This document shows positions 1-44,284 of a stretch of DNA of 44,284 nucleotides, one piece after another. The stretch's first letter is position 1. Each line of letters begins with the position of its first letter. Source of the stretch: Nitrososphaerales archaeon (lineage in GTDB: Archaea; Thermoproteota; Nitrososphaeria; Nitrososphaerales; Nitrososphaeraceae); assembly GCA_029237505.1 (NCBI GenBank), contig JARBAW010000118.1, positions 1-44,284 on the forward strand. Direction: 5' to 3'. The notes below the pieces were generated by a model. That model had not been told where the DNA came from, ran no database searches, and was given only the letters and a program-made list of their open reading frames with translations. The translations under genes were made by a program, and so were the position numbers.

Positions 1-1
1 G

Positions 2-130
2 TTTGAGGAATATATCAAGAAAAAAATCATAAACGGCTTTCTACAAAAACCATTGAAACTAAGTGATTTGGAATCAGAAGTCCACAAGCAAATTGAAATA
101 TACAAGAAATCAAATTCAAGCAAAAAATGA
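2..130 (+). CDS. C-terminal fragment of a CDS truncated by the window edge, unknown function
   Basis: Open frame from base 2 (FEEYIKKKIINGFLQKPLKLSDLESEVHKQIEIYKKSNSSKK) to TGA at 128-130. Confidence 0.5.
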   Translation, partial: FEEYIKKKIINGFLQKPLKLSDLESEVHKQIEIYKKSNSSKK

Positions 131-247
131 CATTGCCAATGAATGTCTGCACGAAATAGGCTCTCATGAATATTCATGATGAAACCTTTCCTCTATTGTT
201 ATTAGATGAAAAATCTAATAAGTGATTAGTTTGTGAAATAATGGTAA

Positions 248-613
248 TTGATGATTATCAATAATAACGAACTTAAGATGTCTATTCTTAGTGCTTTAGC
301 AGATAAGGAAATGTTAAAAATATTAGATTTATCGATGTACACATCCAAGTCTGTTAATGATATACTAAGAGACAGCGACATAAGTTACACTACTGTGTAC
401 AGAAAAATCAAGTGGTTATTAGATAAAGAGTTATTGGTTGTAGACAAAATCAATATTTCATCTGAAGGTAAGAAATATACCACATTTCGAAGTGTTCTCA
501 AAAGCCTTGTTATTAGATACAAGCAAAATGAAATTATTGTAGAAGCAGAAAAGAATGTTGACTTGGTTGGAAAGATGGGCGGACATTTTTTTTCAATACA
601 ACATACAATGTAA
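248..613 (+). CDS. Winged-helix/ArsR-like DNA-binding protein
   Basis: ORF with HTH-like segment (SALADKEMLKILDLSMYTSKSVNDILRDSDISYTTVYRKIKWLLDKELL). Confidence 0.7.
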   Translation: MMIINNNELKMSILSALADKEMLKILDLSMYTSKSVNDILRDSDISYTTVYRKIKWLLDKELLVVDKINISSEGKKYTTFRSVLKSLVIRYKQNEIIVEAEKNVDLVGKMGGHFFSIQHTM

Positions 614-617
614 ATGA

Positions 618-932
618 TTATTTCATTTCAATCATCATTTTGCCACTTCTTCTTGAATAGTAAAATCTGATCCACAGCATCAAAGAAAAGAATCCCATAG
701 CGATAGTGTGCAATACCGTTCCCAAATCATGCATACCAAATAAGGTAAATATGTTTTCTTCATGTAAGAACCGCATGATCTCGCCTACTATCCAAATAAT
801 AATAAATATTGACATCTGGAATTGAAATTTTCTAAAACTTTTTGCACTTAACGCAGACCAGCTGAATAATGCAAGTGAAATTAATAATAGGAATATAGTG
901 CTCTTTTCTAGAAATAGTAAAATCTCATCCAA
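618..932 (-). CDS. Small multi-pass membrane protein
   Basis: ORF with 3 hydrophobic segments; overlaps the next gene by 8 nt. Confidence 0.6.
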   Translation of the reverse strand: MDEILLFLEKSTIFLLLISLALFSWSALSAKSFRKFQFQMSIFIIIWIVGEIMRFLHEENIFTLFGMHDLGTVLHTIAMGFFSLMLWIRFYYSRRSGKMMIEMK

Positions 933-1209
933 GAGTTCTTATCTCCTGTCTTGATTTAATAACTAAGTAACTAGCACCAAAGAGAATCAAAATTATTACA
1001 GATAATGGTTCCAATAATCCTTCTGACAGAAATTCTTGATCAATATATGATGTCACGTGATATAGTGAGTGGACTAGTGTGAATACAAGAAATATTATTG
1101 CAAGAAATCTTATGCTCCCTGTGGATTTGATACTAAAGTACGATAATACCACTGAACCTGAAAAGAAGGCCAGACCACTGATTAGATGCAAATATGCTTC
1201 ATCTATCAA
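925..1209 (-). CDS. Small multi-pass membrane protein
   Basis: ORF with about 3 hydrophobic segments and an HSLYH motif. Confidence 0.6.
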   Translation of the reverse strand: MIDEAYLHLISGLAFFSGSVVLSYFSIKSTGSIRFLAIIFLVFTLVHSLYHVTSYIDQEFLSEGLLEPLSVIILILFGASYLVIKSRQEIRTLG

Positions 1210-1481
1210 TTTTAATATGTAAGAAGAAAATCCTTTATAATCATATCCTCCGAAAACTAGAGACTTACTATTAATCGAATTTCACTCAATACATCGGTAA
1301 ATAAAATTACAGCTTTCTTGATACTGGCCCCTAGTCTGTTGCGAACAAATACATACTGAAATTGAAAGTTAAGCGATTCTTACAGATGCTGGACATTCTA
1401 GTTACTATCTAATTTCAATGATGAAATTCAGAAGTGAAATTCTAAAGAATATTAATAAGTAAATTACGGGAACTTAGAGTA

Positions 1482-1949
1482 TTGATATCTGATCGCAACA
1501 ATCTTTTGATTGTATGTATCATGCTGGCGGGAGTATTCGTGAGTCTATCAAGCGGAGTCACACAGACTATGGCTCAGGATGATAAAAACAATGACACTGT
1601 AAGCACGAATTATAGTTCAACTCAAGGTAACAACACAATTATCCTCAACCCGTCTGAAATCAACGGTACGTATAGGTGGACTAACAGTTCGGGTGGAATT
1701 AATCCAACCTTGGATATTACTAAAGGTAATTCATACCAAATCAAGATAAATAATCCAACTGATGAAAAACATGAATTGATTATTGAAACTGAAAAGAATT
1801 CAGAAGTAGGTGGAAGCGGCGATCTTGACCCTGGCAAGAACACTGAGTTTGAATTTAAGGCAAAGAATAATGGTGAATTAAATTACTATTGTGAATATCA
1901 TCCCGACACAATGAGGGGAATTATCAAGGTATCTCAGCCTATTAAGTAG
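1482..1949 (+). CDS. Secreted/membrane-anchored cupredoxin (plastocyanin-like blue copper protein)
   Basis: Signal-like N-terminus plus type 1 copper ligands H...C-x2-H-x4-M (KHEL ... YYCEYHPDTM); TTG start at 1482, alternative ATG about 18 nt downstream. Confidence 0.85.
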   Translation: MISDRNNLLIVCIMLAGVFVSLSSGVTQTMAQDDKNNDTVSTNYSSTQGNNTIILNPSEINGTYRWTNSSGGINPTLDITKGNSYQIKINNPTDEKHELIIETEKNSEVGGSGDLDPGKNTEFEFKAKNNGELNYYCEYHPDTMRGIIKVSQPIK

Positions 1950-2037
1950 ATCCCACTATCTTTTTCTTGAAGTATCTTTTCATTCTGTGGCAATGTATCT
2001 CACAAAATCATATATTAGAAAGTGTAGAGCTTAATGT

Positions 2038-2466
2038 ATGGTTAATTTCCACACATCAAAAAAAATGAATGCGCCTGTTTCTGACGTATGGGCGATCTTA
2101 TCAGACACTGATAGGGAACCAGAATTTTGGCATGGGACAAAATCAATAAAGAATATTAGTAAATCTGGGAATACTGTCGAGCGAGAAGCCGTAATAGCCT
2201 TCAAGAATTCAGTATGTAAAGAGTTAGTTACAATAGAACCTATGAAGTCTGTTACGACAGATATTACAGAAGGACCACTTAAAGGAAGAAAAACAGTTGT
2301 AATTAATGCCGATGGTGAAAAGGCGTGTGTTGTAGATGTAGAATGGGATATTAAACTGTCTGGAATGATGGGAATATTTTCAAAAATGGTGAAGAAGCAT
2401 ATTCTTCAAGGTACTAACGATGCATTGGATCGGATATCGATGACCGTTGAAAGATCACCAGATTGA
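2038..2466 (+). CDS. SRPBCC (START/Bet v1-like) family protein
   Basis: N-terminal MVNFHTSKKMNAPVSDVWAILSDTDREPEFW typical of polyketide cyclase/SRPBCC proteins. Confidence 0.75.
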   Translation: MVNFHTSKKMNAPVSDVWAILSDTDREPEFWHGTKSIKNISKSGNTVEREAVIAFKNSVCKELVTIEPMKSVTTDITEGPLKGRKTVVINADGEKACVVDVEWDIKLSGMMGIFSKMVKKHILQGTNDALDRISMTVERSPD

Positions 2467-2570
2467 TAAAAATAATTGCTCCGATTAAATGTTAAATTAA
2501 TCTATTAATGTTAGACTAATGAAACATTTATAAATATTTCTAACTTATTTATATTAGGTAAATATCATAT

Positions 2571-3683
2571 TTGTCTCATCCTCAAGCTATAGTACTTACT
2601 GGTGTGCTTATTTCAATTCTTACTCTTGGTGTTGTAACAGTTGTAAGTTCACAAAAGGAAGAAAATAGTTCTTCCAGCACAAAACAATTTGGTGGACATA
2701 CTCCAGGATACGGTACTTACGAGACTACTGGAAGTGTTCTTGACCCGACTTCCTTGCCGACTGATCCAAAAAACTCTGTTGTGGATCCCATGAAATTCCT
2801 TCATGAGTTTAACTACGGTAGGGTTTCTCATTCAGCCAATGGCAGTACGATAAGGGACTTTACGATTATCGCATCAGATCAAAGCACAAAAGAAATTTCA
2901 CCAGGGGTGAAGTACAATGTATGGACATTCAATAACACTATACCAGGTCCAACATTACGCGCAACAGAAGGGGATTTGGTTAGAATAAATTTCATCAATA
3001 ACGGTTCGATGTTTCACACTATGCATTTTCACGGGATTCATCCTGCTGAAATGGATGGTGTTTTCGAAGGAATAGCACCTGGTGGTAAATTCACTTATGA
3101 ATTTATTGCAGAACCTTTTGGGGTATTTCCTTATCACTGTCATATTCAACCTCTTGAAGAGCACATTTCTCATGGACTTTACGGGGCACTCATCATAGAT
3201 CCCAAGAAACCGCGCGCAAATGCGGATGAAATGGTAATGATAATGAACGGTTATGATACTGATTTTGATACCGAGAACAACTTCTATACTGTTAATGGGA
3301 TTCCCTATTATTATATGCATCATCCAATCCAAATTGAGAAGGATAAATTGATTAGAATTTATCTAGTCAATATGCTTGAATTTGATCCTCTTAATAATTT
3401 TCATTTGCATGCAAACTTATTCCATTTCTACAAGACTGGTACCTATCTGGTACCTGACGAGTATACCGATATTGTTACAATGAACCAAGGTGAAAGAGGA
3501 ATTTTAGAGTTCTCATACAAGTTTCCAGGAAAATACATGTTCCATGCTCACAAGACTGAATTTGCGGAGAAGGGGTGGATGGGAACATTTTTGGTAACTG
3601 AACCTGAAAACGCTGGTATTGCTTCTAACATCACCAATATCACTGGAGAAATTACAAATCTGACAAATGGAGGTTTTTCATAA
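2571..3683 (+). CDS. Two-domain multicopper oxidase (type C-like)
   Basis: Four HxH motifs (MHFHGIH, PYHCHIQPLEEH, FHLHANLFH, MFHAHK); the Cys of the T1 site is in domain 1 only; signal-like N-terminus; TTG start. Confidence 0.88.
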   Translation: MSHPQAIVLTGVLISILTLGVVTVVSSQKEENSSSSTKQFGGHTPGYGTYETTGSVLDPTSLPTDPKNSVVDPMKFLHEFNYGRVSHSANGSTIRDFTIIASDQSTKEISPGVKYNVWTFNNTIPGPTLRATEGDLVRINFINNGSMFHTMHFHGIHPAEMDGVFEGIAPGGKFTYEFIAEPFGVFPYHCHIQPLEEHISHGLYGALIIDPKKPRANADEMVMIMNGYDTDFDTENNFYTVNGIPYYYMHHPIQIEKDKLIRIYLVNMLEFDPLNNFHLHANLFHFYKTGTYLVPDEYTDIVTMNQGERGILEFSYKFPGKYMFHAHKTEFAEKGWMGTFLVTEPENAGIASNITNITGEITNLTNGGFS

Positions 3684-4969
3684 TGGAGCGAGAAAGAGGT
3701 ATGATAAAGGAAAATATTGCAAAAAGGAAAATAGTATTCTTTGGTATAGTTCCTTTTGCTATACTAAGTATCATGATCGTATTGATTTTGTCATACCCTA
3801 CCTTGTTTTTTAACAACCAGGTAAAGTCACTTCCAGAAATCTCAATTGAAAAGGTAGAATTTGAACCTTTGAAAATAATATCAACTGTTAGAAACACCGG
3901 TCATTCTGAAGTATCGATTGTCCAGGCGGATGTAAATGATAGAATTCATTCGGCAGCTATGGAGCCTGACAATAAACTAGAGAGATTCGAAAGCGCCAAA
4001 GTCATTATTCCATTTACCTGGAATGTAGGCGAACCATATAGAATAGGACTTACCACTGATGATGGGACACGATTTGAAAAAACTGTACAATTTGCAACAC
4101 TGACTCCCCAACCGACGGTAAAACAGGCGTCGAACTTTGCTCTAATAGGCACATATGTTGGAGTAATACCTGTTATGATAGGGCTGTTGTGGTACCCGTT
4201 TATTAGGAAGCTAAGTCTCAACAAGTATAATTTCTTTCTGAGCTTTACCGTAGGATTGCTTGTATTTCTGGGTATAGATGCCCTGCTTGAGGGAAACGAA
4301 ATAGTAGTGAGAGATATTTCATCGGCATTTCATGGTCAGATGCTCCTAATTATGGTAGCAATACTTTCGTTAGTATCTCTTATTTATATAACATCAAAAT
4401 TGGTTAAAAATGCGCGCGCAAAAAGTTCGGAATCTGAGTATCCGGTGTACACAGAAGTGTCAAAAGATGACAGCTCAAATGTATCCTCTGTTCGCTCCTC
4501 AAGACAACACCTCATAATAAGGCCTATGGCATTATCTATGATGATCGCAGTTGGTATCGGATTACACAACTTTGGCGAGGGTTTAGCAATAGGTGCTGCA
4601 GTTCTCTTAGGTGAAGTTGCACTCAGTTCCTTTCTAATTTTGGGATTTACGTTACACAATACTACCGAGGGGCTGGCGATAGTCGCACCAATGGCAAGGA
4701 ACAAGAAATTGGCAATTGCAAAATTGATTCTTATGGGATTGATAGCAGGTGCTCCGACTATAATAGGATCATGGATAGGAGGATTCCTGTATTCGCCAGT
4801 TGCAACAATAATTTTCCTTGGTATTGGGGCTGGGGCTATATTCCAGGTTGTTTACTCTGTGGGGTCTTGGATGTATTATAACAACAATAAAGGTCTCACA
4901 AGTTTCCCAATTGTTTCTGGCTTCATGCTCGGAATATTCATAATGTATATTACGGGGCTGTTGGTATGA
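3683..4969 (+). CDS. ZIP family metal transporter with N-terminal extracytoplasmic domain
   Basis: ZIP signatures (GIGLHNFGEGLAIGAA, TLHNTTEGLAIVAP); start codon overlaps the MCO stop (TAATG). Confidence 0.88.
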   Translation: MERERGMIKENIAKRKIVFFGIVPFAILSIMIVLILSYPTLFFNNQVKSLPEISIEKVEFEPLKIISTVRNTGHSEVSIVQADVNDRIHSAAMEPDNKLERFESAKVIIPFTWNVGEPYRIGLTTDDGTRFEKTVQFATLTPQPTVKQASNFALIGTYVGVIPVMIGLLWYPFIRKLSLNKYNFFLSFTVGLLVFLGIDALLEGNEIVVRDISSAFHGQMLLIMVAILSLVSLIYITSKLVKNARAKSSESEYPVYTEVSKDDSSNVSSVRSSRQHLIIRPMALSMMIAVGIGLHNFGEGLAIGAAVLLGEVALSSFLILGFTLHNTTEGLAIVAPMARNKKLAIAKLILMGLIAGAPTIIGSWIGGFLYSPVATIIFLGIGAGAIFQVVYSVGSWMYYNNNKGLTSFPIVSGFMLGIFIMYITGLLV

Positions 4970-5020
4970 CAAGAGAATTAAAATTCGTGTTGCAATTTGG
5001 AGGGAAAATAATTTAGCAAG

Positions 5021-5482
5021 ATGAAAAACGAATCTGGTGTTCCAAATAGCAGACTTGAATTTATTCGAGATGCAAACGTTACTAAGAAAGAAGAGCGTAC
5101 TGATAGGATGGAGGATTACCTTGAGGTCATATATGAACTTATTAAACAAAAAGGATATGCTACGATGATCGATATATCCAATTATCTGAATGTAAGTTCT
5201 CCCAGTGTTACCAAAATGATACAAAGATTAGACGAAAGCGGTTACTTGGACTATGAAAAATATCGTGGAATAAGACTCACTGACGACGGAATTAAAATTG
5301 CAAAGAGTATACATAACAGACATGAAATTCTGGCTCAATTTTTCAGAATGATAGGCGTCGATGAAGAAATTGCCAATAACGACGCCGAAGGAATAGAGCA
5401 TCATTTGCATCATGAGACCTTAAAAAAATTGGAAGATTTCATGACTGCTATGAAGGACAAACGGTCTCCAAATAAGGATTGA
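5021..5482 (+). CDS. DtxR/MntR-family metal-dependent transcriptional regulator
   Basis: DRMEDYLEVIYELIKQKGYATMIDISNYLNVSSPSVTKMIQRLDESGYL and HHLHHET dimerisation/metal region typical of DtxR/MntR. Confidence 0.9.
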   Translation: MKNESGVPNSRLEFIRDANVTKKEERTDRMEDYLEVIYELIKQKGYATMIDISNYLNVSSPSVTKMIQRLDESGYLDYEKYRGIRLTDDGIKIAKSIHNRHEILAQFFRMIGVDEEIANNDAEGIEHHLHHETLKKLEDFMTAMKDKRSPNKD

Positions 5483-5532
5483 ATATTCCTCATTTCACAT
5501 AGTTTAACCTCGATTGTATTCTTAGCTTTTTA

Positions 5533-7296
5533 CTACTTTAACGATTTAAGAAGAGAGTCAACTTTCAATGTATTCACAATGTCGGTTTTTTTTGCCCACC
5601 CTCTTCTTGCCTGTCCTATTCCAAATATCAAGTAAGCGAAGTGAACTGGATGATGTGCGTCGGAATTAATAACCAATTTAACCCCTTTCTCTACTGCCAT
5701 GCGAATATGTTCATCTCTTAAATCTAGTCGTTGATAGTTGGAATTAATTTCTAGGATAGTTCTTGTCTCGCTTGCCGCTTCTATTACCTTTTCAATGTCC
5801 ACTGCATAGCCTTCTCTTTTGTTTATCAGTCTACCTGTAGGATGAAATAGTATGTCCACGCTTGGATTCCGAGCTGCCTGGATGAGTCTATTTGTCTGTA
5901 CGTCTTTAGAATATGAGAAGTTTGAATGTATCGAGGCGCCGACAATATCTAACCTGTCCAGAATATTATTAGGGATATCAAGTCTACCATCTTTAAGTAT
6001 GTTCACTTCGGCAGAACTCAATATCCTAAAATTAGAAACGCCATCAGAAATTGAGTTTTGCTTAAAGGTGTCATTTAACGCATTTATTTTATCTATTTGA
6101 TTTAACAATTCGTTTTCATTCAGACCATTTGCTAAACCAAGACTTTTTGTATGATCTGTGATAGCGATATACTCCAAACCAAATTTATTTCTAGCATGTA
6201 AAGCCATATCCGTTATTGACATAGTACCATCTGTACTCTCGCTATGGGTGTGCAGATCTCCCTTTAGGTCATCGTATTCTATCAAATTCAATGGCGGGTT
6301 TCTCCCTTCAGTAAAATATTGGATTTCGCCGCAATTTTCCCTAAGCTCGGGCGGGATGTATTTAAGTTGCAGACTGTTATAGATTCCTTCCTCATCACAT
6401 CCTGCAAGTCTCATTCCGTTTTTATTGTATAATCCCCATTCATTAAGATGAAAATCCATTGAAATGGCTAAATTGCGTAATGAAATATTGTGATCTTTGT
6501 TTCCAGTAAAATACTGAGCAGCTGATCCAAAGCTTTCTTCAGGAACTACTAGCAAATCGACGTCAATGCCGTTTCTAAGTTCAACAAAGGCCTTTGCTTT
6601 CCCGCTCCCTTTGATTTCTTGAATTTCGGGCATACTAACAAAAAATTCTATAACTTTCTCCGGTTCATCTGTCGCGACTAAAATATCAATATCCCCGATG
6701 GTTTCCTTCATCCTTCTAAAGGAACCTACAACAAGACATCGTCTTACATTTTTTTGCTGGTTTAATTCCTTCTCTATTTTTTTTATTAGCGGGTATACAT
6801 TTCCCAACAGATACCTGTTCTTAATTTTTTTTGATAATTGAATTTTTTTGATAATTTTTTCTTCTTTTCCCTTTGAAAAACCCTTCAGCTTTGAAATTTT
6901 TCCTTCCAATGCTGCCTTTTCTAGTTCAGCGATAGTTGTAATCCCTAACTTTTCGTAAAGAATCTTCATTGTCTTGGGTCCGAATCCTGCCATGTTGGAT
7001 AATTCAGATACCTTAATTGGTATCTTCTTTTTCAATTCTTCATAATATGAAATTTTATTTGTTTTTATGAGTTCCTCAATTTTGGTTGAAATGGCATTAC
7101 CAATTGATGGTACTTGTTTAAGCCCTTCAATTCCATCATTTAGGTAAATTTCTTCAATACTCATAGACATGTTTTCAATGACATCAGCGGCCTTATCATA
7201 CGCCCTAACTTTATAGACAGTGTTTAGATCATTTTCTGCCATTTGGATAAGGAATGAGATTTGGCGAAATATTTTGACAATTTCATTATTTTTCAT
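5533..7296 (-). CDS. polX: Family X DNA polymerase with C-terminal PHP domain (PolX)
   Basis: HhH region, Pol X catalytic GSFRR/GDIDILV/DVDLLV, PHP motifs GDLHTHS, ITDHT, INSDAHHP. Confidence 0.93.
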   Translation of the reverse strand: MKNNEIVKIFRQISFLIQMAENDLNTVYKVRAYDKAADVIENMSMSIEEIYLNDGIEGLKQVPSIGNAISTKIEELIKTNKISYYEELKKKIPIKVSELSNMAGFGPKTMKILYEKLGITTIAELEKAALEGKISKLKGFSKGKEEKIIKKIQLSKKIKNRYLLGNVYPLIKKIEKELNQQKNVRRCLVVGSFRRMKETIGDIDILVATDEPEKVIEFFVSMPEIQEIKGSGKAKAFVELRNGIDVDLLVVPEESFGSAAQYFTGNKDHNISLRNLAISMDFHLNEWGLYNKNGMRLAGCDEEGIYNSLQLKYIPPELRENCGEIQYFTEGRNPPLNLIEYDDLKGDLHTHSESTDGTMSITDMALHARNKFGLEYIAITDHTKSLGLANGLNENELLNQIDKINALNDTFKQNSISDGVSNFRILSSAEVNILKDGRLDIPNNILDRLDIVGASIHSNFSYSKDVQTNRLIQAARNPSVDILFHPTGRLINKREGYAVDIEKVIEAASETRTILEINSNYQRLDLRDEHIRMAVEKGVKLVINSDAHHPVHFAYLIFGIGQARRGWAKKTDIVNTLKVDSLLKSLK

Positions 7297-7516
7297 TTGC
7301 TGATTTGGGTAGCATATGTATAACTATCTAAATAATAAGTATAGTCATCAAGAAAAATTTTGATTTAATTTTGACAATTTGATATTTCTTTAACAAAATA
7401 AGGTTGAGTGGCAAATCCAATTTGATCTGTCCTTTTCGTGGTCCGAATTGATGATGTTTTGAGTCGCCTCATATGCACTCAAGTGTATTCAAGTTTGTCC
7501 ACACAAGTTAAATTGC

Positions 7517-8422
7517 ATGATGTTATTAATTTCAATTATGATTGAGCTGGGTTATGATTATCCATTGTATAGACCACCATCAGAGGCTAATTCAGTCATT
7601 TTTCAGGTTACATTGGGATGCTCTTTTAACAAATGTTCGTTTTGTAATATGTATAGGACCAAGGAATATTCTGAAAGGCCATGGGAAGAAATTAAGAGTG
7701 AAATAGATATTGTTTCCAAATCACTTCCACAGACGGAAAGGATTTTTCTGGCTGATGGAGATGCCATAAATCTACGCACTGAAAAACTAGTTCAAATTTT
7801 AGACTATATCAGAGAAAAATTTCCGAACATCCAGAGAATATCTAGTTATGCAATGCCTAAGAATCTTATGCAGAAGAGCCAAGAAGAGTTGACTCAACTG
7901 CACAGAAGGGGATTGAATATGTTGTATATTGGAATCGAAACCGGAAATGACTTATTACTCAAAAAGATCACAAAAGGAGCTACTTCGAAAAGTATTATTG
8001 ATGCATGTACCAGGGCAAAAAAGAGTGGTTTCATCATATCCTGTATGATAATCCTAGGAATTGGTGGGAAAAAGTATTCTGTAGACCACATAAAAGAGAC
8101 CGCCAAAGTGGTAAGTGCTGTATCGCCAGATTTTTTGGCCGCGCTAACCTTAATTATTGAAGATGGCGTTTACGACGAATTTATGAAAAAATTCGATGAA
8201 CCTTTTGAAACTTTGGATGATTCATTGATATTGAATGAGCTTGAACTATTGTTAAACGATATAAATCCTACTGCAAGTATGGTCTTTAGAGCTAACCATG
8301 CGTCTAACGTTTATTCTATTGGCGGCAATTTGCCCGAAGACAAGCAAAAAATGTTATCACTTGTAAGAAACTTAAAAGAGCATCCAGAGTTACTCAAGCC
8401 AAAGGTTCTGCGAAGATTTTGA
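7517..8422 (+). CDS. Radical SAM protein
   Basis: Fe-S motif GCSFNKCSFC near the N-terminus and a radical-SAM-like core (YIGIETGNDLLLKKITKG). Confidence 0.85.
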   Translation: MMLLISIMIELGYDYPLYRPPSEANSVIFQVTLGCSFNKCSFCNMYRTKEYSERPWEEIKSEIDIVSKSLPQTERIFLADGDAINLRTEKLVQILDYIREKFPNIQRISSYAMPKNLMQKSQEELTQLHRRGLNMLYIGIETGNDLLLKKITKGATSKSIIDACTRAKKSGFIISCMIILGIGGKKYSVDHIKETAKVVSAVSPDFLAALTLIIEDGVYDEFMKKFDEPFETLDDSLILNELELLLNDINPTASMVFRANHASNVYSIGGNLPEDKQKMLSLVRNLKEHPELLKPKVLRRF

Positions 8423-8425
8423 ATA

Positions 8426-8653
8426 TTGCAATTTTCCGAATATTTATCTGCATCCATAGTTTTACTATACGGTAATGCAGAATGCGCAATTTACAACATC
8501 ATACTTTCATCGTTTCTTAAAGAAAGTAGAACAGGAATTACAACCGATGGCAGGAAGAATCTAGTAATTGGGACAGGACCTAAAATACCTCCGCCACCAG
8601 TTGCAGTTGAAGCGTTACCTACGCATGAACAACAAAGTATAAAACACTTATAG
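8426..8653 (+). CDS. Hypothetical protein, doubtful
   Basis: 75-aa ORF directly after the radical SAM gene; no recognised domain. Confidence 0.25.
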   Translation: MQFSEYLSASIVLLYGNAECAIYNIILSSFLKESRTGITTDGRKNLVIGTGPKIPPPPVAVEALPTHEQQSIKHL

Positions 8654-8806
8654 AGCTTGTTTTTGAACGGAAAATTTTATGAAATTCCAAATAATACAAA
8701 CAATTTCACAATCAAGAAGATTCATGAAAAATCAATTCATCTATTAATATTTTATTCAATTAGATAAAGAAATTATCTATAAAAAATGAATAACGAAATT
8801 CAATAA

Positions 8807-9205
8807 TCAATTATTTCTTGAAGACTTTGGCGATTTGAATCCATCCTTGATTAACAACCGGTATACCTCCGGTATTCCGAGACAAAACCCGACGTGTAGG
8901 CAATCAGTCTTGTCATTGTGATATTCGCAGTGTAGTTTCTTTTTAAGATTATCAATATACACTGCAAGTGACTTCTTTCTTTCATGGTCATACAAATTTA
9001 CCATTGTCTGATCTGCGTCTTTAAATTCTAAGAACGGTCCATACTCCTTCTGTTGCTCTTGAAATTCCACGTATTTTAGAAGAATATTATTTACCCATGG
9101 AGAGAATTTTTGATTTTCAGGTCTTTTTCGATCATTGGAATACAATGCGATAAGACGTTGGCCCAGTTGCTCGCTGACGCTGATAGGTATCCAACCCTTT
9201 ACCAT
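8807..9205 (-). CDS. Putative ribbon-helix-helix protein with C-terminal Cys/His motif
   Basis: RHH-like N-terminus (ISVSEQLGQRLIALYSNDRKRPENQKFSPWVNNILLKYVEF) and tail HCEYHNDKTDCLHVGF. Confidence 0.6.
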   Translation of the reverse strand: MVKGWIPISVSEQLGQRLIALYSNDRKRPENQKFSPWVNNILLKYVEFQEQQKEYGPFLEFKDADQTMVNLYDHERKKSLAVYIDNLKKKLHCEYHNDKTDCLHVGFCLGIPEVYRLLIKDGFKSPKSSRNN

Positions 9206-9297
9206 AAATTGCTATAACCTGCCGTAACTATTTAAGAGTTAAAAATTTAGAAATAATATAGAAAATTATAAGAAATTATAGAAATATTTATTAGACT

Positions 9298-9316
9298 ATA
9301 AGTTATAGTAACTTAT
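9298..9316. promoter_or_regulatory. Perfect palindrome immediately upstream of ORF 9322, candidate operator
   Basis: ATAAGTTA-TAG-TAACTTAT; half-site CTATAAC also at 9212-9218 next to the divergent start codon. Confidence 0.45.
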
Positions 9317-9321
9317 AAAAA

Positions 9322-9510
9322 ATGAACTGGGAAAACATTAACATTACTCATGAAAGATTGAACGGTCTAAAATTACGCGTGGCGCAAACCATACCTCCCA
9401 CCACGCCCCCAAAATTATTGGATCATATTCTAAAAAAAGAAGGCGTCGGCGAGTATTCAGACGAGGAATTGCAGGAGAAACTAAACGAACTAGAGGTAGT
9501 CTCAAAATGA
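9322..9510 (+). CDS. Small hypothetical protein
   Basis: 62-aa ORF divergent from the RHH-like gene. Confidence 0.5.
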   Translation: MNWENINITHERLNGLKLRVAQTIPPTTPPKLLDHILKKEGVGEYSDEELQEKLNELEVVSK

Positions 9511-9695
9511 GCAATATTCTCTGTGATACTGTAAAAGATAAGCTCTTTTATATGGTAACAGAAAGGAATCTTGGATCTGGATACCGGACATGCTCTATTA
9601 CTACTTTTGGACTAAGGTACTTGTTCCTAACGGATAGAATTGACATCATAAAGAAATTCACAATTCAATTTGGATGTGGGGTACTAGGTTATTGA
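9507..9695 (+). CDS. Hypothetical protein, doubtful
   Basis: 62-aa ORF overlapping neighbours by 4 and 22 nt. Confidence 0.3.
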   Translation: MSNILCDTVKDKLFYMVTERNLGSGYRTCSITTFGLRYLFLTDRIDIIKKFTIQFGCGVLGY

Positions 9696-9982
9696 AACAC
9701 ACATGTAAGAAAAAATGCAATTATCTTATTCTTCGCAAGGTTCCGAGGTATGAAAGCAAGGAAGGTTATTGTGTAACCTGTGAGGCAGCTTTTGACATGA
9801 ATATCATTGAAATATTTCAATACAATTGTCCCTGTTGTTGCTGTAAGATTAGAACACAGCCCACATGCAAGACAAATCGTGGCCAAAATATAAGAAAGTC
9901 TAGATATCAATCATTTTCCAGTCTGGGCATTTTACCGGTATTACAAGAAAAAAAATTACTAGGATCAATGAAGCAAAGATGA
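9674..9982 (+). CDS. Small Cys-rich (zinc-ribbon-like) protein
   Basis: HTCKKKCNY ... YCVTCEAAF ... YNCPCCCCKIRT Cys pairs. Confidence 0.55.
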   Translation: MWGTRLLKHTCKKKCNYLILRKVPRYESKEGYCVTCEAAFDMNIIEIFQYNCPCCCCKIRTQPTCKTNRGQNIRKSRYQSFSSLGILPVLQEKKLLGSMKQR

Positions 9983-10704
9983 GTAAGGAAAACTTTAGCC
10001 TAATTACATATGACAAGCGCGTGGTTCTGAAGAATAAATCTTCGCACATTGCTATATTTGATACTTTCAAAACGAAAAATAATAAATTCACCGGTGAGGC
10101 TAAACGACAAAGGGGAATTATCTGTCATTTGGTCTTGGAAAAAAACCCAGAATTGAGGACTCGTACCGCGATCGCCCATGCAATAGCAAAAAACAATGGA
10201 ATGCTGTGGCAAAACATCTACTCAGCTATTTTCAAAGATCTAAATGAAGTGTTAATACCATCTGGATTAGTAAAAGAAGGAGGACGTCTACCGCTCAGAC
10301 GAGGTCCGAAGGCCCTTCAATTGGAAGGCATTCCGTTCTACGAATTAACAGAAACAGGCGTTTTGGTTGCATCGTCCATAGAGGAGTTGGGAGATAGCAG
10401 GATGAAAATCATTAAAGATTATTTTAATAATATTGACGGCAGCACCTCGGGGGATGACCTCCTGAAAAAAACTGTTCTGTTGCTGTTACAGACAATTCCA
10501 TCATTCTTGATAAAAATCATTAATGCCTACATTCATGACTACTCTACCGATAAAATAGATAATATTCACCCTGTAACGCTAGAGAAATTAAGAACTGTAT
10601 TAAAGGACCAAATATCAATTGAAAGAGAATTAATTGAAACATATGATGCTCTCTTTGAGGACCAAAAATTACTATTGAAAGATTTTATCAAGTTTTTAAA
10701 TTGA
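9979..10704 (+). CDS. Hypothetical protein, possible winged-helix-like region
   Basis: 241-aa ORF overlapping the preceding stop by 4 nt. Confidence 0.6.
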   Translation: MSKENFSLITYDKRVVLKNKSSHIAIFDTFKTKNNKFTGEAKRQRGIICHLVLEKNPELRTRTAIAHAIAKNNGMLWQNIYSAIFKDLNEVLIPSGLVKEGGRLPLRRGPKALQLEGIPFYELTETGVLVASSIEELGDSRMKIIKDYFNNIDGSTSGDDLLKKTVLLLLQTIPSFLIKIINAYIHDYSTDKIDNIHPVTLEKLRTVLKDQISIERELIETYDALFEDQKLLLKDFIKFLN

Positions 10705-10817
10705 ACAGTTTCAGATGTAGTTTCATATACGCAATGGATGCAAAATTTGTCTAAAGCGAATTTGACGCTATTATCACTAAAACTAGTAGGGTACCAAGTT
10801 CAAGTGGAAGTTAGATA

Positions 10818-11198
10818 TTACCATCTAAAATCTAAATCTTCAGCCTGCATCCATACAAATGCAGTATGATTGCAACCCGTGGATTTGTCCTGTTCGCAGA
10901 AGAGATATTTGTCATGTAATCTTACATTAAAGAATTTTTTATCAATAACATTTACCACGAGTATGAGCTCTTCATCAACACCTGCAATTTGAAGTTCTGG
11001 CCAGATTCTATTGATCATGTGATTTCTTCTCAAATGTCTGTCTAGGATGATTTCGAAATAATTTTTGGTAGTAAAGTGTTTTTCTTCAGCTTCTCTTTGT
11101 AATTCTTCATAAAGGTGTGAGTTGATGTTTATGAATTCAGCATGATGGTTTGAATTGAGGTGTATAGTCGATTTTTTGTCTAAATTATCGTTAGACAT
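10818..11198 (-). CDS. Putative ribbon-helix-helix protein with C-terminal Cys/His motif
   Basis: RHH-like FININSHLYEELQREAEEKHFTTKNYFEIILDRHLRRN and tail FCEQDKSTGCNHTAF. Confidence 0.55.
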   Translation of the reverse strand: MSNDNLDKKSTIHLNSNHHAEFININSHLYEELQREAEEKHFTTKNYFEIILDRHLRRNHMINRIWPELQIAGVDEELILVVNVIDKKFFNVRLHDKYLFCEQDKSTGCNHTAFVWMQAEDLDFRW

Positions 11199-11281
11199 TG
11201 ATACCGTCTCTCAGGTCAGCTTTATATCTTTATCCAGTCCTAAACATCATTTTAGCTACGTTTCGGGACTTGGTAGCCAAA

Positions 11282-12553
11282 TTAGGAGGATTTGATTTCC
11301 TTCATGTCTCCCATGTATTTCCTTAATACGGTTGGGATAATTATCGTTTTATTGCTTGTTTGATAATTCTCAAGTATTGCAACCATTGTACGTTCTGTGG
11401 CGACAAGAGTGCTATTCAGTGTGTGAACCAATCGAGTTTCCTCGTTAACTTTTTCTCTATGACGTATACCTAAACGTCTTGATTGGAAATCAATACAGTT
11501 GGAACATGATCCAATTTCTCTATATTTATTTTGTCCAGGCATCCAGGCTTCTATATCATACGTCTTTGATGACACCTTACCCGTATCAGCACTACATAGC
11601 AGTACCACTCTAAACGGTATTTCCAAATTCTCGTAAAATCTTTCAGAGATACTTTGCATTCTCTCTTGTTCATCAAATGAATTTGTTGAATCTGATATTA
11701 CAAATTGTTCCACTTTTTCAAACTGGTGGACCCTGAAAATTCCCTTCATGTCTTTGCCATGAGCTCCTGCCTCTTTTCTGAAACAAGGGCTAATACTGGC
11801 ATACCTCAGCGGAAGTATTGTGGAATCTAGAATTTCATCCATATGCATTGATGCCATCGCATGTTCCGACGTACCTATCATGTATAGATCTTCATTTTCA
11901 ATTTTGTAAATCACATCTTGAAAATCATCCATGATTATCGATCCCTTTATTGCATCGTTTTTTAACATGAATGGCGGCTGAATTAATAGGTAGCCATGTT
12001 GTTCAAGAAAGTCAAGAGCATAATTTATCAATGCCTGATTCAACTTGACGAGTTCTTTTTTTAGGAAATAGAACCTGGCCCCTGCTATTTTAGCCGCTCT
12101 TTCAAGATCGATAAGTCCTAAGGAATTTGCCAGATCGACATGGTCATTTTTGGATGTTGATTTCATATAATCATCGTACGTCCTGACAACAATATTGTCA
12201 TCCTCGTTGTTTCCAGTCGGAACTGATTCATGCAACAAGTTGGGAATTGAGTATATTAATTCAGAATATCTTTTTTCTATTAGCATCCTATTAGAGTCCG
12301 TAGTTTTCATCAGCTCGCCAACATTTTTCATTTCGTCAAGTTCATTTTTGACAGATATTTGATTTTTTTTCTTGCTTGCTATGCTTTGTGATAATGTATT
12401 TTTTCTGTGCCTTAAATTCTGTGTTTCTACTATTAGGTCACGTCTTTTCACGTCAAGTTCCAGGAGCTCATCAAGTGGATAATTAATCCTTCTTCTCTCA
12501 AGCATTTCTCGTATGACTTTTGGATTTTCTTTAAGAAGCTTAGCATCAATCAT
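11282..12553 (-). CDS. serS: Seryl-tRNA synthetase
   Basis: N-terminal coiled coil (MIDAKLLKENPKVIREMLERR) plus class II motifs (FRKEAGAHGKDMKGIFRVHQFEKVEQF). Confidence 0.96.
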   Translation of the reverse strand: MIDAKLLKENPKVIREMLERRRINYPLDELLELDVKRRDLIVETQNLRHRKNTLSQSIASKKKNQISVKNELDEMKNVGELMKTTDSNRMLIEKRYSELIYSIPNLLHESVPTGNNEDDNIVVRTYDDYMKSTSKNDHVDLANSLGLIDLERAAKIAGARFYFLKKELVKLNQALINYALDFLEQHGYLLIQPPFMLKNDAIKGSIIMDDFQDVIYKIENEDLYMIGTSEHAMASMHMDEILDSTILPLRYASISPCFRKEAGAHGKDMKGIFRVHQFEKVEQFVISDSTNSFDEQERMQSISERFYENLEIPFRVVLLCSADTGKVSSKTYDIEAWMPGQNKYREIGSCSNCIDFQSRRLGIRHREKVNEETRLVHTLNSTLVATERTMVAILENYQTSNKTIIIPTVLRKYMGDMKEIKSS

Positions 12554-12800
12554 CAGATGTCACTGCCCTAGATAACGAAATATGTTCCAGTAGTTCATCA
12601 ATCGTGTTAAGGTACGTTCCTGATCCATTCTCACATTGGATGTCAATTATTAAATATTTGTTTTCAGATCTAATATCGATCTTCAATCCATCGGGTATAC
12701 AAACATTATCGGGTTTTAATACGTTTATCAAGGTATCTATTTCCTTTTTACTATCAAATTCTATCTTCATGGTAGACTTGATATTAAATCCTTCCTTCAT
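12546..12800 (-). CDS. pcc1: KEOPS complex subunit Pcc1-like
   Basis: 84-aa Pcc1-like fold sequence between serS and the DHH gene, overlapping serS by 8 nt. Confidence 0.7.
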   Translation of the reverse strand: MKEGFNIKSTMKIEFDSKKEIDTLINVLKPDNVCIPDGLKIDIRSENKYLIIDIQCENGSGTYLNTIDELLEHISLSRAVTSDD

Positions 12801-14221
12801 TTTGGAATCTTTTTTATTTGTTTGTGAATAATAGACATCAAAGAATCCTCTTGTGCAGGTGGTACAACTATTTGTCCTTCGGCATTGTTAAATGTCACCG
12901 TAATTCCGCTAACTGATTCTGATAATTCCTTTGTCATTTGTTGTACATCTATCGCTCCCTTTAGCATAAAGCTAATGAAATATTTTAAATAATTTTCATC
13001 AATCGCGGTTTTGATAATAATTATCTTGTTCATAAATTGATAATGTGAACCCAATAGTCTCGACAGATGACCAACATGATCTGACTCAATGATTCCTTCT
13101 GCATTAATGACAAGATACAAACCTTTGTCAAAAATCCTCCATTTCTCCTTAAGTATTTTTGATATTAATTTTTGGGAATTGCTGTTGAATTCTTGTACGT
13201 CCTTTTCAGCCTCGTTAAGAGAAGTCGAGCGATCTCCTAAGCAGATTGTCATACCCAGTCCTGTTTTATTGTTAAGCGCACATGAACTTAGTAATTCTGA
13301 AAATCTCCGTGCGTCATACAATTGACTGCCACGCTCTTCTGCCGGAAGCACATAAGTATGGCCTATGAGAATATTTTCCAAGTTATCAATACTGGAGTCA
13401 ATTTGAGAACTAAGGTGGGTCTTGATAGTCTCCAATATTAGAAACTTTTCTTCCTGATTAATATCACTAATTGTCTTTAAGCGTCCATCTTTTTTTAGAT
13501 CAATGTTTGTCTTTCTGAGAAGGTCAAGACATTTCTTGCTATTTGATGTTAGTCCATACAAGTATGGAACATAAGTATTTGCTATGGATTCATGAATAGG
13601 GAGGAATTCATTAAAAGACAACAATAGATCAATATCTGTTTGTATAAGACCATCTTTTTTTGAATCTTGTAGTATTTCGTTATTGAGACCAACAAGTGAT
13701 CTTTTATCCCCGATGTCCTGATACTCTCCTAGCGCAGAAACTACTGCAAGTGGAGATAAATCTGAAAACCTTTTGTCTATGTTTTTCACTAATAGATATG
13801 TAATACCGCCTGAGCTAATTTCCGTGTCACCATCAATATCATATTTCCAAGGATTTAGAATCGCGTTATTATCATCTATCGCTATTTCAGTAATACTAAT
13901 TTTTTTATGATCTAAAGTCGCCCAGTTCTTCGTGAAAAGTCTATTAAAAAGCTCTGACAGTCCTGAGCCCATATCAGTAAAAAAATAGAAATCATGACCC
14001 TCCTTCTTCAGATCAGTAAAAATCTCTTCATCAAATCTTGTTAAAAAGCGAGCCGTTCCCTTACCGCCAAGTTTCCAAATAGCTTTTATGAGTAAGCTAG
14101 CGGATATAATGCCATCGCAGGATGGATTGGATACAATTAAAATATCCTTTCTATCATCGACTAAATTCTTTGTCTTCTCGCTGATTGAATTTACATTATC
14201 ATGAAATTCGCTATAACCCAT
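12797..14221 (-). CDS. DHH-family phosphoesterase, RecJ-like (GAN-like) exonuclease
   Basis: DHH/RecJ-like order: SNPSCDGIISASLL, FTDMGSG, LDHKK, DHVGHLSRLLG; synteny with S15. Confidence 0.82.
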   Translation of the reverse strand: MGYSEFHDNVNSISEKTKNLVDDRKDILIVSNPSCDGIISASLLIKAIWKLGGKGTARFLTRFDEEIFTDLKKEGHDFYFFTDMGSGLSELFNRLFTKNWATLDHKKISITEIAIDDNNAILNPWKYDIDGDTEISSGGITYLLVKNIDKRFSDLSPLAVVSALGEYQDIGDKRSLVGLNNEILQDSKKDGLIQTDIDLLLSFNEFLPIHESIANTYVPYLYGLTSNSKKCLDLLRKTNIDLKKDGRLKTISDINQEEKFLILETIKTHLSSQIDSSIDNLENILIGHTYVLPAEERGSQLYDARRFSELLSSCALNNKTGLGMTICLGDRSTSLNEAEKDVQEFNSNSQKLISKILKEKWRIFDKGLYLVINAEGIIESDHVGHLSRLLGSHYQFMNKIIIIKTAIDENYLKYFISFMLKGAIDVQQMTKELSESVSGITVTFNNAEGQIVVPPAQEDSLMSIIHKQIKKIPK

Positions 14222-14229
14222 TTAATTCA

Positions 14230-14676
14230 TTATTCAAGTCTAGCGATAACGGCTGCGTATTTCCAAGTTAGTGGAATTTTTCCCTTCTTTTTGTAATACT
14301 TTGAAAGTCTGTGAATTTTTGCTTCTATTAACTCGAGTGATCGAATATTCCTCTTATCAGTATTATGGACTTTAAGATGTTTTTGCAAAGCTAGTGCCTT
14401 TTGAACTAGTTGGTTTAGATCTTCTGGCATTTCTGGTGTGGAATTATTTTCTTCAAGAAGCTGGTTTATTCCCTTTCCTAAAATGGGTTTTATCAGTGGA
14501 ACACCATACTGGTCCCTCATTCTTACACCAATTTCACTAGGGCTCAGACCATCCTTTGAGAGTTGAACTATGATCGTAGACAATTCAGACTTTTCATTTA
14601 TCCAAGATGGAGTACTATATGAAATGGGGCGCGTTGAATGCGATTTACCATGGGTATGAGCATGAATTCGAGCCAT
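14230..14676 (-). CDS. rps15: 30S ribosomal protein S15 (uS15)
   Basis: MARIHAHTHGKSHSTRP...GLSPSEIGVRMRDQYGVP...WKYAAVIARLE typical of archaeal S15. Confidence 0.96.
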   Translation of the reverse strand: MARIHAHTHGKSHSTRPISYSTPSWINEKSELSTIIVQLSKDGLSPSEIGVRMRDQYGVPLIKPILGKGINQLLEENNSTPEMPEDLNQLVQKALALQKHLKVHNTDKRNIRSLELIEAKIHRLSKYYKKKGKIPLTWKYAAVIARLE

Positions 14677-14796
14677 TTAACTACGAATCAATAACGAGCA
14701 TCTTAAATGTTACTTATGATACCTAAACTAGAATTTCCTAACATCAATAATGGAAACTCTTCAATTCTTGGCGTAAAATTTTTTTATACCAATAAG

Positions 14797-14807
14797 GTTA
14801 TATAATT
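14797..14807 (+). promoter_or_regulatory. Putative TATA box for ORF 14831
   Basis: GTTATATAATT about 25-30 nt upstream of the ATG, suggesting a leaderless transcript. Confidence 0.5.
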
Positions 14808-14830
14808 GGATTCAAAATTACAAATTTAGT

Positions 14831-15148
14831 ATGAACTCACTTACCGTCGTTACAATAGCAACAATCCTAGTTGCAATGGGACCTTTAGCATTAACCTTGT
14901 ATCAAACAGCGAGTGCACAATATACAACTGGTCAGGATACGGGCCTTAGTGTAGAGGAACAGCTACGTCTAGCTAAAGAGAAAGTTGCCAATGCTCAACA
15001 AGCTGGTGCATATGGATCTGGTACTGCATTCTTTGGAAAGAACATCGGCGACGCTGCAATATACACAGGCGCAATAGTTGCAATATTTGGAGCTGTAGCT
15101 GCTGCATTCATTGTGATGAGCAGAGGTAAAAAATCCGTAAGCGCTTAG
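14831..15148 (+). CDS. Small membrane protein with signal peptide and C-terminal TM helix
   Basis: MNSLTVVTIATILVAMGPLALTLYQTASAQ signal sequence; one C-terminal TM helix. Confidence 0.75.
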   Translation: MNSLTVVTIATILVAMGPLALTLYQTASAQYTTGQDTGLSVEEQLRLAKEKVANAQQAGAYGSGTAFFGKNIGDAAIYTGAIVAIFGAVAAAFIVMSRGKKSVSA

Positions 15149-15342
15149 CGCTACTTTACTACTATTTTTTTATTTCTTATTCAACGATTATCCAGCGTAC
15201 GTGTCTTTACATTTCTATATTTCTATAATAATCTCAATAGACGAAACATCAACTTTGTGAAGGGTTTGGTATCTTTTCGATTTTCGTATTGTTGTTTATT
15301 CAAGAATTGCTTTTTGCCTCAGTTTCTACCGTCTCACCAAAA

Positions 15343-15352
15343 TGTATATATC
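15343..15352 (+). promoter_or_regulatory. Putative TATA box for ORF 15377
   Basis: TGTATATATC about 30 nt upstream of the ATG. Confidence 0.5.
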
Positions 15353-15376
15353 ATAGAATTAATTTGCTAATAGATA

Positions 15377-15655
15377 ATGAGCGGAATTGAAGGACTTTTT
15401 ACAGTGATAGGAAATACACTACATAGCCTAATCGGTCAAATCGGTCCATCGTACGATCCTTTGTTCTATGATGTAATGGTCTACATATTTGGAACAATAA
15501 TGTTTGCGGTGTTCTTGCTCGCAGTAATTGCATTCTATATGAGGAGAAAGGGCTTAGGCGGTGGTTCTGCAAAGGAAGGCTGGATAAAAGAATTAGACAA
15601 ATATTTTGAATCAGGACAGATAGGTCTGATTCCTGACGAGAAACATCACTGGTAA
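15377..15655 (+). CDS. Small single-TM membrane protein
   Basis: One hydrophobic helix (VMVYIFGTIMFAVFLLAVIAFYM) and a charged C-terminal tail. Confidence 0.75.
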   Translation: MSGIEGLFTVIGNTLHSLIGQIGPSYDPLFYDVMVYIFGTIMFAVFLLAVIAFYMRRKGLGGGSAKEGWIKELDKYFESGQIGLIPDEKHHW

Positions 15656-15679
15656 ATTAGAAAAGTCAAACCTACAATC

Positions 15680-15709
15680 TTATTTTTTTATTTTATTTTA
15701 TTTTTTTAA
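15680..15709 (+). terminator. Poly-T archaeal-type terminator
   Basis: TTATTTTTTTATTTTATTTTATTTTTTTAA downstream of ORF 15377. Confidence 0.6.
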
Positions 15710-15772
15710 TCAAGCTAATGATCTTAATTTCACGTTAGTAAAAGAAGGTAAAATTTTCTATTCCTAAATCGA

Positions 15773-16081
15773 CTACTGAACTTCTATAGCCGATTCGGTA
15801 AATCCAAACTTGACTAGATAGGACTTTACTTCTTCTCGGTGATCTCCCTGCAGCATGATATATCCTGGTTTAGCTGTTCCACCACAGGCCAATTTACTCT
15901 TTAGTTCTTTCACAATGTGTTGTATGTCACTTAATTTTGGATCAATGCCTTCTATCATTGTAGTTGTTTTGGAAAAACGTCTAGTTTCAAGTCTTATCAC
16001 AATTCTAGTATCTTCTTTATCCAGCTCGCCACATGCACAGAGATCGTTTGGTAGTCCACATTTTTTGCATATCACCGCCAT
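15773..16081 (-). CDS. Translation initiation factor aIF1 (SUI1 family)
   Basis: CKKCGLPNDLCACGEL and SKLACGGTAKPGYIMLQGDHREEVKSYLVKFGF. Confidence 0.95.
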   Translation of the reverse strand: MAVICKKCGLPNDLCACGELDKEDTRIVIRLETRRFSKTTTMIEGIDPKLSDIQHIVKELKSKLACGGTAKPGYIMLQGDHREEVKSYLVKFGFTESAIEVQ

Positions 16082-16270
16082 ATTATGATTAATTTTGATT
16101 GAAGTATTCTCATTATTAAGCCTTGCCCGTTATAGTACAAACATCAAAATTTGAAATTCTTTTGGAAAAAGTAGTTTCAAATTCTATAATCGCAATAATT
16201 ATTCTGTATTAATTATTGCAAATAGTTTAGAAGACTTTAATTTACATGATTACAAAAATAATTTCATAAG

Positions 16271-16630
16271 ATGACAGCATCTGATGAATATAGAAATAAA
16301 CTGAAAAATGCAGCGGAATTCTTGCTTAGAGGCGGAACATTGCTTTCTGAACCATGTAACAAGTGCAACGGAATTCAAGTTAGAAAAGATAACGAAATCC
16401 AATGTATTATTTGTGGGAACACAACTTTACCTGAAGATAACACGTCCATGGAAGTAGAGAATATTGTTGAGAACAAGAACAAAGATGAGTTGAGAGAAAA
16501 AATAAGAAACAGACTAAATGATTTGACAAATAGTATCGGATCAGATAAAAATTTGATTGAGGAAGAACAAAGATTGAGAGTCATTGATTACTATCTCAGA
16601 ATCTTAGAAAAAATTAAATTATTATATTGA
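16271..16630 (+). CDS. Sjogren's syndrome/scleroderma autoantigen 1 (p27-like) zinc-ribbon family protein
   Basis: AAEFLLRGGTLLSEPCNKCNGIQVRKDNEIQCIICGN. Confidence 0.82.
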   Translation: MTASDEYRNKLKNAAEFLLRGGTLLSEPCNKCNGIQVRKDNEIQCIICGNTTLPEDNTSMEVENIVENKNKDELREKIRNRLNDLTNSIGSDKNLIEEEQRLRVIDYYLRILEKIKLLY

Positions 16631-16682
16631 AAATTAAGACTATCTAAATTTAGTTACGAATAAAACGGAATGTATTTAAGAC

Positions 16683-16877
16683 ATGAATCTTCAAACAATA
16701 TTCACATTGGGTGAAGGAAAGAAAAAGAATGCACCATTGCCTGCTTCCAGCGCAGGGTTGTTAAGATTCTTTGAAGATGAAACTCGTGGTGTAAAAGTAA
16801 AACCAGAAGTAATACTTGGTATTACTGGTGCTCTAATAGGAATTTCAATAATTATAAGACTTGTCTTCCCAGTATAG
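16683..16877 (+). CDS. Preprotein translocase Sec61-beta subunit
   Basis: KKKNAPLPASSAGLLRFFEDETRGVKVKPEVILGITGALIGISIIIRLVFP. Confidence 0.93.
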   Translation: MNLQTIFTLGEGKKKNAPLPASSAGLLRFFEDETRGVKVKPEVILGITGALIGISIIIRLVFPV

Positions 16878-16897
16878 ATCATAACCAGTAACATTAA

Positions 16898-18640
16898 TTG
16901 ATTAGTGAAGACAGTGTAACAGACATTCACAGAAGATGGTATTTTACACTAATTAATCCATCGTCATACAGAACCTCTGCAGCTATTGCATTAATTGCTG
17001 CGCTAGGCATAATTGTCATAAATTATAATTCTTATCCCGGCCTAGAACTAACAATCCATTTAGTTATAGCATTTGGGATAACTATTGCAGGATTTTTTTT
17101 AGATTTATTTCTTCTTAGAGGAACACCAAGTAATAAGATAACGAAAGTCATACATGTTGCGGCTTTCTCAAGCTCATTATGGTTAGTGACTATCATGTTG
17201 GGGATTCTGGCAAACAATATTTTTGGCAAAAATTCAGATATTCTCACCTATAGTCTAGGAGGAATGTTCATTGCAAGCAGTCTCCGTTATGGTATCTTTG
17301 TTTCAGTATTTGGATCAAGGATAATTCGATCCATATTAATTGCATTTGTTCTACCTGCAATCTTTTTTTTTAGTATATTGCCTATATCTTTTTCATCTAA
17401 CGTTGAAGACCATCTAAGTGTGATTATTATCGGATCATCGATATTTGCAATCGGGATTGTATGGTCTGTGTTGGCCGATCGCGCAGGTTATCCTTACTTG
17501 AAGAGTACCTTTAGTGTATTGCAAGCATTTCTATCTGCATGGACCGAAAACAAACAAGAAAAGATGGAAGACATATTCGACTCTAGGTCAATAGAAGATA
17601 ATGTCCGAACTAGACTCTTGAAATTTGAAAGAGTTGGAAATAAACAAGTTTTCGTTGTATTGCCTGATATTCATCCCGGACCGTTTAATCCAATTGGTGG
17701 AAGCAATCTTCCGCAGAAGGTCTTCAATTTCTTTGATAATAATGCAATAGTACTACATAGCATTTCTGATCATTCAAAAAACTTGCCTACAACTATTGAG
17801 GTAAATAAGTATCTTGAATCATTAAAAAAATCGGAAATCAGAAATAGTGGAGCAGAGTGCACATTGCCTGTTCAGACGCAATCAAATGATTTTTCACTTA
17901 CTTGTATTGATTTTAGATCTAGTGTTCTTATGATTATTTCGAAAGATGGCGGTATGGAGGATTTACCGTACACTATTCGAGAAAAAATTGAACAATTTGC
18001 CAAGGATCTTGGATATTCAGATATTATGGTAGCAGACGCTCACAATGCATTAGGAAGTAAGATATCCGACGAAGAGGAAACAGTTCTTACTGAACTTGCA
18101 ATAAAAGCATTAGAAAAATTGAAAGAACAGAAATATTATTCATATGAAGTAGGGTATTCAAACTCGCTATCATCTGGATTCAAATTTGCTGAGCTTGGCG
18201 GAGCTGGAATAGGTGTTCTGAATATTCGTATCAATAATCAAGATCATCTAATTGGTTGGTCAGATTCAAATAACCTAATCAATGGCCTACGAATACAAAT
18301 TCTTAGGCAGTTGAAGGAAGCTGGAATTAACATGTTAGAAATCTGCTCATCTGATACACATTCTAGTTCAGGGAAAAGAACCCGTCAAGGGTATTATGCG
18401 TTAGGTAATGTTACTACTGAGAAAGATATAGTTGCAGCATTTATTGAAATATCTCAGAATGCGATGTCAAAGACATTTGCTTCAAGCTTTTCGTATTTGG
18501 ATACCTACTCACAAGTTAAATTAATGGGCAGGGATCAATTCGATAATTACGCTTCAGCCTTGAATAAGTCTATGAATATCACAAAGGTTTCACTTGCAAT
18601 AACCGTGATTTTTTATGTGGCGATGTTAATTATTTCCTGA
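16898..18640 (+). CDS. DUF2070 family membrane protein
   Basis: N-terminal TM bundle and conserved soluble domain (LPDIHPGPFNPIGGSNLPQKVF ... ADAHNALG); TTG start. Confidence 0.85.
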   Translation: MISEDSVTDIHRRWYFTLINPSSYRTSAAIALIAALGIIVINYNSYPGLELTIHLVIAFGITIAGFFLDLFLLRGTPSNKITKVIHVAAFSSSLWLVTIMLGILANNIFGKNSDILTYSLGGMFIASSLRYGIFVSVFGSRIIRSILIAFVLPAIFFFSILPISFSSNVEDHLSVIIIGSSIFAIGIVWSVLADRAGYPYLKSTFSVLQAFLSAWTENKQEKMEDIFDSRSIEDNVRTRLLKFERVGNKQVFVVLPDIHPGPFNPIGGSNLPQKVFNFFDNNAIVLHSISDHSKNLPTTIEVNKYLESLKKSEIRNSGAECTLPVQTQSNDFSLTCIDFRSSVLMIISKDGGMEDLPYTIREKIEQFAKDLGYSDIMVADAHNALGSKISDEEETVLTELAIKALEKLKEQKYYSYEVGYSNSLSSGFKFAELGGAGIGVLNIRINNQDHLIGWSDSNNLINGLRIQILRQLKEAGINMLEICSSDTHSSSGKRTRQGYYALGNVTTEKDIVAAFIEISQNAMSKTFASSFSYLDTYSQVKLMGRDQFDNYASALNKSMNITKVSLAITVIFYVAMLIIS

Positions 18641-18654
18641 GTAATTGAAAGGAA

Positions 18655-19176
18655 TCATTTTTTTTTCATTCGTTCTCTTTTCTCTATCACACTTTTGTAT
18701 AGGTTTTTTCTAAAACCTTCTACATCATTGGATATGCCTTTACTGCTCAATGCAAGGATTTGGCATGCAAGGATTGCAGCATTTATTGCGCCATTGATTG
18801 CTACACATGCAACTGGAATCCCACTAGGCATCTGAACTATTGAAAGCAATGAATCCATGCCCTTTAGATTATGACTTTCAATTGGGACGCCAATCACAGG
18901 TAAAGTAGTCAGTGATGCAATCATGCCTGGCAAATGTGCAGAGCCTCCAGCACCAGCGATGATTACTTTAAGGCCCCTTTTTTTTGCTGTCTTGGCATAA
19001 TCAAACATTAGTTCTGGTGTCCGGTGAGCCGAAACAATTTCCAGTTCATGAGACACATTACTTTTATTCAGAAATTCGGAGGCCTGATTCATTATCTTTA
19101 GATCAGAATCGCTTCCCATGATTATCCCAACAAGCGGACTATTCTTCTTCTTACTCTTCTTCTTTCTTGTTTCCAA
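18655..19176 (-). CDS. purE: 5-(carboxyamino)imidazole ribonucleotide mutase
   Basis: [13 protein letters not shown] ... [13 protein letters not shown] ... [15 protein letters not shown]. Confidence 0.97.
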
Positions 19177-20347
19177 GTAACTTTTCCACTCTTAATAATT
19201 TCCTTACTCTCCTAGTTCTAGATAATGCTTCCTGTGTAGTTTCTGCGGTAATTGTAAAATGACCTAATTTTCGCTGTGGCTTTGTTATCCTCTTGCCATA
19301 TAGGTGCAATTTCATACCCGGCACGGTAAATGCTCTATCAATTCCAGTAATTGAATAACGTCCCGTATAATTAGGAATCCCAAGAATATTTGTCATTACG
19401 GCCGGTGACAGCAATCTGGGTTTTACCAGTGGAAGACCAAATATAGCTCTTATGTGTAGCTCGAATTGAGAAACACTACAAGCTTCGATTGAATAATGAC
19501 CGGAATTATGCGGCCTTGGAGCAATTTCATTTATCAATAATTTATTATCTTCAAGAAACATTTCGATACCAAATATACCAACGCCTTTCAATGACTTGAC
19601 TACTTTTTCAGCTATAGTTCTCGCATTTGCTTCTACCGTTTTACTAATTCCCGCTGGAACGATAGTTGTATCCAGTATATTGTTCTTGTGAATGTTGTGA
19701 ACAACTGGAAACGACGCTATCTGTCCTTTAGTATTACGGGCCACCATGACTGACACTTCTTTGGTAAAGTGCACGAATTTCTCTATCATGCAACTTCTTC
19801 CTTCAAAATACCGAATTCCTTTATCAATGTCTCTAGGAGATCTGATCAAATAATTCCCTCTTCCGTCATACGAATCCTCGCATGCTTTCAGCAGCAATGG
19901 ATAGTCAGAATCTTTACAGATTCTTCTTGCTTGGTCTATTGAAGTGATCTCCTCAAAATCTGGAACTGGAATACCTTTTGATTTTAGAAATTTCTTTTGT
20001 CTTAACTTGTTCTGAATGGTATTAAGTACGGCAGGAGAAGGATGAACTGCGAGTCCCTTGGATTGAAGATCTTTAAGTACGGCAGAATTTGCAAGTTCGA
20101 TTTCATAGGTAAGCACGTCAGATTTTTCTGCTAATTCGAGAATTGATTTCTCGTCTTTATAGTCGCTAACAATTAATTGATCGGCAATCGTTGAGGCAGG
20201 ACATGTCATATCGGGGTCCAGGTATGCAAGGTTCAGTGACATTCTCTTTGCTTCAATGCCGATCATTTTTCCAAGTTGTCCGCCGCCTATTATTCCCAAT
20301 GTGATATCATTAGGTGAGAGTTGTGATCTGTTAAATGAGGACTTCAT
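19151..20347 (-). CDS. purK: 5-(carboxyamino)imidazole ribonucleotide synthase
   Basis: [19 protein letters not shown] and ATP-grasp motifs ([17 protein letters not shown]); overlaps purE. Confidence 0.97.
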
Positions 20348-20419
20348 CGATAGAATACAAAATTATTGGAAATTTAAAGTATCTAAATATTCTTTAAACT
20401 TTAAAAGTTCAAAGTTGTA

Positions 20420-21184
20420 TTGATTGGTATGAGTCTTAAAGGAAAGGTCGCAATTGTCACAGGCGCCGGTGGAGGAGTCGGAAGGTCTACTACTGAACGC
20501 CTCGTCAAGGAAGGTTGCAGAGTAACTCTGGTAGGTAGAGATCGTTCTAAATTGGCAAAAGTTATTTCGGATAATGATAACTCAAATGATTTGCTGGCAG
20601 TTAGTGCAGACATTACCAAGGAGGCAGAAGTGCTGAATGTGATTGAACAAACAATCTCATCGTTTGATACGGTAGATATTCTTGTGAACAATGCAGGAGT
20701 CATTAATGATCCAATCCCGTTTCACATGATGAGTGAAGATCAGTGGGATAATTTAATTTCAACAAATTTGATCGGAACTTTTCAAATGACTAAAGCAGTA
20801 TTACCAATTATAATGGAGAAGAAAATTGGGAATATAGTTAATATTTCCTCGCTTTTGGGTATTCGGGCTATACCAAATGTCCCACTTTCAATTTACGGCG
20901 CTACTAAAGCTGGTATCATAATGTTTACGAAAAGTATTGCTGTTGAGTACGGGTCATTTGGTATTAGATGCAATTGCATTGTACCTTCCACAATAAGAAG
21001 TCCCATGATTGAACCTTATTTGCAAGACGAGAAATCTAAGGAGCAACTGGAATCATCTTTTCCACTGAGGAGAATAGGAAATACCAGCGATATTTCAGGC
21101 GCCGTTGTCTATTTGTGCTCTGATGATGCTAACTGGATCACAGGAACAACTCTGACTATTGACGGTGGTTTCTCAGCAAGATAG
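20420..21184 (+). CDS. Short-chain dehydrogenase/reductase (FabG-like)
   Basis: TGAGGGVG, NNAG, YGATK, C-terminal WITGTTLTIDGGFSAR. Confidence 0.92.
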   Translation: MIGMSLKGKVAIVTGAGGGVGRSTTERLVKEGCRVTLVGRDRSKLAKVISDNDNSNDLLAVSADITKEAEVLNVIEQTISSFDTVDILVNNAGVINDPIPFHMMSEDQWDNLISTNLIGTFQMTKAVLPIIMEKKIGNIVNISSLLGIRAIPNVPLSIYGATKAGIIMFTKSIAVEYGSFGIRCNCIVPSTIRSPMIEPYLQDEKSKEQLESSFPLRRIGNTSDISGAVVYLCSDDANWITGTTLTIDGGFSAR

Positions 21185-21236
21185 ATATTAGCAGGAACAC
21201 AAAGAATCAAAAAATATAAAATTAGTTCTTACTCAT

Positions 21237-21641
21237 TCAGGACTTGAGGTCAGATTTCCTTTTTTTTATTAATGGGATTACCTTTTCCACTATTATTTCA
21301 TGAAAATTGTCAGTTCCTGCATCGAGAGAAAGTATTATTACATATGATAATTTCCTGTTATCATCTGTCACGGGGATTGTAGCTCTGATTAATTTAGTAT
21401 AATGTGAACTTGCATACTGTATTTTGCCTAATAATACTTCCCATCTAAGTCTTGTAAATTGTCTTGTGGCTGCAGTAATTGCATATTGAGCTCTTTCTTC
21501 TGAAGAAAGGAGAGGTTTGATACCTTTGCGATGACTAATGTGTAATATTATCCCATCCTCATTAGTGATTCCAGCGGATCTAATTGATGAATCGACTTTG
21601 ATTATTTCTTGACATAATGTCCTGTACGCCGAAGTTTTCAA
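21237..21641 (-). CDS. Thaumarchaeal DUF6659-like (roadblock-like) protein
   Basis: VDSSIRSAGITNEDGIILHISHRKG; family recalled as common in thaumarchaea. Confidence 0.5.
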   Translation of the reverse strand: MKTSAYRTLCQEIIKVDSSIRSAGITNEDGIILHISHRKGIKPLLSSEERAQYAITAATRQFTRLRWEVLLGKIQYASSHYTKLIRATIPVTDDNRKLSYVIILSLDAGTDNFHEIIVEKVIPLIKKRKSDLKS

Positions 21642-21788
21642 TAGAAAAAAATTATCTTGCGGTAATTTTAATGTCTTGTTGTTAGGATTAACATATCTGT
21701 AAATGCAAAACCAAAGGTACAGACCTTATGGACGAACAAATTATGGTGCAGAACTCGGACGAAAAGAGGGAAAGCAAAACATCATTTT

Positions 21789-22163
21789 TTATGATCCCAT
21801 CATTCCTGGCATTTTTATTGGAGTTCTATACCCTGCGGTAATGTTTATGCCATTATTCGCTGTGATCTTGACAAGATTCAGATTACTTCCTTCCGGGGGT
21901 GAAAGCGCAATTTTTTCTCCCGGATTAATAGTGAGGATGGTTTCGTTTTTCATCCCATAATCAACAAAGACATTTGTGATCGGTTGCTTTCCTACATTTG
22001 TAAGTATGATCCTACTATTTATGAAAAGAGATTGATCCTCTCTCATGGCGTCGACCTCTAATGAATAGTCGGGACGATTATAGTACTGAATAATTATATA
22101 AGAAAGAAAAGACAGCGAAGCAACAACCGCAACACAAATAGAAATCAAATAAAGTCTTTTCAA
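21789..22163 (-). CDS. Membrane-anchored hypothetical protein with beta-sandwich-like extracytoplasmic domain
   Basis: N-terminal TM then NSRIILTNVGKQPITNVFVDYG. Confidence 0.6.
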   Translation of the reverse strand: MKRLYLISICVAVVASLSFLSYIIIQYYNRPDYSLEVDAMREDQSLFINSRIILTNVGKQPITNVFVDYGMKNETILTINPGEKIALSPPEGSNLNLVKITANNGINITAGYRTPIKMPGMMGS

Positions 22164-22246
22164 ATCTAAATTAATTTGATTCTCAAATATTTAAGCAATT
22201 GAGTAATTATTAACAATGCTAAAATCTATTTTTTTTTGAGATGTAT

Positions 22247-23680
22247 TCAATTTTCCAAATCTCCTTTCACTTCGGCTCTAGTCTTAAACACAGGCTTTAT
22301 CCCCAGTGGTTGATAATTTCCGTTGGAGCAAGAAAAACATAATTCCTTTTCATCAATTCCAATTGCCCGGGCAAGGTTAACAGTATCATTGTAAATTACT
22401 TTATCTGCACCAAGACTCTTTGCAACCTCAGATTCAATATCGCTTTCGTTATTTTGATTCTGGAATGCCAATAGTTCATCTTGAGATGGAAAATCGATAC
22501 CTGCATAGCATGGATATTTTATGGGTGGAAAAGTAACGATGAGTGATATTTTTGACGCTCCTGCCGAACGTAGTATCTTTATGATGGACTGTGAACTTGT
22601 GCCTCTAACTATGCTATCGTCTATTACAACTACACTTTTTCCCTTTATGACTTCCGGTATTGGAACAATTCCTTTGTTAATCTCTACACGTTCTCCATGG
22701 TAAGGTTCAATGAAGCTTCGCATAGAACCCTTTTTGCGATATCGGTCTTTTAATAATCCCTCTTCAAAATGAATTCCCAATTCCTCAGCGTAACCTAGTG
22801 CTGCTGGTCTGGCTGAATCTGGGACTGGTATAACAACATCAGCATCCTTAACTGGATATTTTCTTGCCAAGTAATGTCCCATCTTCTTTCTTGCTTCATA
22901 GACATTAACACCTTCTATTGTACTACTTGGATGGGCAAAATATGTGAATTCAAATGAACAATGAGAATGATACTCGCTTGTGGAAAATTGCTGTCTTTCA
23001 ATTCCCTTTGAACTAATCCTCAATAATTCTCCTGGTTGAATATCTCCAAGAAGTTTACCTCCAACAGTATCAATAGCACAAGATTCTGAAGATATCATGT
23101 AAGTGTTGGTTTCTTGAATATGACCCAAGACCAATGGTCTGAATCCTCGTGTATCACGAACTGCATAAACAGTCCCGTCATCAGTCAAGAGGGTGAAGCA
23201 AAAAGATCCTATCATCTCCTCCTTCAAGACGCGTAATGCCTCGACCATGTTATCATTCTTTTCGAGGTGCATCATCAGTCTCTGTGCTGCGAGCAGTGTA
23301 TCAGTCATTGTTTGCGGCGAAAACGTGCAGCCCCCTACCATGTTAGATAACTCTTCTACATTGGCTATGGTGCCATTATGCGCAATGCAAAGATCCTTAA
23401 TTTTTAATGGCTGTGCATTATCCAAATTGCTTTTTCCAAATGTGGAGTATCTAACATGTCCTATCGCTGCATGAGAATTGAACTTTCCAATAATGCTTTT
23501 GAAATTTCTTGAAGCCGAAACCAAACCTAAGCTCTTATATGGTGGCTTCGATGGGACTGCAAACCCCCATGATTCCTGACCCCTGTGCTGCAGTGCCCTC
23601 AAAGAATCAATTACATAAGGTATCACATTATGGCCATTAAGTGAAAAAAAACCAATGACACCACAATTCTCATGAACCAT
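22247..23680 (-). CDS. purF: Amidophosphoribosyltransferase
   Basis: N-terminal MVHENCGVIGFF glutaminase region and PRPP motif VVVIDDSIVRGTSS. Confidence 0.97.
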   Translation of the reverse strand: MVHENCGVIGFFSLNGHNVIPYVIDSLRALQHRGQESWGFAVPSKPPYKSLGLVSASRNFKSIIGKFNSHAAIGHVRYSTFGKSNLDNAQPLKIKDLCIAHNGTIANVEELSNMVGGCTFSPQTMTDTLLAAQRLMMHLEKNDNMVEALRVLKEEMIGSFCFTLLTDDGTVYAVRDTRGFRPLVLGHIQETNTYMISSESCAIDTVGGKLLGDIQPGELLRISSKGIERQQFSTSEYHSHCSFEFTYFAHPSSTIEGVNVYEARKKMGHYLARKYPVKDADVVIPVPDSARPAALGYAEELGIHFEEGLLKDRYRKKGSMRSFIEPYHGERVEINKGIVPIPEVIKGKSVVVIDDSIVRGTSSQSIIKILRSAGASKISLIVTFPPIKYPCYAGIDFPSQDELLAFQNQNNESDIESEVAKSLGADKVIYNDTVNLARAIGIDEKELCFSCSNGNYQPLGIKPVFKTRAEVKGDLEN

Positions 23681-23736
23681 TAACTATCAATTCTTCCAGA
23701 TGGATTTAAATAAAATTTGCTCCAATTAATTTGTGT

Positions 23737-25908
23737 CTAGATCCCATCCATTGTATTATTCATTGTATTGTATCTATTTGCCAGTTCTTTGAGGGGCAGA
23801 TTTATGACTTCTTTACCAGACTCGTGTATTCTTAGAGTCATAGTAGAATCAGTTCTCCCTATTTCTGAGAATTTGCATTTTCTGTTTCTCATAAATTTCT
23901 TTAACTCGTCTGGGTTGTTCGTACCTATTATGTACCTCGAATGGGTTTCAGAGAAGAGTAGAAAGTCATTACGGGTGCATGTGTTTGGAATATTTTTCAG
24001 GTCTATGTTTATTCCTGTATTTCCAAAAATGGCCAGCTCTGAAAGCGCGGTTCCAATCCCACCTTTGGAACAATCATGTACGAACTCAATTAGACCTTTT
24101 TCTATCATGTCTAGTACGGCCGATCTATTTTTCTTGTCAGTATTCAAATTAACCTTGGGGACTCTTCCATATTTTTCACGATCAATTAACTCAAAGTATT
24201 CAGAGCCACCTAATTCTTCTCTTGTATGACCTAGAATGAACAACCTGTTTCCACTATTTGGTACATTGTTAGTTATGTGGGTTTTATCTTTAATAAGACC
24301 AATTGTCCCAATCACAGGGGACGGTTTAATGGGGGAGTTCATTGTTTCATTATAAAAGCTTACTTTTCCACCGACTACTGGAATTTTCATATAACTACAA
24401 AAATCTATGATTGCTTTTATTGACTTAATAAATGTCCAATAAATATGTGGATTCTCGGGGCTTCCAAATTGCAGGTGATCTAGTATGCCAATGGGTTGTG
24501 CTCCAGTGCACGCAACATTTCTACACGATTCAGACAAACACCCTAGCATTCCCTGATAAGGATCTAGATAACAGTGCTTGGAATTCCCATCTAATTTGAT
24601 AGACACGAACTTGTTATCGTTTACTCTTATTACTGATGCATTGGAGCCCGGTTTTATTACCGTTCTTAAACCCACTTCATGGTCATATTGTTGGTAAACC
24701 CAGTCTTTATTACCAATATTTGGATTCGCAAGAAGTCTTAACAAAATGTCATTGTAATTGTCCAACATTTCCATTTTGATTTTTGTTTTTAAATTATTCA
24801 AATAATTTGGTCTCTTTGATTTCCATTTAGCTAGGGGGGCATTGACCATCAAATTACAAGATAAACTAGCTATTGGTTTTCCCTCATAAAGAATCTTGAG
24901 ATTATCTTTACCACTTACTTTACCAATAATAGAGTACGTTATACCATATTTCGTGAAAATCTCATCGAATGTTGATAGTTTGTTCTTATTTATCACATAA
25001 ACCATTCTTTCTTGTGATTCTGATATCATAATCTCGTTTGGAGTAATGTCATCCATTTTCGTGTGAACAGCATATAATTCAATTTCAAACCCTTTTTCGA
25101 CTAGGTGGGATAGCTCTGAAAGACAGCAGGAGAGACCTCCACCTCCGAGATCCTTTGTAGCATTAATGCAGTTTCTATTGGTTGCCTCAATCGTAGCCTC
25201 TATCAATAATTTTTCCAAAAATGGATCTGGAATTTGAACAGCTGACCTATCTTCTTCATTGTCAAGCAATTTAGAAGCAAATGACGCTCCACGAATTCCA
25301 TCCTTTCCTGTCGGATTGCCTGCTAAAACTATGATGTCTCCGTCTTCTGCGTGATTGGATATTATTTGACTTCTTTTTCCAAGCCCTATTGCAGCTACAT
25401 CAACCAAACAATAATCCTTGAAAGAATTATCAAATTCTATGTCTCCACCAACTGTTGGTATCCCAATGCAATTACCATAATCAGCTATGCCTCTCACAAC
25501 ATTCCTAAACAACCATTTTGACTTTGATGTCTTTTTCACTTTATCAATTGAAGAGAATCGTAGAGCGTCAAGTAACGCTACCGGTCTGGTTCCCATTGAT
25601 ATAATGTCCCTTATGACCCCACCTACTCCTGTGGCAGCACCGCCGTAAGGCTCTACGGCGGATGGATGATTGTGGCTTTCAATATGAACTGTTATAACAT
25701 CGTCGTCTCCAATATCGAGTACTCCAGCATCATATCCTGGTCCAACAATGACTCTTTTACCACGCGATGGTAATGATCTTACATACTTTCTTGACGATTT
25801 GTACGAACAATGCTCTGACCATTCCGCATCGATCATATCAATTTCTAACACATTTGCCTGCCTCCCTAATTTTCTTAATAAGTAAATTTCTTCTGATTTG
25901 GTTAGCAT
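23737..25908 (-). CDS. purL: Phosphoribosylformylglycinamidine synthase subunit PurL (small type)
   Basis: EWSEHCSYKSS, VHIESHNHPSAVEPYGGAATGVGG, 723 aa. Confidence 0.97.
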   Translation of the reverse strand: MLTKSEEIYLLRKLGRQANVLEIDMIDAEWSEHCSYKSSRKYVRSLPSRGKRVIVGPGYDAGVLDIGDDDVITVHIESHNHPSAVEPYGGAATGVGGVIRDIISMGTRPVALLDALRFSSIDKVKKTSKSKWLFRNVVRGIADYGNCIGIPTVGGDIEFDNSFKDYCLVDVAAIGLGKRSQIISNHAEDGDIIVLAGNPTGKDGIRGASFASKLLDNEEDRSAVQIPDPFLEKLLIEATIEATNRNCINATKDLGGGGLSCCLSELSHLVEKGFEIELYAVHTKMDDITPNEIMISESQERMVYVINKNKLSTFDEIFTKYGITYSIIGKVSGKDNLKILYEGKPIASLSCNLMVNAPLAKWKSKRPNYLNNLKTKIKMEMLDNYNDILLRLLANPNIGNKDWVYQQYDHEVGLRTVIKPGSNASVIRVNDNKFVSIKLDGNSKHCYLDPYQGMLGCLSESCRNVACTGAQPIGILDHLQFGSPENPHIYWTFIKSIKAIIDFCSYMKIPVVGGKVSFYNETMNSPIKPSPVIGTIGLIKDKTHITNNVPNSGNRLFILGHTREELGGSEYFELIDREKYGRVPKVNLNTDKKNRSAVLDMIEKGLIEFVHDCSKGGIGTALSELAIFGNTGINIDLKNIPNTCTRNDFLLFSETHSRYIIGTNNPDELKKFMRNRKCKFSEIGRTDSTMTLRIHESGKEVINLPLKELANRYNTMNNTMDGI

Positions 25909-25922
25909 TCTATATCATCAAT

Positions 25923-26615
25923 TTAGTTTTTGACATACGACGACAGGAAATTCTTTAATGAATGAAATATTAGACCTGCATTGCTCTTTGTTTGGTTAGG
26001 TAAGAGAATGGACTCAGATGCTCGTTCTGGATGTGGCATAAGACCCATGACATTGCCTTCCTTATTGCATATTGCTGCTATCATTTCTGTAGAACCATTT
26101 GGATTTTGATCTTTATATTTGAAAACAATCTGGTTGTTACGTTTCAGCTCACCAAGTTTATCATCATCTATAACAAATCGGCCTTCCCCATGTGCAATGG
26201 GGATTGTAACTTCATCATTTAAACTGAACATATTAGTAAAAGGTGTGTTGACATTCAACACTTCCATTTTTAACCACTTACACGAAAATTGTAGTTTTAC
26301 ATTCTTTACCAAAGCGCCTGGCAGGAGTCCGGCTTCAACTAATATTTGAAAACCATTGCAAATGCCAAGAATTGGTAAGCCCTCTTGTGCCTTTTTCTTT
26401 ATTGCTTCTACAATGGGACTCTGTGCTGCAATTACACCTGCTCGCAGTCTATCTCCATATGAAAATCCTCCTGGTAAAATTAGTGCGTCGTATTGGTTAA
26501 TTGATTCTTCAGTGTGCCAAATGTATTGTGCATTTATTCCCATGACATCATTTAGAACATGATGTACATCCCGATCGCAATTACTTCCTGGAAAAACTAC
26601 TATTCCTATCTTCAC
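25923..26615 (-). CDS. purQ: Phosphoribosylformylglycinamidine synthase subunit PurQ
   Basis: [54 protein letters not shown]. Confidence 0.97.
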
Positions 26616-26768
26616 TTAAGATCTATCCTAGCTGTTTCTTTCTACTAATTTTAATTTATTTGTAAGATCACAAAGTGACAGAGCATTGGGCAGTATAGAT
26701 TGGGGCAAATAAACAGTCTTTGCTGGCAAGACTTAAGTTTTTATCTTGATGATTATTTAGAATGAATA

Positions 26769-27182
26769 TTGAACGACAGAGTTCAGGATATAATGACAAA
26801 AAATGTCATTTCCATCGATGAAGGAATTACAGCTCATGAAGCAGCTAAAATCATGACTGAAAAACGAATAAGCTCACTGATTGTTGAAAGGGAAAACGTT
26901 CCTGTCGGGATAATCACAGAAAAGGATTTTGTAAAGAAAATCTGCACAAAGGATCTAGTGTCTTCCACAGTTAAGGTAGATACAATAATGTCAAAGATAC
27001 AAACGTACGCCAGTCCAGACACTCCGGTAGAAGTAGCTGTACAAAGGATGGTCAATCACAAAATACGTAGATTGCCAATACTTTCAGAAGGGAAAGTGAT
27101 TGGAATTGTCACAGTTACTGATCTCGCAAGACAACTCAGGACCATATTGCTAGTCGATGGTATATTGTCAGAGGAAACTTGA
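26769..27182 (+). CDS. Tandem CBS-domain protein
   Basis: VQDIMTKNVISIDEG ... VGIITEKDFV ... RRLPILSEGKVIGIVTVTDL. Confidence 0.92.
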   Translation: MNDRVQDIMTKNVISIDEGITAHEAAKIMTEKRISSLIVERENVPVGIITEKDFVKKICTKDLVSSTVKVDTIMSKIQTYASPDTPVEVAVQRMVNHKIRRLPILSEGKVIGIVTVTDLARQLRTILLVDGILSEET

Positions 27183-27249
27183 GTATAAGAGAATAAAAGA
27201 AATACCTCTAGGCAAAATATAATAATTACAGAGTTTCTTTGTTCAAGGT

Positions 27250-28428
27250 ATGAAAAAATTCCTTGCGTATTCTATAGCCATTATTTCATTTGTATTTCTT
27301 TTGCAAAATAATTTGGTATATGCACTGCCTAGCTTAAAAGATTCCAACTTACAGGTGGAATCTTTTGTTAGCGGTCTTACATCTCCAACAAGCATGTTAT
27401 TCTTAGATGAAAATAATATTCTGGTTCTAGAGAAAGACGGAAATGTTAGGCTTGTAAGTAATGGGGTACTTCAAGATCAACCGTTGGTAACGCTAGATGT
27501 TGATAACAAGAATGAACGGGGACTATTGGGAGTTGAAAGAATTGATGAAAACATATTTCTGTATGCGACGGTCAAAGATGGCGGAGTTATGAATAGAATA
27601 TTCAAATATTCTCTGGCACCTGGACCAGAACTAACAAATGAAGAAGTGTTTATGGATCTACCAGGAACCCCTGCAACTAATCATCAAGGAGGCAAATTAG
27701 CCGTCAGTAAAGATGGATATCTCTATTCAGTAACAGGAGAGTTGCAAAGGAACGGAAAAGATCAAAATATACTTAATGGGCCGGATCCAGATTTTAGTGG
27801 AGCAATCCTTAAGACAAACCCAAATGATGCTTCTCCAGCCCCCAATAATCCATTACAAGGTGACAATCCTGACGACCCAATAAATTGGTATCAGGCTTAT
27901 GGAATTAGAAATAGCTTTGGTCTGGGAGTTGATCCAGTTAGCGGAACTTTATGGGATACTGAAAATGGTGAAAAATCACATGATGAAATAAATTTGGTGA
28001 GCCCCGGATTTAACAGTGGATGGAAACTTGTTATGGGCCCAATTTCAGATAGTGGAGTGTCGGACAATGATTTGGTAAACCTTCCAAATTCTAATTACAA
28101 AGATCCAATTCTGAGCTTTATAGATTCATTTGGAATTACTGATATTGAATTTTTGAGCTCGGACAAACTAGGCGCTCAATATTCTAACAATGCTTTTGTG
28201 GGAGATCTGGCTTATGGAAATCTTTACAGGTTCGAATTAAACGCTGAGAGAACGGACTTTAATTTAAATGCGCCAGGGTTAGATGATCGTGTTGTAGATA
28301 ATAATAAAGAACTAGATTCAATATTGTTTGGTGAAGGTTTTGGTGGCATAACTGACCTAAAGACAGGTCCAGATGGCTTGTTCTACGTGCTTTCATTTGC
28401 AGATGGCATAATATATCGAATCAGCTAG
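27250..28428 (+). CDS. PQQ-type glucose/sorbosone dehydrogenase family protein, secreted
   Basis: Signal peptide; GLTSPTSMLFLDENNILVLEKDG, GNLYRF, GGITDLKTGPDGLFYVLSFADGIIYRI. Confidence 0.88.
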   Translation: MKKFLAYSIAIISFVFLLQNNLVYALPSLKDSNLQVESFVSGLTSPTSMLFLDENNILVLEKDGNVRLVSNGVLQDQPLVTLDVDNKNERGLLGVERIDENIFLYATVKDGGVMNRIFKYSLAPGPELTNEEVFMDLPGTPATNHQGGKLAVSKDGYLYSVTGELQRNGKDQNILNGPDPDFSGAILKTNPNDASPAPNNPLQGDNPDDPINWYQAYGIRNSFGLGVDPVSGTLWDTENGEKSHDEINLVSPGFNSGWKLVMGPISDSGVSDNDLVNLPNSNYKDPILSFIDSFGITDIEFLSSDKLGAQYSNNAFVGDLAYGNLYRFELNAERTDFNLNAPGLDDRVVDNNKELDSILFGEGFGGITDLKTGPDGLFYVLSFADGIIYRIS

Positions 28429-28491
28429 GGAGCTAAACCTTATCTTATCTCTAGATCCTAATGTATCCTGATTTTTTGTAACCATTACTAA

Positions 28492-30309
28492 TTATCTACT
28501 ATCTGTTTGAAAGATTCTAATTTTCTGACCTACAATAATAGCATTTAATATTTTTCTACCACTTTCAGATCTCTTGTCTATCTTGATTCTTGATTTCTTA
28601 CCTACCTGATTTGCACAAATGAACTCGTCATCAATATACAAATTAACTTTGTTACCAATTATTTTTTCATCTAAATTTATAACAACGCCATTTCCGGATT
28701 CATTTATTTCAAAATCTATTTCCTTGCCAAGTGTCGCAGTTTTCATCTCTACGTCTATTCTCACACCCAGCATCTCTTCGAGTTCACTTATGGTTGTTCC
28801 TCCCTTTCCGATAATTCTGGGAATCGTGTCTTTCTGTACTTTAATTCTAATTCTATTGTTTGAAATTATGGCTATCTCGGGATTAGAATCAAACCTACGA
28901 ATCACATCTCTTATTTTTGATTCAGCAAGTTTATAGATATTGTTTTGATCCGCCTCCGTTTCTGAATCGACGGGAACTATGACATTTTCTTCACCGAAAG
29001 TGTAAATTTCGTATTCGGTTTGTCCTGTTGAAAAATCCTTGACTTCTACAACAGGCCTGGCAAGATCTGCTTCTGTCATTTTGTAGGGCACTTTTACTGT
29101 AAGCAAGATTTCATAAACCTTCTTCACCATTCCTGCATCCATAAAAATAATAGTATCAAGAATTTGCGGTATCATACCCAGTTCAATTCTCCCAATAAAT
29201 CTTTGCACTGCATCCAAAGGTTTACTTGCATGAATTACGCCTATCATTCCAACTCCAGCCAACTTCATGTCAGAGAAAACTTGGAAGTCTCTATATCGTC
29301 TTATTTCATCAAATATGGTGTAGTCAGGACGTACAAGTAACAGGATATCAACTGCATTTTCAAAGCTTCCTTCAAGCGGTCCATATTGAGTTACCTCTTT
29401 GGGTACTTGTAAATCTCTGGGAGATTCAAAAGTTTTTACTATCTTATTTTGAGCAACGTAAAATTCGGCCAGACTACTCGCTAAAGTACTTTTGCCAGAT
29501 CCTGGGGGGCCCGCTATTATCACACCTTCAACATCCGATGTCAATCGTGCTAACAATTTTTCACTCAGTCCATAATCTTCTAATGTCAACTTTGCTACTG
29601 GTTTTACAATAGTGATTTCTTGTCCGCTTGAAAAGGGTTCTTTAGTTATTGCAATCCTGTATTTACCTAATTGAATAACGGTTGCTCCATCCCTATTGAT
29701 TTCAGTGAAGCCCTTTTTTGATCGCAACTGTTCTAGAATTTCTTTGGTAATTTCATAAATATCATCAGATGATAGCCTATTTTCTTCCAGTCGCACTAGC
29801 TTCAGGTTACCTGGTACTCCCTTCTTTGCGAATGGGTAAGTATCTTGCTTCAAGTGAATACTCATGGTATCATTATCAAAATATTTTTCGAATTGTAATT
29901 CTGAAACTTCCTTTAAAGAACTAATGTGCATTGATTTGATACCGTGAGCTTCCGTTACCAGATGTTGGATATAATCGCATGTAATTAAAGTTGCGTTGTT
30001 GTCTAGGGCTATGTCTTTAATTATCGCGTCAATTCTTCCATGTTTAGCTAGTCTGATTTCTTCAATCGTAGGCCTGGTTCCACTAAACTCTATGTCTATT
30101 TTTTTTGCCCCACAGATGTCCCTTATTCTTTTTATTTCAAGCAACCCCTGGACACCTTGAGATTTATTCGTTGATGCCTGTGCTTGAAGCTCGTCCAGAA
30201 CGGCTATTGGAATTATGATTTTAGAACCTGCTCTAATCTTATCATTTATGATACCTGGAATTTTTCCTTCAATTATGACACTGGTGTCTAAAACGAATGT
30301 ATCAGTCAT
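28492..30309 (-). CDS. PIN-domain plus PilT-like ATPase plus KH-domain protein
   Basis: N-terminal PIN (FVLDTSVIIEG), Walker A AGPPGSGKST, KH-like IPRIIGKGGTTISELEEMLGVRIDV. Confidence 0.93.
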   Translation of the reverse strand: MTDTFVLDTSVIIEGKIPGIINDKIRAGSKIIIPIAVLDELQAQASTNKSQGVQGLLEIKRIRDICGAKKIDIEFSGTRPTIEEIRLAKHGRIDAIIKDIALDNNATLITCDYIQHLVTEAHGIKSMHISSLKEVSELQFEKYFDNDTMSIHLKQDTYPFAKKGVPGNLKLVRLEENRLSSDDIYEITKEILEQLRSKKGFTEINRDGATVIQLGKYRIAITKEPFSSGQEITIVKPVAKLTLEDYGLSEKLLARLTSDVEGVIIAGPPGSGKSTLASSLAEFYVAQNKIVKTFESPRDLQVPKEVTQYGPLEGSFENAVDILLLVRPDYTIFDEIRRYRDFQVFSDMKLAGVGMIGVIHASKPLDAVQRFIGRIELGMIPQILDTIIFMDAGMVKKVYEILLTVKVPYKMTEADLARPVVEVKDFSTGQTEYEIYTFGEENVIVPVDSETEADQNNIYKLAESKIRDVIRRFDSNPEIAIISNNRIRIKVQKDTIPRIIGKGGTTISELEEMLGVRIDVEMKTATLGKEIDFEINESGNGVVINLDEKIIGNKVNLYIDDEFICANQVGKKSRIKIDKRSESGRKILNAIIVGQKIRIFQTDSR

Positions 30310-30404
30310 CTGAATAGACTATAACTTGTGGATTAATTTGCTTTCTTATGAAATTGAAACAAAGCGTGGGAATATGATGTCGTATAGCGGACTTTCTTAT
30401 TGTT

Positions 30405-32183
30405 TTACGATTCGTCAACATAGAATATCGTTTGATTATTTCCGCTATCTGCTTGTGAGATAATGCTCAATATCGTGTTATTAATTTTGTCTTGATTGGG
30501 TTCTCGACCCTCTATGTTTCCTGGCAGAAGCAAATACTGTCTTATGTCTGATTTTATTACGTCGCGTAATTCTTGATTAACTGTTGCGTTGAAGGGTCTA
30601 AGGGCACCCCTGAAGATTTCTGATCTAGCGCGAACAACACCTGAAATCTTATCTCCGATCGGAGAGTCTGGTCCCACGATAATTATTGATCCTGTAGATC
30701 CCTTGAATAAGGACGGTTCTGTAACTGCGCCTTTGGCGGCCATATGGGTTGCAGATTCTCTGGTTATTAACGCTGGTACGAGCAAATAATTCACTACTAA
30801 CTGATCCCATTGTTTCCGGTCAAGGGATTTTAGTGCCACGTCATAATCATGCTCCCCAGTCAACAAGATTACGCCATTAACAGCAGAGAATTTTTCTGAA
30901 ACTACATCAAACATTCGCTTCACAGAATCCTCACTTGACAGATTTAAAGAGTGGGCATGGAAATCCTTAAAATGATTCATGTCCTTGTTGTCCTTTGTAA
31001 GAATTACTAGCTGTTTGACCTTTTTCAAAAGAGAACTTGCTATGGATTTCGCTCGCTTAAGATCTTTTTCTGCAGTAGAGTTTATTGCAAGCACTATGAC
31101 TTTGTTTGATATATCTGCGACGTCCTGATGAATAGATGTTCCGACTATAGGACGTGTTGGATAGAATACTCTATCGTTTGGTATCACCCTCCCATTCAAT
31201 AATTTACTCATTTTTTCAGTTGAAAGATTGAGAACCATTTCTGCTACTTGATCTTGTGAAAGAAATTCTTTATCAACAATCATTTTCTTTGTATTGAGTT
31301 GTATTTTTTCAGCTATCTCCTGAGTCTTTGACAAGATCTCAGCAAGCGTCGTGGCTAGCTTTGCTTTGTCATCTTGACTTTTTATTCTCTCGATAAAAAC
31401 ATCTTGAAGAACCGATTCAATTTCTTTATCAATATGAGCTTGGTCCTCTCCTAAGACATTTAAGAGTCGCTGCAAGGTTTTTTCTATCTCAACGGAGGAC
31501 AGTCCGGGAAAGCCTCCTATTCGAAGGAACTCTGCGGCTGCCTTTGGATAAACGGTTTTATAGATGCGGTCGGAATGAACGGGTCCTGGGTTTGTTGCAA
31601 CGGACTGAATTCCATCAGGTACTAGTTCCCATGCAAATGCTTCTGCTAACCTATTCTTAGCTCCTTGTGCGCTTGTATAAGGTGTTCTAAATCTGTACGG
31701 TCTCTGTTCATATTTATTTTCCTCAGTAAAGAAAGTAGAAATAGTTATAATTTTTGAATCCTTTCGCATATTCTCAATACACTTGACTGTTGTCCAAAAT
31801 GTTCCGGTTAAATGAATATTGACACATTCTTTGAATTCATTAAAATTAGAGTTAGTAAACAGCTTTACGGGTCCTGATACTCCAGCATTATTCACGAGAA
31901 TGTCAATTGGTCCGACTTCCTTTGCAATAGTTTCGAACATATTTGTAATTGCAACTTCGTCTGAGACATCAACCCCTGGAAATATCCGGATTTTTCCTTT
32001 ACCTCCTGTACTGGACACAATCTTTTCAAGCTCAGAACTAGTTTGTTCGAGTGGTTCCTTTCGCCTTCCTAGCAAAATTATACTTGCTCCATTTTCGGCA
32101 AATTTCTTTGAAATGGCCTGGCCTATCCCTGTCCCGCTTCCGGTAACTACTACGACTTTTTCGGCAAACTTGGAATTATCCAA
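30405..32183 (-). CDS. Tandem SDR protein resembling the N-terminal half of Chloroflexus-type malonyl-CoA reductase
   Basis: TGSGTGIGQ, NNAG, ISTFF, PYTSAQGAKNRL, NPGPVHSDRI; second SDR-like domain about residues 350-590. Confidence 0.75.
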   Translation of the reverse strand: MDNSKFAEKVVVVTGSGTGIGQAISKKFAENGASIILLGRRKEPLEQTSSELEKIVSSTGGKGKIRIFPGVDVSDEVAITNMFETIAKEVGPIDILVNNAGVSGPVKLFTNSNFNEFKECVNIHLTGTFWTTVKCIENMRKDSKIITISTFFTEENKYEQRPYRFRTPYTSAQGAKNRLAEAFAWELVPDGIQSVATNPGPVHSDRIYKTVYPKAAAEFLRIGGFPGLSSVEIEKTLQRLLNVLGEDQAHIDKEIESVLQDVFIERIKSQDDKAKLATTLAEILSKTQEIAEKIQLNTKKMIVDKEFLSQDQVAEMVLNLSTEKMSKLLNGRVIPNDRVFYPTRPIVGTSIHQDVADISNKVIVLAINSTAEKDLKRAKSIASSLLKKVKQLVILTKDNKDMNHFKDFHAHSLNLSSEDSVKRMFDVVSEKFSAVNGVILLTGEHDYDVALKSLDRKQWDQLVVNYLLVPALITRESATHMAAKGAVTEPSLFKGSTGSIIIVGPDSPIGDKISGVVRARSEIFRGALRPFNATVNQELRDVIKSDIRQYLLLPGNIEGREPNQDKINNTILSIISQADSGNNQTIFYVDES

Positions 32184-32343
32184 CTAGTCCATCTCCTTTA
32201 CGCATAAGTTGAAGGCATATTAAATACACTATTAAATATAGCGAGTATACGATTAGCAAGTAATCAAGATATGGATTATATCTTGAAACGCATAGAACTT
32301 ATTATTCACACAATTTAATTATAAGTGGAAAAATACCAAAAGC

Positions 32344-32616
32344 ATGAATGAAGCACATAAAGCAGATGCTGTCGGCTCTCACGAAGATTCCGAACCTGAT
32401 ACAATCAAGACAGAAAATCTGAATGAAACTTTTGCTTCTCAAATGATTAAGACGGGAATGGATGTTGAGGCAGTACCTATAGGTACTTTAGGCTTGGAGC
32501 GTGAAGAGTACTATAATAACGACATCGGCTCGAATCCTCGATTTATTACCAATAGGGGATGCATAAGAATAAAGAATAAAGAAGTAAGTATGATTCAGAT
32601 AATCCAGAGATTCTAA
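32344..32616 (+). CDS. Hypothetical protein, doubtful
   Basis: 90-aa ORF without a recognised domain. Confidence 0.35.
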   Translation: MNEAHKADAVGSHEDSEPDTIKTENLNETFASQMIKTGMDVEAVPIGTLGLEREEYYNNDIGSNPRFITNRGCIRIKNKEVSMIQIIQRF

Positions 32617-32735
32617 ATTTCATAATACTAAATATCAATTCTTGATTTGACAAGACCCGATGTAGAAGCATGTTAGGTTACACTTTCATTCACGGTAAAG
32701 TGGAAGAACATAATCAGTCCTCGTTATAGCAAGAA

Positions 32736-33287
32736 CTATGCTCGCCACCAATCAAAACTAAGGAAGTATACCCTTTTAGGATTCATCGACGTGATTGCCA
32801 AGATAAATTGTTTCTTCACAGTCGTTGCCAACCTTCCAGCCAGAACTATGCCAGTAGCCGTGATGTCCTGATGATTGTCGACCACTTCGACTAGATATGG
32901 GGCATGGTCGATTCCCGGACCGTGTTCATATACGGCAAAATCACACCCAAACTTGATGCCAGGCGAAACAATATACCCTCCGTCTCTTAGTTTTTTGAAT
33001 ACCAGATACTTCATGTCAAAATCCACATACTGTTTTCTGCAAATCTCTTTCATCTCTTTCAAAACAATTCGATTCCCACTAACATTACTAACCGAAAGTA
33101 ATTTCGATTCTACGAGGTAACATCCCTCTATGAGATCTAAGATAAGAGGTGTTTCAAAATCAATTCCTTTTGGTTTGTAGACACCGAGGGGCTTTCCATA
33201 ATATCCGAGAGAAAAAATGGATCTGGATTCCTCAATATCCCATATTATTATTCTGCTCTCTACTAGAGTGCCAGAAAAAGAGCCCAT
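32736..33287 (-). CDS. endA: tRNA-splicing endonuclease
   Basis: KYLVFKKLRDGGYIVSPGIKFGCDFAVYEHGPGIDHAPYLVEVV with Tyr/His/Lys catalytic context. Confidence 0.9.
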   Translation of the reverse strand: MGSFSGTLVESRIIIWDIEESRSIFSLGYYGKPLGVYKPKGIDFETPLILDLIEGCYLVESKLLSVSNVSGNRIVLKEMKEICRKQYVDFDMKYLVFKKLRDGGYIVSPGIKFGCDFAVYEHGPGIDHAPYLVEVVDNHQDITATGIVLAGRLATTVKKQFILAITSMNPKRVYFLSFDWWRA

Positions 33288-33941
33288 TCACATACTCAGG
33301 GCAAGTATAGTTAGAGAATCAGATGCGGCCTGACACTTGTCTGCCATGCCCTCAATTCCCTCTACTGCGTCTTTTACCAAGAGAAGATCCTTTGTGTTTG
33401 GAATTTCGTTTAGGGCCTTTATTACCACTTTTCTATATGAATTGTCGACTTTTCTTTCAATATTTTGTACTTCCTGTGCAAGCTCGATTGTGCTTGAGGG
33501 ATTGATACTCAGGGCCCGTGCCATTTCGTTTAATTTGAAAATCGCTTCTACAACCATATTAATCAATTCACTAATGTCCTCATCAAATTTGCCTTTTTTT
33601 AGAGTGGCAATTTTGATATTCGAAAGCCTGAAAGCTATACCCGTAATATATCCTGCTATATCATCAATAATGTATGCAGTTCTAAGAACATCTTCTCTGT
33701 ATACCATTAGACTTCCAGTATCAGAGATTTCCCTGGTCATTTTTCTTCTAAGATTTTCTACTTCTTCTCCAGCATTTTTCATCCTATCAAGAGACATTTC
33801 AGTTTCTTTACCCGTGCCCTTTATTAGAGAATCAGTTAATGAGGACAAATCTCTAGCTGCATTTAATATGTGAGTAATCTCATCATGCAAAACGGCCAAC
33901 GTCTTTCTTTTGGCCTGTACTTCTAACTCCCCGTTGTACAT
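33288..33941 (-). CDS. DUF47/PhoU-like protein
   Basis: All-helical ORF with PhoU/DUF47-like heptads (EVQNIERKVDNSYRKVVIKAL). Confidence 0.75.
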   Translation of the reverse strand: MYNGELEVQAKRKTLAVLHDEITHILNAARDLSSLTDSLIKGTGKETEMSLDRMKNAGEEVENLRRKMTREISDTGSLMVYREDVLRTAYIIDDIAGYITGIAFRLSNIKIATLKKGKFDEDISELINMVVEAIFKLNEMARALSINPSSTIELAQEVQNIERKVDNSYRKVVIKALNEIPNTKDLLLVKDAVEGIEGMADKCQAASDSLTILALSM

Positions 33942-34064
33942 ATGCTCATTAGAAACGTTCAGACATTTTTAATTCTTTTCAAATCATTCTAAAAATTATG
34001 TGACGGAACTTGAATTATAGTAATATTATGTTGTAAGGGCTCGCCCTCAGACTATTGCGGACAC

Positions 34065-34277
34065 TTAACTTGTTCTATTTGCCCAGGTCACAACAGTAAA
34101 TGTGCTAACTGCAGAGCCGATCATCCCTGCTATCAATGCTCCAATCATGGCTTGATCGATAAATTTCGGCATTGATGTTGTAAACCAATCTGCAATTCCC
34201 GGTAGCGAAAGATACCCTGCAAAGCCCACGCCAAAGCCAATTAACCAGAATATGAAAACTGCAAAGCCTCTAGACAA
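34065..34277 (-). CDS. Small two-TM membrane protein
   Basis: 70-aa ORF with two hydrophobic segments. Confidence 0.5.
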   Translation of the reverse strand: MSRGFAVFIFWLIGFGVGFAGYLSLPGIADWFTTSMPKFIDQAMIGALIAGMIGSAVSTFTVVTWANRTS

Positions 34278-34525
34278 TTTCCTTCTCCATACAGTTAATT
34301 TCTATTCTTGCCATGAGCCTTTGGTATTTCATTAACAAATTTTGTAGAAAATGTATTAAATTGCGAATGTCAAAAAATATGCATTCTGTGCATCATTGAT
34401 TTTGTACAAATGCTGATTCTCTAAGTAGCTTGAGAACAGAGTGCAGCATTTAGAGTCAAATAGAATTAAACTGATTCGAACTAGATTCAAACTTATTTAA
34501 CTGGACATTTTAGATACTAGAGTAA

Positions 34526-35536
34526 TTGAGACTGATATTGTTAGGTTTTGGTGTGGTTGGTCAGAGCTTTGTTAAATTATTGTTATCACATTCAACGGAT
34601 CTATACAATGATTATGGTATAAAACCCAAGGTTGTAGCATGCGCTGACAACGGGGGAATTGTTACCTGTGATCAAGGACTTGATTTGGACAGACTCTTAA
34701 ATGTCAAAAAGAAAAAGAAATCCGTAGTACAATATGGTTCTTCAGCAAACCCTTCTGATATATTGGATGTAATTGAAAATATGGATGCAGAAGTTGTCAT
34801 CGAGCTCACTCCTACTAACATCGTTGATGGAGAACCCGGAAAAAATCATATTATATCCGCGATGAAATCTGGTAAAAATGTCATTACTGTAAACAAAGGT
34901 CCACTTGCCCTGGAATTTCCATCATTGATTGAACTTGCAGAATATAATAGAATTGCCTTTAAATTTAGTGGGACTGTTGGAGGTGGAACACCCATATTGG
35001 AATTTGCTAAACGATGCTTGAAAGGAGATAGAATAATTTCATTTGAGGGAATCCTTAACGGTACCACAAACTATATTCTGAGCAAGATGTACGAGGGACT
35101 AAATTTCTCTGAAGCCCTTCAAGATGCCTCTGAAAAAGGATATGCTGAAAAGGATTCAACACTTGATATCGATGGATATGACGCCGTTGCGAAATTGGTC
35201 ATTGCTTCAAATTTCTTAATGAATATGAAATCCACAATGAAGGATGTTACTCGAATAGGGATTAGAGAAGTAAAACCATCGCAAGTAATCAGTGAACGGG
35301 AAAAGGGCAACGCAATAAAGCTGATTGCAAGCTGTGATGGAAAAAATTTGGTCGTCGAACCAAAACCGGTTTCTATTAAGAATCCTATTTGTGTAGACGG
35401 TATTCTTAATGCTATTACATTTACATGTCAGCACTCTGGTCAGCAAACGATAACAGGCAAAGGCGCAGGGGGTATGGAAACAGCAAGCGCTATATTGAGG
35501 GATCTAATAGACATCAGGACCATAATACGATCTTAA
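34526..35536 (+). CDS. Homoserine dehydrogenase
   Basis: LLGFGVVGQSFVKLL, NGTTNYILSKMYEG, DIDGYDAVAKLVI; TTG start. Confidence 0.93.
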   Translation: MRLILLGFGVVGQSFVKLLLSHSTDLYNDYGIKPKVVACADNGGIVTCDQGLDLDRLLNVKKKKKSVVQYGSSANPSDILDVIENMDAEVVIELTPTNIVDGEPGKNHIISAMKSGKNVITVNKGPLALEFPSLIELAEYNRIAFKFSGTVGGGTPILEFAKRCLKGDRIISFEGILNGTTNYILSKMYEGLNFSEALQDASEKGYAEKDSTLDIDGYDAVAKLVIASNFLMNMKSTMKDVTRIGIREVKPSQVISEREKGNAIKLIASCDGKNLVVEPKPVSIKNPICVDGILNAITFTCQHSGQQTITGKGAGGMETASAILRDLIDIRTIIRS

Positions 35537-35632
35537 CAATATTTGGAATAGTGCCAGTATAGATAGTTTTTTAAGTCGATCCTGTATCATGGTAAATTAT
35601 AAACTATGGGATGTTTTGGCACTGGTCAAAAT

Positions 35633-35827
35633 CTAGATGGTTTGAAGTTTATCTAATATTGAATTAATCAAGAGAAGGTCATCTGCTATGAACCTTCTCT
35701 TTTGTAAAAGCCTGTTTTTTAAAATTCTTCTGTAACTAGGTGTATATTTCTTGTGTAATTTCTCTACGTTCCACTCCATAAGGTCTCTGATAAATTCTCT
35801 CTCCTTGACGCGCAAACAGGAAGGCAT
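35633..35827 (-). CDS. Small basic hypothetical protein
   Basis: 64-aa ORF, no recognised domain. Confidence 0.4.
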   Translation of the reverse strand: MPSCLRVKEREFIRDLMEWNVEKLHKKYTPSYRRILKNRLLQKRRFIADDLLLINSILDKLQTI

Positions 35828-35927
35828 AGTTTATTCAAAACTAGTAATAATGCACCTTATTACCGTTATCTCAAGTCAAATATTTGCATGATAAGTTAAT
35901 TAATCTACGCCCCCTAGAATAACTCAT

Positions 35928-36260
35928 ATGAGTAAAGATAATGATCCATTCAGTAAACTTATTAAAGAAAATATTGAAATGGCCTCAAATCAAATAAAGC
36001 ACAATGTAGAGATGGCCTCAAATCAAATAAAGCACAATGTAGAAATGGGAACGGCAATGACTAATTCTTTTATCCAGATGAGTGGGACCCTCAGCAAGGA
36101 GACAACAGTTGCGTTTGAAAATGCGAGGAAAGAAATGATGGCATCGGCTGAAAGAATGAGGAATGAAATGATGGCATCGGCTGAAAGAATGAGAAAAGAA
36201 ATGATGACTTCTGCAGAGAAAATGAAAAATAGCCTTCATGTGGCAAAGCGAAAAACATAA
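35928..36260 (+). CDS. Helical protein built of 11-residue repeats
   Basis: NIEMASNQIKH/NVEMASNQIKH and MASAERMRNEM/MASAERMRKEM/MTSAEKMKNSL. Confidence 0.65.
   Translation: MSKDNDPFSKLIKENIEMASNQIKHNVEMASNQIKHNVEMGTAMTNSFIQMSGTLSKETTVAFENARKEMMASAERMRNEMMASAERMRKEMMTSAEKMKNSLHVAKRKT
35979..36043 (+). repeat. Tandem repeat, period 33 bp, 2 copies
   Basis: ATGGCCTCAAATCAAATAAAGCACAATGTAGA at 35979 and 36012. Confidence 0.9.
36132..36230 (+). repeat. Tandem repeat, period 33 bp, 3 copies (third diverged)
   Basis: GAAATGATGGCATCGGCTGAAAGAATGAG at 36132 and 36165, diverged copy at 36198. Confidence 0.88.
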
Positions 36261-36401
36261 TTATTTCCCGGCAGCGATAAACAAAGTATAAGAAGATTTC
36301 ATTGCAGAAGAGGGCCAAATTATCACAGGCCCTCGACGGTTAGACATGCATTCTAGAATTGAATAAAAAATAAATTATGTAACGTGCATGTATGAGTAAT
36401 A

Positions 36402-37745
36402 TTGACTCAGGTGGTAGCAAGTGATGTTAAGCAATTACGTTCGGATTTTATTAACGTAAGAAAAACTACTTCAGATATCTTTCTCCCAATTTCGACAGAA
36501 GATGCGGTTATGCAGTCTGATCCGTTTGGAAGTACTCCAAATTGGCATATAGCACATGTTACGTGGTTTTTTCAAAAAATACTTGAAAAATATAGGCAGA
36601 ACATAGATGCTAGTTCAATAAATACCGATTATCTCAACTCATATTATCAACGCTATAGCAAGATATTGCCAAAATCGGATAGGGGAAAATTTCCAAGACC
36701 AAAGGTTTCTGATACGCTGAAATATAGAACCTTGATCGAAGATTTGTTTCTAAATTTTTTGGACAATATAGAAAGGAACAACTCGTTAACACGTTCGTTG
36801 GCATATGACATTGAGCTGGCGAATCAGCATGAAATGCAACACCAGGAACTCTTGGTCTATGATCTCCAGAACTATTTTCAAAGATTTGAAGATCCACTTG
36901 ATAATTATGAACCAAAATTGAGGAGAAGTAACAATTTGAACAATGATGCAAACATTGATCGGGGAATGGTTAAGGTTTCAGGCGGTTTGTTCGAACTTGG
37001 ATTTTCGGGAAGTGATTTTTGTTATGATAATGAAATTCCAGAACATAAAACGTATCTAAATCCATTCGAAATTGACAAATACCCTGTGACAAATAATGAA
37101 TTTCTTAAATTTATGGATGCAGGAGGATACCAGGATTATAATTATTGGTTATCCGACGGTTGGGATCTTGTAAGGGAAAAGCAATGGAATGCTCCACTAT
37201 ATTGGCAGAAGATTGATGGACAATGGTACAAGAAGGATTTTAGAGGTCTAAATAAACTTCCGCCAAATGAACCTGTTACTAACGTGAGTTACTATGAAGC
37301 GGATGCATATTCAAAGTGGTTGGGTAAGAGGTTACCTACAGAAGCTGAATGGGAAAAAGCAGCAAGCTGGGACGACAATTTGAAAAAGAAGAGATTATAT
37401 CCATGGGGTGACGAGTTTCCATCCGACAATACTTCAAACTTGCTAGAATCATGGAAATGGGCACCTTCGCAGATCGGTTCCTATCAAGAAGGAAAGAGTT
37501 ACTATGGTTGTTACCAGATGTTAGGAGATGTATGGGAATGGACATCTTCTGAATACACACTATATCCTGGGTTTAGATCCAAATTTTCTGAATATACTGA
37601 TAAATGGGCTATTAATCAGAAGGTATTGCGTGGGGGATCATTTGCAACTCCAAGATCACAAATTCGAAACAGTTATAGAAATTATTTCAAACCACATGAA
37701 AGAATTCCTTTTTCAGGATTTCGCTGTGTTAAGGATCTTCTTTAG
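36402..37745 (+). CDS. egtB: Ergothioneine biosynthesis sulfoxide synthase EgtB-like non-heme iron enzyme
   Basis: N-terminal DinB-like WHIAHVTWF, HEMQHQE (HX3HXE) and C-terminal FGE-sulfatase domain (RLPTEAEWEKAA, GDVWEWTSS, RGGSFATPRSQIRNSYRNYF). Confidence 0.88.
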   Translation: MTQVVASDVKQLRSDFINVRKTTSDIFLPISTEDAVMQSDPFGSTPNWHIAHVTWFFQKILEKYRQNIDASSINTDYLNSYYQRYSKILPKSDRGKFPRPKVSDTLKYRTLIEDLFLNFLDNIERNNSLTRSLAYDIELANQHEMQHQELLVYDLQNYFQRFEDPLDNYEPKLRRSNNLNNDANIDRGMVKVSGGLFELGFSGSDFCYDNEIPEHKTYLNPFEIDKYPVTNNEFLKFMDAGGYQDYNYWLSDGWDLVREKQWNAPLYWQKIDGQWYKKDFRGLNKLPPNEPVTNVSYYEADAYSKWLGKRLPTEAEWEKAASWDDNLKKKRLYPWGDEFPSDNTSNLLESWKWAPSQIGSYQEGKSYYGCYQMLGDVWEWTSSEYTLYPGFRSKFSEYTDKWAINQKVLRGGSFATPRSQIRNSYRNYFKPHERIPFSGFRCVKDLL

Positions 37746-38720
37746 TAAGATTAGAGTATACTGCTTGTTTGGATCGACAAAATTCTTTACTACTTGAAGA
37801 CCAGACCTATCTACCAACTTTTCAAGTCTGTTAAGTGAATATTTGTAGGAATTTTCAGTATGAATAGTCTCACCTTTCTTAAATTGAAATGTTTTTCCAA
37901 TAGATCGTATTCTAACCTGCTGGTCTATCTTTGAAATCAGGTGCATCTCGATTCTGTGTTTACTTGTGTTATAGAATGATTCGTGTTCAAAATTTGATAA
38001 TTTAAATTCTCCATCAAGTTCTTTATTAATTCTTGACAAGACATTGAGATTAAATTTTGCAGTAATACCATTCTTATCATTATAAGCCCTATCCAAAATT
38101 GACTTGTCCTTTTCTAAATCGATTCCAATTAGTAGTAAATCATTTTTTTTAACATATCTTGAAATTGAACTAAGAAAAATCTGCGCTTCTTTGGGATCAA
38201 AATTACCAATACTCGATCCTAGGAAAATTATGAATTTCCTTTTTGGAATATTCTTTTTTGATTTGATAAAGTGATTTATCTTGACAAGTCCTGTCACATA
38301 GTCTGAACAAACCCCGTAAATTTTCAAATTTGAATACTCACTAAACAAGTTTGAAATTGATTTTTTTAACATCTTCAAAGAAACATCGATAGGAAAATAA
38401 AAGACATTTTTTATTCCTGCTAGCATAGGTTCTAGCAGAATTCTAGTTTTCAGAGAATTCCCGTTTCCCAACTCAACAAGACTGATTTCCTCATCTCCTA
38501 TTATTTTTAGAATTTTGTCTACAGAATTTTTCAAAATTTGAGATTCTGTTCGATTAAGATAATATTCAGGTTGTTTGCATATTTCTTCAAACAGTTTTGA
38601 TCCTTTTTTATCATAAAAGAATTTAGGCGAAATATGTTTTTGTTTGTCATTCAGTCCGCTTTCAACCTCTTTTGCAAATTCATTATTTACTATGAATCTT
38701 TCATTATTGTGTATTAGCAA
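37713..38720 (-). CDS. egtD: L-histidine N-alpha-methyltransferase EgtD-like
   Basis: SPKFFYDKKGSKLFEEICKQPEYYLNRTESQIL, LVELGNGNSLKTRILL, IIFLGSSIGNF. Confidence 0.9.
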   Translation of the reverse strand: MLIHNNERFIVNNEFAKEVESGLNDKQKHISPKFFYDKKGSKLFEEICKQPEYYLNRTESQILKNSVDKILKIIGDEEISLVELGNGNSLKTRILLEPMLAGIKNVFYFPIDVSLKMLKKSISNLFSEYSNLKIYGVCSDYVTGLVKINHFIKSKKNIPKRKFIIFLGSSIGNFDPKEAQIFLSSISRYVKKNDLLLIGIDLEKDKSILDRAYNDKNGITAKFNLNVLSRINKELDGEFKLSNFEHESFYNTSKHRIEMHLISKIDQQVRIRSIGKTFQFKKGETIHTENSYKYSLNRLEKLVDRSGLQVVKNFVDPNKQYTLILLKKILNTAKS

Positions 38721-38781
38721 CTATGAATCATACCACCTCAAAACATCTATCATCATATTGGCGTTCATATAATTCAATTTC

Positions 38782-39624
38782 TCATCCGGATAATCTTGTA
38801 AAATAGTTCAGTCCTCCTTTCAATTCATTTTCATAGTCAGTATTTTGAATTGTAGGTTCAAAAGTAATGAATTTTGAATATTTTATCCCTTTGAGCGCTC
38901 GCACAACCTCCTTAAAATCTATGTGTGCAAATCCCGGCATTTTCCTATTGTTATCCGATACATGAATGTGCTTCAATAAACTACCGGTGACAACAATCGT
39001 CTCGTAAATAGAGTCTTCTTCTATGTTCATATGAAAAGTATCCAACATTATTCCCATATTTTCATGGTTTACCTGATTTACGACATACTTTGCATCTCCA
39101 GAATTCGTGCAAACAGGTGTGCTATAGCGATTTAATGGTTCGATGACAAGATTGATACCGTATTCGCTTGCATATTGCGCCAATTCACGTAATGGTCTTA
39201 CAAGGGACGACATCAATTTCTTTTTCATCTCTCCTGGTAGAAATTTGTGATTTCCATCTGAAATCAATGGCTTATCGCTAAACAGGCAAATGTTAAATGT
39301 CTTTCCACCCAAATCACGACAAAGAGTAACGCATTTTTTTACATAATTCTGGGCATCCAACAGTAACTTGTTATCTGTAGTAACCAAGGTTCGAGATTTG
39401 TTACTCGCACTGCTCAATCCCCACATGCCTGTTACCCCCGATACCTTAATTGAATGGGAATCAAACTGATGAATCAAATTCTTCACATCAATGAAATCAG
39501 GTTCACCATATACCTCTACTGTATTGAATCCTTGATTTTTTAGATTTTCAAGAGTTACCTCTATTGGTTCCAGATTCTTGAAAGATGATAGAGTAATAGA
39601 ATATTCCCAAGACATGCGCATCAA
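38782..39624 (-). CDS. Xylose-isomerase-like TIM barrel (EboE-like)
   Basis: GFNTVEVYGEPDF, LVIEPLNRYSTPVC, GIMLDTFHMNIEE, KHIHVSDNNRKMPGFAHIDF. Confidence 0.85.
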   Translation of the reverse strand: MMRMSWEYSITLSSFKNLEPIEVTLENLKNQGFNTVEVYGEPDFIDVKNLIHQFDSHSIKVSGVTGMWGLSSASNKSRTLVTTDNKLLLDAQNYVKKCVTLCRDLGGKTFNICLFSDKPLISDGNHKFLPGEMKKKLMSSLVRPLRELAQYASEYGINLVIEPLNRYSTPVCTNSGDAKYVVNQVNHENMGIMLDTFHMNIEEDSIYETIVVTGSLLKHIHVSDNNRKMPGFAHIDFKEVVRALKGIKYSKFITFEPTIQNTDYENELKGGLNYFTRLSG

Positions 39625-39628
39625 AATT

Positions 39629-40975
39629 TTAGGCTATCAGGCTTTTTAGATACTTGCCAATGGTAACTATGCTCAAATCATTGTCATTTTCAGTCCCAAT
39701 GTTTTTGATGTTGGACACAAAGACAGGATTGGAGGTTTGACCTTTTACGGGTAATCTCCCATGAGAACCCTTAACTAACTTACCATTCAACGGGATAGAT
39801 TTTGTACTAGGATCAAAAAATAGTTCCACCGGATCATATCCTGGTTTTCTATGAATGTCCACCCTTCTTGAAAAACTTGGAGCCTTGATCTGATCGAGCC
39901 ACCAATAATAACTAAACCATTTATCTTTGTTTGAAATTGCTATCATATCACCACTACGCTGGTGATTAATTCTGAATTGTTGTTTTAAATTATTATCGAG
40001 GATCATATCGATTCCTCTTATTCCTTCCAAAATTTTTGTTACTTGATTAGTATATCCTTCTTTAACATAGATATGTGCCACCTGGTGATCTACCATGGCA
40101 AATGCATTACTGTATTCTAGATCCAGATATTCAATTCCTTCTATTTCTCTAACAGCAACTAGATCATTTTCCCTAAATATGGAATTTAGCGGAATGTCAG
40201 AATTTACATCTGTGAATCCATACTCTGAAAATATGATGAATTGCGTTTCTTCTAACATTCCTAAACTAGTTACCTTCTTCACTAGTTTACCAACCAACTC
40301 ATCTACAAATATAAGATCATTCTTGAGATCTTTGTATGAAGTACCATTCCTCTGGAATGAATAGTCAAGATGGGGAATATATGTAAATAAGAAATTAGGC
40401 TTTTCATTTTCTAACACATATTCGGTTGCCATTTCTATCCATTCACTGGATCTTTTCGAAACAAGCGGCCCCCAATACCAGGTTAAGTCAAATTTTCCAA
40501 TTTTATTACTCAGTTTTTCATAGAATCCTGGTGGTTTGCTGTAACACCACATTATCATTTTGTCTTCCATATGCAACGGACGTGGGGTAAGGACAATGTC
40601 TGAATTTGAGTACATCGTATTCTGCCAGAACAAAACCGCTGTTTTTGAATCATTTTGTTTCATCTTGATAATATCCCAAATTCTGTCGGCTTGGACTAAA
40701 TTACTTGATTGTTCCCAAAATGTAACAGTATAGTGTTGCCTATCATAGAGCCCATTGGAAATTATTCCATGAACGTCCGGATATGATCCTGAAAGCAAGC
40801 TGCTCTGGACCGTACATGTTACCGCGGGAAATACCGTTTCTAATTCTCTGGTTTCTCCTGTTTGTGAAATCTTGAAAATATTTGGAGTTGTTTGTTCAGA
40901 TATATGCTTACTTTCTAAACCCACAATATCTATTACGATTATGCGTTTGACCATTGATCTATTGGATCTTACCAA
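39629..40975 (-). CDS. Alkaline phosphatase/nucleotide pyrophosphatase superfamily protein (EboF-like)
   Basis: IIVIDIVGLE, TVFPAVTCTVQSSLLSGSYPDVHGIISNG, YIPHLDYSFQRNG, FSEYGF, GSHG. Confidence 0.85.
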   Translation of the reverse strand: MVRSNRSMVKRIIVIDIVGLESKHISEQTTPNIFKISQTGETRELETVFPAVTCTVQSSLLSGSYPDVHGIISNGLYDRQHYTVTFWEQSSNLVQADRIWDIIKMKQNDSKTAVLFWQNTMYSNSDIVLTPRPLHMEDKMIMWCYSKPPGFYEKLSNKIGKFDLTWYWGPLVSKRSSEWIEMATEYVLENEKPNFLFTYIPHLDYSFQRNGTSYKDLKNDLIFVDELVGKLVKKVTSLGMLEETQFIIFSEYGFTDVNSDIPLNSIFRENDLVAVREIEGIEYLDLEYSNAFAMVDHQVAHIYVKEGYTNQVTKILEGIRGIDMILDNNLKQQFRINHQRSGDMIAISNKDKWFSYYWWLDQIKAPSFSRRVDIHRKPGYDPVELFFDPSTKSIPLNGKLVKGSHGRLPVKGQTSNPVFVSNIKNIGTENDNDLSIVTIGKYLKSLIA

Positions 40976-41000
40976 GAATTTAATTCTAATTATTCTTTTC

Positions 41001-41912
41001 TCAGGTCATGTACATCTTTCTTGCCAGTATTAGCAATGGACCAAGCAGTACCAATATGGGAAGTCCAATCGTCAATCCTGCTATGCCAGTAAGAAATACG
41101 GAGTCAAGGACGATAATGGACAAAATCATTAGTTGAATAGTTTGTTGTATCCCTGAAGAATCTTTCTTACGGATATTGTAAATAGCTCTAGCCATAATAA
41201 ATGAAAATAGAGCCAAAATCAATAGAGATTCGTATTTAAGGAACCCTATCAGATTGAATACAATAATTGAAGAAACAATTCCAGCAATAACAACAGGTAT
41301 CAAATATAATCTGAAATTTTCAGAAAATCCTTGAATTTCATATCGACTCAAGAATCCTATTAAGGACACATACACAAATGTTATTGTTAGGACAAAAACC
41401 AATTGGATATTCTGTGGAAAATTGTTTAAACCACCTATATTTGCACTTGTGCCCAGTATTACGTTTGTTAATCTCGCGGCCGCAATAGTGAAAGGACCCG
41501 CACTGGTATTCTTCAAATATTTATCATAACCAAATATAATAGCTAATAAAATCAACGATATACTAAATGTGGTAACATTGATAAGTAATGTTAAACTCAA
41601 TGCTATGGTAGTAAATATGATGGTAATAATAATGGCAATTTTTCTTGATATTTTACCTGATGCAATGGGTCTGTTCGGTCTTTCCTTCCTATCAATCTCA
41701 TAATCAAATAGATCGTTAAGTATAAGGCCTACACAGTAAAGAAGTAGGGAAATTGTTACCAATATGAGAATTTGTATAACTGACGTTATCATCAGAGTTA
41801 AGGTCGAAGCTAAAATAAATCCTATCAGAATATTTGATGGAAGAGTAAATAAGTTGGGCAATCTTATTAGGAGCAGATAATTTTTGAAATTAGGATTTTT
41901 CAAAGTAATCAT
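41001..41912 (-). CDS. UbiA-superfamily membrane protein (EboC-like)
   Basis: First Asp-rich motif NDLFDYEIDRKERPNRPIASGKIS, multiple TM helices. Confidence 0.88.
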   Translation of the reverse strand: MITLKNPNFKNYLLLIRLPNLFTLPSNILIGFILASTLTLMITSVIQILILVTISLLLYCVGLILNDLFDYEIDRKERPNRPIASGKISRKIAIIITIIFTTIALSLTLLINVTTFSISLILLAIIFGYDKYLKNTSAGPFTIAAARLTNVILGTSANIGGLNNFPQNIQLVFVLTITFVYVSLIGFLSRYEIQGFSENFRLYLIPVVIAGIVSSIIVFNLIGFLKYESLLILALFSFIMARAIYNIRKKDSSGIQQTIQLMILSIIVLDSVFLTGIAGLTIGLPILVLLGPLLILARKMYMT

Positions 41913-41969
41913 CTGAAGTAGACAAATTGAATTTTTAAATTATAATAAATTGAAAATAACATTTCTTAA

Positions 41970-42803
41970 CTAAAGATTACCAAGTGATTTAATAAACTTC
42001 ATTGATTGCTTTGCAGCATAAACAGGACAATCTTGATATGGATAAAGTTCTACTGTGATAAATCCGTCATAACCAATTTCTTTTAGTGACTTGAGAGTCG
42101 AGCTGATATCTATCGCACCTTCACCCAAAATCAAATGATTGTGTCGTCTCTCTGCACAAATATCTTCCAAATGAACATGGCGAATATATTCTGATAATTT
42201 GTGTATTACTCTTGATGGATCTTCACCAACGCAGAAGAAATGGCCCACGTCTAGATTTAATCCCACAGCTTCTGAGTCAATATTTTTGATAAAGTTAATA
42301 AATTGTTCAGAGTTTTCAATTAATAGATCAGGCTCAGGTTCTATAAGTATAGTAACGTTTTCCTTTTCTGCAGTATCTAATACCTGATTAATTCCATCTT
42401 CAAATAGTTTCAACAATTGATTTTTGCTCAATTCATTATTGACAATAGGTCCCCCCGGTTCGGTAGATATGTTTTTGGCGCCAAGTTTGCTTGCTAATTT
42501 AATACAATCTATGGTATGTTCTATTCGTAATTTCCGATAGCTTGGATCAATTTCAATCCATGAAGGACGATATGTGTCATTTATTGCAAAAAGAGTAAAT
42601 GCATTTAGATTGGAAATACTAATGTCTAATCTCTTCAATAATTGTTTGATTTCGTGGATTTCAATATCACTTTGTTCTTTAGGATATGCATGTGGTACAT
42701 CACAAAGAATTTCAATTCCTGTGTAGCCGATCTCTGACAAGACATTAATTGTTTCTACTAGCGAATATTTCTTAAAAGCATTTGTGCTAAACGCAAATTC
42801 CAT
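41970..42803 (-). CDS. Xylose-isomerase-like TIM barrel (EboE-like)
   Basis: GYTGIEILCDVPHAYP, ILIEPEPDLLIEN, GLNLDVGHFFCVGEDP, RHVHLEDI. Confidence 0.87.
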   Translation of the reverse strand: MEFAFSTNAFKKYSLVETINVLSEIGYTGIEILCDVPHAYPKEQSDIEIHEIKQLLKRLDISISNLNAFTLFAINDTYRPSWIEIDPSYRKLRIEHTIDCIKLASKLGAKNISTEPGGPIVNNELSKNQLLKLFEDGINQVLDTAEKENVTILIEPEPDLLIENSEQFINFIKNIDSEAVGLNLDVGHFFCVGEDPSRVIHKLSEYIRHVHLEDICAERRHNHLILGEGAIDISSTLKSLKEIGYDGFITVELYPYQDCPVYAAKQSMKFIKSLGNL

Positions 42804-42812
42804 GTCTCTAAG

Positions 42813-43622
42813 TTAGGGTCTCCACAGAAACTTGGTTGATTGCTTGTAAAATTCAAATGCATTGTAAAACGTTACTTTTTCTATATCACTGGTACGGAAG
42901 CCTCTCTTTTTCATTTCTTCTGCTACCTTTGGTACACTCAACGGATCAGAAACTCCCCAGTCGGCCGAGCTATTGATCATAATTTTTTCGAGGCCATTTT
43001 TTTCAATTATGTCGATAGCTCGTGAGGGGGAAAGCTTTGTTACGGGATAAACAGTTAATCCAGCCCAACATCCAATCTCCAGAGTTTTTTCTATTGTTTC
43101 TTCTGTATTATGATCAATTAAAATTTTATTTGTCATGTCCAATAGACTCTTGTTTTTAAGAACAGATTCAGTTCGCTTTAATCCTTCTTTTTTGTTAACA
43201 TGTGGGAGGTGTATCATTGTAAGCATTTTCTTATCTGTTGCAATGTCTAATTGCATTTGAAATAATTCGTCTTCTAAATCATTAATTAAATTATATCCTA
43301 TTTCACCTATAGCCACAACTCTATCTCTGTCAATGTATTCTGACATTGCTTTAAGCGCATTCAGTGCTAGAGGTCTGGCGGTTGATTCTTTTGGATTCAC
43401 TGATATACATACGTAATGATCGATACCAAATTCTTTCGATCTTTGAGTCTCAAACGAGATCATGTGTTCCCAATAGTCTTCAAAAGTACCTACAGTGGTC
43501 CTTGGACTCCCAAGCCAGAAAGAAGGTTGAACAATTACCTCTATTCCTGCTTTTGACATTGATTGATAATCATCCGTAGTACGTGAGTACATGTGTATGT
43601 GTGGATCAAAAAAACGTCCCAA
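42813..43622 (-). CDS. TatD-like metal-dependent hydrolase (EboB-like)
   Basis: FFDPHIHMYSRTTDDYQSM, FWLGSPRTTVGTFEDYWEH, AIGEIGYN, IHLPH, IDHNTEET, NSSADWGVSDPLSVPKVA. Confidence 0.9.
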   Translation of the reverse strand: MGRFFDPHIHMYSRTTDDYQSMSKAGIEVIVQPSFWLGSPRTTVGTFEDYWEHMISFETQRSKEFGIDHYVCISVNPKESTARPLALNALKAMSEYIDRDRVVAIGEIGYNLINDLEDELFQMQLDIATDKKMLTMIHLPHVNKKEGLKRTESVLKNKSLLDMTNKILIDHNTEETIEKTLEIGCWAGLTVYPVTKLSPSRAIDIIEKNGLEKIMINSSADWGVSDPLSVPKVAEEMKKRGFRTSDIEKVTFYNAFEFYKQSTKFLWRP

Positions 43623-43823
43623 AATTATTCACCCTTATTGAATCACATCCTTTTTTATATTTGTCTTGTGTATTTTAATACCTGTCATGCTAGAATAGTT
43701 CAATCCAAGACTTACATGCACCAAATTTTGTTCATAATTTGGCCGGTGGACCTTATTTTTTAATTCTGTAACACAGAATCTTAAAATTCACAATCAGTCA
43801 GTCCCTCTACTTGGAGTACTAGG

Positions 43824-44147
43824 ATGGATAAATTCTTGATCCTTTACTTAATTGACATGACTCTTGAACAGATATTAGGAGAAGAGCTCAAAGAATCCAA
43901 ATTGTGGCTCAGTAGAGAACGTGAGGAATCTGTCTACAAACGGGATCTCACTATAAGGATTGAACTGCTCTCATGGACAATTATGAATATGAAGAATCCA
44001 GAGATCCAAATTTGTAATATCTTAGAATCCAGGATGAAGGAGACTATCTTAAAAATAAATCAGACTCATTCAATGATGCAATCCGATAAATTACACAGCG
44101 AATTAAGAATCTTAAATTGGATATTATATCAAATTTGCAACGGATAA
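43824..44147 (+). CDS. Hypothetical helical protein
   Basis: 107-aa ORF; alternative ATG at about 43857. Confidence 0.45.
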   Translation: MDKFLILYLIDMTLEQILGEELKESKLWLSREREESVYKRDLTIRIELLSWTIMNMKNPEIQICNILESRMKETILKINQTHSMMQSDKLHSELRILNWILYQICNG

Positions 44148-44284
44148 TCCACAACTACTTCATCCTTGGTTCAAGACTGTTTCCCGCAAAATAACCAACG
44201 AAATGAGGTCTTAAATAAATATAGAATTTCACATGACAATGTAGATGTGAAAATCAATGACATGCCTTTGACTAGGACAGCTCA

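Follow-up and report, generated by a model that had tools for sequence, protein, structure and literature searches.

Operon structure and its setting

The ebo gene cluster was named in 2016, and its chemistry has been open since then, although cyanobacteria require it to mature scytonemin and Pseudomonas requires it to repel nematodes. A stretch of 44,284 nucleotides from an archaeon of the family Nitrososphaeraceae (the window) raises the question of whether archaea also carry ebo genes and, if so, what these genes might make. First-pass annotation had described five tightly packed minus-strand genes in the window as a partial ebo operon. These ORFs are real, with the gaps of 9, 57, 25 and 4 nt that had been listed, and the five superfamily calls agree with Pfam (TatD_DNase, UbiA, Phosphodiest and two instances of AP_endonuc_2). 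ORFs and model scores together give the order EboB-TIM1-EboC-EboF-TIM2 in the 5’ to 3’ direction of the operon. Reading of the sequence ahead of the first gene suggests a putative promoter element, ATATAAAAAA, at 43660-43651 and a putative ribosome-binding site, GGGTGA, at 43634-43629.

43629-43661, minus strand: putative archaeal promoter and ribosome-binding site ahead of the operon, from sequence reading
42813-43622, minus strand: operon gene 1, EboB orthologue, TatD-like metal-dependent hydrolase, 269 aa
41970-42803, minus strand: operon gene 2, TIM1, xylose-isomerase-like TIM barrel, 277 aa
41001-41912, minus strand: operon gene 3, EboC orthologue, UbiA-superfamily membrane prenyltransferase, 303 aa
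39629-40975, minus strand: operon gene 4, EboF orthologue, type I phosphodiesterase / nucleotide pyrophosphatase of the alkaline-phosphatase superfamily, 448 aa
38782-39624, minus strand: operon gene 5, TIM2, ketose-3-epimerase / IolO-like TIM barrel, 280 aa
37713-38720, minus strand: egtD, histidine N-alpha-methyltransferase (NCBIfam TIGR03438, above cut-off)

Three genes encode EboB, EboC and EboF orthologues

Models of EboB, EboC, EboF and EboE for the orthology test were built from bacteria only. Against these, the EboB candidate scored 395 bits (E. coli TatD, 28; YcfH, 20), the EboC candidate 202 bits (UbiA proteins elsewhere in this genome and in its relatives, at most 55) and the EboF candidate 497 bits (nearest paralogues, 31), bearing out the proposed assignment of the TatD, UbiA and alkaline-phosphatase-superfamily proteins. 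Aligned over 97-99% of its length, the EboB candidate shares approximately 40-45% identity with EboB from bacteria and haloarchaea, and residues H8, H10, E107, H138, H171 and D221 are at least 95% conserved across 143 aligned rows. The three motifs quoted earlier for the TatD protein are present and largely kept in bacterial EboB.

Trees were made for EboC and for EboB, the latter with an outgroup of E. coli TatD and YcfH; the EboF assignment is based on model scores, and EboF is the sole PF01663 protein found in the genome. In the EboC tree a branch with 97% SH-aLRT separates the candidate and EboC from the outgroup, of which the only misplaced row (L185, branch length 10) is in the wrong reading frame. 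The best NCBIfam model for the candidate is likewise EboC, at 151.8 bits, under the cut-off of 250. The first Asp-rich motif of EboC (N66-D67-D70-D74) is conserved; the second is not of the DxxD type, E192 alone being conserved there. The proteins thus group with Ebo proteins and apart from paralogues, the opposite of what had been named as grounds for abandoning the ebo reading. By these sequence comparisons, all three are true ebo proteins.

The TIM barrels are not EboE

Both TIM barrels had been taken for EboE, itself a TIM barrel of ~390 aa, and here the earlier reading fails: against the bacteria-only EboE model TIM1 scored 24 bits and TIM2 gave no match, and TIM1 reached 39 bits against NF035939 (EboE), for which the cut-off is 250. 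We rejected an EboE identity for both proteins on these scores. With a model made from the TIM barrels linked to ebo in actinobacteria, TIM1 scored 103 bits and generic members of the family at most 12; TIM1 is also 45% identical to a haloarchaeal ebo TIM barrel. Judged by sequence, it is kin to the TIM barrel that replaces EboD in other ebo clusters. TIM2 scores best among NCBIfam models with IolO, at 139.6 bits, under the curated cut-off of 300. Its solved relatives are D-tagatose/D-psicose 3-epimerases and TM_0416, and the metal-site residues E, D, H and E are apparent in the alignment. TIM2 is therefore classed by similarity as IolO/ketose-3-epimerase-like and not as a member of the IolO family.

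The operon is a stable archaeal variant

The gene linkage, which the earlier reading had required to be conserved in related genomes, is so: the gene order is repeated in further genomes of the window’s genus and in several other genera, and this recurrence indicates that the arrangement is more than chance. The operon is present in most of the Nitrososphaeraceae sampled and sporadic in one further family of Nitrososphaerales, and the genes are physically clustered. Other families of the phylum have EboB-like proteins at 28-34% identity, which were not counted as ebo because the three loci examined were without EboC or EboF.

Since every superfamily involved is large and Pfam alone could not discriminate, the five genes might have been chance neighbours that form no functional unit. 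The results refute this: the orthology scores lie far over those of paralogues, the order is conserved in many genomes, and EboB and EboF are jointly present or absent across 61 genomes (27 with both, 28 with neither, and 6 discordant, all six of them fragmented drafts).

EboA and EboD had been reported as missing from the window. For EboD, described as 3-dehydroquinate-synthase-like and a sugar phosphate cyclase (PF01761), this extends beyond the window: the genome (97% complete) gave no PF01761 match, and 11 of 14 control genomes gave one. The NF035938 (EboA) model likewise found no match in the genome, a search that had no positive control because the control genomes were also without a match; the same model matches bacterial loci and none of the archaeal ones. 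The window’s operon has a TIM1-type barrel and no detected EboD.

Haloarchaea have a similar gene set. Their clusters (Halocatena, Halobaculum, Natronococcus and Haladaptatus plasmids; L038, L040, L234 and L039) share the EboB-TIM-EboC order, EboF and a second TIM barrel, and EboA, EboD and EboE were not found in these loci; they differ in their second TIM barrel, which belongs to a type other than TIM2, and in the dedicated MIPS (inositol-3-phosphate synthase) present in three of these four clusters. The eboABCDEF operon of eustigmatophytes, Bacteroidota, Cyanobacteriota and others shares the tight cluster and the EboB, EboC and EboF orthologues, whereas the archaeal operon has two other TIM barrels and no EboA, EboD or EboE that we could find.

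In Nostoc punctiforme, ebo has been tied to scytonemin monomer export and a lipid-carrier role (PMC6282210). One could accordingly see in the window a partial operon with two EboE genes and with EboA and EboD lost, moving a small molecule across the membrane as in Nostoc. The three orthologues fit such a reading, but as a whole we consider it unlikely, as neither TIM barrel is EboE and no transporter-like family is prominent among the genes common to archaeal loci; export itself may still be part of the function. Moreover, a set that lacks EboA, EboD and EboE is seen again in both haloarchaea and Nitrososphaeria, which argues for a stable variant and not for decay. Rather than a partial or broken operon, this is ebo in an EboD-independent, archaeal variant. 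The literature searched yielded no published account of archaeal ebo genes or of the inositol swap described below. The variant widens the known range of ebo to archaea, including the soil lineage Nitrososphaeraceae.

EboD alternates with TIM1 and MIPS

MIPS converts glucose 6-phosphate to inositol phosphate. We surveyed 73 loci holding EboB, EboC and EboF for EboD, TIM1-type barrels and MIPS. EboD occurred in 33, none of which had TIM1 or MIPS; a TIM1-type barrel occurred in 35, none with EboD, and 15 of these 35 also had MIPS (haloarchaea, Actinomycetota and one Gemmatimonadota plasmid). Neither EboD nor TIM1 was seen in the other five. Well-supported sisters in the EboB tree differ in the same way, Deinococcus having EboD and Gemmatirosa MIPS and TIM1. 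In a kinship-aware test of the swap three of six pairs were opposite and none the same (p 0.25), too few independent pairs. MIPS genes at least 40% identical to the haloarchaeal ebo MIPS were found in 34 plasmid records, with EboB within 10 kb in 32. The MIPS-bearing actinobacterial clusters of the SCO3242 type (e.g. Streptomyces sp. NBC_00019, L041) resemble the window’s operon in EboB, EboC, EboF, a TIM1-type barrel and the lack of EboD, and differ in also having EboA, EboE and a dedicated in-cluster MIPS.

Replacement of EboD by MIPS and a TIM barrel suggests that the chemistry of ebo concerns inositol-like rings. The swap thereby names a concrete substrate class, and some haloarchaea and Streptomyces with the MIPS variant should be tractable.

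No MIPS lies within the window’s operon. The genome’s MIPS is unlinked to it (G000:C114:3183-4256) and is an M. tuberculosis-type enzyme (1gr0, 367 bits), with a score of 23 bits against the ebo-linked type. MIPS is near-universal in Nitrososphaerales, so its co-occurrence with the operon carries no weight. A second MIPS paralogue in Nitrososphaeraceae was considered as an ebo partner and rejected, being found with and without ebo.

A companion dehydrogenase is linked to the operon in 15 archaeal loci, although not in the window’s genome, and was present in 28 of 33 ebo-positive genomes versus 0 of 28 ebo-negative ones (Fisher p 2e-12, uncorrected for kinship). Its top models include the inosose dehydrogenase IolM (119-161 bits; curated cut-off, 450), and threonine dehydrogenase models score equally well; on these scores it is not a member of the IolM (scyllo-inosose 3-dehydrogenase) family. 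The resemblance to Thermotoga maritima IolM/IolO accordingly consists in IolO being the best NCBIfam model for TIM2 and IolM being among the dehydrogenase’s top models, with scores far under curated cut-offs and neither protein a member.

A proposed prenylated cyclitol

From gene context we infer a link to inositol. DGGGP (digeranylgeranylglyceryl phosphate) synthase, which forms a prenyl ether on a phosphorylated polyol, is the nearest solved relative of EboC (6m31); both are of the UbiA superfamily and have the first Asp-rich motif, and EboC differs in having no DxxD-type second motif. We propose, at about an even chance, that the archaeal EboD-independent operon builds a prenylated inositol-type cyclitol. 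MIPS would turn glucose 6-phosphate into inositol phosphate; oxidation and isomerisation or epimerisation of the ring, by keto-cyclitol chemistry as in inositol pathways, would fall to the dehydrogenase and TIM barrels; at the membrane EboC, most like DGGGP synthase, would add a polyprenyl chain, which is probably geranylgeranyl; EboF would take off a phosphate or pyrophosphate ester; and EboB would perform a metal-dependent hydrolysis. In bacteria with EboD, the ring would come from EboD instead. More speculatively, the amphiphilic product may be a membrane carrier or helper in the outward passage of a small molecule, a part that ebo plays in Nostoc for the scytonemin monomer; an exported small molecule in archaea would be an extrapolation, export being known only for the cyanobacterial system. 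Counting against the cyclitol reading are the IolM and IolO matches far under their cut-offs, the five of 73 loci in which both EboD and TIM1 are absent, the unlinked MIPS and dehydrogenase of the window’s genome, and the aromatic nature of the substrate farnesylated by the tested EboC-type enzyme (PMC9235831).

That last point would suit a prenylated aromatic metabolite: Ubi-297, the one EboC-type enzyme tested, farnesylated 8-hydroxyquinoline-2-carboxylic acid when heterologously produced (PMC9235831), although this acid may be a stand-in substrate. We regard an aromatic product as improbable, given that no aromatic-pathway gene is prominent as linked to the archaeal operon, that its partner genes encode enzymes of sugar or cyclitol chemistry, and that EboC lies nearest DGGGP synthase among solved structures. 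Of similarly low probability is turnover of an inositol-containing membrane lipid or polyol, in which EboF and EboB would cleave the head group, the dehydrogenase and TIM barrels would catabolise the cyclitol, and EboC would serve in lipid repair or remodelling. An NPP-type phosphodiesterase, a hydrolase, a dehydrogenase and IolO/IolM-like proteins suit catabolism as well, but the in-cluster MIPS of actinobacteria and haloarchaea and the EboD of other clusters are anabolic, EboC comes from a synthetic enzyme family, and bacterial ebo genes are required for an export or repellent trait (PMC6282210).

The prenylated cyclitol could be carried beyond the archaea, in a generalisation that we offer tentatively and hold to be less probable than the archaeal proposal. 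Ebo in all domains would then be one route to a prenylated inositol-type cyclitol, with EboD not primarily a sedoheptulose 7-phosphate cyclase but a maker of an inositol-like ring, exchangeable in function for MIPS and TIM1; archaea would use cellular inositol phosphate, and the product would be an unknown class of membrane amphiphile.

The neighbouring egtD gene

The egtD gene lies 61 nt downstream of the operon on the same strand. Among the archaeal loci compared, linkage of egtD and ebo was seen only in the window’s own genus, and a link of ergothioneine genes to ebo function was therefore rejected; egtD is probably a neighbour outside that function. Both egtB and egtD have been described as acquired in an AOA ancestor (PMC7554672).

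Operon layout and identity of EboB, EboC and EboF

38782-43622, minus strand: ebo-like operon, encoding a TatD-like protein, TIM barrel TIM1, a UbiA-type protein, an alkaline-phosphatase (AP)-superfamily protein and TIM barrel TIM2

Re-reading of the sequence recovered all five minus-strand ORFs at the lengths first claimed for them, with gaps of 9, 57, 25 and 4 nt, and Pfam agreed with their superfamily calls (TatD_DNase, AP_endonuc_2, UbiA, Phosphodiest and AP_endonuc_2). A putative TATA-like stretch and GGGTGA ribosome-binding site, read by eye, lie upstream of the first gene. In tblastn, the TatD-like protein matched annotated EboB genes of cyanobacteria, proteobacteria, Bacteroidota, Streptomyces and haloarchaea at about 40-45% identity and near full length; several of these genes adjoin EboA.

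As an independent test, profile models built from bacterial ebo loci only were used to score the window proteins and their paralogues. The TatD-like protein reached 395 bits with the EboB model, against 28 for E. coli TatD and 20 for YcfH; the UbiA-type protein scored 202 bits with the EboC model, against 15 to 55 for other UbiA proteins of its own and related genomes; and the EboF model gave the AP-superfamily protein 497 bits and its paralogues 30 and 31. With E. coli TatD and YcfH as outgroup, the archaeal proteins were nested within EboB. In the EboC tree a branch with 97% SH-aLRT groups the archaeal proteins with EboC and apart from the outgroup, whose sole misplaced row was a wrongly chosen reading frame. 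The first-pass annotation had named these three proteins EboB, EboC and EboF, and the scores, together with the trees for the first two, uphold those names. Conservation is at least 95% at the expected TatD metal positions of EboB (H8, H10, E107, H138, H171 and D221) and in the first Asp-rich motif of EboC. Unlike in UbiA enzymes, the second such motif of EboC is shrunk to E192; its closest solved relative is digeranylgeranylglyceryl phosphate synthase.

The TIM barrels are not EboE

Both TIM barrels had been assigned to EboE, which proved incorrect: against the EboE model TIM1 scored 24 bits and TIM2 gave no score. TIM1 reached 103 bits with a model of a short TIM barrel from actinobacterial ebo clusters, to which generic family members from ebo flanks gave at most 12 bits. 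For TIM2 the closest match was IolO, a Thermotoga maritima inositol-pathway enzyme (139.6 bits against a cut-off of 300), and among solved structures the ketose 3-epimerases. A Glu-Asp-His-Glu metal site is apparently kept in both, as read by eye from the alignment. In genome G022, a single contig of 2,833,868 bases, two reading frames share TIM2 (L022:5324-6207), suggesting a frameshift there.

EboD alternates with TIM1 and inositol-3-phosphate synthase

EboD, the sugar phosphate cyclase (PF01761) of usual ebo clusters, is missing from the window, as originally observed, and a PF01761 search of the whole genome (189 contigs, 1.74 Mb, completeness 97.3%) found no protein. We surveyed 73 ebo loci, each with EboB, EboC and EboF, which were picked by EboB similarity and scored with TIM1 and EboD models partly trained on loci from the survey itself. 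EboD occurred in 33/73, of which 0/33 carried a TIM1-type barrel or inositol-3-phosphate synthase (MIPS); a TIM1-type barrel occurred in 35/73, accompanied by MIPS in 15/35 and by EboD in 0/35; and 5/73 had neither EboD nor a TIM1-type barrel. Tree-aware pairing of EboD and TIM1 gave three opposite, no same and three no-difference pairs (p 0.25, n too small for significance).

Hosts of the MIPS variant were Actinomycetota, haloarchaea and a Gemmatirosa plasmid (Gemmatimonadota), whose EboB has as its sister (100) the EboB of a Deinococcus with EboD. A TIM1-bearing gammaproteobacterial MAG sits among relatives with EboD. Minimal EboB-EboC-EboF loci without nearby EboD, MIPS or TIM1 were seen in a Kiritimatiellota, a Paenibacillus, a Planctomycetota and a Verrucomicrobiota (L104, L118, L119 and L124). 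A ScyD/ScyE-family protein and a multicopper oxidase border two Streptomyces clusters with MIPS (L041 and L242), an arrangement reminiscent of the scytonemin context.

In a plasmid collection, MIPS at least 40% identical to haloarchaeal ebo MIPS was found in 34 records, with EboB at most 10 kb away in 32/34, against 0/10 of the records whose MIPS was less similar. Ebo-linked MIPS is much closer to the Archaeoglobus enzyme (271 bits) than to that of M. tuberculosis (37 bits). The window's genome has a MIPS that belongs to the M. tuberculosis type (1gr0, 367 bits). Such synthase genes of either type occur almost throughout the order (55/61 genomes).

A companion dehydrogenase

G000:C40:8264-9241: companion dehydrogenase of the window's genome, truncated at the contig end

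EboB has a medium-chain zinc dehydrogenase as a neighbour at 15 archaeal loci, either some 1 kb upstream and on the opposite strand or a few kb downstream. Orthologues (at least about 41% identity) were present in 28/33 ebo-positive genomes, the window's own among them, and in 0/28 ebo-negative genomes (Fisher p 2e-12; within family 0.002; neither kinship-corrected), and contrasts within genera g7 and g12 ran in the same direction. A second MIPS paralogue, taken as a control, showed no such co-occurrence with ebo. The inosose 3-dehydrogenase IolM, also of the T. maritima inositol pathway, was among the best models in most cases tested, rivalled by threonine dehydrogenase models; all scores were below cut-off.

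Distribution and synteny

Across 61 genomes, 27 had both EboB and EboF, 28 had neither and 6 were discordant, leaving out a weak EboF match (18 bits) in genome G048. Those lacking both comprised four members of the window's family, Nitrososphaeraceae (G014, G017, G031 and G034), and 24/24 other-family genomes sampled; G034 also had neither a PF01663 protein nor a UbiA protein of EboC type. A wider phylum sample added four operon-bearing genomes, all from a single further family of the order (f9). Gene linkage was borne out in related genomes, the order EboB-TIM1-EboC-EboF-TIM2 recurring in the window's genus and several others. In genus g2 several kb separate EboB from the remaining block, and haloarchaeal plasmids have EboB-TIM-EboC-TIM with EboF nearby.

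In G009, a genome from the same genus as the window, EboB occurs twice, on separate contigs (L052 and L053), the second copy (71% identity) adjoining the companion dehydrogenase. A distant EboB-like hydrolase (L231:9771-10538 and L233:9570-10346; about 30% identity) is encoded in two genomes from a different family of the phylum, with a MIPS-like gene one gene away and carbamoyl-phosphate synthase-like genes near; neither EboC nor EboF was found at these loci.

Proposed chemistry

Klicki et al. proposed that ebo makes a cyclitol-plus-lipid carrier exporting the scytonemin monomer (PMC6282210). Yurchenko et al. proposed a prenylated cyclitol and put forward sedoheptulose 7-phosphate as a possible substrate of EboD (PMC5133447). 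We favour an inositol-like ring, because EboD alternates with MIPS and the neighbours are inositol-type. MIPS would supply inositol phosphate, the dehydrogenase and TIM barrels may oxidise and isomerise the ring, EboC would prenylate it, and EboF and EboB would act as hydrolases. The chief datum against an inositol-like ring is that Ubi-297, a tested EboC-type enzyme, acts on an aromatic substrate (PMC9235831).

By strict membership the window operon falls short of a full ebo operon, because no EboD was found in the genome and neither TIM barrel is EboE; judged from sequence, it would work as ebo does as far as EboB, EboC and EboF are concerned. The open-access literature (subscription papers and preprints fell largely outside the search) yielded no report of archaeal ebo or of MIPS in ebo clusters, and we rate the operon as a variant of ebo new in that literature.

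Neighbouring genes

35928-36260: 110-aa protein
36402-37745, plus strand: egtB
37713-38720, minus strand: egtD

The 110-aa protein, without a match in Pfam or NCBIfam, has internal near-repeats (IKHNVEMASNQ and RNEMMASAERM) and looks phasin-like or coiled-coil. The ergothioneine genes egtB and egtD, already known from ammonia-oxidising archaea (PMC7554672), are convergent with overlapping 3' ends beside the ebo operon, a linkage kept within the window's genus.
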